From Aspergillus flavus (taxonomy: Eukaryota; Ascomycota; Eurotiomycetes; Eurotiales; Aspergillaceae): 64,000 nucleotides of DNA. Within the stretch, counting starts at the first letter, position 1. Each line of letters starts with the position of its first letter. A program made the translations under genes and the position numbers. The notes beneath the pieces were generated by a model. The model did not search any database, had not been told where the DNA came from, and saw only the letters and a program-made list of their open reading frames with translations. Location of the stretch: positions 3,348,001 to 3,412,000 of the forward strand of contig NC_092410.1 of assembly GCF_009017415.1 (NCBI RefSeq), in the 5' to 3' direction. Positions 1 to 64,000 of this stretch are shown here, piece after piece.

Positions 1-985
1 AATAGATTAGCATGCAGCGATATGAAGCCTTAGATACATCTGCCTAGCAATATGACATGTAGACCGCACTCACAGGCATACTGGCTTGATTTAGTATGAA
101 CTCAAGTAGTGAGTGAAGTATCTTCTGGACGATATCCTAATTGTTTTAGTTGCTATAATTCGGTGAGGTGGCTGATCTTGACCACCGTAAGCTTGAAAAG
201 ACAATTGCCATTGGTCAACCCCCTAGGGGATGCTTGTCATACGACAGCAACCATCTTAAGGGTCGGGGATGAGACGACCAGAGGCTTGGTTCTCCGTGTT
301 ATTTTTGTGGGATGGTGTCCTGACTGTAATTCGGATACAACGTGTGGCAAACTATTATTCTTCCTAATCAATGCTTGACACGGTTGACAAAGTGAAACGG
401 CTTTATGATGTTGATAATGTTCTATCCGATGTCTTAAACCCATTTCTGGCAATAGCTTTGCTACTAGTGTCTGGAAACTCAGTATATATGATTGTATAAC
501 ATTGCATATCATTTATGCTTTGAAACCAGAGAGTCCGAAAACTCACCCTATCATTAGTAAACAGCGATACTACCAAGTAAGTATTGGCTCCTACTTGGTT
601 AGAGAATAATCCCATGAATTTCATCGTGGTACAGCTTTAGAGCCATCCCCTACCATTGCGAAACGCCCGTGTTCCTGGTTGCTCAAAGACACCATTGACC
701 ATGTACCTCATAAAGCCGACTGTGGCACCTCTGCTAACGACATGGTCTAGTCTTGCGTAAATGCTCCATGTGCTTGTTCTAAGATAATACGAGTGTCTCA
801 AACCTTGGAAGAAGCATTGAAGGTAGGGCGAAGTTGTAAGCTTACTCGAAGTTAGATTGTGAAGTTGAGTATATGTCTGCTCCATCTCCGCGGGGCCTAC
901 TTTAAACAACTGTTATAGTACAAAACCCCTGTATATATACCATGTCCTACTGATATATGGCCAGAACAGATACTAAGGCTTCAGA
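1..985. other. intergenic, no gene seen
   Basis: Only short overlapping open frames are present, with no recognisable domain, splice pattern or RNA gene. The last roughly 100 bases would hold the promoter of the glycosyltransferase that starts at 986. Confidence 0.5.
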
Positions 986-2359
986 ATGTCGTCCTCGGTT
1001 GAATATCATCTAAGACATCGCTCCACAGCTGAATTAATCTCATATTCTTATTCTTACGCTAACGGCGCGTTCTCAAACCTTCTTCTTCCTGCTATCATAG
1101 TACTAAACAGGAGATATTATCCTAATAAACATGGATCCGCGGCTACAGTTGGAACTGAGGCGTTATCGATGTCCATCGCACAGGCATTCAAGAGTATGAA
1201 GGTCTTCTGTGGCCTCATCCTGTACCAAAGGGATGAGACCATTAACGAACCAACCATAACCATCCAAGTGATCAACTTCAATCTATGTGCGATACTCGCG
1301 TTTAATTTTAACATGAACCCCCCTGGTGTGGAGAAGGCCATCTCTCTTGCTGCTGGTACGCTCATGAAGGACTCTGGCTTAGAAGGCACTCCCATGCTCT
1401 ATCATCAGACAGACACCCTACTGGAATACCATCCCCGTGATTTGCCATTCTGTATCACTCATCATGCTCCGTTCCACCGGCATTTCGCTGGGGTTTTCTC
1501 GGAGGCATTGGCAGCGCACGCGTACGGGGATGCAGACAAGGCGGAGCACCTAGCACGAAAGCAAGAGGTAGGGATAAAACTGCTCAAGCACCGGGTGAAT
1601 GGGCACGTGCTGCAGATTTCACGCCTACAGGGGAAGCTTCTCTTGTCTTACGGGGTGAACGCTGCAAAAATCAGGGAGATATGTCCTTCCATCCAGCTCT
1701 CTAGTTCAAGCTACCATGTCGAGAGCGAAATTGCGGAGGTGTTCAACACCGGCGGGGTTACGCTGTTCACGGCAGTTGCCCGGGTTGATTACTTCAAAAA
1801 CGTGGATCTCCTTGTTGATGTAGCAGTAGCTCTGTGGTCTCAAAACATCGCTGTGCGACTCTTCATTGCTGGAGGTGCCAGTATGGACAGCACCGAGCTC
1901 CACGAACTGAGCAAGAAAGTGCCCAGACAGTTCACTCGGTATGCAACGTTCAGATCTAAGTTGTCTCGGACATCCCTTCACGCTCTGTTCCGCCTGGCAA
2001 AAGATAGTGGGGTTTTCATCTGTCCCTCTCGCTATGAGACACTGGGAGTCACACCCTTGGAAGCAGCCCTAAGCGGGGTGACCAGCCTCATCGCTAATTC
2101 TAGTCACGTTGAGGCATCAAGATACTTTCCAGAGAGATTCCGTTTTCAGCCAGTCAAAGAGGAGCTATGTCAAACAATTTTGAACTTACAAGGTCGAAAT
2201 TTGGCGTCTTTGGGAGAAATACTTCGACTCCATGTGGAAGCCCAGGTCTCCGATCAGCGATTCCGGATGGATTTGTATGATGCTTGGGCAGAATTTTCGA
2301 TGCAGTCGAAACCTATGGATTTCCATCACTTCCCATGTCAGGGCAATGAATTGGCCTAG
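986..2359 (+). CDS. family 4 glycosyltransferase (GT-B fold)
   Basis: This single-exon gene encodes 457 residues. The N-terminal half holds a donor-fold entry motif (RRYYPNKHGSAATVGTEAL near residue 43), typical of fungal group 1 transferases. The C-terminal half has a Rossmann region (LFIAGG) and the retaining GT4 signature CPSRYETLGVTPLEAALSG near residue 350, which includes the E-x7-E catalytic/donor-binding pair. The family moves a sugar from a nucleotide-sugar donor to an acceptor; neither sugar nor acceptor can be read here. There is no signal peptide or clear membrane helix, so the protein is probably cytosolic. The ATG is chosen because it opens the frame just before the conserved start region. 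No other sugar or secondary-metabolite genes lie next to it. An extra upstream exon cannot be excluded. Confidence 0.8.
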   Translation: MSSSVEYHLRHRSTAELISYSYSYANGAFSNLLLPAIIVLNRRYYPNKHGSAATVGTEALSMSIAQAFKSMKVFCGLILYQRDETINEPTITIQVINFNLCAILAFNFNMNPPGVEKAISLAAGTLMKDSGLEGTPMLYHQTDTLLEYHPRDLPFCITHHAPFHRHFAGVFSEALAAHAYGDADKAEHLARKQEVGIKLLKHRVNGHVLQISRLQGKLLLSYGVNAAKIREICPSIQLSSSSYHVESEIAEVFNTGGVTLFTAVARVDYFKNVDLLVDVAVALWSQNIAVRLFIAGGASMDSTELHELSKKVPRQFTRYATFRSKLSRTSLHALFRLAKDSGVFICPSRYETLGVTPLEAALSGVTSLIANSSHVEASRYFPERFRFQPVKEELCQTILNLQGRNLASLGEILRLHVEAQVSDQRFRMDLYDAWAEFSMQSKPMDFHHFPCQGNELA

Positions 2360-2362
2360 GTG

Positions 2363-2941
2363 TTCGTCTTCGCGTTGGTCTGCTCTGCGAAGAGATCAAA
2401 GTGCTACGGCCGAAGTCAAGTCCTCTATTCATTTCATCCGTGAGGAAAGGTAGCTATCAAGCACAAGTCATCATTATTCCAGATAGGTTTCCCATAAGGA
2501 TAGCAACTCTTTACCTCTGTCCTTCTAGTTGAACCCACGCAGTGTACTGTATCTTTGTTCGTCTGGTGTTCTTCCACCCTGTCCCGCAGTGCCTTGTCAT
2601 TAGGCACAGTCTCGCATAATTTAAGTTAGTATATGAAATGTACCTACACTTGGATAATTAGACTGTGATTGATGAAACCAAGTGTGTAAATTCTTCTGGT
2701 TGGATAGGAACCAAAGAGATTTGAGTTGGGGAGGGGATCCCCACAGACTTCAACAACCATGACGGACGATGGACTCGTCTCGGTAAGTAAATGCCATTGC
2801 GGGGTTTGCATGTAGTAAACGGTAGGTCAAAGACAAGATACTCCGATATATCAATTGGAAGAGAATCTTGTAGATTTATCTTAAGATAGATATTCCTCTT
2901 TTCCTCACAGAGTAATAAGCAGATAGGCTTACTTATGCCCT
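2363..2941. other. intergenic, no gene seen
   Basis: The region between the glycosyltransferase stop and the tRNA-Leu gene shows no coding or structured element that I can support. Confidence 0.45.
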
Positions 2942-3096
2942 GGCAAGGTGGCCGAGTGGTTATGGCGCTAGTTGTTCGTCTCCCACCACAACACCTACTT
3001 TTCTCCATCGGAACATCTCAACTAACAACCTCCAAGTTAGGTTCTATCTAATCACTAGTTTCGATTGATTCGCGGGTTCGAATCCCGTCCTTGTCA
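2942..3096 (+). tRNA. tRNA-Leu (TAG) with two introns
   Basis: The acceptor stem GGCAAGG pairs with CCTTGTC (3089-3095) and the discriminator is A (3096), as expected for Leu. The D arm GCC...GGC (box A) and the T arm GCGGG-TTCGAAT-CCCGT (box B) are intact. The anticodon stem is CTAGT (2968-2972) with ACTAG (3054-3058), and the variable arm 3059-3071 is 13 nt, so it is class II. A normal loop T-T-TAG-G-C appears only if two segments are removed: 2974-3036 (63 nt; GTTCGT at the start, CTAAC branch-like box at 3022-3026, AAG at the end) between positions 32 and 33, and 3042-3052 (11 nt) at the canonical 37/38 site. The short intron contains CTAA, complementary to TTAG of the loop, as in normal pre-tRNAs. 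A T5 Pol III terminator lies at 3102-3106. The isotype is inferred from this folding. Confidence 0.72.
2974..3036 (+). other. spliceosomal-like intron inside tRNA-Leu(TAG)
   Basis: This 63-nt insertion starts GTTCGT, has CAACTAACAACC (a strong fungal branch-point box) about 12 nt before its end, and ends CCAAG. It interrupts the anticodon loop between positions 32 and 33, not the 37/38 site used by the tRNA splicing endonuclease. Confidence 0.6.
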
Positions 3097-3106
3097 TCAA
3101 GTTTTT

Positions 3107-4304
3107 GACTCCTTTTCCAATTTTTTTCTGCTTGGTATTGTCCAAGTACGTATCTGTGCTGTACGGAGTAGAAGACCACTAGTGTCACAGACTAGTAGTA
3201 GATGTCTCCACAGGCCTCGAATCCAGCCGCCTCCTTGTATTTTGAATGCCACTGTCAATCGCCCTAAACCCTAGCATTCTATGATGAAGTAGATAGATTA
3301 GTCGTCTTACCAGGTCTCACAAGAGTAGTCTGGGAATGGAGAGGAATGCCGAACATTGAAAGCCACAAATAATGCTTGATTGACATTCAAGCTAAGAAGC
3401 ACTTTTCAGCCGGAGACGGAGATCTGCAGCAAGCGAACCGTAGTTTTGTCCAGGAGATTTAGATTGAGACTAATGACCTCATATGGATTGTCTTCAGAGC
3501 TTCAGATGTCGGCGCTACTCAGCACTTGAAGTAACTCCATCCATAGTTTATGTCTCAAGCGATGTAATAATGATTGTATAGATTCTTGTCCAAGTTGCCG
3601 AGCGAAATCGAATAGCGCCGAATCCTTTGCAAATAGACTATTTATTACATGTAGTGGGGAGATCCCCATTTAACACCATCCACGAGAATCCCATATGATG
3701 TATAGAAAACGTTATTCTCGGGAAATAACTCAGCCCTTACAGGGAGTTTAAACTTGTTCACTCGAGCTAATACTGTTTAATTAATGTATGCAGCAATGAT
3801 AAAAAAGTTCATGTTCCTGCGGTTGGTTTCTGTAGGAGACCAAACTAAAATTACTCAGGGCCAAAAAAAAACACAACCTTAAAACCCTTCTGCCGTTAGT
3901 TTCGTATTGATTGCCCGATTTGCAACTCCACCGTCATGACGCAAGTTCCAGACTTTCTTCTTTTTGCTCCTCCGCCCTCCTTTACTCTCCTTCGACCACT
4001 GACTTCATCATTTTCACTTCCTGACCGATTAACTAGAAGCAAATCCATGGGGATTGGCTTCGTTCTTAACCTTGTTTTACCTCTTGCTTGGCGAACCCCT
4101 CGAACTTCTTCCACTCACCGGTTTTTATTTCCTTGTGTTCCATCCCTCTCTTCTCAGTCAACAACGCAGAACCTGTCAAAACAGTCACATTTTATTCAAA
4201 GTTCCAACAATCCTTTTTGCCGGAGTGGGAGGAATAATTATTCTTAACCCTGCGTGTCTGCCACACGGCGACACGTTCCAGGGGTTTTGTCTTGGTCCGC
4301 CACA
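3107..4304. other. intergenic and 5' leader of the 4305 gene
   Basis: No gene is evident from 3107 to about 3900. From roughly 3950 to 4200 the + strand is rich in C and T, typical of a fungal promoter or leader, and probably serves the gene starting at 4305. One copy of the nonamer TACGGAGTA sits at 3162-3170. Confidence 0.45.
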
Positions 4305-7300
4305 ATGTTTCGGAGGCGAAGGAGCGCGTCGCATCATCAGGTCGGTCTACAATATAGCAACCTAGTCTAACCATGAACAACTAATACCCAATGTCTATCT
4401 CTAACAGCCTCTTTCGACGTCTAATGCGCAATCGGCCCAGTCCGCCGCCTCCCATGCTTTCCTCAAGTCTCAACCGTCCTCATCGAGTCTTTCATCTGCC
4501 GCCGCTGCCGCTGCCTTACGGAGCCTCACACCCACTCCGACTCCAGTGGAAAATGTTCAGACGAAGCGAATGATTCAGCGGCGCGCCTCCGTCGCCTCCC
4601 AGTCTAGTATCGCCGGAAGTCTGCGCCCCTCTAGCCAAAACACCCTTCGTCGAGCTAATAGCTCAAGTTCCATGAGCAACCGGACCTTCCGGGATCAGTC
4701 CCCTCGCCGTCCGGCTTCCAGCTCCGGCCCAGTTCCCGTCGCCCCTCCCATCCCTTCGATCCCCCGGGAATATGCGATCCGGACGCCCCCAAATCGGCGC
4801 TCAGTCAGTGTCGGGCCGTCCTTGCGACCAACGTCCCCGGTGAAGCGGCAGCCATCAGGCCGAGGGGTGAGCGTCGACCCGGCTGCCAGAGGCTCTGCTA
4901 GCCGGTCATCAGCTCACGGCCACGAATTGGACCAGATACCAGAGCTCCAGAGAGCTGGAAGTAGGAATTCGATCAACTTCTCCTACCCGATGAACTCTCG
5001 ACCTAACTCTCCGACCCTGACTTCTGAACCCTTGGACAGACGGGACACTTCCGTTTGTGCATCCTTAGCTAGCCAATTGTCATCCCCTGATTCCCCCAAG
5101 ATCCAGAAATCCGCCCTGCAAACCGCCAATACTTCTGCGCGGAGGAAGACAAGGGGGGGTCTCTCAGGCAGTCCTGGGAGAGGTGTCCAGCCGGCAGACA
5201 CTGCGATCCTTGCAGCACAGGCAGCAATCGTACCCCGAAGCGAGGAAGCGGCATATCAGCCATCCCCTCCTCGCTTGGCTGCGCCTCGAGAGCAAAATAC
5301 CAGAGACCTGGCATATAAAGCTCCTAAAGCTCGAGAGACCGCTGGTCGGTCAGTACACGACCAGCAAGACCAACTTCAGCCGCGTGATCCTGAGTTCAGT
5401 CAGCAGCTTCCAGAAACAGATCATAAACAGCCACCACGTCCGGTTCTGACGAAACGACCTTCGACTGTTCCTGAAGACTTCCCAGGGGAGGAACGTGCAG
5501 AAGCAGACACTCCGGCGGAAGGGGTCGAGCATGCCGCGGTCGAGCGTTCGTTGCCCGAGACCAGGTCGACAGTCCGGACGCCAACACCTGAAAAGTTTAA
5601 GGATCCATTACCGAGTTCTATTGTCAGCTCGCCAGAGTCTACCAGCTCGATCGGTCCTGAACGGGAATCTCAGCTGTTGCATGCTCGCCCGCCGAGCAGC
5701 AGTCCGGGGAGATCGACCCGCTTCTCTAACCAGCTCTCGGTCATGGGTCTTGTCGGCGAACATCTTCACCAACCCCCTCCCCGGTCAGTGTCTCCCGCCA
5801 AATCAGCGATGAAGAATCCGAGGAAATGCTCAGTATCCCCTGATGGAAGAACTGGGGTAGTGCTGCGGCCCGGCCCAGCTCTTAGCGAGCTCTCGGATGG
5901 AACATCTGTGGGATCTGATGAGGGTTCTAGGCTTGGGTTCCGAAGAAAGCCTGTAAAAGTTAGCTTTGATGACGAGGCGGAAATTGTTGGGGTGGCTGCG
6001 AGTCCACCAACCTCCCCAGAAGATATTGGTCTTGAGTCGCCTCCAATGAAGCCCAAAGGGAAGACAGGTTGGTTTGGCATGGGAAAAAGGAAATCTGCTA
6101 CTGTGGGGTCGGATGAATTTGATGAGGTATTCAAGCCTCGACCTGAGCTCCCTTCGTTTGGTAGCATACGAAAGGCCAGGGACAGCGAGCAGCAAGAACC
6201 TGCCCGGCAAGATATGAGTGACAATGAATCGACGGCATCCTCAGATCCTACTGTGTCTCCAATTTCCTTCTCGAACGACCACGCTATTGGAGCTATCATC
6301 TCAAACACACAGTCACAAGACGCCAATCCTCATACGCAACTGGACCGAACAGCATCACCTACCCCTGCGGCGGCAGCTAAGAGTGGAGTACCCCTAGAGG
6401 GACCAGGCGGAAATACTTTTGTTTCAAATCAAGAGTCGCAACCTGCACAGGACGCTCAGTCAGCATCGTTAAACTCACACCAAGACGAGAAGCTGGAGAC
6501 AACCGAAAACTTGGCAGTCCCTGGGATTGCAGTTCAACCAGCTACCCCGGAAGGTGAAAGAGGGCGGTCGAGCCTTGACTGGTATACCGTGCCGGGAGGA
6601 TTTCCGCGGTCATCTTTGGAAGTTGATACCACAAGCCACGACTCTACTAAGCGGAAAGGCAAGAAGCAAACTCCAGGCGACCCTGTGGTTGATGCGACTC
6701 GGAGCAATGTGAGCGATGAGGACGAATCTGGCGAGAGTATCTACAGTGACGCTGAGGAAGGACTTGAGGGCGATGGTTTTGGTTCTATCAATGCTGTGGT
6801 TGATGAGCCTACGTCCCCCCAGCGCAAAGATGCGGTGACCACGGATAACAACATACACAGCATTGACCAGGTAACTGGCATTCCGCAAACCTGTCAAATT
6901 GCTCGTGTGGCAAATCCAGTACACACTATATCCCTCTCGCCGGTTCCAGAATCCCCAAGTTCTTCACATGAACGGCTTCCCTACTCGTCCCCGTACCCGC
7001 CGTTTCCCGCACGGTCCAACAGTAGAAGAAATATGCGAGAAATCCCCCGCTCCTCTTCGTCTACGGGTACAGCAAGACGGTCTATGTCAGTAAACGCTCC
7101 TGACGGTCACCCTGTGTGTGAAGCAACTGATTCAGTTGTTCATGGCCCGTTACAACCACAGTCTGGAAATGTTTTCAATCAACCGCGTCATAAGCCTGGT
7201 GATGAACAAATCAAGAAGCGACCCGCTTCGTGGGCCCCAAACTTGCTGAAAGGTGGTCTTAATGACGACCTATATGTTAATGGGAATGTCCCCGAGCCTC

Positions 7301-8433
7301 AAAGGCCACTATCGAACGGTAGTGATTCATCCAGCAGCTTCAAGAGATCAAATCGCCCCCGGACAGACTCCCCACATACAATACGACGGTCTCTACGAGG
7401 TCCCTCAAGCAGCCCATTCCGGACTATTTCCCCTCAAAGCACAAAATTGCCACCTACCAATAGCCGGCCTCTTTCATCCGGCTCAAGTACTGGTGCTCTA
7501 CGTGTTACACTGCGATCGAACGATGCTCGGCGTGAGAAACCTGCTTTCTTCTCTACTGGAAAAGTACAGAAGGCCAGGACTACAAAGGCTTCGGGGGCAT
7601 TATTCACGTCACGATTCGCAGAGTCGGATGATGAGCAGGGAACGAGTCAACAAAAATGGCAAAGTCGATTTGAAGATTCGAGCGACGATGAAGAACGCGT
7701 AGTGAATAATCTCCCTCCCGTTCGCGGCATACCCAGACGTAAAGGCGCTCACGATGGTGACTCAACAGAATTAGAGGATAGTTCTGATAATGAACGGCCT
7801 GGCTTAGATTCCAGAGCTACCAAGGCGAAAGAAAGTGACGCCAGACCGGCTCGAAATCCTGCGCTTGCCGCTGTGGCTAAGTCTCGCGGGATGTCCGAGG
7901 AAGAAATGGAGGAGTTTCTTCGACAACCCGGTGGTCGCAGAGGTAGTCTGTTTCATCGTTTGAGCATCAGGAAACCTAAAGCACCGTCGGAGCGCCGGAC
8001 TTCCCGATCTCGCTCAGAAGCTAGGAACGGTTCTCTAGATCCTGAGCAAGTGCGGGAGAACCCTTTACTTGATGGTGCTCGGGGAAACACTGTTACAACG
8101 ATAACCACAAACAACACTAGGCCATCCTCCTCTCCCAGGCGGCTCAGGAGGGCAATCTCCAGATCTTCAAATGGCGATAGTTGGCCCCTCCGCTCCGATC
8201 GCAGGGAGACGAACACAGATGCTCCCCTCTCGGCTCTGCGTTCTTCTGAGCGACCCAAAACGGCGGATGGAGCCTTTCGAAATGGCAGTACGGCGTCAAA
8301 CGCCGTAGATGCAAGCGCCAAGAAAGCCGATCTGAGTAGTACAAATGCTACAGATGCCATGGACGTGGAATTTGCCTCCGGTCGAAAGAAGCGATTCCCT
8401 CGACTCCGGAAGGCCTTCGGCCTACGAAGCTAG
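4305..8433 (+). CDS. large disordered Ser-rich basic protein, possibly Seg1-like
   Basis: Exon 1 is 4305-4340 (start MFRRRRSASHHQ). A 67-nt phase-0 intron, 4341-4407, begins GTCGGT and ends CTAACAG. Exon 2 is 4408-8433. The frame closes at 1353 residues. Nearly the whole protein is low complexity: Ser/Pro/Arg-rich tracts, SP-rich motifs suggesting phosphorylation, scattered acidic patches (for example DDEAEIVG and EDSSDDEE), and a basic tail ending RFPRLRKAFGLRS. There are no membrane helices and no catalytic motif. The short basic MFRRRR start and overall build resemble fungal eisosome-stabilising Seg1 proteins, which act at the plasma membrane cortex, but this is a weak analogy. Conserved but uncharacterised fungal protein is the safe description. 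The start choice rests on the tiny first exon, which fits the frame exactly. Confidence 0.75.
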
Positions 8434-8436
8434 ACG

Positions 8437-11400
8437 ACATGGTCTGCTTTGTATATGCATCCTATTCTTCTTCCCATATCTACAGAATATCTGCTTTAAT
8501 ATATGACTTTTCCTCGTTTGTTTATTCACAACATATCTGCCTGCTGTCTCTGGCTAGAGGGTTCCAGGTACAAGGAGTTGGTGGAATAAGGAAACAAAGA
8601 CTAATGAGATACGGTTCACCTCTATACGCTATCGGTTATCGGGACTGCTCGACACCACAATACTGCTCTAATACTGATATTTGATACCCCTGTTGGAGAT
8701 AACATTCCTTGGCTAGCAGGCTTGCGGCGGTCGGACGCCAGGAAAAATTTCTTTGAATTGATCTGACTTCATTTGTGAACCTTACATCTATGTATCATTT
8801 GTACACTGACACTTTGGGTTCGCTGTTGTTAATCTATAATTAATCAATTTCGTGTGATTCTTCTATACTATTAGTTTTTTTTTTTATTTTTTCAACTCCG
8901 TTTCTGGTTGGTGCCGCGTGTGGGGGAAGACTCGGGGCATAGAAAGAGAAGGAGATGATGACATCTTCAATGCTAATACAATTAAATATTCACATATATT
9001 ACCATCCCTTTTGCTGAGAATCAGGGTTGATGAAGTCTCATATTCGCCTTACTTTGTAGATGGTCGATTAGTGATTCTTAAACATTACCAGAAAGTGGTC
9101 TGTCTTATCCATAATCCCAATATCATCTAATTATCGGCCAGAGCATAAATTTATATCTCATAGACATACTACATAGTTACTATATGCCTCTTCGTAAACA
9201 AACATAAATGCAGTATATATCTAAGATACCAAATAATGAATACTATATTCGTTAGACATACCTATATATATAATCACACCAGAGAGTGGTTCCAATATCT
9301 ATGAGACGAAATCACCTAAGCAGTAACCATAGTCATCACTTAAAATCCATGAAAGCGGACGCTAAAATAACCACACCTGCACCAATGAAGGGATAATGCT
9401 GTCTTTGTACATAGCATTGACCAAGGTCTTCAATTGACTCTATATTGTGCATACATCCACGTTCTTCATTGGGCAGTTTAGTTGCTCTCTCAACATAAAA
9501 AGCATCGGTTGAAAGACAGTTAAAACTCTTTGTCTCACAGTAAACCCTCCACGATGTCTAATTCATTGTAGGCTTGACTGTTTAATTCTTGGCTCTCGAG
9601 CTCGTTCTATCAGTTAGGTTTCTTTTACGTTAGGATTACCATTTGTATCTGCATTTTTGTGATACGAGAAATAAAAAGACATACAAATCTTGGTAAAATT
9701 TATTTACTTATTACATGGATAGATAAAGGAGGATAATGAGATGCTGTTTTGGTGTTAAGATGGTATATATTCTTGAAGAACAGGTGGGGTCTTGTATAGT
9801 AGCTCATTATCTCTGACATAAAGGACAAACACTGAGCTGTGGACGAGGAGATGAGGACCAGTCCATAAACTTCAGTAAATATTTTCTGATGAAGGATTAG
9901 TGTATATACAACTCGTGGAATATTGATGCTATGTCACGTATCACCCATCGCGATCATGTACTTCCCTACTTCATCCCTTTCCTGCGTGGCAGGATGTTGA
10001 TAAGATAGCTTTATCTGTCGTGATACTCTTTGCGCTCACGCAGAGTCCATTCTTCCAGGTGCTTTCCCCCTCATTGTCCAAAACGATGAGCCTGGGTCTT
10101 GTACTTGCGGCCTAGGAGAGGACAAAGGTGTTGAGGAAAATATAATCAGCTGTCAGTAACGTATAGGGACATGCTCGTTGATATAGGTAGAGTCTTGGGT
10201 CAAAATCGGCCGTGCGTAAGACTCCTTGGGCCGCACACTGAACAGGCACATCATGCTTGTACAGTGATATACTGCACCCGGTACGCAGTGGGCATGCTTT
10301 GTTAACCTCTCTTCTGGCGCGGAGGCGAAGGTTATAGCAAAAGGGAAGGATTCGTCGGACTTCCCCAGGCCGAGCAAGAAGCAGTCAAACCATGTCTCTG
10401 GTATACAGCATTCGCCGCCGAGCCTGCGACACTCTGCCATGTAGAGCTTTAGCTCTTAGAAACACATGCGGACCATGGGAAAAGCACTCGAGAAGCCCCC
10501 AACGTCTTAAAGTGATAGTATAACAAGGAGATGGTCTTGCAAAGACAAAATCGCCAGAGTCACCTCACGCCACTCGAATACCCTCAGCTTTCATTACTCA
10601 GCACTCGTCTCTTGCAGCTAGTTAATTGAATACAATGAGGTAGCTGAACACACTCTGGACAGTATCATCGATAGTTTGAGGGGCTGGGTCCCCGAACATC
10701 TGGACATGCTGAATACCCCAGACATTGACCCAAGAGCCTGGGCTGAGGTGCCAGCAATGGCTGGCTGAGCGATAAGCGAAATATATTGAGATTGCAAATA
10801 TGCGGGCCTCGCCTATACTCCTCGTAACTTTATCACCGGCATTTCCGGCACAAATCTCCTGACTTTGGTACAGGTCTTTTTTGGGTCTGCTAGATGGTGA
10901 CACGAACATTATGCTAGTCACCATTGCGATTTGGCCACGATGGGGCTTTGGTATGAAGGAGACAGGGGCCCATGGCCGGGAGAATTTACTGCAGAATACT
11001 CCGCAGAGTCAATTGGTTTGTGGGTTATGCCTGTTCTGGACCAGCATATGTGGAGAATGTTCTCCCATTATAGGGATGCTTGATGCTATTTCCGTACGAT
11101 CATAGGTTTAACTGATGTATATCACACCGCGGTCAGATTTTGAGGGCCGTTTCATATACAGCACAGCCTGTTGTGTTGGTATACAGCAAGACGTACGTGA
11201 AATGCTCAGCTTTGACTGTAGCGAATCCGTGAGCCTTGATCTTGATAGCTCTGGAACTATTTTCCGTGCCGACTATAGGAGTTAAGCTCTGTTCTAGGTA
11301 CTTCACCCCTTCTAGAACCGTGCAATGATCGTCGCGGGGCTAGAACCTAGTCGGCAAAGGTAATTGTCAAAGATGTCGCTAGCTTGGGGGCAGTAGGTAT

Positions 11401-13180
11401 TGTAGGTACGACGCAGCTGGTGGATCGCCCTTTGAGGAAAGCTGAGTCTTCTATATTTCTCTCTTCCTTGGGAAATAGCAGATCATCTACCATGGTTCGC
11501 TTCGGTTAATAGCGTGTGGGGAACTGCGGTAATTGAGAGACTTAGCATTTTTGGAACTGATACAGCGGACTGTACGGAGTACTGTTCATACTGTACACCA
11601 TATTATCATCATCTGGTATTTAGGGCTTCAGCTGAGAATCAATAGCACCGAATATCAAAGTTTACTCGGGAGTACATCGCTTGTAGACGAAGGATCAATT
11701 ATGACCATGGGGAACTTGATCAATTACGGCAAGATTTTCGGGTGTTTCTCCACTCTGATCGATGGGACGATGGACTTTCCCCACATGCACAGCCAGAGGT
11801 ACAGCCAGCCACCTTAAATTGGTGTCGATGCGGACAAGGCTAGACCTGTGGCTGGCGATTCATGATTCATCGACAGTTGTGGCAAAATATTCCCAGAGAG
11901 AAAAGCCAATACACGGGGCCCGTTGGAAAGACAAGGTTCAAGGAAATAGCGAGGCAGGCGTGCGGACCAGCAGCCGTAAATTCAGAGCAATCACGATCGA
12001 TCTCGGACGCACACTAAGTGGAGCTCAAAGCCGAGGGTAACACGGGCGGCGGAGCAGTACGACTCCAATGGTGAAGTTCCACGAGGAGCTGCACAAGCCG
12101 ACGGTGGAGTTGGTCTAGATAGATTCGAGCCCAGTTGCAAGAATTGACCTTTCGGACTCTCATAGCTGAACGAGAAGTCGATCACATCTCAACCCGTGAA
12201 GAACGAAAGATGATGAGTTTGTGCCGATACCCGCAGGCTTTCAGCGTCGATCACCTGGAGCTCAGTGCCAAGGGATCCAGATGCCCGATTCGCCCCGGAA
12301 GAAGTGAAGGTTGCCATGGAGATTAAAAAGTGGGTGCTGGTCAAGGTAATTCGGGTAAGCCTCCATTCAGCCAGCAACAAATTAAATGATGCGCACTAAA
12401 CCACGTAGAATCCCAGGATTTGGAAGGCTCCCGAACTATAATTGGCGAAGTGCATGTGAAGAGTCTTAGCTGTCCTTTACAAGGAAACAAAAACAGCGGA
12501 CCAATGCGACCATGAAGCTCGTAGATAGATAGCGGTGAACTCCGATTGGACTAACTGGAGTAGGAAAAGAGGAAAGTGGATGAGGTTGGATATATATAGT
12601 AGGAACTTTACTGCTTCTTTAGTTCCTCTGCAGTTAGAGGGGTGTGCTTGATACGAAACATTTCATTAGACAATGTATGTATGTATGGGATGTATTCGCT
12701 TCCCAAACGGTAAGATGGAAATGGACCTCGGGAGAAAGGGAGGATGAGCCAATTTTTTCCAGAGATAGAGAGGAAGAGAAAGAACAATTGAATTGATAAG
12801 ATTGTGAGAGCGGAAGAGGAAGAGGGGAGGTTGGTCCCTCCCCAACCCTAATCAGGGAAAGCGCCGTAAACAAACGCGTGTTGTCAACAACAACCAAAAC
12901 CGATGGTAATGAGAATACTTAGGAAATGCTGTTATTATTTCTAGCTGAACGATTTCCCTGCTCCTCCTCTTCTTTTCTATCCATACTTATCCTCTCAACT
13001 TCTCTTTCCCCTCCTCATCATTCCTCAAAACCCCCCTTAAGCTTATCACGCATTCCTCTCATCAGGAATTCGTCTCCGCTTTTATAGATCTATCCATCGG
13101 ATCTATAATCGCCTCCTTCACCTCCACTTCCCTTTCCCCACGAGAAAGACTACCCCTTAAAAAGTCTTTTCTTGTCTAGC
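8437..13180. other. long gene-poor, partly AT-rich intergenic region
   Basis: About 4.7 kb lack a convincing gene. The stretch 8800-9900 is AT-rich with several TATA-like tracts. Short open frames at 10153-10440 and 10622-10924 on the minus strand, and fragments around 11530-12330, do not join into a recognisable protein. Decayed gene remnants are possible but unproven. A TACGGAGTA nonamer is at 11573-11581. Confidence 0.45.
12940..13180 (+). promoter_or_regulatory. pyrimidine-rich promoter/leader of hex1
   Basis: The + strand is strongly C/T-rich (runs such as CTCCTCCTCTTCTTTTC), the usual look of a strong fungal promoter and transcription-start region. No ATG occurs from about 12930 to the splice donor at 13588. 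Confidence 0.45.
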
Positions 13181-14502
13181 CTTTCGTTCGTATCTGTTCG
13201 AAAGGCATTCGAGAAAAGACGCCAAAGGACAGCCAATCTGGACTTTGACGCCCGTGTCCCCATCCCCTTCAGTGTCTTCCCGTCGTCGTACCGGAGTGAC
13301 GCTGTTCCTGAGCCTACTCTTGCACCTGAAAGAGTAGAGGAAGAAGTCAATCTCGATCGTCCTTCGCACGTCGAACGGGAAGACACTCGACCCTCTGCTC
13401 CTCTCCCAGATCCCCGTATCTACGGAAAGGAAGAGATCGATCTACGCGCCCAGCGCGACTCTCGTCCTGTTCCGCCCCCTGCCCCCCAGCCTGACCAATA
13501 CTCGGTTTACACCGAAGACCGGTACCAGCAGCAAGACCGCTTCCAGCAGGAAAAGCCCTATCCCGAGGTCCATCTCGCGCGTGAACGGTATGTTTATTGA
13601 TTATTGTGCATCTGATCTCAATTTTGGAGCTCGGATCTCCGTGGACTATTGATTTTGTGATAGCGAGCTGCAATTAGCCCCGGTTTTCTCTGATATCAAA
13701 TGGGAGAACCGGGTCAATTCGCTTGCAATCAGCTCGCTTGTATTTTTGTTTTGGTCTCTCTTTCCCCGATTACCCTCGGCTCTAGTGTATTTTTCCTCTC
13801 GTCTTGCTTTTGTTTTGTTTTGTTTTTTTGGTACCCTTACAGGTGGGGACCGGGGATTATCCACACCAAGTGGGGAGAGTCAACAAGCGGTGTCACGACA
13901 TCAAATGGTGGCTTCAGCTGGTCGGGGGCTAAGGCCATTAGTCCCCAAAACTAATTACGTGGCACCAAAACAAAACAAACCAAATCATGGCACAGATCAT
14001 ATTCTTTTTTCAAAACACTTTGCCCTCCCCCAGCCTCTCGTCCACAATATAATCACCCAATCACCTCGTCCCCCAACCTCATTCTTTATATCTTGGTCTA
14101 ACTTCCCTTGCCTTTAGCTATCAAGAGCCTACCTCATACCCTCGCTTCCAAGAGACTCCCAAGGTCTACGATCAGGAGCTTTCCAACCAGCTAGACATCA
14201 CTGAGCGTGATTATCGTCGTCGTGTCAACCAACAGACCTACGACGTCTATAACACCAACGCTAGCTATCAGCAGTCTAGTGTAGAGTCCTACGAGAACCG
14301 TCAACCCGTCTCGTACGACCGTACTCCTGCCCACCCCCAGCTCGACGTCTCGTACGACAAGGCTTATCAAGCTCCCACCCTCGAGACCTACCCCGGCTCT
14401 TCTCGCAGCCAACGTCAGGTCTCTGTCGAGCCAGTCAACCCACCTTCTCAAGTCAAGGTTCTTAGCACTACTACTGTAGTTGATCATCCCCCTGCTCGCA
14501 AG
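13180..14502 (+). other. in-frame upstream open region of hex1 with a 530-nt intron
   Basis: Exon part 13180-13587 and exon part 14118-14502 read as one frame (CG|C junction, giving Arg) and continue into the Hex1 ATG. The predicted extension is about 260 residues, rich in Tyr, Gln, Pro, Glu and Arg (for example YQEPTSYPRFQETPKVY). It contains no Met codon, so it is either spliced leader with unusually coding-like composition, or an N-terminal extension started from a small unseen exon or a non-AUG codon. Alternative splicing of hex1 transcripts is reported in other Aspergilli. Confidence 0.55.
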
Positions 14503-15183
14503 ATGGGATACTACGACGACGACGGTAACTACCACTCCTTCCGTCGTGGTGTGGAACGCGCTGCCGACCGCATCATGCACCCTTTCCATCACCATGACCA
14601 CCATGGTGAACATCATCATCATCATCATGATCATGGCCGTCAGGATGTCGCCGTTGCTGACGATCGCGGTCCAGTTTCCCGTGACGGTGCCCACCACGCC
14701 GTCCGCGTCGTTGAGCCCCGCAGCAGCGGTCGCAGAAGCGCCGACACCGTGCCCATTCCCTGCAACTTCATTCGCATCGGCGACATCTTGATCCTCCAGG
14801 GCCGTCCCTGCCAGGTCATCCGTATCTCCGTGTCGCCCCAGACCGGCCAGCACCGCTACCTCGGTGTCGATCTCTTCACCCGCCAACTGCAGGAGGAGTC
14901 CAGCTTCGTCTCCAACCCCTCTCCCTCCGTTGTTGTCCAGACCATGATTGGCCCTGTCTACAAGACCTACCGCATCCTCGACATCCGTGATAACCAGATC
15001 GTCGCCATGACCGAGACCGGTGATGTCAAGCAGGGCATCCCAGTTGTTCCTCAGGGCGAACTCTTCAGCAAGATCAAGGCAGCCTTCGAGGACGGACACG
15101 GCAGCGTCCGTGCTCTGGTCATCAACGATGGTGGTCGTGAGCTCGTTGTGGACTACAAGGTTATCCAGTCTTCCCGTCTGTAG
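14503..15183 (+). CDS. hexA: Woronin body major protein Hex1/HexA
   Basis: The 226-residue core begins MGYYDDDGN, like known Hex1 proteins, has a His-rich linker (residues about 25-46), and then the eIF5A-like double domain (VPIPCNFIRIGDILILQGRPC, GQHRYLGVDLF, VVVQTMIGPVYK, VAMTETGDVKQGIPV). It ends SRL, a peroxisomal PTS1 signal. Hex1 self-assembles into a crystalline core in a peroxisome-derived organelle that plugs septal pores after hyphal wounding. The ATG at 14503 is the first AUG in the likely spliced transcript. Upstream, an open frame with coding character runs through exon 13180-13587, a 530-nt intron (13588-14117, GTATGT...TTTAG) and 14118-14502 in the same frame, so a longer N-terminal isoform may exist. 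The gene is tail to tail with the Cti6-like gene. Confidence 0.93.
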   Translation: MGYYDDDGNYHSFRRGVERAADRIMHPFHHHDHHGEHHHHHHDHGRQDVAVADDRGPVSRDGAHHAVRVVEPRSSGRRSADTVPIPCNFIRIGDILILQGRPCQVIRISVSPQTGQHRYLGVDLFTRQLQEESSFVSNPSPSVVVQTMIGPVYKTYRILDIRDNQIVAMTETGDVKQGIPVVPQGELFSKIKAAFEDGHGSVRALVINDGGRELVVDYKVIQSSRL

Positions 15184-16863
15184 ATCATTTTCCCGCTTTG
15201 ATCTGGTCGGTTCCCAGTTAAGGTTAGTCTATCCGCAAATCCTTTGGTTTTGTCAGGGGTATTGACGTCACAGTCATCTATCCGAACGATCAATCACGAC
15301 TGAATGTTCTATGTCTCATGGACGCGGTGGGTGGAAGTGGCTTGTTTTTTTGCAACGTTTTCAATTTGTATGATGGATGGCCTTTGTACCTAGCAACGTA
15401 ATTTACCGGAATTGGTTGATGTAAATTTTACCTTCTCCATGCGTGTCTTCCGTATTCCTTGCCCTGTTGTAGTTATGCTTGATACATAAGTCATATTACG
15501 TAAATACAGCGCTCATTAATCAATCTTCTCAACGCCTCGTAAACAGTCTTCATGCCTTCGTTGGTCGGCGATCACCGCGACCTGTAGGTATAGATGCACA
15601 ACAGCAACACTTAATTGAGCAAACAGTCTAACTCTAGACATTATAGACTTTCATTGCAATCTTACAATTTTATTCTATATTTGCCCCTCCCCTTCTCCAT
15701 CTTTCTAGTGTTATACATACTTCCAAGTGAATGTATCACCATAAATGCTATTGTCACTACCCTTCTCTAGATCACTGGACTACAGCCCCCCTGCGTATTC
15801 TCTCCTTAACAACCCAACAAAATATACTTAGAAGATGTCAACATATCCATGCGGGCCAACTAGAGATACCAATTGACAATGCCATATAGACCGTTCAAGG
15901 AAAGTCACAAGAGCTAGATCTATTTAAACGGTAATAAATCTATCTGACAAGACCATCTGATGGCTTTATTCTTATGAGGTCAGATATAGTGACGATCTCT
16001 CTGATCAAATGCCCTGCATGGTTTAGATCTATATGAACGGTTGATACCTTTATATGCAAACAATTGTTCATGGAGAGGCTTTGTAGGGGAGTCTTGACAC
16101 TGCTGGAGGGTCACTGGGTCTAGCTATAGATGCAGCTAGTGATACCAGTATATATATGTAGATTAGATTCTGTGTGAACAGCTATGATCAATGTCGTCTC
16201 CTGGATGATGTGGATGGAAAGAATCTTAGAATTTATATTTCACATAGAAAAAAGTTACAAATATCTCAGTTTCAACACGTCAACGCGTCCATAGAGACAT
16301 AAAAAGAAAGAAGGAAAGAGCAATGTCCGGTAAAGACCGCAAGCTAGCCAAGCGATGAATGCAACCGACCAACACCAAGAACACCCGTGCTGTAGTGAAC
16401 CGAGGAATGACTCCGATCAAAATATGAATCCAAGAGAAAAACACCTCACAAAGCTATCTCTCAAGATGAAATGAAAGGAAACGAAACGACTAGACCGTGT
16501 AGTAAATGTAAACGTCCTAGAAGCAAGGCGCCGCCGCACCCGAGAAAGAAACCAAATCGATAATCAGTATGAAGTATATCCAAAGTCACTGTGACTGTAA
16601 CGCCGTTTCCCGTCAAGAGGATCAAAGCAATAATCATATTAAGCAGAGAAATGTACTAATGCCGTAAGTTCCACGTAACGCCGCGACCGGTCCAAGTTTA
16701 AAGTGTTGCTCCAGTAGCCGTAATATACATATCCACATGTTGAGAAGAGACGAACAGGGTATCGTACGCATCAAAAAGCATCCCTGGTGGAAATATTTGC
16801 CCAAGAAAAAATTGGATCACATGAGAAAGGACGAGAGAGGAACCCAAAGCAAGAATGATGCTG
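15184..16863. other. convergent intergenic region, 3' ends of hexA and the cti6-like gene
   Basis: About 1.7 kb lie between two converging stop codons. The region is AT-rich, with no open frame of interest and no RNA gene seen. It probably contains both 3' untranslated regions and polyadenylation sites. Confidence 0.45.
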
Positions 16864-19078
16864 TCACCTCTCGCCGAATTTCCCATACTCTTGCTGCCAC
16901 TTGAGGAGGTGCCGTGTGAGCACATCCATCATCTCAACACTGCTTAAGTCCTTGAATTCCTTTTCTGTCGATACGGCTCCATTTTCACCATCGGTCGTAG
17001 CTGTACCTGAGTCTGCTTCGCTGACCGTCGACGCCATGGCATTCTCCAGCTGCTCACTCACAGCCTTCATGAGGATGCCGTTAAGCCGGTCACTATTAAC
17101 CCCCGGAGGAGTAGTACTCTCACCGGCGGAGGCCATTTCCACTTGCATCCTGGAGATGAATTCCAAAATGGCGGCAACGCGTCTCTTCATTTCATTCATA
17201 GTAGTTCGTTGGTTCACATATCGGGGTCGGCTAGGTTTCCCTGACTCACTGCCGTTCAGATATGTCCCATTGGCTCCACCCACTCTAGGTGAATCTCCGT
17301 TAGTGTCATGGGACTGTCCGCGCCGCGGGGAATTCATCATGAAGCTTGAGTCTCCATTGCCATTGACATCACGGTCTCTAGTATATTGATTGCGGCCCAC
17401 TCGCCCACCACGGCGTGCGGGCGGCCGGCCGGATTTTCGTGTAGATGGACGGGAAGGTGCAGGTTCGGGGGCAGGCGCTGTTGTGTCTGGACTTGGTTGT
17501 GGTGGTTCTAGATTAGTCGCAACTGTTTTGGTTGGCGAAACCGCTTCGTGGTCAGAGTCCGTTCCTTTACAAACATTAGCTTCACAGACACGACAAACCA
17601 CAGAGTTGTAGCGCTACTGACCGTCACCTTTCCGTCGATCTGACCTTCCCTTTCTACGGTTTGTCGCATCAGGCTGTTCGGCCTCAGGCTCCTCGACATC
17701 TTTGGTTTCCTTGTTATGCTGGCTCCGGGATGCAGCTCGCTGTCTTCGAGTCCCGTTTGTGGCAGCCTTGGCCTTTTCGTCTTCTGATGCGGGCTGGGAT
17801 ACCGGATTACTTTGTTTATTCGAAGTAGCACCGGGCGAAGGTGAGCTTGTGCGCTGTCGCTTCGCCGCCTGTTTGTGACTAGAGTGCGTCTCCGTTAGCA
17901 ATTCATTCTCAACCGCCATTGATCCAGGCGGAGCTACCCCACTCCGTACCAAATTTACTTACGCTTCACTATCACTTCGGCTTCTTTTCCCTCTCCGGGC
18001 TGCAATCTCTTCTGAAGCTGGCTTGGTTTCTTCCTTGCTTTCCTCGATTGCACGACGAATCTGCTCTTCTTCATCATAAGCAGCGTCACGGCTGTTCATC
18101 GTCGACCGACGCTTAGGATTGGATGGATCATTTTGTCGTGATTTAGAATCTTTCGTCCGCTTAGAATTATCGCGGGACGAGTCTCGAGAGGAAGAAGCAG
18201 GGGATGGCGGGGCAACCGGAAGATACTGAGACGAGTATTGCCTAACAGATGGTAAGTGATTGCCATAATCGTAACGTTGGGATGCTCAATGGCGTCTCCA
18301 AGGAACGAGACGTTGGGTACATCGAATGAACGAGGGAAATTTTGATGTTCCAGCGGACCATCCAACAGGAAAATGTTCCAGTGGTACCTCTCCACAGGAG
18401 AAGAACTGGCTTCAAGGATGAGGAAAAAATATTGTGCAAGTGATAAAAGTAAAGGTTTCGGGAATTGTGGTGGACATACCCATTTGACTCGTTCTTAATT
18501 CTGTGAAGATCTTTGCGGCATTCTTCACAGAAATATTCATCGGGGCTCATGGCCTCGTCCATGATTCCGACACAGCCACCATGCTGCCAAACCTTACATT
18601 GATCACACTGAATGAACATACTTCCGATCTCATCGGACATTAAGTCCGACGAGTCTGCAGAGAAGTTCAGGATGGGGTCATCTTTAACTCTCCCATGCAT
18701 ACCATTACGACCGAGGAGGTCCCGACGAGAAGGGGGCAGGCCTGGGTATTCCTGTTGGCCACAGAGGCACCTGGTAATTTCTTCCTCCTCATCTTCTTCG
18801 CCCTCCTCTTCCTCCACCTCAGCAATCTTATCTATTTCTTCGTCTCCCCGGGCGCGCTGGCGCTGCCTTGTTTGTGGGAAGTCAAGTTTGGCGGCGTCGG
18901 CATCGTCGATGGATTGGGAGCGGTGGCCGGACGACCCCTGAGGGGATGGATTCTTAGCGTTGGAACGAGTACTTCTCTCACGAGTCAATGAGGCGGAAGA
19001 ACTCGAGGAATTCGTGTGTTGAAGAATTGCGGGTGAGGGTTGGGAGGTACGGGCACGAGAGGAGCGACGAGGAGTCAT
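16864..19078 (-). CDS. PHD-finger protein, Cti6-like (Rpd3L histone deacetylase subunit)
   Basis: Four exons (19078-18480, 18241-17963, 17878-17628, 17564-16864) give 609 residues, and the frame closes exactly. Introns are 238, 84 and 63 nt; the first is unusually long. The N-terminus is Ser/Arg-rich, followed by an acidic run (about 88-100) and one PHD finger at about residues 104-187 with the Cys4-His-Cys3 ligands C104, C106, C158, C161, H166, C169, C184 and C187. PHD fingers of this class read methylated histone H3 tails. Yeast Cti6 links the Rpd3L deacetylase and the Cyc8-Tup1 corepressor to chromatin. A basic, Lys/Arg-rich middle and a C-terminal region with a possible helical segment (MKRRVAAILEFISRMQVEM) follow. 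The protein should be nuclear. Cti6 identity is by domain layout; another PHD regulator is possible. Confidence 0.85.
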
Positions 19079-21554
19079 GGTGGAGGGCGGCGTGTATATA
19101 AGGTGGGATAAGGATAAGGAATTCTAGCCTGACAGTATAATATCCGTGAGAATGCAAAGATGCACGATAGTATAGCTATAGTGAGTCGGCAAAGGGCGAT
19201 GTCGAGCAGACGCTGCCCGTGGGCAAGCTGTCGCACGCGAGTAGATAGCTGGGAGTTGAAAGCGACTCGTACAAGAATGAAAAAATGATGCAGAGGAAAA
19301 GCAAAAGTGCGTTAGAGAAAGGAAGAGGAGCTGGCAATTGAGACAAAAGGATGAGAAGATCCAAAAGCAGCGACAGCGAGCTCGCACCAAAGCCGAGGAC
19401 TACATAGTCTGAAGGGTGGGGGGAAGCTTTTTGTGAGAAAAGCGAGCGAGCGAGAGAGAAATCGAGTGAGGAGAGCGAGAAGCGGAAAGCGAGCAAGACT
19501 GAGTGAGTGACGGGAACGGTTACGGGCGACGGATTGCTTGCCATGCCTGAGTCTTCATTGGCTGCCGGCCGGTCCGCCTTTTTCCCCGCTTTCGCTCTTC
19601 CTCGCGATGCGAACTTTCGACGCGACACCCATGAGCCCATTCCACCAAAATTTCCCCTCTAACCCAGGACCCCCGTTTTTCCTTTTTCTTTCTGATCACT
19701 AATATGGAGGCTTGCATATTCTACAGATTTTATCTTCGTCGATGTTTATCCTTCTACATCTACTGCAGTGGGTGGTATGAGTGGTGAATGCGTTCCCGCG
19801 CTGATGATGGAATTATCTCCGTCCAATTCCAAAACCCCGCGCTGATAACATCGTCATCCTGTGATCGACTTTACATTCCTTCCCTCCCGTTTCTTCCTAT
19901 TATTATACCACGGAATGAGTTTTTTGTCGCATCCGGCTACAACTAACAAATGTTTGAAAAGCACCCTACATCAAAGCCTTACCCCGCGAAAATCTCCGGT
20001 ACCTTCGAAGAAAGACAAAGAGTGGGCAGAACCAGACGGAACCTGATGCACCAAGGGGACGCAATAGCCCCCGGTTGCCATCAAGTTACAAAATGGAAAC
20101 ACCAATGAATTGCCTTTCTAGCTCAGATCCGAATTTAGTACGAACCGGTGTTGTTGGGCTTTCCTGGTTTGCGCTTGGGTTGGAGACATCAAAAGAAAGC
20201 GATCGCATTGCGGATGAGTACAGTTGGCTAATGCTGGCTTGGACCGATAGGACGCCCATCAACTCACCATGACCAACGATAGACTCTCTCAGTAAATTGG
20301 GCTTATACTAATTTCGCATCACCTCCTCAAAGATAATCGTTTCAGGATAAGCTCGGTGAACCGTGTGCCCTTCTCAAATTCTGTACAAGGAATTTAGGGT
20401 GACACGTGTGTACCTCGCAATAAGTCAATCTTCGTGGGAGTCTTAAATTGGACCACGCAAAAAACCTCGAAACTTGCTGAGGCTATGGTATATACTTGTG
20501 TAAGACTATGTGTGGATGAGACGGGAGGAGCGGGCCAGTGCCTTGCAGCGATGCGAGAGTTGAGATAACAAGGAGTGATAATTGAATAGAATAGAATAGA
20601 CTTTGGGAGTGTCAGCCGGGGGATCGGCGAATGACAGACCAGCGTCAAAGTACCCCTAGTTATGGGGCTAGATTGTATGATCTACTATGGCTCAATCCCA
20701 TTGTAACTGGGAGTAGGGCAGAGGAAAGGGAAAAAAGGGATGTACGGAGTACTCACCAATGCCCCCCAGTGCCGGATGATATCCACCCAAATGGGATTAG
20801 CGGCCATGCTGGCCTGAGGCACAGGCCCTAACTAGTCCGCAGCTCCAGATGAACATTAGTTATTATTATTAACGACGACGAGACGATTCCACACCCCTCC
20901 GCCTTCTTCCTCCCCTATACTTCCCCCTCGTTTCCCGTTTCCATTCCCCCCTTCTCCGATTGTTTGGATTGGTCCGTCATTTCTTCTTTACCTTTTTTTG
21001 TCGTTCCATTTCCTTTCTATTCTGTGGTGACAGTCGGGGTTTGTGCCGGGGTCCTTCCTTACCGACAACTTGGGCTACCAAAAAGTCTGCTTCGGCGGTG
21101 TCGGTAAATAGTTCCCTTGGTGAGTTTCTTCTGCTTTTCTAGATGGTCCTTTGGACTGTCCTTGGCGTTTGAGACCGGTGGGAACCTGGAAGGAATTAGG
21201 CACCGTGTCTCCGAACTTAGTTGTGGTTCGGTTGGCAACATTTTAGAACATGACAACTGACAGTGGGTATTGGGGTTTAGGATCATCTCCGTATTCATCC
21301 TTTCTTTCCACCCTCGCCATATCAGGTCGGGCCACGAACAATTATCACTCTAGTTAATTACAAAAAAAGGATCCTAGCATTCGCTACATACAAAAAAAGA
21401 GAGAGAAAAAGGGAAAGAAGAAAAAAAAAGAGCCTAAAGTGAGGAAGCGGGGGGAAACTTAGTCGTATCTATCATCAGCAAACTGGAGTGTCAGGAGACA
21501 AAAGCCCGTGTGGCTGTGGTTTTGGAGGTTCAAAGAGACGAAGACACTGGCATA
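19079..21554. other. intergenic region, divergent promoters
   Basis: The region lies between the starts of the Cti6-like gene (-) and the 21.5-kb gene (+). The + strand near 20880-21010 is C/T-rich, and 21360-21440 has A/G-rich runs, suggesting promoter and 5' leader of the downstream gene. No coding frame is supported. A TACGGAGTA nonamer is at 20743-20751. Confidence 0.45.
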
Positions 21555-21570
21555 ATGACTGCTACGCTGA

Positions 21571-23457
21571 GTATGTCCTTTCACCAAGGATGCCTACTCC
21601 TCGGACATCATCTGGTCTGGAAATGTGTCATTCCAGGAGATTGTCCCAGGGCTGGATGACAAGTTCCCGAGAGAGGATCTGCTGGTTGCTCAGTTGCTGA
21701 TACTGTCGCCCGCAGATGGGATGTATAACACAGCCCCAGATACTCCGTCGCCTGTCTATCCGGATAGGCTGATCCGTCCCCTTCCCAAGCGTACTCTTCG
21801 CTCTCGGCTGTCTTCCGAGGCGGCCGAGTCCATCTTCTACCCCCCGGCTCCCCCAGCGACCCACCTGTTCTACGGAACGTGTACGGATAATGGAGATGCT
21901 GTGAATGAATCTAAAGTGTATGTACAGCAGTGTGACGGCCCTGAACAGACCCCTGAGCGCGACCACCACCACCCTTATGAGAACGGTTTTGATGCGGAGA
22001 GCGGCGACGAAGATGGCCCGGTGGTTGTGCGCCGCAGTGCCGGCTTTCGTGAATCGTCCTCGTCCCCAACGATGCCACCAGGGCACCCGGGTAACGGACC
22101 ACGGACTCAAATCAAGTCATCCTCGGCAGGTCCCGACGGTTATGATGCCTTTGAGAACACTAACAATAAGAAGAAACGCAAGATCCCCACGCCGGGAACT
22201 CTAGCGGGTCATCACTCCACACTCTCGCCTGAATTCTCCAGCATGGGTCTTGCGAGCTCCGCACCTACATCAGGGGAAGGAAGTCATGTGAGTACTTTCT
22301 ACGGCACTGGAAGCCCTGCATCCCCTGTGTCCAACGGTCTTTCCGGTGCGGGGAGAGGGCGTCTCGGGCGTCATGGCGCTCGTAGTAGCACAGGCAGGGC
22401 TTCGTTGTCTCTCCATACTCAGGTCAGTTGGCCACAAGCTCGGACGTCAGGTCGCCGCGACGGGGTTCTGTCTTCACCAGGTATGTAGACTCGCGAATCC
22501 ACACATCCTTCCCTCCTCAGTAGGGGATTTTTCTCACATCCTAATATAGTTGAGATCAATGCCAAATCTGATCAAGGAATCATTTCTGCTGCTATAGCCA
22601 ATGCTGCAGCCTCGGCATTCTCCTCGCCTCCTCGAGGATCAGGAAATGTTAGCATGTTGGAGCAGCAGACTACCACTCCAACAAAAACCCAGTTTACCTT
22701 CACGTGTGAATCCGACTCGTCGAAGGGTATGGCACTGCAATCGCAGAGTCCATACCCCGCATATCGTTCACCCAACTCTCTACCCCCAGCTGCACAGAAC
22801 CAGAGAGGGTTTTCTACACAAGGGACGCAGACCAGCCCCAACGCCACTTCTCAGATGGATCAGCAAGGACAATCATCACACCGAGCTCCAGGGGCAGAGC
22901 CGACAACCGTGGGTAAAAAGAAGAAGCGGTCACCTGGGAGTATATACGCCCTGGCTGCACGCCAGCGAAAGATCCAGCAGCAGTACGCTAACCTTCATCA
23001 CCCACCGAGCATGGAAGATATCTGGATTTGTGAGTTCTGCGAATATGAGAGTATCTTTGGCCGTCCCCCGGAGGCTCTTATTCGGCAGTACGAGATCAAG
23101 GATCGCAAGGAGCGGAAGCGATTGGCAGAGAAGAAGAGACTACTAGAGAAAGCGAAGATGAAAGGTCGGAAGAACAAGAAGGCGACGAAGAACGTGACGA
23201 AGAATGCGGCGGCTCAACCAGCGGCATATGATCAGGGATACGACCGGGCGTCTGTCGATCATTCCTCCATGGGTGGGACAGGACTACATGACGATGATTA
23301 TATAGCAAATGAAGACGACGAGGAATCAGTTTCTGCGCCCCCGGCGCCACCTGCAACCCCGACGTGCGTCAAGACTCCGCTACCGCCGGGCAATCAGGCC
23401 ACGGCCACAGCCGGCGCTAAGACTGCGACAGACGGCGGAACGACTCGACCACCCTGA
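21571..23457 (+). CDS. conserved fungal protein with a CxxC motif, start unresolved
   Basis: The main exon is open from 21571 to 22480. A 69-nt intron, 22481-22549 (GTATGT...CTAATATAG), joins in frame to 22550-23457. The product is about 585 residues or slightly more. Visible features are a conserved-looking start (VSFQEIVPGLDDKFPREDLL), an acidic/Ser-rich middle, a basic KKKKRSPGSIYALAARQRK stretch, the motif WICEFCEYESIFG, and a Lys/Arg-rich predicted coiled coil (about 60 residues). The CxxC may bind metal. I do not recognise a function; nuclear location is suggested only by the basic runs. No ATG stands in frame before 21721. The nearest upstream ATG (21555) is in another frame and needs a 79-nt intron (21571-21649) or a +1 shift. 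The start coordinate given is only the frame's open limit. Confidence 0.68.
22481..22549 (+). other. intron of the 21.5-kb gene
   Basis: The sequence starts GTATGT, contains a CTAAT branch box close to its end, and ends ATAG. Removing it fuses the two frames at a G|TT codon. Confidence 0.75.
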
Positions 23458-24841
23458 CAAATAAATGCGCGGCCCACTCGTGTGGAGTGATGTTTCACCC
23501 TTGAGGCCGTGCTTCTTCGTTTCCTTTGTCGTCTTTGCGTTATTGTTAGTCTTGGTTTTTGCATGATCGCATTTTAGCCTTTCAGTTTCTTTTTCTTTTT
23601 CAGCAAATGGTTGCATAATGAATCCCCACTCTGAGATATTGATGAGCATGACGTCGGCAGTATAATGCATGAATTCCCTGGCTACTGGCTGTAGACCAGG
23701 CTGGTATTCGGTATCGAATTATTTTTGTTATGTATGACGGGCATAGGGAAGAACAATGGATTGTTAGGATGTGTCCTTCGTCTTGGCAGGAGCACGGGTA
23801 ATCATGGAGGATTGACATTGATCAGCGATTGAGAAACGGACGCATGTATGTATGTATGGTTAATCATGACAGGCACTGTCCTCCAATCAATTCTGTCCTG
23901 TTTGGCAAGCATCTTCTGCAAATCCAAATTTAGACCATGGATGACGATCCACCCCAGCGCTTCCCCGATCACCACCCAATCCCAACAATCATCCATTCTT
24001 CAGCGCCTACCGAGTACAACCCTAATCGCCCTAAAGCTAACCAACACATCTTCAAAACCAAAGCAACATCACTAAGCGCGCGCAACCTCTCCCACGACCC
24101 CATAACAAGAAACCCCCATGTTTCAACTGGAGATACAAACCTCCAAACGAATGGACAGGGACTCCGCTAACCACTCCAAGAATAGAATAAAAATAAAAAA
24201 AGAGAGCAGAAGATACTTAATATAGTAACGCTCAAACGACAGGCCAGTCAGTACCCAGACAAAGCAAACGTCTTAGACAAAACAACCGAAACCCATATAC
24301 CTATTCATCCATTGACAACAAACGACAGACATATATAAGGGCGTAAGTCGACTCCCATTCCATCTAGAGAAATAGAACAATCACACACAACACCTCCATC
24401 CTCCACTCCCTCATTCAATCAATCAGTTTTATCTTTCCTTTGTCCCGGTCTTCTCCATTGAGAAGAAGAGAAAAAAAAGTTCTTTTATCCTCTCGTTCGG
24501 TATACGCCTTTATTTCTCTTATATAATCACCAAATAGATACCCATTGTTGGGTCTTAATTCATATTTCTGCGCTGGATCGCTGTCTTCGAGACCTTGGGA
24601 ACTGGGGTCTGCCTGGTCTTTTCTTAATTCTTCTGTTTTAGTCTGGACTTGTCCTTTTACTTGACTATCTACCTACCTGTCTACCTACCTATCTATCTAT
24701 CGTCTATTCATCTCCGAGTCCTCTACAATCTCCTACCGGTTAGGTCCACGGTCCACCACTCACCCAACCAATACAGCACACACACCATCACTCACTACCA
24801 CCACCACCACCACCAAAAGAAACCCCCAAGACCCAAAAAAG
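23458..24841. other. intergenic region and leader of the MARVEL-like gene
   Basis: No gene is seen. The region holds short tandem repeats (ATGT)n near 23844 and (CTAC/CTAT)n at about 24663-24702, plus a long C/T-rich stretch that looks like a promoter or leader. Confidence 0.45.
24663..24702 (+). repeat. imperfect (CTAC/CTAT)n microsatellite
   Basis: Roughly ten tetranucleotide units of CTAC, CTGT and CTAT lie in the 5' leader of the membrane-protein gene. Such tracts often vary in length between strains. Confidence 0.6.
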
Positions 24842-25522
24842 ATGTGGTGGATGCTCCTCTTCAAAGCCTTCAAAATCGGCAACAAAGCCTACAAAACCCA
24901 CAAAAACAAAAACGGCAATGATGACACCCTCAACCCCAACTCCATCAACCTCAGCAGCACAATCACCACCCCACCCCCACCTCCCCCACCCCTCAAGACC
25001 CGCCTAAAAGCCCACATCCAGCTCCTGCTGCACTTCCTGCAGCTGGTCTTCGGGCTTACTGTCGTGGGGCTGTATGGGCGGGACGTGCGCGCGGCGCATA
25101 AGAATGGGGATGCGCAGAATGCGAAGTGGGTGTATGCGCTTGTTACTGGGGTTCTTGGGGCCGGGACGGGGCTGGTGTATCTTGGGTATGGGGTTGTTAT
25201 GATGAAGATGGGGAAGTTGGGGAGGGAGAGGATGGTGGTGGGTTCTTTGGGGAGGTTGGGGTGGGGTTTTGTGTTGGTTGTTTTATGGTTGGTTGTTTTT
25301 GGGGTGTTTGGGGGGTTGTATATTGGGGTTTATGGGGAAGGGTCGGAGGAGGAGGTGGAGAAGACGAAGAGGATGAGGCATGCTGTTTGGGTGGATTTGG
25401 TCAATTTGGTGTTTTGGGTTGCGGGGATGGTTATTGAGGGATTGAGATGGTGGAAGTTACGGGGGGGACCGGGGGCTGGTGGTGATCTGGAGAAGGGGGA
25501 GAAGGAGGTTGCTCCTGCTTAA
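24842..25522 (+). CDS. MARVEL-like four-helix membrane protein
   Basis: This single exon encodes 226 residues. The N-terminal 55 residues are hydrophilic, Lys/Asn-rich, and end in a proline tract (TTPPPPPPPLKTR). Four hydrophobic segments follow, at about residues 61-78, 97-117, 133-157 and 182-198, separated by short loops. This layout matches fungal MARVEL-domain proteins, which sit at plasma-membrane or vesicle junction sites. The C-terminus is charged and cytosolic (DLEKGEKEVAPA). The family assignment rests on topology rather than a sequence motif, so an unrelated tetraspanning protein is possible. The coding strand switches from A/C-rich in the first 190 bases to very G/T-rich afterwards, which is unusual in this window. 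Confidence 0.7.
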   Translation: MWWMLLFKAFKIGNKAYKTHKNKNGNDDTLNPNSINLSSTITTPPPPPPPLKTRLKAHIQLLLHFLQLVFGLTVVGLYGRDVRAAHKNGDAQNAKWVYALVTGVLGAGTGLVYLGYGVVMMKMGKLGRERMVVGSLGRLGWGFVLVVLWLVVFGVFGGLYIGVYGEGSEEEVEKTKRMRHAVWVDLVNLVFWVAGMVIEGLRWWKLRGGPGAGGDLEKGEKEVAPA

Positions 25523-25796
25523 TGATGAGGTTTATTTGCTTCTTATGTTCTATGTGCGGTGGGAGGAGTTGGGGTGAGCTGGTCTCATGAGAGTGTTGTT
25601 TGTATAGATGAGGTTGCTGGTGCGAAAGTGATCATTGCCGTGTATTCTACTTGATCTTGGTCTTCGTTAATACATATCATAAGTAGACCCTGAATCTCTT
25701 ATTAGCCCCAAGCTACGTCTTGGTCCTCAAAATGAATCTCTGCTACCCAGTGTCCTCGTCCAAGGTGACAGCTGCTATCCAGGTGTCCGCATCATG

Positions 25797-27366
25797 TCAC
25801 TCCTGTTCGTCACTGCCCACTGGGTTACTTTCTGCAGGTTGGCTTTTTCGATGCTCTTCAATGAGCAGACTAAGCTGACTGCGTCCGCGCGTCAATGAGA
25901 AGGGTGTTAATAGAGTTGGGAAGCCTCCAAAAGTCGCCCGACTAGGGCTGTTAGTAGACAAGGTTGTAGAGCTATCAGTGTTTGGTGTCGGGATGGGGAT
26001 GCCGGTGCTCGTGGCGGATGTATCTACAGTCGAGTCCGGCGGGGCATGAGATGCATCACTGGCCTTGATTTCGAAAGATCTAGATTGAAGAAACTGCAGT
26101 AGTCCGTCTCTCGAGCTCGCTCCCACGGACTTGGCCAGGTACTCTTTCTCCAAGCCAACTTGCTCCGTGAAGCGGGAACGAAAGCCCTTATCAACCAGCG
26201 ACTCTGATGACGGCTGTTCATAGTTCTCCGCCGATAGATATCTTACATCGTAGTGGGTCCAATCGTCCGTGGTAACAAAGCCCCATTTTGGAGGAGTCGA
26301 TTTGCTATTCTGCGGGACTGGTTCTTCATTGGTGAGGATTTCTTTCAGGCTGCGTAGAAACTCTGGTGGCAGCTCGGGTGGCTTGTCGGTCGTATCACTA
26401 CTTTTCTCACGAGGTACGACATCTATGGAGATGTTAGAGGTTGGAGGGGAGCTTCCCAAGAGGATAATTTCCTAGCTCGCTGGAACGGTGACTTACGCTC
26501 TATGTGCACTGCCTCAGCTTCAGAATCACTGGAATCTTCCTGCTTGGATGGTTTTGTCCGAGCTCCCAGGGTTAGTAGTTTCGAAGTCCGTTGTGGGCTT
26601 TGGGTACGGGTACTTGTACTGGAAGATGTTTGCGATGATTTGCGTCGCATGATCACCGGCCGACGCTTGGTGTTCTTCCCTTTTACAAAGACGGTCTTGG
26701 GCTTTGGTATCGATTGGTTGATATCTTCCATCATAGGTTGAGATTGTGGAACGGGAGTTGGGGGGTTGGATGGTTTGCGCGTGATGCTCTGGCCTTCCAG
26801 ACCGGTAAGGAGCAACCGAGTCGTTTTGTGTGTCTCCCCTGAGGGCGCACTTGATTTTTTCAAGATGGGCTGTAGAGGCGCTCTCCTGGCTCTATTACCC
26901 GGCGTCTCTTGCGGTTTATCGTCGCTTCCTTTTTCACCACAAGACGATCTTTCCTGGAGGATGGGATTAGCCTCTTGTCTATGTCATAGGCATGTTGATT
27001 TCATGTCGTAGGCCTATGCCTTCTCACCTTTTTCAACTGCTGGAGTGCAAGGATCGACATAGGATTAGACTCGGATATTTGTTGAAACAGTTTGGCCAGC
27101 GTGGATCCGTCCAACGAACCGCGAAGCCGGTCGCTACTCCAAATCCTCCAGAAGAAGTTCTCCAGTCTGTATCCAATGTCGCCTTCATGGACTGAAGGGC
27201 GAGTGTTGTATACTGAAACATCTGAGTCAGCTTATCGCTACATCGGAGGAAATGTCCTACCTTTCCACAGTCGCCTGACATCGCTTATATCCACGATATT
27301 CCTATCGTCCAGCTCCGCCGGTACTTTCCTCGTTGTCGACACCAAGCCTTTCGGGAGAGACTCCAT
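25797..27366 (-). CDS. protein with AreA/GATA-like N-terminal domain (DUF1752 type)
   Basis: Four exons (27366-27261, 27212-27028, 26971-26497, 26422-25797) give 463 residues and the frame closes. Introns are 48, 56 and 74 nt. Residues about 20-95 contain DVRRLWKVYNTRPSV and the Trp-rich GYRLENFFWRIWSSDRL, typical of the fungal 'nitrogen regulatory protein AreA, GATA-like' domain, which occurs in proteins without the zinc finger. The rest is disordered, Ser/Thr/Pro-rich and basic (KRRPVIMRRKSS), and the C-terminal third has a conserved-looking WGFVTTDDWTHYDVRYLS patch. There is no GATA zinc finger, so DNA binding should not be assumed. The role is unknown; regulation of nitrogen or TOR signalling is only a guess from the family. 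The 3' acceptor of intron 2 was chosen to keep the frame. Confidence 0.75.
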
Positions 27367-29704
27367 CTTGGGCGCAGAGTGATGGTAAACTTGGCGAGAG
27401 GGAAGTATGGAGCAGGTGAGGTCTATCGCAGAAACTACATGGTCAGGGGGGAATGTTGTGACTGCATTTTGGGGAGAATGTTGTCCAAGGTGAGATGGCG
27501 GTAACAGAAGTGCATTCACAGATAGAGGCCTGGCGGTGAATTGAGGGGTGTGGGAAAAGAGCACAACCAACGCAGGGGGAGGCGAGCAATACAACCAATG
27601 GTAAACTTGATCAATAACTACTAAAGAGGAGAGTAAGAATGAGAGGTAGAATACCCTCTCGTATTGGGAAAAAAAAAAAAACAGCTGGGCAGTCCGGGGA
27701 AGCCACTGCAAGGGCACGTTGTCAAAGGCCGAGTAAAACCCAGAAGATCCTCGCAGCGTAATTGAAGCAATCAAGCCTCCCTTGCCAAGCTATCCACTCG
27801 ACGGGCAGGATATTCACACCGTTCTTCAGCCGCAGTTGAAGTCTGCAGATGTAGCAACTTCGGGGAAGACGAGACGAAGACTAAAGCAGGCAGAACAAGC
27901 GACGATCTCGCTCTTTGTTGCCTTACCCGTTGTTGGGCCTTACCGTTTGCTGTATTTAGAGTGGGAGGATGGCCAGGGTGGATAATGAGTAAGATTAAAA
28001 GGAGTTGAATAAAAGGAGGGAAAGGAAAGAAAGAAAGAGGGAGAAAGTTGTTGCCCTATAATCGGGGCCACCGTTGGATAGCTGCGGTTCCCACGAGCTC
28101 CTACTGGTCCAAGAAGAGATTAAAGAGCAAACGATGAACAAAGGGTGGCCCACATGGAAAGAGAGAATTTTAGACGAGTATTTACTCATCAAATTCAATG
28201 ACCGATAGTCAGAGCGAGGTATGTACAGTACATAGAGAAAAAGTAGTGGTTAGTCGTAGACTAAACACTTCTGGACCGCAGTTCTAGTAGTCTTTTGTCC
28301 ATATCGGGTAAGGCCCTGGGGACTATTAGGTCATGATTGTGAGTTGTAATGAATTGGTTTATTCTTTGCCACCGCACTACTACTAGTAGTATTAAGTTGA
28401 CACTTCCGTTACTCTTCATTGGATCCCTCGAATTCTAGACATAACAATTCAGGCCCCCTTCCACGAGATGGGGCCAGACTAAGCAGCAAAAGACAGCGGA
28501 TATCCATCAAAGGCTGGGGGTGTAGGATGGACTTCCCGTCAAATGACCGGCTCGCCGTTCGGTTCCTGGGTGTCATTGGTGATCCACGTCCTCTTGAAGG
28601 ATCATGAAAGACCTCAAGCCACATCGGTCCGAGGGTTTGTCAGACCTAAATTGGAACGAGTTACATGGACGCCCGTGTATGACTCCTCCGCCGAGTGATT
28701 GGTTAACTATTGGGTACAAACGAAAATCAGCACCGTGTCCTCTCTCGGGGAATATCGTTTGGCCTTGCATTGTCCCATCTCCACCCTGATCTCAACCAAA
28801 ACATATCGGGAAAATAAAAACCTTCCTCTGCAATATGGGATGCACTAACACTCTGGCGATGCTGGACAAACCGAAAGGGATAGGTCATATTCAGTCACGG
28901 GGCCCTTATCACCTGATGCTGCGGCCTGGTCACTGGGCCTGCCGCATTCCATGTTTCGCCTTACTCCAGATCCATATGGATGTACATACGAATTACCGAG
29001 ACTATGGTCCTTTTCACTCCTTGCTGGGCAACGGAAATCAGACGGCCGCGGTTGTCGCTCTGATAGGCCAACATCAATCCCAGAGTCCAGACCTCGGAGT
29101 ACCAGAGTCATGGTTCCATGGGTATGGTGCAGCTATAATAAGCACCTATCCTACGTCACTATCTTAAGATCAGGAGCTACAAAATTCTAGCATGTCCTAC
29201 TAGCTTAGCTACCAGGAAGCATATTTCTCGTGCGCAGAGCAAATCTGACCCTTTGGTCCCGCGGATGTCGTCCTACGCATCGCCCTCGATTGGGAGGGAG
29301 GGAATCGACAGGCATGCCCTTGTTTTTGGAATCCGACGATGACCGTAACGTCTAAGTTTTGGGTGATAACCGCGATATTAGGCTATTCTATTACCCGACA
29401 TCCAGCCTTACATATTACAGATTGCTATGCACTTCCGCTAGTTAATGCTATATTTTATCACTCCACCTCCCATCCTGCTCTCCTTGCCTTTGAAGCTCTA
29501 TCCAAAACCCGAACCAAATAAATTCCTAGAAGATAAAACAAGATAATATGATATAAGACAAAAGAAAGACAAGCACCAATTAGTATTCGGGAGTAAAAGT
29601 AACAAAATTCATTTAATTTTCTCTGCCTTGTAAGGCCATAGCATAATATACGTATACCGTTTTATGTTTAGAATACCATAAAGATTTTAAATTGACAACC
29701 AATA
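27367..29704. other. gene-poor region before tRNA-Leu(AAG)
   Basis: No open frame has convincing coding character. The first 300 bases are probably the promoter and 5' leader of the AreA-like-domain gene. The rest has no recognisable element. Confidence 0.45.
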
Positions 29705-29841
29705 GGCGAGATGGCCGAGCGGTCTAAGGCGGTTAGTACCACTATCAACCTCGTATATCAATGAATGTTCACTAATAATCTCTCAGCTGGAGTAAGGTTC
29801 CAGTCTCGAAAGGGGCGTGGGTTCAAATCCCACTCTCGTCA
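29705..29841 (+). tRNA. tRNA-Leu (AAG) with a 55-nt non-canonical intron
   Basis: The acceptor GGCGAGA pairs with TCTCGTC (29834-29840), and the discriminator A (29841) fits Leu. The D arm GGCCGAGCGGTCTAAGGC is typical. The anticodon arm is CTGGA-GTAAGGT-TCCAG (29787-29803), giving anticodon AAG with T33 and G37. The 13-nt variable arm has a CTC/GGG stem, and the T arm GTGGG-TTCAAAT-CCCAC is perfect. Between base 26 (29731) and base 27 (29787) lies a 55-nt insertion, 29732-29786. It starts GTTAGT, has CACTAATAA near its end and ends CTCAG. Base 32 is G rather than the usual pyrimidine. A T8 Pol III terminator follows at about 29847. The gene looks functional if the insertion is spliced out. 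Confidence 0.82.
29732..29786 (+). other. spliceosomal-like intron inside tRNA-Leu(AAG)
   Basis: The donor GTTAGT, a CTAAT branch box at 29772-29776 and the acceptor CAG, 55 nt in all, match the spliceosomal introns of protein genes in this window. The position, 26/27, is one that the tRNA splicing endonuclease does not normally cut. Confidence 0.65.
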
Positions 29842-29849
29842 ACATCTTT

Positions 29850-30914
29850 TTTTTCGGGTTAACCACTCGGGGCCATCTTGATGTCCAGGAAAGGGGCGCT
29901 TTTTTTTTTTATTCTTCTCGTCGATTTTTTATTCCCTTCTCTTTCTCTCCTCAGCTACCTCTCCCTGTATCCCTTAAAATGCTTCTGATTTACTAAGATT
30001 ATGCATTGAAACATCCAATAACACAATGGCAAGACCAAATCCATCGGTTGTATATCTAATCACCTAACTTGCCTCTACCCCACGCGCACATACGCCATGA
30101 AATCGGGCGAACCCATTTGTCATTGCTCTGAAGGGCAGCCATGACTGCAGGGAAGCCTGTACATGGCTCAAGAACCTATAACTATTTGTCGATATGGGCC
30201 AGCTGATTTGTACAATGATGGATCTAAATTTCTTATAATTTGGACGTTTTTCTAACTATGGCCGGGTACGTATGGGTGCATCAATGTAAATGTACCGGTA
30301 GAATCACCTCCATGGTAGTTATGAGTATAGCCGATGACTTGCAAAGCCACATGCTGGTATCTACATGGCTATATACATGATTTGCTGGTATAACCCAAAC
30401 CTTTGCCTGCACTCCGTGAGAAGTTCGTATAGAGAGGAGTATCCCAAATGGGGAGCCATTGGGCCTTTGCGGTAGCTTCCACCCACAGGTAATACATCCT
30501 CCGCCAATCTGGGTTGGGTCCAAAACAATATGTGCTTTGAAGGTGTTATATACCATACCTATACCTATGTCCTCAGGCGCACCTTCTACTCGTGATGCGT
30601 CAAAATTACCGAATTTTATGGGACTGAGATGGTGCCAAAAGCCGGGCTCTTGCCAGGATCGAGCTCTCAATTATCAAATGTATGTGCGACGTCGCACTCG
30701 TACTTGGCTTGACCACAGCATCATCGATTTGAACGGGGAGGCATGTGCTCAGTCGGCAAGTTGATCCACAAGGGGCCCTAGCATGAGCTGAGGGGCATGT
30801 GGTAGAAACAAAGTTACCGATGTCGCTTTGTTTTTATGTTGTCGACCCGCCTGCCATTGTACCCTGGGATAAATAGCATTCCATATACCGGATATCAAGA
30901 TATATACTGAGCTT
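29850..30914. other. intergenic, no gene seen
   Basis: A 129-residue open frame at 30281-30670 (-) and a 101-residue one overlapping it on the other strand have no recognisable motif or splice pattern. I see nothing else. Confidence 0.4.
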
Positions 30915-33775
30915 TCAGCCCGGCCGGACCAATGTCAGGTACTTTTCAAGACTTTCTCCAAGAACATTGATAAACGGCCACTGCGTGTTCTTTCGGAACA
31001 GGCGGGACCAGAGTCTGATGACTGCAAGTCCAAGGCCGACAGGGTCCAAGCTAGGGACGGTTTCCCAGTCTTCTAAGTCCATCGAGGAATATGCTTCTTC
31101 GACAATACAACGTGTCCAGTTCAATATCCGACTCTCATTATCTAGGCGATTTGAAATTAGCTAACCTGTACTGTTTATCTTGATGATCAATCCATGTGCA
31201 CATACCACTTAAATTCTGATCACCCCCTGTCTCCGCTAAAGAGAGAAGCCACTTGCTGAGGAGGACAGCACATTCTAGACTGGCAATTGAGTGGCGGACG
31301 CTCCAAAAGAACGCTTGACTGCGCGCAACATGATCGATCCCTAGCCGCACAGGGATACTTAAAGCATGCGCCGAATATATAAGCGCAGGAGTCAGTCGAT
31401 AGCTTCTGCCAGGCCTAGGTGATCTGTGCAACGCAGAGGCTATACGGTATGGATCCCTTGTCTCGAGTTGACGGTATGGCCCTAAATTCAGGGAAAGGCG
31501 AACATAGGCCAAGCCCAATAGTGAACTCGAAGTAAAGGGGATGGGACCATTATCATTGTGAGGATCAAGGCTCGATTCCGGGGCTTGTTGCCAAACTGAA
31601 GTCCAGGACCGGAGAGCTCTCCTAGTGAGGAACGTCAATGACTTACTAAGAGACATAAGATAGAAGTAACTCACTCCAGTTTATTCAGCTCTTCTGTCGG
31701 TAGCGCAAGGGCTTGGTCTCCCGTCGGTAAAGAGAGCTCACTCACAAGATGGATGCGCTGAAGAAGACCGTGAAGAAGAATGTAGTTCCCCAGTGGCGCA
31801 GGGATCGGATCCAGCAAGACCGTCGTCCGCGATGGTTGTAGTAAGAGAGCTAGAGCGTCTTGAAAGAACAGTTGTTGAGCGCCAACCTCTTTCTGAGCTA
31901 GTTCCCATTCCTGGGCGGTGGTTGCTTTCCACTCCTTCGTGGAACAGGGCAGTCGCAGATGGACCTCACTGCTGCGAAGTACCGGGTAGATGTTGTACGC
32001 TATACTATGGACATGGACAAAGCAGAAGGAGATGAACCTGGTACGTCGAATCGATTCTTCCTCCGCCCATTCATGCCACTGCATGGGTGAGTGTCTTGGG
32101 ACAACCGTAATGTTCTCAGTCAAACCGAATTCGCGCAAGCACCGCACCAGCAGGCCTTGTAAGCTAAAGGCTTCTTGAACCAGCTCAGACTTCTCCCATG
32201 TGGCGTACCCCATTAACGTAAGCAGGGTGCGAATGGTTTCGATTTGTCTCCACGCACTCATGCCGAGATCATTTTCCGAAGGAGATAGTGCTGTAGCTTG
32301 CCCTGTCCTTTGGGATAGTTCACGAATGCTATCTAGCGGTATTTGGATGATCCCATTGTATGCTGCCAGTGGTGTATGTGTTTCTTTCGACAGTTTATGC
32401 AACACAATTGCCTTGGAAGCATAGAAAAGCCGTTCTGCGTTACGGTGCTCGAACCGATACTGGGCACCTATTGTCATCAAGGCTAAAACAAGCTCAGGGG
32501 CGCGCTCGTTGATTCGCAGTGTTGGAAGGTGTAGGTATGGCAGATGAGGGTGGAATCCATCAAAAAAAGATGTCAGATACCTTGTTAACGTGTGCCGCGA
32601 CGGGAGGACGAAGTCGGGAATAAGGTGGCGATGCTCTTCTAAGGAAGCCACAAGACGTAGCCGCTGTTCTTCGCTAACCTTCGGCGGAATGACCTTCATG
32701 GAATGTTGAGGAGGCTCTGGAGAAGGTTAGCAACCCTGATCTCAATTAAAGTCGGCGGTCACTTAGGGGATCTACTGCTCACCATAGTCGGAAACCGTCC
32801 CTAAGCTTTGATCCCCAGAAGGTACTGAGGGCAACCAGGATCGAAAGGGCGAATCAGCGCGCGAGCGCTCCGCCTGGCTCCGACGAGAGGCACCCTGTTG
32901 CGGCTCTCTAGGGTCCCTGACCGGGTCAGGCACGTCCGCAGGAACTGTACCCTGAACCTGAGGCACTTCCCTTAGGGCGGGAACCCATTCCGAAGGCAGT
33001 CCAATTGAATCCAAGAAATGGGTGAATTCTTGGAAATGATTAAGTTCTTCCGGAAAATACGGCAATGGTTGGGCTAGAGAGGGGGTTAACCATCTGGATA
33101 TCTGAGTACCATGGTAGATAAAGCTTACGAGGGGGCTGTGTGTCTCGAAAACTACCGGGAAGCAATAGTTGAGCAGCCTGTAAGATGTCCGCGTCATGAG
33201 TTACTGCAGGATGTGGGCCTAAGCCTGTACTCTGACCACCTGCATTAAGCATGCTCTGGTTTTGTTCCAGGTACGGTCCGTGCTGCGGCCCGGACCACTG
33301 CTCCATGGGAGGTGGTACGAGAGGGATATCCGAGCGTGGTGCGGGTTGTACATTGTATGGTTGAGTCACCGGAGGATCTGGAGTACGCCGCGCAAGCGAC
33401 TGCCCTGCAGCTTCTTGCTGGGGCTGTGAGGTCGGCGATATCAAGCCATTATTCTCATGGGTGATGCGCGTGTGGCGCTTTAGCAGATCCCGTCGGGTAA
33501 ATGCAGCCCCGCAGAAACAGACATACGGCTTTTCCTTTGTATCTGCGCAGAAATGCTCAATAATGGACCACTTATTGCGGACAATGCGATATCCGGCGTA
33601 ATTTATTACTTGATTTTTTCGTGAGGACTGGATGCAACTTACGAGTGCGTACGTGCCGTTCCAGATGTTCCGTTCTCCTGAACGTCCGTCCGCAATGGTC
33701 GCAGACGCGAGCTTTTGCTCCAACGCTCGAGCGACGATTGCCCCGAGGTTGAGGTGATGACGATTGTGACAGCAT
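30915..33775 (-). CDS. transcription factor, two C2H2 zinc fingers plus fungal-specific regulatory domain
   Basis: Six exons (33775-33643, 33542-33129, 33073-32783, 32716-31675, 31621-31206, 31141-30915) give 840 residues with the frame closed. Introns are 100, 55, 66, 53 and 64 nt. Fingers lie at residues 25-45 (C-x2-C-x12-H-x3-H) and 53-73 (C-x-C-x12-H-x4-H), a layout used by fungal C2H2 activators. A Pro/Gln-rich linker follows. From about residue 280 on comes the 'fungal-specific transcription factor' middle homology region (PHLPYLHLPTLRINERAPELV..., SLQGLLVRCLREFGL), better known from Zn2Cys6 factors. The protein should be nuclear and bind a GC-rich site through the fingers. It is head to head with a short-chain dehydrogenase 344 bp away, a common arrangement for a pathway regulator and its target, though no wider cluster is visible. 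Confidence 0.88.
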
Positions 33776-34119
33776 CAAGACATTTGGGGGAGTAACACAC
33801 AGACGATTCGGATAGGTATAGCTCCCCACTTGGAGACAATTGCATGCAAGGGGAGTTCGGGGGTGGGTTGGCGGACTTTTGACTTGGAGGAGGTGGAATG
33901 GAGTTTGAGGGAAAGAAACGAGAGAGAAGGAGTGACTCCAACACTAGCGCCACTTCGGGAACCCCACCGCGACTTTTGACTCCAACATAACACAAACCCG
34001 GTCGGCTTGTTGGAACTCATCATATATTTTGATAATAATGTGTGTTAGGAGTACTGGTACTTCATTTTTGTTCATAGAAGATCGCACAGCTGAGCCCGAG
34101 GCAACCACCAAACGGATTC
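33776..34119. promoter_or_regulatory. shared divergent promoter, C2H2 factor / SDR
   Basis: The 344 bp between two start codons facing away from each other must carry both promoters. No specific operator repeat was recognised. Co-regulation, or autoregulation by the factor, is an inference from spacing alone. Confidence 0.5.
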
Positions 34120-35057
34120 ATGGCTCGAACTTATACGTTTCCTGGTGTGGCCGTCATCACCGGAGCGGGTGGGACCGGTGCGATAAGATATCACGAAGCT
34201 CCTATGGTTTGTATTGCTAATATGCCACCCAGGTATCGGAGCAGCAATTGCAAGAGGTTTTGCCTCAGCAGGCTGTGACAGAATCGCAATCACAGACCTT
34301 AACCCAACCTCGTTAGATGAAACCAAACAAGCCATCCTTAGCTCCCACCCTCAAGCCCACCTCGTCGTCCGAGCGGGGAATATTGCAGATGAACAATTCG
34401 TCGACTCGTTTATTGCCGAGGTCGCCCATACCTTTGGACGGTTGGACTACGCAGTGAACTGCGCTGGAATCTTCGGAGATGCTCTGCGATCGACAGAGAT
34501 GTCGACGGAGACCTTTGACCAAATCAATAATGTCAACTATCGAGGATGCTGGCTATCTTCAAGGGCAGAACTAAGACAGATGATCAAGCAGGAGCCGCTA
34601 CCGAGCCATGATCCTAGTCGCTCACCTCAGAGGGGGGCTGTGGTCAATATTGCAAGCCAGCTAGGAATGGTTGGCCGCCCTAAGGCTCGTGAGTCAATGC
34701 CTTCTTTTCTCTCTCTGTCGCGTTCTCGATGCGTAACCGTTGTATGACCTGACGTATACAGCTGCCTACTGTAGCTCCAAAGCCGCCATAATCGCCATGA
34801 CCCGGTCTGACGCTATAGACTATTCGAAGGATGACATCAGAGTGAATTGTGTCTGTCCAGGTATCATCGAGACACCGATGACAACACACAGCGAAGAAAT
34901 CCTTGGAAGACTGAGGCCCGCCGTGGATATTGCCCCAATGAGAAGGATGGGGCAACCAGATGAAGTTGCGGATACCGTATTGTTCCTATGTTCTAGCTTC
35001 GCATCTTTTGTTCAGGGCCATGCCTTAGTTGTGGACGGGGGGTATGTACTCAATTAA
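34120..35057 (+). CDS. short-chain dehydrogenase/reductase (classical SDR)
   Basis: Three exons (34120-34177, 34233-34688, 34762-35057) give 269 residues with the frame closed. Introns are 55 and 73 nt. The cofactor motif TGAGGTGIG is at residues 14-22, split by the first intron. An acidic residue at the end of the second strand (ITDLN) suggests NAD(H) preference. NCAGIF follows, and the catalytic triad is S161, Y174 and K178 (NIASQ, YCSSK). The PG motif (VCPGIIETPM) and the C-terminal VDGGYVLN are typical of classical SDRs acting on alcohol or keto groups. The substrate cannot be deduced. There is no signal or targeting sequence. The gene is divergent from the C2H2 regulator, which may control it. 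Confidence 0.92.
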
Positions 35058-35982
35058 TGCAAGACTGATGAAGTAAAATTGATATGTACGAAAAAAGTTT
35101 ATGCAATGCGCTGCAATGCGCAACAACATCAAATCAACCAAATTGGTTATCGTTTTATTATTAATGACAGGTGAATAAGGTTCCGAAATGCGTAACTGTG
35201 CACCCCACCAGCCATTGATCCCAGAGCAAATATTAGTATTATCGTGACCAGCGCGATCTGTATAAGTATTGAAAAGAAACTAATCCAGATAATAGATATT
35301 ATTATGTTGTATCGTGATGTGAGCTCATCGAGTGTCTCCAACTGCCAAGGCCCATACTTATTGTATGTGTTGGGGTAAACATGCATCGACTCCAACATAA
35401 CAATGACTCTACCATAGGTACAGGCTTGACGCGGAGCTTTTCTTTTTTTCCTTTTCCATTTCTTTTTTTATACTCAGCTTAGCTTAGCGCCAGTTTTCTT
35501 TTTCTTGGCGAATAATTTAAAAGCATAGAGCGAGAGTCGAAGTATACATGTAGAGTAACCCTGATAAGGCTTAGAGTATGTATACCAAGCTATCCACTGT
35601 TTTGCTGTTGTTAGTCCACGTTTAGCGACAACTACAGATAGTTCCTTGGGGAACGAGATAGTTATTAGATACTGAGTCTAAGTACCCTCTAGACCTTTGT
35701 GTCAGAAACGAACGGTGGTCGCCGCGTTTACGGGGATTTTACGTGACTAATCCCGAATGGATCAGGGAACGTCCTTCGACGCTCCGGGACACGCACCTCG
35801 GAGTCCAAGGTCACATCTATACAGCACTATAGTGCTAAACTACTTCCAGCACATCCCAGATTTGCGGAAGGAACAAAGCCTGTTATAGATACTGTAAGCC
35901 GTACACGTATATTGCAGTGGACTCCTCCGAACTTTGATTGGGATTGTGACCTGACAGCTCAAAGTGACAAGTACTGAATCTA
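35058..35982. other. intergenic, no gene seen
   Basis: Convergent 3' flanks of the SDR gene (+) and the coiled-coil secreted protein gene (-). No supported coding frame or RNA. Confidence 0.45.
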
Positions 35983-37176
35983 TCATTCAACATATTCCAA
36001 CAGATCACCCAAAAATCGAGCCACATCATACCAAGTCATCCACCATTTGCCATTGAGGTGATTCGCAAGCTCAGACTCCCATCCTCGAGCTCTGTCCAGA
36101 AGTGGAGCCGATTTATCTTCCCAAGCCGCTCGGCCCTCCGCCTGCGACAAACCAGTGATATACCTGCTATCGTGACCCCAAAGCTTGAAGTCCAGTTCAT
36201 ACCGAGAAGTGAATTTTCTCACCTCTTCCTTACTTTTTTCCAGCTCATAGTCATCAAGGACAAAAACAGTCAACGCTTTCAAATCGGAGATAAAAGCCTC
36301 CCTCTTTGGAGAGGACAAAATTCGATCAACAGTAGACGCTGTCGTATGCCCAACCTGGCACTTTCCTGTGCATTTCTGAGTCTTGATGCGCTCCTCTAGG
36401 GCTCCTTTTTCTTCCGTGCATTTATCCTCCGCTTCCCGTCGATCCTTTTCGCACTGGTGGGCAGCGAATGCCTTCTCGGCTTCGCACTGTTGAAATTTCT
36501 CCTTGCACTTGGTGGTCTCTGCGGCCTGGTCCTTCTGACACTGGTCCAACTGGCTCTCTAATACTGTCTTTTTGGACTCACACTGTATGGTCTTCTCAAG
36601 GGAGTTCCTGTTTTCTTGCAACAGGGCATCCTTGCTAGACTGGCACTCGTCCAGGTTCTTCTCGCTTCGCAATTTCTCCGTCTCGTACCTGGCGATCTTC
36701 TCACCACAGGCACCATTCTCCTTCTGGCACTTCGCTTCTTTCTCCTTGTATCCTTTGATGGCAGAATCGATTTTCCCTTGGCAATCGTCCGACAGCTTAT
36801 CGGATTTCTCACTCTTCTCGACAAGGAGCCATCCATCACCGCTAACGGCCTCATAGGATGTCGCAGTAACTTTCGCACACAGCTTACTCGAAGCTCTCCA
36901 TACACTGGCCTTGCATTGGGGATCTGTAGCACAATACTCGGCACACGCCTGTGCTGTTTTAAACCCTCTTTGGCCTGGTTCATAAGCGCTGGGGTACTTG
37001 TTGCACATGTAGTCAAAGTCATATCCAGCAACAACTCCCTTGCCGCCGGACGTGACGGAGCAGCATTTCAGGAAATTCTCCTTTGGGGCGTCGCTGTTCG
37101 CGGAGAAACATTTATTGGCCAGCACGTTGCTGCTGGCCAGGAGTGTCAGGAATATAAGATTTGGGTTGGAAGGCAT
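35983..37176 (-). CDS. secreted protein: PAN/apple-like Cys domain plus Cys-spaced coiled coil
   Basis: This single exon encodes 397 residues. Residues 1-20 form a signal peptide (hydrophobic LIFLTLLASSNVLA). Residues about 23-120 hold eight or more cysteines with AQACAEYCATDPQCKASVWR, close to the PAN/apple pattern used in protein or carbohydrate contacts. Residues about 130-265 are a charged Lys/Glu/Gln coiled coil with cysteines repeated every 10-20 residues, which could cross-link a rod or a multimer. The last roughly 110 residues are a different, mixed region with Trp-rich segments (GKWWMTWYDVARFLGDLLEYVE). There are no membrane helices after the signal and no GPI signal. It is head to head with another secreted Cys-rich protein gene 1.4 kb away. 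The function is unknown; wall-associated or extracellular structural roles are inference. Confidence 0.78.
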   Translation of the reverse strand: MPSNPNLIFLTLLASSNVLANKCFSANSDAPKENFLKCCSVTSGGKGVVAGYDFDYMCNKYPSAYEPGQRGFKTAQACAEYCATDPQCKASVWRASSKLCAKVTATSYEAVSGDGWLLVEKSEKSDKLSDDCQGKIDSAIKGYKEKEAKCQKENGACGEKIARYETEKLRSEKNLDECQSSKDALLQENRNSLEKTIQCESKKTVLESQLDQCQKDQAAETTKCKEKFQQCEAEKAFAAHQCEKDRREAEDKCTEEKGALEERIKTQKCTGKCQVGHTTASTVDRILSSPKREAFISDLKALTVFVLDDYELEKSKEEVRKFTSRYELDFKLWGHDSRYITGLSQAEGRAAWEDKSAPLLDRARGWESELANHLNGKWWMTWYDVARFLGDLLEYVE

Positions 37177-38563
37177 GATAAATGAAACTGTGAGAGGGGA
37201 ATTGATGCTGGGTGGGCTCTGCCCTGGAGCACTTTAGGGTATACTTATATGCCCTATGGACTGAATCATTTCGGAAGCGAGATATCTATTGTGGGCCAGC
37301 TGAAGTGCCTTTTACAGCTGGGTCCATGGGATCATCCGCACGGCAGGACGAGAGTTTGGTAAGAACGGTAATTGCACAGCCGGGCCTTCCCATCTGTAAC
37401 AGCAATATACGGGGTACAGGGCTGACGCTGTATCTGCAAAACCCTTACAGCTGCGTCGAAATCCTGACCTAAATCCCGACAGTGACAATTTCTCGGGCTA
37501 CAGATATAGCACTCTTAGTGGATTATGAAGAAAGAATGTGAATGGCCCATACAGATGTAATTCGGCTAGTGATTAGGCACCTTACTCCGTATGTTGTTAG
37601 TAGTTACAACTCCGTACTGTGACCCGGGATGGGATCTGCATAGCTGAGCTTCCAAAGACCCGAACTTTCTGCCCCACCGGAGCACTAAATCATGGATTTT
37701 ACTCCACAGTGGCACAGATACCTACATGGCTGGCTGAATCTGAAACTCAAAATACATCTTTCTGCTACTGTTTACCTCATTGAGTAATCTCTACTTTGTA
37801 CACGACTGACGTCTCGTCACCTGGTGGGCTAAGCTCGGTTAAGTGAATCGACACCCGAGTCCAAGGTTCCGATGAACTCTCGCATAAAGTAATCTTCCTC
37901 TATAAGGTATTGATTCCGCTAACTTTACGGATACACCTGCTTGTCATTAATCTATCGATATCCCGTACTACTGTCAGAGTAGCGCGGTTCTCGAATTCTT
38001 TAGAAGCTGGCAACCAACTCAGCTCGGCAATTCATCCGGGAGGTAATGGCCGTGCGTACGGATCGGCAAACATAGGGGTATGTTACTCCGCATTTTGTAC
38101 AAGCTGAATTGTGGGGCAAGCTAACTGATGGATCTAGTGGATGCAATAGTACATGCTAGGAGATCCGATCCAGAAGATTTATGAACTCTAATTAAGCGAA
38201 ATCGAGTGTCTGTACCTTTTGCCGCTCTTGCAGGCGGGCTTTTGTTACCTGTCTTAGGCATAGAGCTGAACCGTGTCATAGGATCCACAGTGAGATGAGA
38301 TCAACCATGTAAATCGCTGTAAGTTTGACCTCTACTATTTACTCAGTGGAGTGTTTGATCAGGTTATGTCGCGTAATGGGGCTTTCCCTCGTTCAGCTGC
38401 GCAGGATAGCTGAATTTCGGTATCGGTGCGACTGTGCCCCATAATACAAGACAGTGGGAGCTGGCAGTGAACGATTCGACGGAGTATATAACAATTTACT
38501 TCCGCGCCTTCTCACCTTGTGTTCAACTTCATCATTCACTTGGATGTGTGCTGTTCCGCCAAT
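37177..38563. promoter_or_regulatory. 1.4-kb divergent intergenic region between two secreted Cys-rich genes
   Basis: The region holds both promoters. A TATA-like box (GTATATAAC) lies about 80 bp before the ATG at 38564, and TATACTTATATG lies about 70 bp before the other start. A TACTCCGTA nonamer is at 37583-37591 and a related ACTCCGTAC at about 37610. No other gene is supported. Confidence 0.5.
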
Positions 38564-40567
38564 ATGCACTTAACGGCAGCGCTTACCCTTTTCTTGGCTG
38601 CCGCCCAGGCAAGCCCTCCCATCCAGCAGGTCATCGGTACCAGTGGTCGATCTCTGCACCGATGGTCACTTGATGATATCGTTACCTCTTACTTTGGAGA
38701 TGCCTCCAAGTGCTGTCCTAAGGGGACCCAGTTCGACGGCGAGAGATGTGTTCTCGACGGTCCTAAGTGCGACAATGGCAAGCTCGTGGATGGAAAGTGT
38801 GTAACCGACCCCATTTGCCCTGTGGGCCAATGGAATGGTCAGTTCTGTGTCTCAGCAGAGGGCCGCGTTTGCCCTGACGGCTTGAAGCCCAGTGGAAATG
38901 TTTGTATCTATGAGTCCGGTCCTACATGTAGGGATGGCTCAAAACCCGACGGCGATGTCTGTGTCTCCAAGGGGGCCCCTAAGTGTGACAACCCCGGCGA
39001 CGAGTTCAAGGGAGGAGTTTGTGTTAGTACCAAGAAACCAGTCTGCAAGGATGGATCGCAGCCCAGTGGCGGAATGTGTGTCAGCGAGAAGCCTCCAATG
39101 TGTGGTGGCGATGCGGAATGGGCCCCTGAGCTCAAAAAGTGCGTTTCTGGAACGCCTCCTATCTGCAAGTCGGGCAAGTTCGACAACGGCTTTTGTGTTT
39201 CTGATTCTGACCCGGAATGTATCGACGATGAGAATAAGTACAACCCGAAGACCGGCTTCTGTCATTCCGCTATAACGCCCGGCTGTGGAGAGGATTCTGA
39301 GCTCCAAGACGGAAAATGCGTTGGCGAAGTTAAGCCGGATTGCACGGATAGATACACTTACAGCTACGATTTGGCGTCTCAGACTGGTCAATGCTGCTCG
39401 TCTGATATGACCTGGGATGGGGAAGCTTGCTATTCCATCCCCGGGCCGGACGGGTGCCCCTCCGACACCACCCAGGGCAAGGACCGCTGTACGAAGCCAT
39501 CTGGTGGTCTTGCTCATTGTCCACCTGAATTTAGAGAGAGCAATGGTCAATGCATTGGCAGAGGTCCCTTCTGCCCTCCCATGCTCAACTATGAACCCAG
39601 TCTCAATGCCTGCGTCGAGGACGAGAATCCCGAATGTTTGGAGCCTGGCAGCAAGCTCGAGAACGGCAGGTGTATTTTGGAGCTCACCCCTGAATGCCCT
39701 AAGGGCTCCCGCCAGGAAGGTAACTATTGTGTTACGATCACCAAACCCTACTGTGAGGGCGAAGACGAAGGAAAAGCCCACTTTGACGGAACCCAGTGTG
39801 TTTCCAACGAGACTCCTGAGTGTGAGGATCCGAGCGCCCAATATGACGGCGAGGAGTGCCTTACTGGCCGTAAGCCGGTCTGCGACGAGGCCAATGGATT
39901 CTTCCTCCAAGGTGGCCGCTGCGTGTCGACAAAGACCCCCGAGTGTCCTGACGGTGGTAAGCTCAATACTCAGGGCGAGTGTGTTTCCAAGAGAAAGCCT
40001 AAGTGCAAGGCCGGCGACCTCATTGGCAAGGACTGTGTGGTTGGTTCTGTCAAATGTCCCAAGGGAACCTGGGATGGCAAGAACTGTGTCGTCAATGAAG
40101 ATCCCAGGTGCCCTCCCAACCATAAATGGATTCCCAGCAAAAGCAAGTGTGTCTCTTTCGAAAAGACTCAATGCGGAAAGGGCTATTACCCGAAGAACGG
40201 AGAATGTGTCTCCAAGCACGACAAGGTTCGTTGCGACGATGGCGCAGAGTGGGACCCCAAGACTCAGACTTGTCTTGGAACCAAGCCCGAGTGTGAAGAT
40301 GGTAGTGTCCCTGAGGGAGGCGAGTGTGTCTCTCAGGAGATTCCCAGGTGCCCAGATCCCGAGCGATTCGAATTCAACGGCAAGAAATGTGTACTCAAGA
40401 AGGGCCCTGATTGTGCTCTGGGTTTCAGACTGCTCAAGGGCGAGTGTGTTTCGGAGATTGGCCCTGTCTGTGGCTACGGCCAGGTTGCAAAGGATGGCCG
40501 CTGTGTTTTGGCCTCTGGTGACTGCATGGAGTTTGAGTTCTGTCCTACCTACAAGCCTTTGCTGTAA
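38564..40567 (+). CDS. secreted protein made of about 27 tandem Cys-repeat modules
   Basis: This single exon encodes 667 residues. The start MHLTAALTLFLAAAQA is a signal peptide; an upstream in-frame extension to 38519 lacks an ATG. After residue about 45 almost the whole protein is one repeating unit of 20-27 residues: C-P-x-G ... G-x-C-V-S-x3-4-P-x-C, with two cysteines per unit (examples CVSKGAPKC, CVSTKKPVC, CVSEKPPMC, CVSTKTPEC). Spacing is regular apart from one divergent unit near residue 270 (QCCSSD). The pattern implies an elongated, disulphide-locked extracellular stalk, like EGF-type repeats but without their six-cysteine register. There is no GPI or membrane anchor. I do not recognise the family. 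It sits head to head with the PAN/coiled-coil secreted gene. Confidence 0.82.
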   Translation: MHLTAALTLFLAAAQASPPIQQVIGTSGRSLHRWSLDDIVTSYFGDASKCCPKGTQFDGERCVLDGPKCDNGKLVDGKCVTDPICPVGQWNGQFCVSAEGRVCPDGLKPSGNVCIYESGPTCRDGSKPDGDVCVSKGAPKCDNPGDEFKGGVCVSTKKPVCKDGSQPSGGMCVSEKPPMCGGDAEWAPELKKCVSGTPPICKSGKFDNGFCVSDSDPECIDDENKYNPKTGFCHSAITPGCGEDSELQDGKCVGEVKPDCTDRYTYSYDLASQTGQCCSSDMTWDGEACYSIPGPDGCPSDTTQGKDRCTKPSGGLAHCPPEFRESNGQCIGRGPFCPPMLNYEPSLNACVEDENPECLEPGSKLENGRCILELTPECPKGSRQEGNYCVTITKPYCEGEDEGKAHFDGTQCVSNETPECEDPSAQYDGEECLTGRKPVCDEANGFFLQGGRCVSTKTPECPDGGKLNTQGECVSKRKPKCKAGDLIGKDCVVGSVKCPKGTWDGKNCVVNEDPRCPPNHKWIPSKSKCVSFEKTQCGKGYYPKNGECVSKHDKVRCDDGAEWDPKTQTCLGTKPECEDGSVPEGGECVSQEIPRCPDPERFEFNGKKCVLKKGPDCALGFRLLKGECVSEIGPVCGYGQVAKDGRCVLASGDCMEFEFCPTYKPLL

Positions 40568-41780
40568 AGTCGGAAATCAATGTTTGTACATATTTTAGGT
40601 TGTATTAGATACGAATGCTGAACCATTCGATTGCTTTTACGCTATTATCTCGAGGTATGCCTCAAGAAAATAGAGGTCATAACTCTAGTTTTATATACGT
40701 AGCCATTTGCTAGCGGTGAGCAGATATTTCGTAGGTACAGTTACGCATATAGATATTTTCCTTACTACCATCGTCCCTGAGCAACGTTCCCACTATTTCC
40801 CCAAAGAGACTCAACATCAGCACTACAAGATAGACAACAATATCACTAGAAAATAGTTTGGCCAAAACTGGACCAACCCCCACTCAGACCCCAAACCAGG
40901 CTACAACCGATCAGCAGGAGGATGTATGTAAATCCAGCTCATATCGTGTCCCAACGTGACCAGAGGAACAAAGTACCGATACGCTGATTGATTGCGGGGT
41001 TCAGAGAAAGGGACAATTTGCAAAGTCCAAGCGCTGAATCTGCGTCCTAACTCTCGCGACAGCTGCCAGCTTCAGCATCATTCTCTAGCATATCCAATGG
41101 TGCTGTCGTCAAGACTTTCACGTATCCGTCTGACATCTGATCTCCGGTTTACCCTCGGGCCGGCCATGAACTAATTGGCGAGTGCTAACTTGAGCTGAAG
41201 AGAAACGTCCCTAAGGACCGTCATTGGTAGGGAGATGCATATATTTGCATTTTAGTACAAGAAGATCGCGGTTCGTCTGACGTGCAGTGAGTGGGGTAGG
41301 TGGATTTAATGCCGATCCCGATTATCGTGGCCCTGACTTGAAACTTGATGAGGATCATGTGTGGAGTACATACAATCACACGTGCTTTTCTTCAGTCTCC
41401 TAGAGATCGGCACTTGCAGAATGGCTGGTGACCCACTGGTTATAGCCTGCTTCTTTTGCCTTGTACCGCACTCAAGACGCCCTACTTTGGTTACAATGGT
41501 ATACACTTTTAAGGTCTTGGATATACTGGAGATCGGCGTTAACTCACATCCTTATCCATTGCTAATCACTACTTCAAGAAAGTCTCTAACCACCGAGTAC
41601 CTTGTACATCTGCTCGATATCATCACCATTTTGGAACTTCAGGTCCTCAATCTGGCTGTAGAGGTCTTCATCTCCTCCCGCCGCCGCCACCATGGCTGAA
41701 GAAAACCTGTCTAGGTATCCTTGCTTAGAAATGAAGACTAGCATGGTCAGTAAGGACTCACTGAAAGGAACAACGATGAA
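40568..41780. other. intergenic, no gene seen
   Basis: Only short open frames without recognisable content lie between the Cys-repeat gene and the decayed oxidoreductase. Confidence 0.45.
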
Positions 41781-43092
41781 TGCTTACCGTGGGCATTGAC
41801 AGCAGCACGCTTAGCGCTTTACAGGGCATGATAGGCATTGGTGCTACCATCGTTGTTGGCATCACCGATGACATAGAGGCCGCTAACGCTTGACTCCATG
41901 TTACTCTTGATTTTGACCGAATTCCCATCCATCTCCAAGAGCAACTGCTTGTGGAGGTTGGACGTCTGAGTAGTAGATACGTGGATGATGATTCTGTTCA
42001 CGATCAAGGGACTGCTGCTGCTGCTCATGTGGACGTTATACTAACCCTCCTGGGGCTCCATACCGGTCGTGGTACGTTCGACGCTGGTGATATCCTCCTA
42101 GATAAAAATATTCTAGGTATCCGTGATGACTGTTTCCCAGCCCGGTCATCGTGTGTCTGCCGCCTCCTTATCGTCCCCGTTCAATTCACCACCAGAATCA
42201 ATATGTATATCGGTTGCCAGCTTTCCCAGGTTCAGTGCAGAGCCAATGGCACTTGCAAGCTTGCCATACGGGACTATCTTGCGGTTCTTATAGTCATGGC
42301 TATCGCACCAGGGACATCAAACATATCTTTTCCAAAAGCTTCAGCAAGCACTGGCCTACTTGACTGAGGGCATACCTTGTTTGAGGACCCTCTTATACGA
42401 CTCTAGTAAGCCACACTGCTTTAACAGACACAGGATCTGGGATATATCAGAGCTACTGACATTAATTTTTGCACGATATAATTTTCTACACCTGAAAACC
42501 TAGTACATACGACCATAGGGTGTGGAGAACAGGGCTTCCCGTCCGCTCAGCCGTACTTAAGCCACACGCCGGGAGGTTAGTAGTTGGGTGGGTGACCACC
42601 AGCGAATCCCTCCTGTTGTATGTTTTTGTATTTTTTTTATTTCTTAAATCCGCTAACACGTCCTTGTTACCAGTGGCCATGATGACCCTCTTAGCGGTAA
42701 CCTTTCCGACTCTGTCGTCGTAGACCCGGAAACCCTTCCCGATGGGAACGATGCCAATAACCTTCGTCTTACGTGTGGCGCAAAGATACTCGGGGTGCAC
42801 TTCCTCGATTTGCTGTCGAACTCCTGATCGAAACTTCAGTAGTATCTGACCTACTTACATTCAGTCCCCAGTCCTTACATAAAAGTGACCACTTGCCGTC
42901 TTGTCCCAAAGCATCATACATATGTCGCGTCTTGTCATTCCAGTACTCTTGTGAATCACACAAGGGGAATGCTTGAGCAACTCGAGCAAGATGCAAGTGA
43001 GCGTACTTCAGACTCTGCCACAAGAGGAGAGTAGAAGCAAGAGGAAGAGAAAGGAGACAGGGACGCCAGAAAGAAAGACCGAGGCGTACCAT
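41781..43092 (-). pseudogene. decayed thioredoxin-reductase-like FAD oxidoreductase
   Basis: Read on the minus strand, fragments match successive parts of the class II pyridine-nucleotide-disulphide oxidoreductase family used in fungal metabolite clusters. At 42890-43000 lies LCDSQEYWNDKTRHMYDALGQDG, the FAD-domain region after the first strand. At 42660-42800 lies VYDDRVGKVTAKRVIMATGNKDVL, including the second ATG motif. At 41820-41900 lies GLYVIGDANNDGSTNAYHA, the conserved end region that binds FAD. The pieces are in different frames, separated by stops and unrelated sequence. Where a CxxC redox pair is expected near 42510, the frame reads LWSYVLGF with no cysteines. No intact start or GxGxxG site is seen. 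It is a relic, not a functional enzyme, and no cluster partners remain nearby. Confidence 0.72.
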
Positions 43093-44086
43093 GTTTCCGG
43101 TTGTGAAAGGGAACAGATTATCGGCAAACTGCTAGACTAGCCATTGCACAGCAGACAATCGACATCTATAGTACAAGATAGACTGGGTCACCTTGGATAT
43201 ATCACTGCCCAGCTCCCTGAGAGCTCCATTACAACCCCCGCCGAAAGTTCTATGCAGTGTGAAAAGCTCTTGCATGAACGTCGGCTGAACCAGAAGTCGA
43301 CAAGACGTTTACTCCACTCTAGTGTACAATTCTAGGCCAAAGGGGCCTGGGAACTGTGTAGATCCTTGGAGCTGAAGTGGCGCAGCAATACTGTAGAGGA
43401 CATCGTCCACATCAGCTAGCCAGTATCCACTGCCGAGTCTGGTTTTAGGAGATTGACCGTGGAGCCATTGTCACGTATCATTGAATAGAATGTGCTTTCT
43501 TTTTTCTAATTTGAGGAAAGAGCAAGGAAACTATATGCAGTAGTATACATTTAAGCTTTGACGAAAGGCTCTATTTCTTCTACCGACCAAGAGATGATGA
43601 AAAAGCATTGGTGATCATATCAGATGGATTGCTTGAAGCGTTTATGAATTTACTTATCTAACATTATGTCTTTCAATCTAATTGATGGTTCATTCTCCGA
43701 AGTGGATGCAGGAAAACTGGGGGTCAACAGCCTTTTGTTTCCGTTGAAGCGCAAGAAAAATAAGCTGCAGAGTGTCTCACAGTGTTATTCAACGTGAGCG
43801 AATTACTGTTTGAGTGAAGATCTCCTTCGCTGAACGCTCAGTAAGTTCTACCGTCCACTGAGCAGGAATACATTTTGGTTGTAAATTCTGGGCGTTGATG
43901 TACGACACTTACGGAAAAACCATGCGCAGTCTTGACTCCCAGAGAAGTGGTTTACGGTGGTGAAAAACATTCTTTACGAATAAACCCATCATCATATTAA
44001 ACAGGCGCACAGAAAAGCGGGCGGAAGGAAAAGTAAAAGAAAGAGACAATAAACTGAGAGCAAAAAATTAAACTCGAAAAAGAATG
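43093..44086. other. intergenic, no gene seen
   Basis: The region is AT-rich around 43480-43700, without a supported gene. It could include older remains of the decayed locus, but I see no recognisable protein fragment. Confidence 0.4.
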
Positions 44087-44191
44087 TGCTTCCAACGAGA
44101 ATCGAACTCGTGCTTGCGGATTGCAGACCCTTTAGATAGGAGCTGTCATATTGCTATGAGACCGCCGTCCTAACCACTAGACTATGGAAAC
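44087..44191 (-). tRNA. tRNA-Met (CAT), intron-containing
   Basis: The acceptor GTTTCCA (44191-44185) pairs with TGGAAGC, including one G-T pair, and the discriminator is A (44087). The D arm GTCTAGTGGTTAGGAC and T arm ACGAG-TTCGATT-CTCGT are intact. The anticodon arm is GCGGT-CTCATA-[intron]-A-TCCGC. Anticodon CAT has T33 and A37, and the T31-T39 mismatch is also found in yeast elongator tRNA-Met. The 33-nt intron, 44154-44122, is at the canonical 37/38 site. Its TATGA is complementary to TCATA of the loop, as expected for endonuclease-spliced introns. A T5 terminator lies just downstream on the minus strand. The body otherwise looks Glu-like, so the isotype is less sure than the gene. Confidence 0.62.
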
Positions 44192-44704
44192 TTGCTTGTT
44201 AGTCGGTATTTTTTTTTGGTCTTATATCCCATGCTTGTTGGCTCAGCAGTTTTGTAGAGCCCGGTAATTATCAGACGATCTATGCGATTGCCATACCCGT
44301 ACTTGGTGAATCAACATTCCACAGAAGATACTAGAGACTTTCGGATTCTAGTTCTCTGTTTTTTTTGGTGCATTTCTTCAATTCACCGGTATTATATTTA
44401 GGTATATACCTTGTACCAGGGTTTATCCCTTGCTTTGACCGTCCCTTACAGGGTGGAGATTGCCATGGTTGAGAGTTACTAGGTCATTGGGTGGAGAGTG
44501 GTTCGGTTCAGGTACCCGAATTTATTGTAGCGTATTTCATTAAATGAGATTCATAACTTGGCTAATCATATGCTGCAGAGCTTGGTACATATTCGTAAAC
44601 ATAGAATTCGACTTCGTCACTGATCCTCCATAGAAGCCCACTTCTCAAAGCAATGTTGCCAGTATATAATGAAAGGCCGGATTCAGGACAGAATGTAACT
44701 AAAA

Positions 44705-45085
44705 TCAACATTTCACATAGAAGCTCTTGATCTGCGTCTCACTTCCTCCCCATCTCGGCACCCGACAGGTTGGCCTAATACTCTTTCCAAAGACACTGAC
44801 CGTCCGGTTGCCAGAACAATGGTTATCGTTGAAGAGATGCACCCTACAATGGGAATCCGTGATTTTGTCTGGGATGTAGGACAATGCTCCGCCGTTGAGA
44901 ATTGCGTCGCGACAAGATGTACTTTTAGTTCCGGAGAAGAGCGTTATTTCTCCCGTGCAGTGGTCATTTTGGTATACGGAGAACTCCCAGGTTGCGTTAC
45001 GGATGGCGTGATGCTGGTGTTGAATGGAGGGGAGGGCGTACGCTGTGCCGAGGAGGAGGAGAGGGGCGCTGACGAGGATTTGCAT
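44705..45085 (-). CDS. small secreted cysteine-rich protein
   Basis: This single exon encodes 126 residues. The signal peptide covers about residues 1-18 (ILVSAPLLLLGTAYA). The mature part has six cysteines (HC, SC, HC, HC, TC and a final KC), giving three possible disulphides, and two N-glycosylation sites (NAT, NRT). The pattern of aromatic and Gly residues (EFSVYQNDHC, RVHLFNDNHC) suggests two related halves, as in beta/gamma-crystallin-like or small antifungal folds. Size, signal and cysteines fit the broad class of secreted small proteins, effector candidates in fungi. Function and target are unknown. It sits between tRNA-Met and the MAP kinase gene and shares no obvious regulation with them. 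Confidence 0.78.
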   Translation of the reverse strand: MQILVSAPLLLLGTAYALPSIQHQHHAIRNATWEFSVYQNDHCTGEITLFSGTKSTSCRDAILNGGALSYIPDKITDSHCRVHLFNDNHCSGNRTVSVFGKSIRPTCRVPRWGGSETQIKSFYVKC

Positions 45086-45526
45086 GATGTTGGCTGTGTG
45101 TGTAGATGAATGCTCTTCGCTCTCTCGGTGGTTTCGATTGGGGAATGAAATCGGATTCGTTCACCTAGAAGTCCTGATATCGGGTAAGCGCCGCAGCCTG
45201 CAGTAGTTGGTACGAAACAGATCACAGCGGATCTGAACAGAAACAAAAATTCTTTGACTAGTTTGTAAAGTTTACTTTGGATTTCACTATTTAATACTCT
45301 CTGTGGAGGCCTCAATCGGCAAGGGGCATCATAAGGTCTCCAAATATAGTCCACTTACCCAAAACTCACATCATCCAGTCTGCATATGCCAGGGTTTCAA
45401 CGATGAATTCCATGGGTCAATATTTCCCCGTCCAGGAAAGGTGCATATGCACTATCCCTTTGGCCTCATTTCCTGTATTGAGTGGCGAGTGTAGATCATT
45501 GCGCGTGTCTCAAATCTCGATGAAGT
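45086..45526. other. intergenic, no gene seen
   Basis: Promoter side of the small secreted protein gene and 3' flank of the kinase gene. No further gene is supported. Confidence 0.4.
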
Positions 45527-47154
<1,628 letters not shown>

Positions 47155-49890
47155 GCTGTCGTCCAGGATCGACGTGGCAGCAGTGGCAGGTTTCTAAAAA
47201 AAAAAGGTAAAAAACAAATAAAATAAAAAAGGCCCAGAACAAAAAAGGAGAATAGCAAAGGTTGATTGAAGACGTCAGCCCTGCCTTTTTTCCACAATGA
47301 CGAGGGATAGATTCAGTCGAGACTTTCGGGCTCGTTGTAGCGTGAAATGGAGACCACAGTAAGGTTACCAAATGGGGAATTCCAAAAGCCTACCTTGTCC
47401 GCCACTTGTTCCTTGTGGGTTGACGGAGTGAGACGCGCGAAGGGGAGAACTGCCGTTATCCATCCGTAGTCCTTGAGGGCTCATGTCACCCAGGAACTGC
47501 TCGTCCTGATTGGCGGGATGAGATGCCACCAGCAGGATGCCCCCGAATCAAGGCACCCAGCGGATTTTCGGTGCAACATTTCTCAAGTATCCACTCCCCT
47601 TATATCCACACTCGAACCAGGTGAATGGAGCCCCTATATTTGGGTAGTCCATAGTCCTCGTTAACCGCTGGCGTGCCAATGCCATCCTGGGAGTCGTGAC
47701 ACATTCCTCCCGCTGCCAGCTCACTATGCAACCTAGAGTCTCATCTGCTATCAACTCAGATCAGGCTGCGCTGCTACATCCACGGGGCAATAGAACAAAG
47801 AAAAAGCATCACTTGAGTCCCATTGAAGTGAAGCCTGCCACTCATCTAGTCCCTACTCGACGCTTATTGCCACTGGATGCACGGCTTACACGATTCCCCA
47901 ATCACAACCTGTTGCAAATCTTCCCTCTACAACAATTGACTGAACACAAGGAACACTGCTTTCACACTATTTCTTCAATTCAACTGACAATCCAATCTCA
48001 AATATGGTTTCCGGGGTCCGGAATTATGTTCCGAAGTTTTGTCTCACAGCCTTAGGACAATGTTTCCAAGACAGTTCATTCGCGTGGATTCCACTTGACA
48101 GTTACGAGTCTTACAGATTGATATCCAAACGCCTTCTCGCCTCATATCATCCTCGCCAAGTTCACCATGACAGTCTGACACCTCACTTCTCGGCCAAACT
48201 CGTCCCGACATGAATCTAGAAACCATCAACCGACTGACATAGAAGCAGACCTCGCTCCTCAATCACACATACCGAGCATCACAGATCGAAAACTTGACTG
48301 TATGCTTCACGAGAACCCCTCCATGCTCTTCTCAATGGCCAGACACACTCTTTGTTCATAGGAAGCGCCCTCAAGTGGCGATGGAGTCCACAGCCACCGC
48401 GGACAGAGCGTCCCTATAACAAACCGAGAGAAGTGTCCTTTCCTTTGGCCACACAGAACATATCACATACAGGCCAGTTCTCACCACTACCTTCTCTCCA
48501 GGGTTCTTTTATTCGCCATAGTTCCTATACCCCCAAACGCCTGCCATTACCCCAGCGCTCGTCTCCCGGATCTACTACGCAGAAAAAAACCGTGAAAAAA
48601 CAGCCCAGAACACCGCAAGAGCCGACAAAAGCCGTTCTCAACGAAAGAACAGCATTGCATGTGAAAACACACCCTACGCCACCCAGCTCGCTTCCAAGCG
48701 AATTAACGTGAGCTTCCGCAAGCCCTAGTTATCCGGTGGCTATTCGGCCATTTCACGGTAGTTACTCGGTAGCTGTCAAGAGTTCGTCTTCGGAACCATA
48801 GTTCCAGAGACCCTTCTTCGAAATCTAGAAGAGCCCACTATTGCTTACGGAGCTTAACACCACCTAGTCCGTAGCTGGCACAGCTCCAGGCGGAGGTTTG
48901 CCTTTCTCTTCTCCAGGACGGGACCGGATGCCGAGGTACTGTGCACGCAGAGTGGTGATACACAGTATTGTGCACGTCACCGTGGAAAAAGATGAGCAAT
49001 GCCTCGCCATTGGTGGAGCCTCAATATAGTCCGACACTGTGGCGCATTTCGGTTCTGTTTTTGCCAATTTTGAGGCCTACAGTGGGACGCTACACGAACA
49101 CTGGTGAGTGGCACGTATCAAATCATTGTGGAAAACGTCATTGCGGTGGTATTTATCATCACGATTCTCCATAATTTTGAGAGAAAAATTGCTCAAGGGG
49201 GAAGTGGTAGACGAACACGCATCTACTGGTCCACCCAATTTATTAGCAACGTTAATACTGTATAGGTGGTAGGCACTAGTGGTAGGGTTGCGAAGCTCAG
49301 GTACATTGTGGCAAAGGTATCATCACCGCCTCACCAGCTACCAATCACATTCTCTGTAGAATGTGGCAGAATTTAGGTGGGAATAAGATGTATGACTAAT
49401 ACAGGCAGCCAATCATTGTCAATCTTACCATGTAGATATCGAGAGTGATGAAGGTGGTGCAATTATCTTTGTCTTATGCTCCAAAAGCGGCAACCTGCGT
49501 CGTTGATCGACGTGATTCAGGAGCCATGTCGTCATAAGACGGAGTTTTATGTCTGGCAGCGATATTATGTATGCATGCTACTAGAGCCATCACATGGGTC
49601 AAAAGCACAGCCTTCTAGAAGAGCGGACTTCTGCAGAAGACGTCAAACCTGATGAGCTAGAGAAGAGAACAAGTCGGCTCTCGCCTTATCGATAGCTATT
49701 CAGGAACAAGCCTACCAGACTGGCTTGACAGCTGTCTCAGCCTCGATCATTAAGGACGTTAAAGATTGCAACAAGGGCACGATTTGTTTCTGGCGTAGAT
49801 TTCTACGGTGTAAAAGGAATGGATATATACAGTCTAATAACCATGCAATGACAATTCATTCAGTCGATCATCGATGATACAATACATTAT
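47155..49890. other. gene-poor intergenic region
   Basis: Two 119-residue open frames on + (47696-48055, 48352-48711) are Ser/Pro/Thr-rich but have no domain, homologous motif or splice support. No RNA gene is seen. The first few hundred bases are the kinase promoter. Confidence 0.4.
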
Positions 49891-51442
49891 TCACTGCGTT
49901 TTCTTCGTCGTCGAAGCAGTAGATGTGGGCGCAGAGTAGAGCCACACAATGACGAAGGCCAGGAAACCGCCGATAACGGACCAGAGGCCAGCGATCCAGA
50001 CCCATCCTCCGCTGATCTTCCAGCTGCGAGGATATTCGTTGTGAGCATAATGGCGGACAGTCACCTCGTGCTTCTCCTCAATGTTGGTGAGGAAGGGACG
50101 CTTGTAGTTGACACGGAAGGAGAAGATACCGTGTTGGTCGGGGACGGTGAACTTAGTGCTGTAGATGGTGCTGTTTTCCGTCTTGGCGGAAGGCTGGAGG
50201 TCAAGACGATGGAAGGGGGACAGCATGGTGAACTCGAGCTGAAGGGCATCATTCTCGGGAACCTCGAAAGGCAAATACTTGTCGTAGCTGTACTCGGAGA
50301 CCTCAATGCTGAAGACCTGTGAAGAGGTTTGTCAGTTCATTCCTAGCACTATCTTACAGTTGTGTGGCGATCGTCACATACTGTCTCGTTCTTGATCCGG
50401 TAGATCTTAGGGTTCAGTTCACCACCCTCGGCCAGATGATGTTCAATCTTGCCAACCTTGAGGACTCCAGTCTCCTTGAAGGTCCAGGCGGTCAGCTGTT
50501 TGGCAAACTCACGGTTAGCAGTCTCAGACTCTTTTCCATCACCAGGAGCCTTGACAGTAGCGGAGAACCACTTGTCCTGGAGACTCTCAACCGAGCCCAG
50601 AAGAGTGAAGCGGGCAGAATTCCGAGCCTGCATGGCCGAAACAAGAGCCAGCTGGGAGCCCGAAGCCACAACATCCTCAACCGAGCCCACATCCTCCTTG
50701 GGGTTGTAGCTGTAAGCAGTTGCCGGGGCGCGCAGAATGGGAGCGAGAAGTGGGTTGGAGTCACCCAGAGTGTGAGGGGCGGTCCTTGGGAAAGCCAGAA
50801 CGCCCTCACCACCGAAGAATGCCTTGGTGTCGCGCCTCAACTGGCCGGGGCGCTGGAGAACGAGGACATCATGCTTCTCATCTGCAGAAAGAGTGTCATA
50901 ATCAAAGTGATCAACGACAACGGAGGAACGGTCGGTAGACAGATGAAGGTCGAGTTCTAAGAGGAGCGAGCTGATAGCGCTGGGGGTAGTGGACTTCCCG
51001 GAAAGGGCGAGAAGGACGTTGCCGTCTTTGTTCATGAATTCGATGATGTTCTTGGGGTTCAAAGAAGGTCCGAAGCCTGCATTAGGAGTCAATTGTGCGC
51101 CATGGACCACATCCGATTCTCAATGGGTTATTTTGCGAACCTTTCGACCGAGGAGGAAGGAGGAGGACATGGTCGTAAGCTCTTTCTCCGAGCTCGAACA
51201 AGGAAAGCTTGTCACTCTTGGGCGATTCGAAAGCGAGGTTGTATCCGCGGGCTGTAAGATAGTTAGCATCAATTACTTCCAGTTGTCAATTGTGCCTCAC
51301 CTTCTAGATCCCCCCAGAACGTAGAGTAAGCATCCTTCTCAGCCTCATCCTCCAGAACAACCAGTAGACGGTTCCCCGAACTACTCAACGCATGTACAAC
51401 AGCCAAGAAGCCGAACAGCAGTAAGGAAAGACACCACCGCAT
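49891..51442 (-). CDS. wbp1: oligosaccharyltransferase 48-kDa subunit (OST48/Wbp1)
   Basis: Four exons (51442-51301, 51251-51141, 51076-50382, 50316-49891) give 457 residues with the frame closed. Introns are 49, 64 and 65 nt. A signal peptide (MRWCLSLLLFGFLAVVHA) leads into the lumenal domain (LVVLEDEAEKDAYSTFWGDL, YDHVLLLPPRSKGFGPSL, VLLALSG). A single membrane helix near the C-terminus (WVWIAGLWSVIGGFLAFVIV) is followed by a short cytosolic tail with lysines (TTKKTQ). A KKxx-type ER retrieval signal is present in variant form. Wbp1 is a non-catalytic core subunit of the ER oligosaccharyltransferase that N-glycosylates nascent proteins, and it is essential in yeast. The start at 51442 follows the signal peptide. 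It is head to head with the nuo9.5 gene, 425 bp away. Confidence 0.95.
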
Positions 51443-51867
51443 CTTACAGGGATCCGCGCAGCGGAGCAAAAGAACGACGGCGAAGGATCAGCAGAGGGAA
51501 TTGGAAATCAAAGCTGGGGTGAACCGGAGTTGTCATGAAGATCGATGAGTATGTAAACGGGCGACGTGTTTGGACCGAATGCCAAGACTTGGTCGCCGCT
51601 TTGGAATTGACGGGCGCATTACATGACTTTCGTCACTTTCAACCTCCCCTCTCCTCCGTCGCACGTCTCAACCACACACACCACCCCCCAATTGCCTTTC
51701 CCTGGACCCCGGGAACCGCTCAATACTACGGTTAACCAATTGCACTCGATCAAGTGCATTGTTCTTTTTTTCCCCGCCGGTCCCGTCCGCTCAACCGTCT
51801 CGCGACCACCGTTCCTGCGAAAAGTTTCTTTTAACGTCCGACTACTTCCTAACCGTTTCCTATCACA
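51443..51867. promoter_or_regulatory. shared divergent promoter, wbp1 / nuo9.5
   Basis: The 425 bp lie between opposite ATGs of two housekeeping genes. The + strand close to 51868 is C/T-rich (core promoter or leader of the complex I gene). No specific factor site is identified. Confidence 0.5.
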
Positions 51868-52183
51868 ATGACTACCCCTCAATTCTGGTCGACGCCTCTC
51901 CGCTACCTTCGCTGGGCCTCTCATGAAAAGCCCGCTATCTTCTACTCGCTTGTCGTTGGTGCCATGGGCCCCGTCATGCTGGTGACTCTTCCCCCGATCA
52001 GACGGGCCTTCGGCGACGTTGACCCGGAACCCATTCCCCTCACATATCCCAGTAAGTTCATCTCTGCATCGTTACGTGTTATTTCGTTCTTTTGTTTCCG
52101 GATCTTCCTGAGCCATGGTTGGCTGACTTGACATAGTTCCCCAGGGACCCCGGGTTATCCCGCAGGGCTACGATGACGAGTAA
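51868..52183 (+). CDS. nuo9.5: NADH:ubiquinone oxidoreductase 9.5-kDa subunit
   Basis: Two exons (51868-52051, 52137-52183) with an 85-nt intron (GTAAGT...CATAG) give 76 residues, frame closed. The protein starts MTTPQFWSTPLRYLRWASHEKP, has one membrane helix (about residues 25-42, IFYSLVVGAMGPVMLVTLPP) and ends in a short acidic tail (QGYDDE). Length, single helix and the RRAFGD...PIPLTYPIPQGPR motif match the fungal 9.5/9.8-kDa accessory subunit of mitochondrial complex I (related to NDUFA3), in the membrane arm of the enzyme. No cleavable presequence is needed. It is divergent from wbp1. Confidence 0.9.
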
Positions 52184-52644
52184 ATCCGCCTGAGACTGTG
52201 AATGGAGTCCGTGTCGATTTTCAGATTTGATTTTTGCTTGGTGTATTTAGCTGGGAACTCGAGTCAATTCAAAAGACTACCTACCTACTCTGTCGGACAT
52301 CTCCGATTACACCGCCTATCGCCTGAGGCTGGGCAGGAGATTGTGTGTTGTTCCGGATTGATATCCGGATAAATGGCTTCTGGATTGCTCGAGGCGCTCT
52401 CTTACCATTGCCCCCTCAATCGTCTCTATACCCTCAGGGCCTACGGGCTTGGTGGTCAGCGTGACCGCTGTGTATTGTACAGGAAAATGATTATAGAGCG
52501 GTGAATAATGCCATTTGTTTCCTATCCTATGGTAGTAGTCATGGCGGCTATTCACCTGTGACTCGGTAATATTAATTCGTTAAATGACCGGCGTCAGATA
52601 TCCCAAAGTATGCAAGCCATATTCCCAAGCCAGTAGTGATGTTC
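52184..52644. other. intergenic, convergent 3' ends
   Basis: 3' flanks of the complex I gene (+) and the BTB gene (-). No gene is supported. Confidence 0.45.
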
Positions 52645-54098
52645 TTATTCAGCTGTTGTCCTCTCTTCAGCTTCGTCAACAACAGAGGCGTTCTTGTTTT
52701 CATCTTCAGTTTCGATAGACTCAACGTCGGTAATGTCAGTATCGACAGGCAAAGTGTCAGTGGCAAAAGTTGCACTCGTATCAGCCGAAGTAACCTCCCC
52801 AGTTGTACTTTCAGGCTCGGTAATATCTATCTCGGCATCTTCATCCTGATCACTATCTGTCACAACTTCGTAGTCAGATAAAAAGTGCTCCTCATCACTA
52901 TCAACATGCCAATCACCATTGGGCCAAGTGACCCAGGGGAGTTCCTCGTCATCAACCTTGCAGCACGTCAGATAAGGTAATTCTCCCATAAGGTCCGGAT
53001 CATAATGACTTTCGTTGACCAACAAGACAGAAACAAACTTGCTCATTCCACTCTTGAGTATGTTCAGTGCTTTATCCAGCATCTTGGCCCTGTACACACT
53101 CATGTGAAAGGCGTTTGTATTTGCCTGTTCTTCGGTATCTAGGTAAGCATCGCCTCCGGTGTAGATGGCACGATAGAAAGCGGCACCACCGTCACGAGCA
53201 TAATAGGTACGGTCTTCAGCGACGGCCATACAAAACCACTGGCTGTAGTAAGTCATTGCCGTCCACAGACAAAAGTCCTTCGCACAGGGTGTGTTTATGT
53301 CTTCGGTGCACGAAGCACCACGAAGTGTCGTGTAGGGACAATAGGTGAGCATGCGCGCCTCAAGTAATTGCTTGAATTCGACGAGCTCCGCTTGTTTGCT
53401 CTCACATAACTCGTGGACGACACTTGGCAGATAGTCGAGGTCATCTTCTAGAGCATTCCAGTTGCCGATAATGTGGATTGCTGCTTCCTTAAAGATTAGC
53501 GCCGATCGCATGTAAGTGCCCAGTTTGATCCAATTTATTGGATCCTCGGCGATGAGAGCATAGAAATGTGGACCTAGTCCCTGAAGAGCATCTACGATAG
53601 CGGGAAATACCGTGCGGGTGGCTCTAAGGCAGTCGGCCAGATTGACTAACTCCCAGCAGCGGCTGAGGACGTTCTGGAGACCCCCCTGGTCTAACAAAGG
53701 GCAGAGGCCATACAGGATCTTGAACATGTTAGTCCAAAGGAGACGGATGTCGGGAGGCCAAATGATGATGGGCTTCTGGAGCTGCATATACATCGGGCCA
53801 TAACGATATTGGTCATTCGGGTCCTGGTGTTTGAAGGAGCCATTAGCGCTGCAAGCCCTGATCGTCCACCGCGACAACTTACCAGAACCTCGAGCACTCC
53901 GTATCCATGTGATGCTGATTCCACCAGCTCAAGTTGCACACAGCCGAAGTGTCCAATACCATATGATCCGAGCGATGAAAGTAGGTCTCTCAACTCACGC
54001 GAACGGGCTTTGAGTACGATAGAATGTAATCGATAAACATCCTCATATATGATTATGTTTACGTCGCCGTCGCTAAATTGTGGGAATGTTGACTCCAT
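52645..54098 (-). CDS. BTB/POZ-domain protein
   Basis: Two exons (54098-53883, 53823-52645) with a 59-nt intron (GTAAGT, GCTAAT branch, CCAG) give 464 residues, frame closed. The start DGDVNIIIYEDVYRLHSIVLKARS (about 10-33) is a BTB/POZ core, as in many fungal 'BTB domain' proteins of unknown role. The middle is Leu/Trp-rich and helical. The last 90 residues are highly acidic with Asp/Glu/Thr/Ser runs (EDAEIDITEPESTTGEV). The family often dimerises and may serve as adaptor for Cullin-3 ubiquitin ligases, though for fungal members this is unproven. There is no kelch repeat, zinc finger or signal peptide. Confidence 0.8.
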
Positions 54099-55493
54099 CC
54101 TGGAAAGACAGCAGGCTTAGCTGCCAAGAAGGATCCGAAGGGCATACGACAAGTGATGGTTCCAGCCGGCCGGTGTGGATCATAAGGGGGTTTATCGGGA
54201 TAGAAGGTAAACGATAGGTAAAATTCGAAGATGAAGTGCCTTGGCTATCTGAGATAAATGTCTGAAGGGGCGAGAGAATGAAATGTATTGCCAAAGATAG
54301 TGAGGTTCTGTTACTGCGTTTCACAATACTCTCACCGATCGCCATGGCGTCCATGATCCTCCAGGGTGTAAACAAATGACGACTAATAGGATAGAGATAA
54401 CATCGCCTGCAATGATGGACATGGCAGCTACTTCCTTCAGGCCTGGTTCATGTGGATGGAGACGGATACAGCTGAGTTTAGTGAACATACAATCACAGAT
54501 TGACCCCGACGCATGACGGATTGAGATAGAGTCAGACCAAATGGGCACCAAAGAACGACGACACCCATCGGCAGTAAGTGGCAATCCAAAAGCGGTTTTG
54601 AGTAACAAAGCGGAAGGATGACCATAGTCTAAGCCGACTGGCAAACATCAGTCATTGAACGGTTCTGGAAAACCTCCAGGGTTAAAGCCATTGAATAGAC
54701 AAAGAATAACGCCATATATGCTCATATCTACATGTAGCTCATGAACAGCATCACTGTATATCATCAAAGCTCCTAAGCTGATGGAATCCAGAATCAGTCG
54801 CATGCTCCCTGCAGACTCCTCACGTTGGAAGAAACAGTCGAAAAAAAAGAAAAACCCTCTCAGGATGAAAAAAAAAAAGAGGCAGACAAACAAAAATTGA
54901 TCACATCCAGTACACCGCAAAATCGCAAAAAATGGGAATAGGTTCCAACGGTGGAGATTGGAGGCAAAATAACAGGAACAATCAAGACCAGCACCGGGCA
55001 TTACAACATAGCCAAAAAAGCCACCTTTTCATAACCCATCACGCAAGAGCCCCCAAAGCCAGTCAATGTTCACATTATTAATGCTTTCTGACCCTTTTAA
55101 CGGTAGCAATAGCCAGGTCAAGCAGAAAAGGATAAGAGAAGAAAAGAAACAACCAGCCAACGTCAATGGAGACGTTTCATGAGCATAAGAAAACAACCAA
55201 GGATAACTTGATTGGCATCCAGGTCAAACACGAGATCCGGGTTTCCTAAGGTATGGCTCCAAATAGACTGCAATTTGGTCTCAACAGCTTAAGCATCATT
55301 GTTTTGGCCTGGAATTTCACAGGCCAAGAAAGAAGGCATCTAATCCGTATAGATGCTGGAGGTAGGGGCGAAAGTAAAAAAAGATTGCGCAGATTTTAAT
55401 ACTCCCAAGGCGATGTTCTCCTGAGACAAAAGGTGGAATTGAAGCTACACCCCTGGGATTCATAGACAAATAAAAGGGAAAAGCATCCTTCAT
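54099..55493. other. intergenic, no gene seen
   Basis: Overlapping open frames at 54321-54644 and 54648-55001 (-) lack motifs or splice support. A-rich stretches occur near 54840-54900. Confidence 0.4.
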
Positions 55494-56528
55494 CTACCGC
55501 CGGCGGGCTGGATCTCTTTCCCTTGTTGGCTGTGGCCTACTGCGGTCCGAGTATGCCGACTCCGGGGTATATCTGGGATCCATTCCTCCTATCCGCGGGT
55601 CTGGGGCGGTAGTAGCAGGGTAAGCTATTCCGGACGTAACAGGGGAATAGTCCGATTCTGTTTCATAACCAGGGCCAGGGTACCTAGGGTTGTTTCTCCC
55701 GTTTTCGTAGCCATAGCCAGCGGCGCTGGTGTATGTATATGTTTGATGCATATCGGCAGACACCGGGGGTTGGCTGGGCGCAGAATAAGGGACCTGCGGG
55801 GGAGGATACGTCTGGCCAGATCCAAAGGGAGAGTGGTTTGCAGGGTATGAGGAAGAAGTTGGATAAGGGGGAGACTGTGTCTGCGCGTAAGGGGGTTGAG
55901 TGTAAGGATCCACATATTGCTGGGGTGGTGGTGCAGTGTAAGCAGGTGGGGGAGATGGACCCGGCTGCTGTCGCCCTTCATGAAGTGAAGAAGATGCATA
56001 GGTTGCTGGAACCATGTTAGGTGGTGGTTGAGAGACACTGTAGTCTTGAATGTAACTACCTCGTGGATAGCCTTGGTCAGCGCGACGGAGCACATCTGCC
56101 TCCCACCGAGCAGAGTCAGCTTTGAGATCAGCAATCATTTCCTGTAATACGGCGCCCGGTCAGTTTTTGATATTTCACTGAAGAAAAGAGGTTTAGACAC
56201 CGGCTCAACTCCGCATCCTTTCACTTACTGAGGTGAGATTTCTATAAGCACGGATAAAGTAGCCCTGGCGGCCCTGTTGTCACATCCAGTCAGTAACAGG
56301 GTTACAACGAATGGCTCATTTGCCATTGCTGGACCGATTCGATTCTCGGTAGTCATTTTAAGGAAATATCGGGAGACACACTTGGTGGTTTCCAGGTCTT
56401 ACGAGAGCATCATTTCCAAGGTAACGGCATATGTCTGCTTGGATAACTTCCCGGCTGATTCCATCACCGGGAATAAAATACTCGTTCTGACGCTCCGGGC
56501 GTCCTTCATATCCAAGGCGTCCAGTCAT
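55494..56528 (-). CDS. rfeG: RfeG-like putative transcription regulator
   Basis: Three exons (56528-56382, 56273-56229, 56141-55494) give 279 residues with the frame closed. Introns are 108 and 87 nt, and exon 2 is only 45 nt. The conserved N-terminal region (EYFIPGDGISREVIQADIC, RYLGNDALVRPGNHQGRQG, ADLKADSARWEADVLRR) is the hallmark of the Aspergillus RfeG family. The rest is a Pro/Tyr/Gln/Ser-rich disordered tail ending in a basic RERDPARRR. RfeG is annotated in Aspergillus as a transcription factor, but no recognised DNA-binding fold is visible here, so the function is uncertain; nuclear location is inferred. The long C/A/G-rich upstream region probably contains its leader. Confidence 0.88.
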
Positions 56529-59500
56529 TTTGTCCAGGGAAAAGGTCCAGTATTAAGGTACTATAAGCCAAGGGATCCAAATGGGCACCAGGAAATCCAG
56601 GGAATCCGGAGGTTATGAAGTTGAAAAATGGTCCAGTGATGGGAGATGATGTCCTTTGTGGGAGGGTTGTTTTGGAAGCAGAAACAACAGCAGAAGTACA
56701 GCTCTAATGTGAGAGTGCGTCCAGGTAACTCCAAGGCTGATGATAATCAAGGCTAAACCGGAACTTTTTGATTGACAGAAACCCACGAATGCAGAGAACA
56801 AGGTGTTAAGTGCAAGCGAGTCCACAAGATTGATCTCTCTGGGATTTTTCACCAGTTGAGAGAGTAAAGAAAGAAATCCAGGTGATAGTTATTGCCCACA
56901 GTAGTTGTGTGAAAGACTGGGGTTCAAGATGGGATCTTAAGTCTCCTCAGGCTAGGTATCCGAACGGCAACGACAGGACCGGAGTGTCGAGATGATGGAT
57001 GGAGAATGAGTTGTTGTAAGAGTAAATGAAAAAGAAAGCGAACTTGAGGACAAGCGAAGAGAGAAGGGTTTCAGGTGAGGAGGGGATAAGGGGGCCGATC
57101 CTAAGTGGGGGCACTCCGTCGCTGATGATGATGACTCTCTTTTGCCTCTCTTTCCAAGCACTCCAGTACACTTGTGGCTTTCTTTTTTTCCTTCGAGCTG
57201 GCGGGAGATGCCAGGGGTGGGCTTGAACTAGGGGAAAGGGAAAAGGGACAAAAGAAAAAGAGGAAGAAAAGAGAGGGAGCGAAGGTAGAAAAAAGGACGG
57301 ACAGGCGCACGGGGAGATAACAAGAAGGCGAAGGTGGAGGGTGGGGAGGGAAAAGAAAAGACGGTTGTGGGTTTGTTTGTGCTGGGATTGGACTGAATGC
57401 AAAATGGACTGAAGCCGCGCGGTTGGCCATTTGGGCTGTTGGGCCGGTTTTGGGCTGCTGCTGGCCTTCTGTCTGGTGCCACGATTGACTCCACTTTGCC
57501 CTTCAGCAGAACATTCGAAGCGGTTGAAGGACCAGTTTGGACGAATAGGGCTTGCAAATCTGATGATTTTCCTGTCCCTAGCCGTGTGCTTATTCGTTTA
57601 TTGGGGGAAGACGAGAAGGGGGGAAGAAAATTAAAAATTAGAAAATCCAAATCCAGATTAAAATAAGTTCAATGAGAAGAGTTTCTCTTGAGTAAAGTTT
57701 TTATTGCTTTCTTTTGGATTATTATTATTCCTCTGGTGTTCTCTTGTATTTACAATTCTGAACGCGGTGATGAACTCTCTCCAACGGTGATCCTATAGTC
57801 ATGAATCTGTTGTTTATCTACATCAGTAGGCTTCCCAATCCATCGGAATTTTGGACCCATCGAAGGAACCATGGGTAAGTGGTAACTTGTAAGCTGAAGA
57901 GCACATTCTCTCAGCCTGCGCCAGCCTCACCCACTTGTTTCTTGTCTCTCTTTCTCTCTCCACCACGCAATGACATAACTTATTGCTTCATTTTGAAATG
58001 GTGAGGCAAAAGGAGTCGATAGCACTCGAGATCATAAAAAAAAGAAACATTTTAAGTCATAACAAAAAATTGAATTACGGAGTAGAATTAACCAATCCAG
58101 GGGCGGTGTCTCTTCCGTGACTTTCAATAACAGGTCAAGTAAGACAACAGAAGATGTACGCAGCAAGGAAGGCGGTGGTACTACGCAGTACTATATGACG
58201 GATCCTACTTTCAACAAGAATAACTTCATTTCTTGATATGGAAGAACGGAGTATATTCTCATCTTATTATTAAGCGACACAGAGCATGTTACTCTTCTCT
58301 CTTTTACTTTTCCGGTTTTTCTTTTTCTTTCTTTTTCTTTCTTTTTCTTTTTTTTTATTTCTTTTACTGAAACCCCGTTCTTCTCTTCTGCAGACTGCAA
58401 CATCGCCATCAAACTTACTTTGTAGATCCTGAAAGACAGTGTTTCGGTGGACTTGCCACTCAAAGCTCATTGTGACTGACACGAAAGGCGCCTAAAAAAA
58501 AACCAAACCCTGGGCGTCCAATCCATGTACCTGAGCGACCAGTCAAGGTTTGCCGTTGCCGAAAATGCTGTCAGCCAGTCAGAAAGAGAATTGACGATGC
58601 TGTTGGGCAGGAATGCGTGGCGGGCTTTGGGCACTAATTCGTTCTGACCGCTGACACTAAGGAATACTACGCTGACACTACAGTGCGTACTACGAACTAG
58701 TTCATCCACTCTCTTCTCCATACTGGCCCTGTCAACCGCGTCCACTGTAAAACCATTTCTCGATCCAAGGCTCGAGCCCGCCCGACCCGCTACCCGGAGT
58801 GGAGGATTCCAGTCTTTTTCTGGTTCAACGTATCGAGAGGGTGACTAATGATTAGATTCTCGAAATTATCAACAATTAACCAAGATAATGAAGGCAACCT
58901 TGCTTCACTAACGAGGTAGACTATTATTCACACACCACCATTGCCTGCGGTTACTGGTACCATGACCAGTCCTATAGCCATTTCTGGCCAGCTGCATGAT
59001 CAGCTCGCTCTCTTTCTCTCCTCGACAATCCCGCCACCGCCTACGTCTACAGGTTAGAGACTTAGAATACAACCCGTCTGATCGGAAGCCCAGCCTTCCA
59101 TCCCTCCAGGTCTCTCCCCTCTCCTCCCCCTTCACTGGGGTGTGGGGACTGGATCAAAGCCTCACCTATAGCCATCAAGATTGAGATAATTCGTCGAACT
59201 TTCAAAATCCAGTCGAAGATCTTCTGGACGAGTCAAATCAGACCCTCCCGGGGATCACGTTATCCCCTTAAACCTCACATGCTGATTCCCTGATCCATCT
59301 CGACGTTATATGCAGCGGTGAGTCCCAGAGGGTGGATCCTATCCGCTGATGCCCGAATGACATCCGTCCAGGTGTCCTTCCGCTGCTGCACGGGGGCACC
59401 TTCGGTACGGTAGCTGCATCTAACCTAGTCGCCTTGACTGGGAAGCAGGTACCTAGATCCGAACAGCGCTGATTTGTACAGTACTCCATTCATTGAGTGC

Positions 59501-61277
59501 CTTCCATCTTGCCTCACCGGGAGATCATCAATCTGAGGATAGATGAAAAGAGGCTACCGCCGCCGCCTGCAGTGCTAGCTGATATAGTTCGCAGAACACA
59601 AAATCTAGACTGAAACCATAGAAAGTCTCGAACTGACTTGATAATGGATTCGAGACCCGGACACCCCGAAAGTCTTTCTCGTTTCGGAACACACGATTGA
59701 ACTTCCGTGGATTGGTTTTCATGGTGCATATGGAGTACGCTCTCTGCCTCGAGAAGGGCCTAGTGCCAATAGATGAGACCCATGCGTTATGATATCATTG
59801 CGCCCCGTCAGATCAAATTCCAGACGTCCTTATGATGGCAAACTCAAGTAAACAGCATGTCGACTGGTAGTCAACTTTCGGTCGTTATCATCGCTTTTAT
59901 TATCTTAATTCCATATCTGTTTCCAGAGTCACCTGATCTGTTGCATTGTTGGGCTCGATATGCCACCGAATTACCTATTTTTCCCTTTCGACCACGTTGC
60001 AGCAGCGTCGAGTCATATGAACAGGACGGACGGAACCTTGTATGAACATGGCCAAGTGACACCCTTTTATTCCTTCTCGCGAAACGAGATAGACACCGGG
60101 GCGCTATTGTGTTTATCGACTGTGATACGGGCATCAGCCCTTGGGCCCATGTCGCCTTCGTAGCTTCTGTAAATCGTCTCGGAATCATGATGCTCAAGCA
60201 CGACATGGGTCATAAGACCTTTAACGAGGACCGACGGATTTCTACCTATGTACAAGGCCATATTAGTCACCTGGATTTCCCGATGCCACTGTAACCTCGA
60301 AGCCTTTCCGCGACAAGAAAGCGCAGGTTCCATTCTATCGAGCTTTCGATTATGTGCTTGAATATCCGATTTCAGGAGCTGCTGACCACTCTATTCGTAA
60401 AGGTTTCTGCTTATCCACGTATCTGAAACGCTGCTGGGTTATCCCTAAACTTGTCATTATATTGTGGATGGTAAAACAAATAGGAGCGCAGAGGCCTTAA
60501 ACACACTGGGTATTAAAGCGAACTTTAGCAAGCTGTCACTCCGTAAACTCGTCATTTTCGCCACCTCAATAGCGAAAAAGAAAAGAAAGGAGTGGAAAAG
60601 AGAGGAAATGTTTTTATAAGCCATATAGTATACCAGCACGTCTACCTTCGGTGATCTGGGCAGATTGTGCGGTATAAAGTTTACAAAATAAGGCAATGGG
60701 TCCTGCTCTAGAATAATGAATACGCTCTTCGTGGTTTAAATTCTGGAATATTCAGATTTATGTGTAGTATGGCGTATGGTTTCGCTAGAGCGCAAACTTC
60801 GCTCTTGTTGGTAAAGGAGCGAGAAATATATAAATCAGCTTACAAAAGTTAGTAGTAGTACGGAGGAAACCCGACTTGATTTGAGAGGAGCTTCAAGAGC
60901 CCAGCTTGAACAACAGCAATGTAGGAAACTAGTTATCACTGAGTCTAGTGCTCTTCTCTACCGAGATCTTGTCACTTTTACTATGAACATATACTCCGTA
61001 CGTCTTTTATGAACATAAGTAGGAATTGAATACTAGGTACCTCGTGTGGGCCATGTCGAATCGCACGCTAACCTAAATTAGTATTGATCAGTGGCTCCCA
61101 ATTGGCTACCCATACGGTCGGCGGATGAGTCCGAATTTAGGCGATGATCTTCATCTCGACATAGAGTATGGTTCGGACAACAGAGACTGCACGCGTTCAC
61201 AAACCGGGATGCCACAGTCCCGATTTACCACGTCCCGCCATTAAAGCCAGCATGACGCTAGAATCATCGATATCGAC
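56529..61277. other. long gene-poor region between rfeG and the polymerase eta gene
   Basis: The first roughly 1 kb is likely the rfeG promoter and leader (purine-rich on the + strand at 56950-57400). A T/C homopurine-homopyrimidine repeat is at 58315-58360. Overlapping frames at 56947-57650 read differently in every frame and look non-coding. Several short frames at 59500-60330 are likewise unsupported. TACGGAGTA copies lie at 58076-58084 and 60992-61000. Confidence 0.45.
58315..58360 (+). repeat. polypyrimidine (T4-5C)n tract
   Basis: Repeated TTTTTC/CTTTC units, about 46 nt with no purine except one terminal A. Such tracts can form triplex-like structures and vary between strains. Confidence 0.6.
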
Positions 61278-63299
61278 ATGTCGCGCTCGTCCCCAGACCC
61301 GTTCGTCGCATCGCCCTCCTCCCCGAGCCACCCCGTGAAGAACCATTCCCGATACACCTACCGTCAACTGCAGCTCCTACGCCAGAGTTCGACGGCCTCG
61401 CCGCTCCGAGTGATTGCCCATGTCGATCTGGATGCATTCTACGCACAATGTGAGATGGTGCGTCTTCAGACGCCGAGGGAGATACCCCTCGCTGTACGCC
61501 AGTGGGACTCGCTGATCGCGATCAACTACCCTGCTCGGGCGTTCGGGATAACGAGGATGATATCCGCGAAGGAAGCTCGGAAGCTTTGTCCGGAAATTGT
61601 TCTACAGCATGTTGCGACCTTCCGAGAAGGTGAGGGTGGGAAATGGGCGTATAGGGAGGATTCTTACCGGCGCATGAATACGGATAAAGTGTGTTTGGAT
61701 CCGTATCGGGCGGAATCACGCAAGATCCTGAAAACAATGAAGGAGGAATTGTCGAGATGGTATACGGACCTGGTTGATGAGGAACGAGGGCTGGGACCAC
61801 ACGCTCAGATACAACAGGCTAGTGTTGAGAAAGCTAGCGTTGATGAAGTTTTCATCGATCTGTCCCCGCTGGTTTATGGTGTTTTGCTTCGACGGTATCC
61901 GGAACTACGAAATGGGCCGGATGGCGACGATCGTGTCGCATCACTACCTCGTCCCCCTACAACGGCACTGGAATGGAACCAGGGCGATTGTCTAGTGGAC
62001 CTAGACGAGAACGAGACAGAGGTGGATGATCCTGATTGGGATGATGTGGCGATGCTTATTGGGTCAGATATTGTCCGAGCGGTTCGCACGGTGGTTTGGG
62101 ATAATCTGAGTTATACGTGTTCCGCAGGTATAGCGAAGAACAAGATGATGGCAAAGTTGGGGAGCTCTAGCAACAAACCTAACAAACAGACCATTGTTCG
62201 CAATCGCGCCATCCAGAACTTCCTTAGTGGCTTCAAGTTTACCAAGATACGAATGCTTGGGGGTAAGCTGGGCGATCAGGTCACTGCTCTGTTTGGAACC
62301 GAACAAGTTAGCGATCTTTTACAGGTTACGCTGGAGCAGTTCCGGGCCAAGCTGGATGATGATACTGCTAACTGGCTTTATGGAATCATCCGCGGCGAGG
62401 ATAAAAGTGAAGTGAACCCCAGGACGCAAATCAAGTCCATGCTCTCCGCCAAGTCTTTCAGACCGAGTATCAACTCCGTCGAGCAGGCGGAACGGTGGTT
62501 GCGGATTTTTGCCGCCGACATCTATGGCCGTCTCGTGGAAGATGGTGTACTTGAGCACCGACGCCGTCCAAAAACCCTCGCCCTGCATCATAGGCAAGGT
62601 GCACAAGTTCGCTCTCGTCAAAACCCCATTCCTGGGTCGACACCGATCGACGAAACATTACTCTTCGATATTGGGAGGACATTGCTTCGACAGGTCATCG
62701 GTGACGGATGCGCCTGGCCTTGTGCAAACTTGTCAATGAGTGTTGGTGGATTTGAGGATGGGGTTGGCAATAATAAAGCAATAGATTCTTTTCTACTCCG
62801 AGGAGACCAGGCTAAAAATATTGGCCACCCTGCGAAGGACCGTCTTACGGATGACTTGCCGGAAATGTTACAACTGAGCGAGAAACGGAGGAAAGTCGAA
62901 GACGATGGTATAAAACGCTTCTTCAACCAGTCTCTCGGGGTCAACACGAAACCCCAGCCTAGCGAGGCTATTTTGGAGACACCGGCGACGAGCCTGGAAA
63001 GGAACAGCGAGAACATCCTTCTGTCTGATGCCTCGTGTAATCCTCAAATAACAGAAGTCGCGCTGGGATTCTATACTTGTAGTCGTTGCGAAAAAACGCT
63101 ACCGGAAGCTGAAAGGGATGAACACGATGACTGGCATTTTGCCAAGGATCTGGAAAGACAAGAAAGACAAGAAGCCATGAGATCCCAACAGACAGCACGC
63201 CCGTCCAATAACACGGGATCTTCCAGCGCCCGCGGCAGACCGGGTCGTAACAGCCGGGGTAAGCCTGAGAAAGGGCAGACACGTCTCGCTTTCGGATAG
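61278..63299 (+). CDS. rad30: DNA polymerase eta (translesion, Y family; Rad30)
   Basis: This single exon encodes 673 residues. The catalytic aspartates sit in HVDLDAFYAQ (D50, D52), and the second site in SVDEVFIDLS is D189-E190. Fingers and palm motifs follow (ARAFGITRMISAKEA; CSAGIAKNKMMAKLGSSSN for the little-finger region). Near the C-terminus a ubiquitin-binding zinc finger has the ligands C601, C604, H616 and H620 (C-x2-C-x11-H-x3-H). KRFF at about residue 550 and the terminal QTRLAFG may act as PCNA-interaction or Rev1-type sites. Pol eta copies past UV pyrimidine dimers and other lesions and is recruited by ubiquitinated PCNA. The ATG lies at the N-terminus with a Ser/Pro-rich lead-in. 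The gene is isolated, with no nearby DNA repair genes. Confidence 0.95.
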   Translation: MSRSSPDPFVASPSSPSHPVKNHSRYTYRQLQLLRQSSTASPLRVIAHVDLDAFYAQCEMVRLQTPREIPLAVRQWDSLIAINYPARAFGITRMISAKEARKLCPEIVLQHVATFREGEGGKWAYREDSYRRMNTDKVCLDPYRAESRKILKTMKEELSRWYTDLVDEERGLGPHAQIQQASVEKASVDEVFIDLSPLVYGVLLRRYPELRNGPDGDDRVASLPRPPTTALEWNQGDCLVDLDENETEVDDPDWDDVAMLIGSDIVRAVRTVVWDNLSYTCSAGIAKNKMMAKLGSSSNKPNKQTIVRNRAIQNFLSGFKFTKIRMLGGKLGDQVTALFGTEQVSDLLQVTLEQFRAKLDDDTANWLYGIIRGEDKSEVNPRTQIKSMLSAKSFRPSINSVEQAERWLRIFAADIYGRLVEDGVLEHRRRPKTLALHHRQGAQVRSRQNPIPGSTPIDETLLFDIGRTLLRQVIGDGCAWPCANLSMSVGGFEDGVGNNKAIDSFLLRGDQAKNIGHPAKDRLTDDLPEMLQLSEKRRKVEDDGIKRFFNQSLGVNTKPQPSEAILETPATSLERNSENILLSDASCNPQITEVALGFYTCSRCEKTLPEAERDEHDDWHFAKDLERQERQEAMRSQQTARPSNNTGSSSARGRPGRNSRGKPEKGQTRLAFG

Positions 63300-64000
63300 T
63301 ACCGCTGGACTAAAAAATTGCGCAATAATCAAACATCCAAGCCGGCCGGGACTTTGCATATTTAAGCAAACCTAATAGAGGAGATATTCCTCTTGATATT
63401 TATATGCGTTAGGTGCACCAGGAGAAACAAAGAGCACTCGCCTTCTTTCTCCCCTCTTGCTCATTTCAACGGACCTCATCGTGCAATATTGCATTGTAAG
63501 CTATGTGAAATGCATTAAGAAAGCCGCTACATCGTTCATAAGCCCTCGACATGATCCGTCGTAAACCCCGCTGACCATGTCACACCAAGCAAGGGAACAA
63601 CAGCCAGCAGATTTCGATTGATAAAGAATATTAGAGCTCTTGGCGAAGCCGTAACCTCAACCATGGTTCGAGTATCAATTTTAACTTACCCGAGAATTAA
63701 AGTCAAAGGACTTAATATAGATATTGGATTTAGGCTCTTTCGAACTTGACGAGCTAGTAGACGATCATATCGGGTTGGAATGAAGATGCATAGCAATCCA
63801 AATGAGCGACAAGAGAAGCTATTGGTGGTTTGGCACTTTTTAGGTCCCGTTGTGCAGCGGTGACATCAGCAGACTCAGCCGCGGGGTCGAATTTCAATTC
63901 CAACAGACAGTCATCGTGATTTGACGTTTCAGCGATTTCGCTCTCGCCTACCATAACAGTGCACGTGTCTTACGGATCATTTCCCTACACCCGATATTAG
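63300..64000. other. intergenic region and window edge
   Basis: 3' flank of the polymerase gene. From 63754 on, a small minus-strand open frame may belong to a gene whose start lies close to or beyond the edge. Confidence 0.4.
63754..63954 (-). CDS. possible small or partial gene
   Basis: An ATG-started frame of 66 residues (MVGESEIAETSNHDD...) ends with an in-frame stop at 63754. The composition is acidic and not obviously low complexity, but no domain is visible, and the frame may be only a last exon or chance. The upstream sequence is cut off by the window edge 46 bases away, so the true start cannot be judged. Confidence 0.25.
   Translation of the reverse strand: MVGESEIAETSNHDDCLLELKFDPAAESADVTAAQRDLKSAKPPIASLVAHLDCYASSFQPDMIVY

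Follow-up and report, generated by a model that had tools for sequence, protein, structure and literature searches.

Putative spliceosomal introns in tRNA genes of Aspergillus flavus, including two genes whose transcripts would pass through both splicing machineries

The splicing of tRNAs and the splicing of mRNAs are taught as separate pathways. A tRNA-Leu(TAG) gene in the stretch of Aspergillus flavus DNA analysed here (the window, 64,000 nt) raises the question of whether the two can meet on a single RNA: the first-pass annotation had read it as a gene broken twice in its anticodon loop, by a short intron at the canonical position 37/38 and by a longer insert between positions 32 and 33 that looks like an mRNA intron. 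The gene proves to be one of at least 11 tRNA genes of this genome with a long insert of this sort. We judge it probable, from their sequences, that tRNA genes transcribed by RNA polymerase III (Pol III) here carry spliceosomal introns of the U2 type (GT-AG), and that the products of the window gene and of a tRNA-Thr(TGT) gene pass through both the spliceosome and the tRNA endonuclease.

The boundaries of the 63-nt insert in the window gene (Table 1) are well fixed, since its nearest relative found in the genome, the tRNA-Leu(TAG) paralog L002 (C3:4264699-4264788), is without the insert and only a single register of removal yields tRNA-Leu(TAG). When the insert is taken out, ARAGORN names the 92-nt remainder tRNA-Leu(tag), leaving the 11-nt intron unmarked; when it is kept, the call is Pro(agg). 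L002 has an 11-nt canonical intron of its own in the same place as 3042-3052, with another sequence, which ARAGORN does mark, and it is by comparison with this paralog that the short intron is assigned to position 37/38. The earlier claim that a cloverleaf appears only after removal of both segments (2974-3036 and 3042-3052) is therefore correct to the base, given ARAGORN, the single register and L002. The short intron also pairs with the anticodon as had been claimed (4/4 pairs), though random sequence does so in 1130 of 5000 trials. The claim that the long insert carries spliceosomal signals stands for its GT donor (it starts GTTCGT), its ACTAAC branch sequence and its terminal AG, but not for a typical YAG acceptor, as the 3' end is CCAAG followed by T.

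Table 1. Coordinates of the interrupted tRNA-Leu genes of the window and of their parts (a slash in RAG/Y marks the splice junction)
Feature	Position in window	Strand	Basis
tRNA-Leu(TAG) gene, two interruptions; exons 2942-2973, 3037-3041, 3053-3096	2942..3096	+	ARAGORN and paralog L002
63-nt insert, tRNA position 32/33, read as a putative spliceosomal intron	2974..3036	+	missing in L002; GT...ACTAAC...AG; single register
GTTCGT, 5' splice-site-like	2974..2979	+	sequence
ACTAAC, branch-point-like, with the presumed branch A (3025) 11 nt from the insert's 3' end	3021..3026	+	sequence
AAG, 3' splice-site-like, atypical (RAG/Y)	3034..3036	+	sequence; Fusarium intron classes
11-nt canonical 37/38 intron, can pair with anticodon	3042..3052	+	comparison with L002; central-helix test
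T5, Pol III terminator-like, 6 nt past the gene end	3102..3106	+	sequence
tRNA-Leu(AAG) gene; all nine copies found, this one included, are interrupted	29705..29841	+	genome DNA search; Rfam; ARAGORN
55-nt insert at 26/27: GTTAGT...ACTAAT (presumed branch A at 29775)...CTCAG	29732..29786	+	ARAGORN; alignment

Rfam, run on the window at the gathering score, picked up the tRNA-Leu(AAG) gene, a Met-like tRNA gene and a 5S rRNA gene and missed the tRNA-Leu(TAG) gene; ARAGORN in bacterial mode found nothing in the window. The Met-like gene (44087-44191, minus strand) has a CAT anticodon in a loop that by eye resembles that of elongator Met, with an intron of 33 nt at 37/38, and ARAGORN calls it Ala(cgc) as it stands; the 5S rRNA gene (42505-42624, plus strand) is full length (81 bits) and uninterrupted. 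The protein-coding frames of the window include one of 1342 aa at 4405-8430, 98% identical to a cluster that bears the name of A. minisclerotigenes; the name Woronin body protein occurs among its homologs, perhaps by way of fused gene models. Pfam scans covered 20 frames of the window. A 376-aa frame with eIF5A-like domains at 14053-15180 (plus strand) possibly encodes the Woronin body protein, and a gene for OST48, the oligosaccharyltransferase beta subunit, lies at 49894-51119 (minus strand) in at least two exons.

The double layout is not confined to one gene. A scan of the genome for over-long distances between A-box and B-box brought up a tRNA-Thr(TGT) gene, L066 (C4, about 4171952-4172088, minus strand), with a 55-nt insert at 32/33 (GTGAGT...ACTAAC...AAAAAAG) and a 10-nt canonical intron, so two unrelated tRNAs are interrupted doubly at the same two positions. 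Like the window gene, which is one of two tRNA-Leu(TAG) copies and the only one with a long insert, L066 is the exception among its kind: of three tRNA-Thr(TGT) copies, L070 and L071 have no insert and each carries a 12-nt canonical intron. The exons of L066 match those of L070 at 72/72 positions and those of L071 at 71/72. L071 (C3, about 3606998-3607081) has T in place of A as its discriminator base, and ARAGORN misnames it Ser even though it has no long insert. Both 32/33 inserts, that of the window gene (AAG at 3034-3036) and that of L066, end in AAG before TT, a rare class of 3' splice site.

Since insert-free paralogs exist for both tRNAs, the interrupted copies could be dispensable or dying. 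They might then be recent dead copies that have taken up intron-like DNA, with tRNA-Leu(AAG) as the only truly spliced family, and the rare AAG before T at the 3' end of both inserts, as well as a variable arm in the window gene that differs from that of L002, fits such an origin. Against this, the Thr exons are identical to those of L070 throughout, and the window gene retains its canonical intron, both promoter boxes and a terminator. Its anticodon stem also differs from that of L002 by a paired change (CTAGT/ACTAG against CTGGT/ACCAG, an A-T pair for a G-C pair), which speaks for a working gene, though the variable arm leaves some doubt. In both inserts, moreover, donor, branch sequence and AG lie at the exact tRNA boundaries. 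We consider decay of the two genes very unlikely, and take both to be probable working genes with putative spliceosomal introns.

The tRNA-Leu(AAG) gene of the window belongs to a family in which the insert appears to be fixed. A genome search with the gene at 29705-29841 returned nine full-length matches (E <= 0.001), all through an insert; nine is a lower bound set by the search. A D-arm pattern search recovered the same nine genes together with four tRNA-Leu(CAG) genes, and neither search showed an uninterrupted tRNA-Leu(AAG) copy. Four tRNA-Leu(CAG) genes lie within 7 kb at C3:320321-326871 (L036-L039), with canonical introns of 31-33 nt. The nine tRNA-Leu(AAG) inserts, 51-57 nt long and all at 26/27, follow GGCG in the exon, begin GTTAGT, end ACTAATAATYTCTCAG and are followed by CTGGA; they are the only interruption in these genes, which have no second intron. 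The first-pass annotation had mentioned a second tRNA-Leu with a similar insertion. That gene, at 29705-29841, is indeed interrupted; its insert lies at another position, has no canonical intron beside it, and recurs throughout a nine-gene family.

Alignment of the nine copies shows where the inserts are held constant. In the exons, 26 of 27 columns (exon 1) and 55 of 55 (exon 2) are invariant; in the insert, the first 8 columns are all invariant, as are 15 of the last 16, against 6 of 34 in the middle (gap columns counted). Selection on donor, branch and acceptor, with more freedom for the remainder, would be expected to leave conserved ends around a divergent middle in this way. As the copies stand, ARAGORN names seven of them Glu and two Arg. 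Two registers of removal give the same tRNA-Leu(AAG) product, and the insert boundaries rest on the cloverleaf, as there is no insert-free copy to fix them. The codons CTT and CTC would both be read by tRNA-Leu(AAG) under established decoding rules. Among the 1040 Leu codons counted in 31 long open frames from the window and the loci, 489 are CTT or CTC, so that maturation of this tRNA, the one reader of CUU/CUC covered by the search, can hardly be optional. In A. niger, Table 1 of PMC6108506 lists two tRNA-Leu(AAG) genes, of 111 and 112 nt, each holding an intron of 27 nt; the long insert may therefore be confined to part of the genus and be younger than the genus itself.

In all 11 insert copies the sequence reads GT...CTAAY...AG, and the presumed branch A precedes the 3' end by 11-12 nt. 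Of ten canonical introns taken from these genes and from tRNA genes nearby, none is GT...AG and two contain CTRAY. Mononucleotide shuffling (400,000 shuffles for each insert) reproduces GT...CTRAY...AG at rates of 7e-5 for Leu(TAG), 1.3e-4 for the Leu(AAG) gene of the window, a figure that its second possible register doubles, and 2.1e-4 for Thr; the product of the three register-corrected rates is about 4e-12, with independence assumed. ARAGORN gives the correct name to 0/11 of the genes with the insert in place and to 11/11 once it is removed, although it is a weak judge, as it misnames the insert-free L071 (Ser) and the Met-like gene (Ala).

How closely these signals resemble those of fungal mRNA introns differs from site to site. 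In Fusarium core-gene introns, according to the figures given in PMC5677156, the base at +3 is A, G, T or C in the proportions 74/16/6/4, CTRAY is present in 91%, the 3' splice site is YAG before R in 94.3% and RAG before Y in 2.18%, and lengths run from 42 nt. The Thr donor, GTGAGT, is typical, while GTTAGT (Leu(AAG)) and GTTCGT (Leu(TAG)) have the less common T at +3, and about 5-6% of random GTNNNN sequences score at least as high as these two on the Fusarium table. At the 3' end the nine Leu(AAG) copies have the typical CAG, and the two remaining kinds of insert, those of Leu(TAG) and Thr(TGT), have the rare AAG before T; the exon flanks do not have the form AG before and G after the insert. 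The insert lengths, 51-63 nt, lie above the Fusarium minimum.

For comparison within this genome we assembled thirteen protein-gene introns, which are 52-89 nt long with 9-23 nt from branch to end. They have coding flanks and are the introns common to 108 candidates chosen by donor and 48 chosen by acceptor; a GTRNG donor is present in 21 of the 48. Because the thirteen were picked on GTRNG and CTRAY/YAG, they compare lengths and distances rather than giving an unbiased consensus, and they say of the tRNA inserts only that their size and spacing are ordinary, 51 nt being just below the sample. The 3' ends of the 108 donor-selected candidates were CAG in 33, GAG in 28, AAG in 24 and TAG in 23; with ends so mixed and a well-placed CTRAY in only 24, many of these candidates must be false. 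A coding-potential search for introns without a signal filter was too noisy to use (62 candidates, 38 scoring >20, of which 15 have CTRAY); adding a strand filter left 11 candidates, with CTRAY in six of the ten scoring >10.

Might another machinery remove the long inserts? Group I and group II self-splicing introns span several hundred nt and have a ribozyme core, far from inserts of 51-63 nt. The tRNA splicing endonuclease is the more serious candidate. Ectopic and multiple tRNA introns exist in archaea, an alga and Cyanidioschyzon, as PMC4090602 describes, and its authors conclude that certain eukaryotic endonucleases can act at non-canonical sites. If the long inserts were non-canonical introns cut by this enzyme, their GT, CTAAY and AG would be a coincidence or would reflect RNA structure, and in Leu(AAG) GTTAGT and ACTAAT are indeed partly complementary. 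The Thr donor GTGAGT and its branch sequence ACTAAC are not, so a structural role for the paired motifs may apply to the Leu(AAG) family alone. The long inserts sit at 26/27 or 32/33, away from the 37/38 position of endonuclease introns, and in a test for the central helix of a bulge-helix-bulge they reach 3/4 pairs in 11/11 cases against 4/4 in four of five canonical introns, a weak distinction as random sequence reaches at least 3 in 3874 of 5000 trials. Three unrelated inserts share the splice signals, at the joint shuffle rate given above. Cutting by the endonuclease seems unlikely to us, and recognition by the spliceosome accounts better for the signals. An mRNA-type intron in a tRNA gene, as first proposed from the window gene, finds support in the insert-free L002, the double layout of the Thr gene and the conserved splice signals of the nine Leu(AAG) copies, which would all be spliced. 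As for the accompanying suggestion that a processing system is shared, it holds good inside this genome, where such inserts occur in Leu(TAG), Thr(TGT) and Leu(AAG).

How the inserts arrived is a separate matter. They may be introner-like elements that have spread, or mRNA introns inserted by reverse splicing, a tentative idea that concerns origin, not removal, and is compatible with spliceosomal excision. Both 32/33 inserts occupy the same position in unrelated tRNAs, as spread might produce, but the three kinds of insert appear by eye to be dissimilar outside the signals, and whole-genome DNA searches with the two genes, which may miss short diverged copies, turned up neither the 63-nt nor the 55-nt insert anywhere else.

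The interrupted genes have the features of Pol III genes. The A-box and B-box pattern is matched in 11/11, and runs of at least five T lie shortly downstream of the 11 genes, the longest T-run inside any insert being four. The figure of 11 is a lower bound: the long-insert scan covered A-boxes starting TGGC, TAGC, TAGTNT or TGGTNT, the last two at a single spacing range, and B-boxes of the form GGTTCRANNCC. Its other matches were a tandem tRNA pair at C3:1664982 and two sites judged to be chance, C8:2177362 and C7:1878601; reversed-pattern controls gave three matches in all. Only 63 of 1246 candidates received a score when Rfam was used to look for tRNAs across the genome, which does not amount to a tRNA census.

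From the anatomy of the genes, their paralogs and the conserved signals we infer a course of transcription and removal. Pol III would make pre-tRNA-Leu(UAG) from the window gene, the spliceosome would remove 2974-3036 through a branch at A3025 and so restore the anticodon arm, and only afterwards would tRNA endonuclease and ligase take out the 11-nt intron at 37/38. The endonuclease reads the anticodon loop (the A-I pair), and the spliceosome probably acts first, since the long insert splits position 32 from the rest of the loop that the endonuclease reads. The tRNA-Thr(TGT) gene on C4 would be processed likewise. In tRNA-Leu(AAG) the spliceosome would remove the 26/27 intron, and decoding of CUU and CUC would come to depend on it, because the intron is present in every copy found. 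We think it likely that the lineage, placed in section Flavi by protein similarity, has gained spliceosomal introns in tRNA genes repeatedly, has fixed one in tRNA-Leu(AAG) with spliceosome-dependent CUU/CUC decoding, and sends two tRNAs through the spliceosome and then the endonuclease.

Were a whole tRNA family to need the spliceosome, translation capacity would be tied directly to spliceosome activity, and U1 and U2 would have to reach Pol III transcripts, which carry no mRNA cap. With the Leu(TAG) and Thr(TGT) genes one could ask whether a single RNA passes both pathways and in which order, with interrupted and uninterrupted paralogs in one genome as ready controls. Such tRNAs can also escape gene finders or be given a wrong name, as the Glu and Arg calls on the Leu(AAG) family illustrate.

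Other non-coding RNA genes are known to carry spliceosomal introns, and ectopic tRNA introns are known too. Of nuclear tRNA genes with spliceosomal introns, or of a tRNA needing both machines, we found no earlier account among the papers listed by our searches of the open-access literature. U6 is a Pol III transcript with mRNA-type introns in some fungi. An mRNA-type intron in the U2 gene of Rhodotorula hasegawae is named in the reference list of PMC2586383. The fungal U6 and U2 genes resemble our case in having spliceosomal introns in small structural RNAs, whereas here the genes encode tRNAs, one isoacceptor is interrupted in 9/9 copies and two genes have an endonuclease-type intron as well. 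The U6 genes of this genome offer no Pol III precedent, as both matches above the cut-off run the full length without interruption, a further three scoring below it; one U6 gene, L075 (C7:1676177-1676282), adjoins the tRNA cluster of C7 (tRNAs at 1668180-1675759). Spliceosomal introns of ascomycete nuclear rDNA were reportedly described by Bhattacharya et al. in 2000 and Cubero et al. in 2000. Such introns are mentioned in PMC11889510 and in a reference title in PMC2586383; they too lie in non-protein genes, but in rRNA genes transcribed by Pol I rather than in tRNA genes. Among tRNA introns, the 10-12-nt introns of Leu(TAG) and Thr(TGT) belong with the canonical eukaryotic 37/38 introns, from which the 51-63-nt inserts differ in position (26/27 or 32/33) and in carrying GT...CTAAY...AG. 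Ectopic introns are described for archaea in PMC4390854 and PMC4090602, the latter also mentioning the alga of Kawach et al. 2005, in which some tRNA genes have two or three introns. These archaeal and algal introns (those of Cyanidioschyzon, for example) share with our inserts a place outside 37/38 and, at times, company in the same gene; as described there, the archaeal ones are defined by a bulge-helix-bulge, whereas the inserts reported here, without support of that kind, carry the signals of spliceosomal introns.
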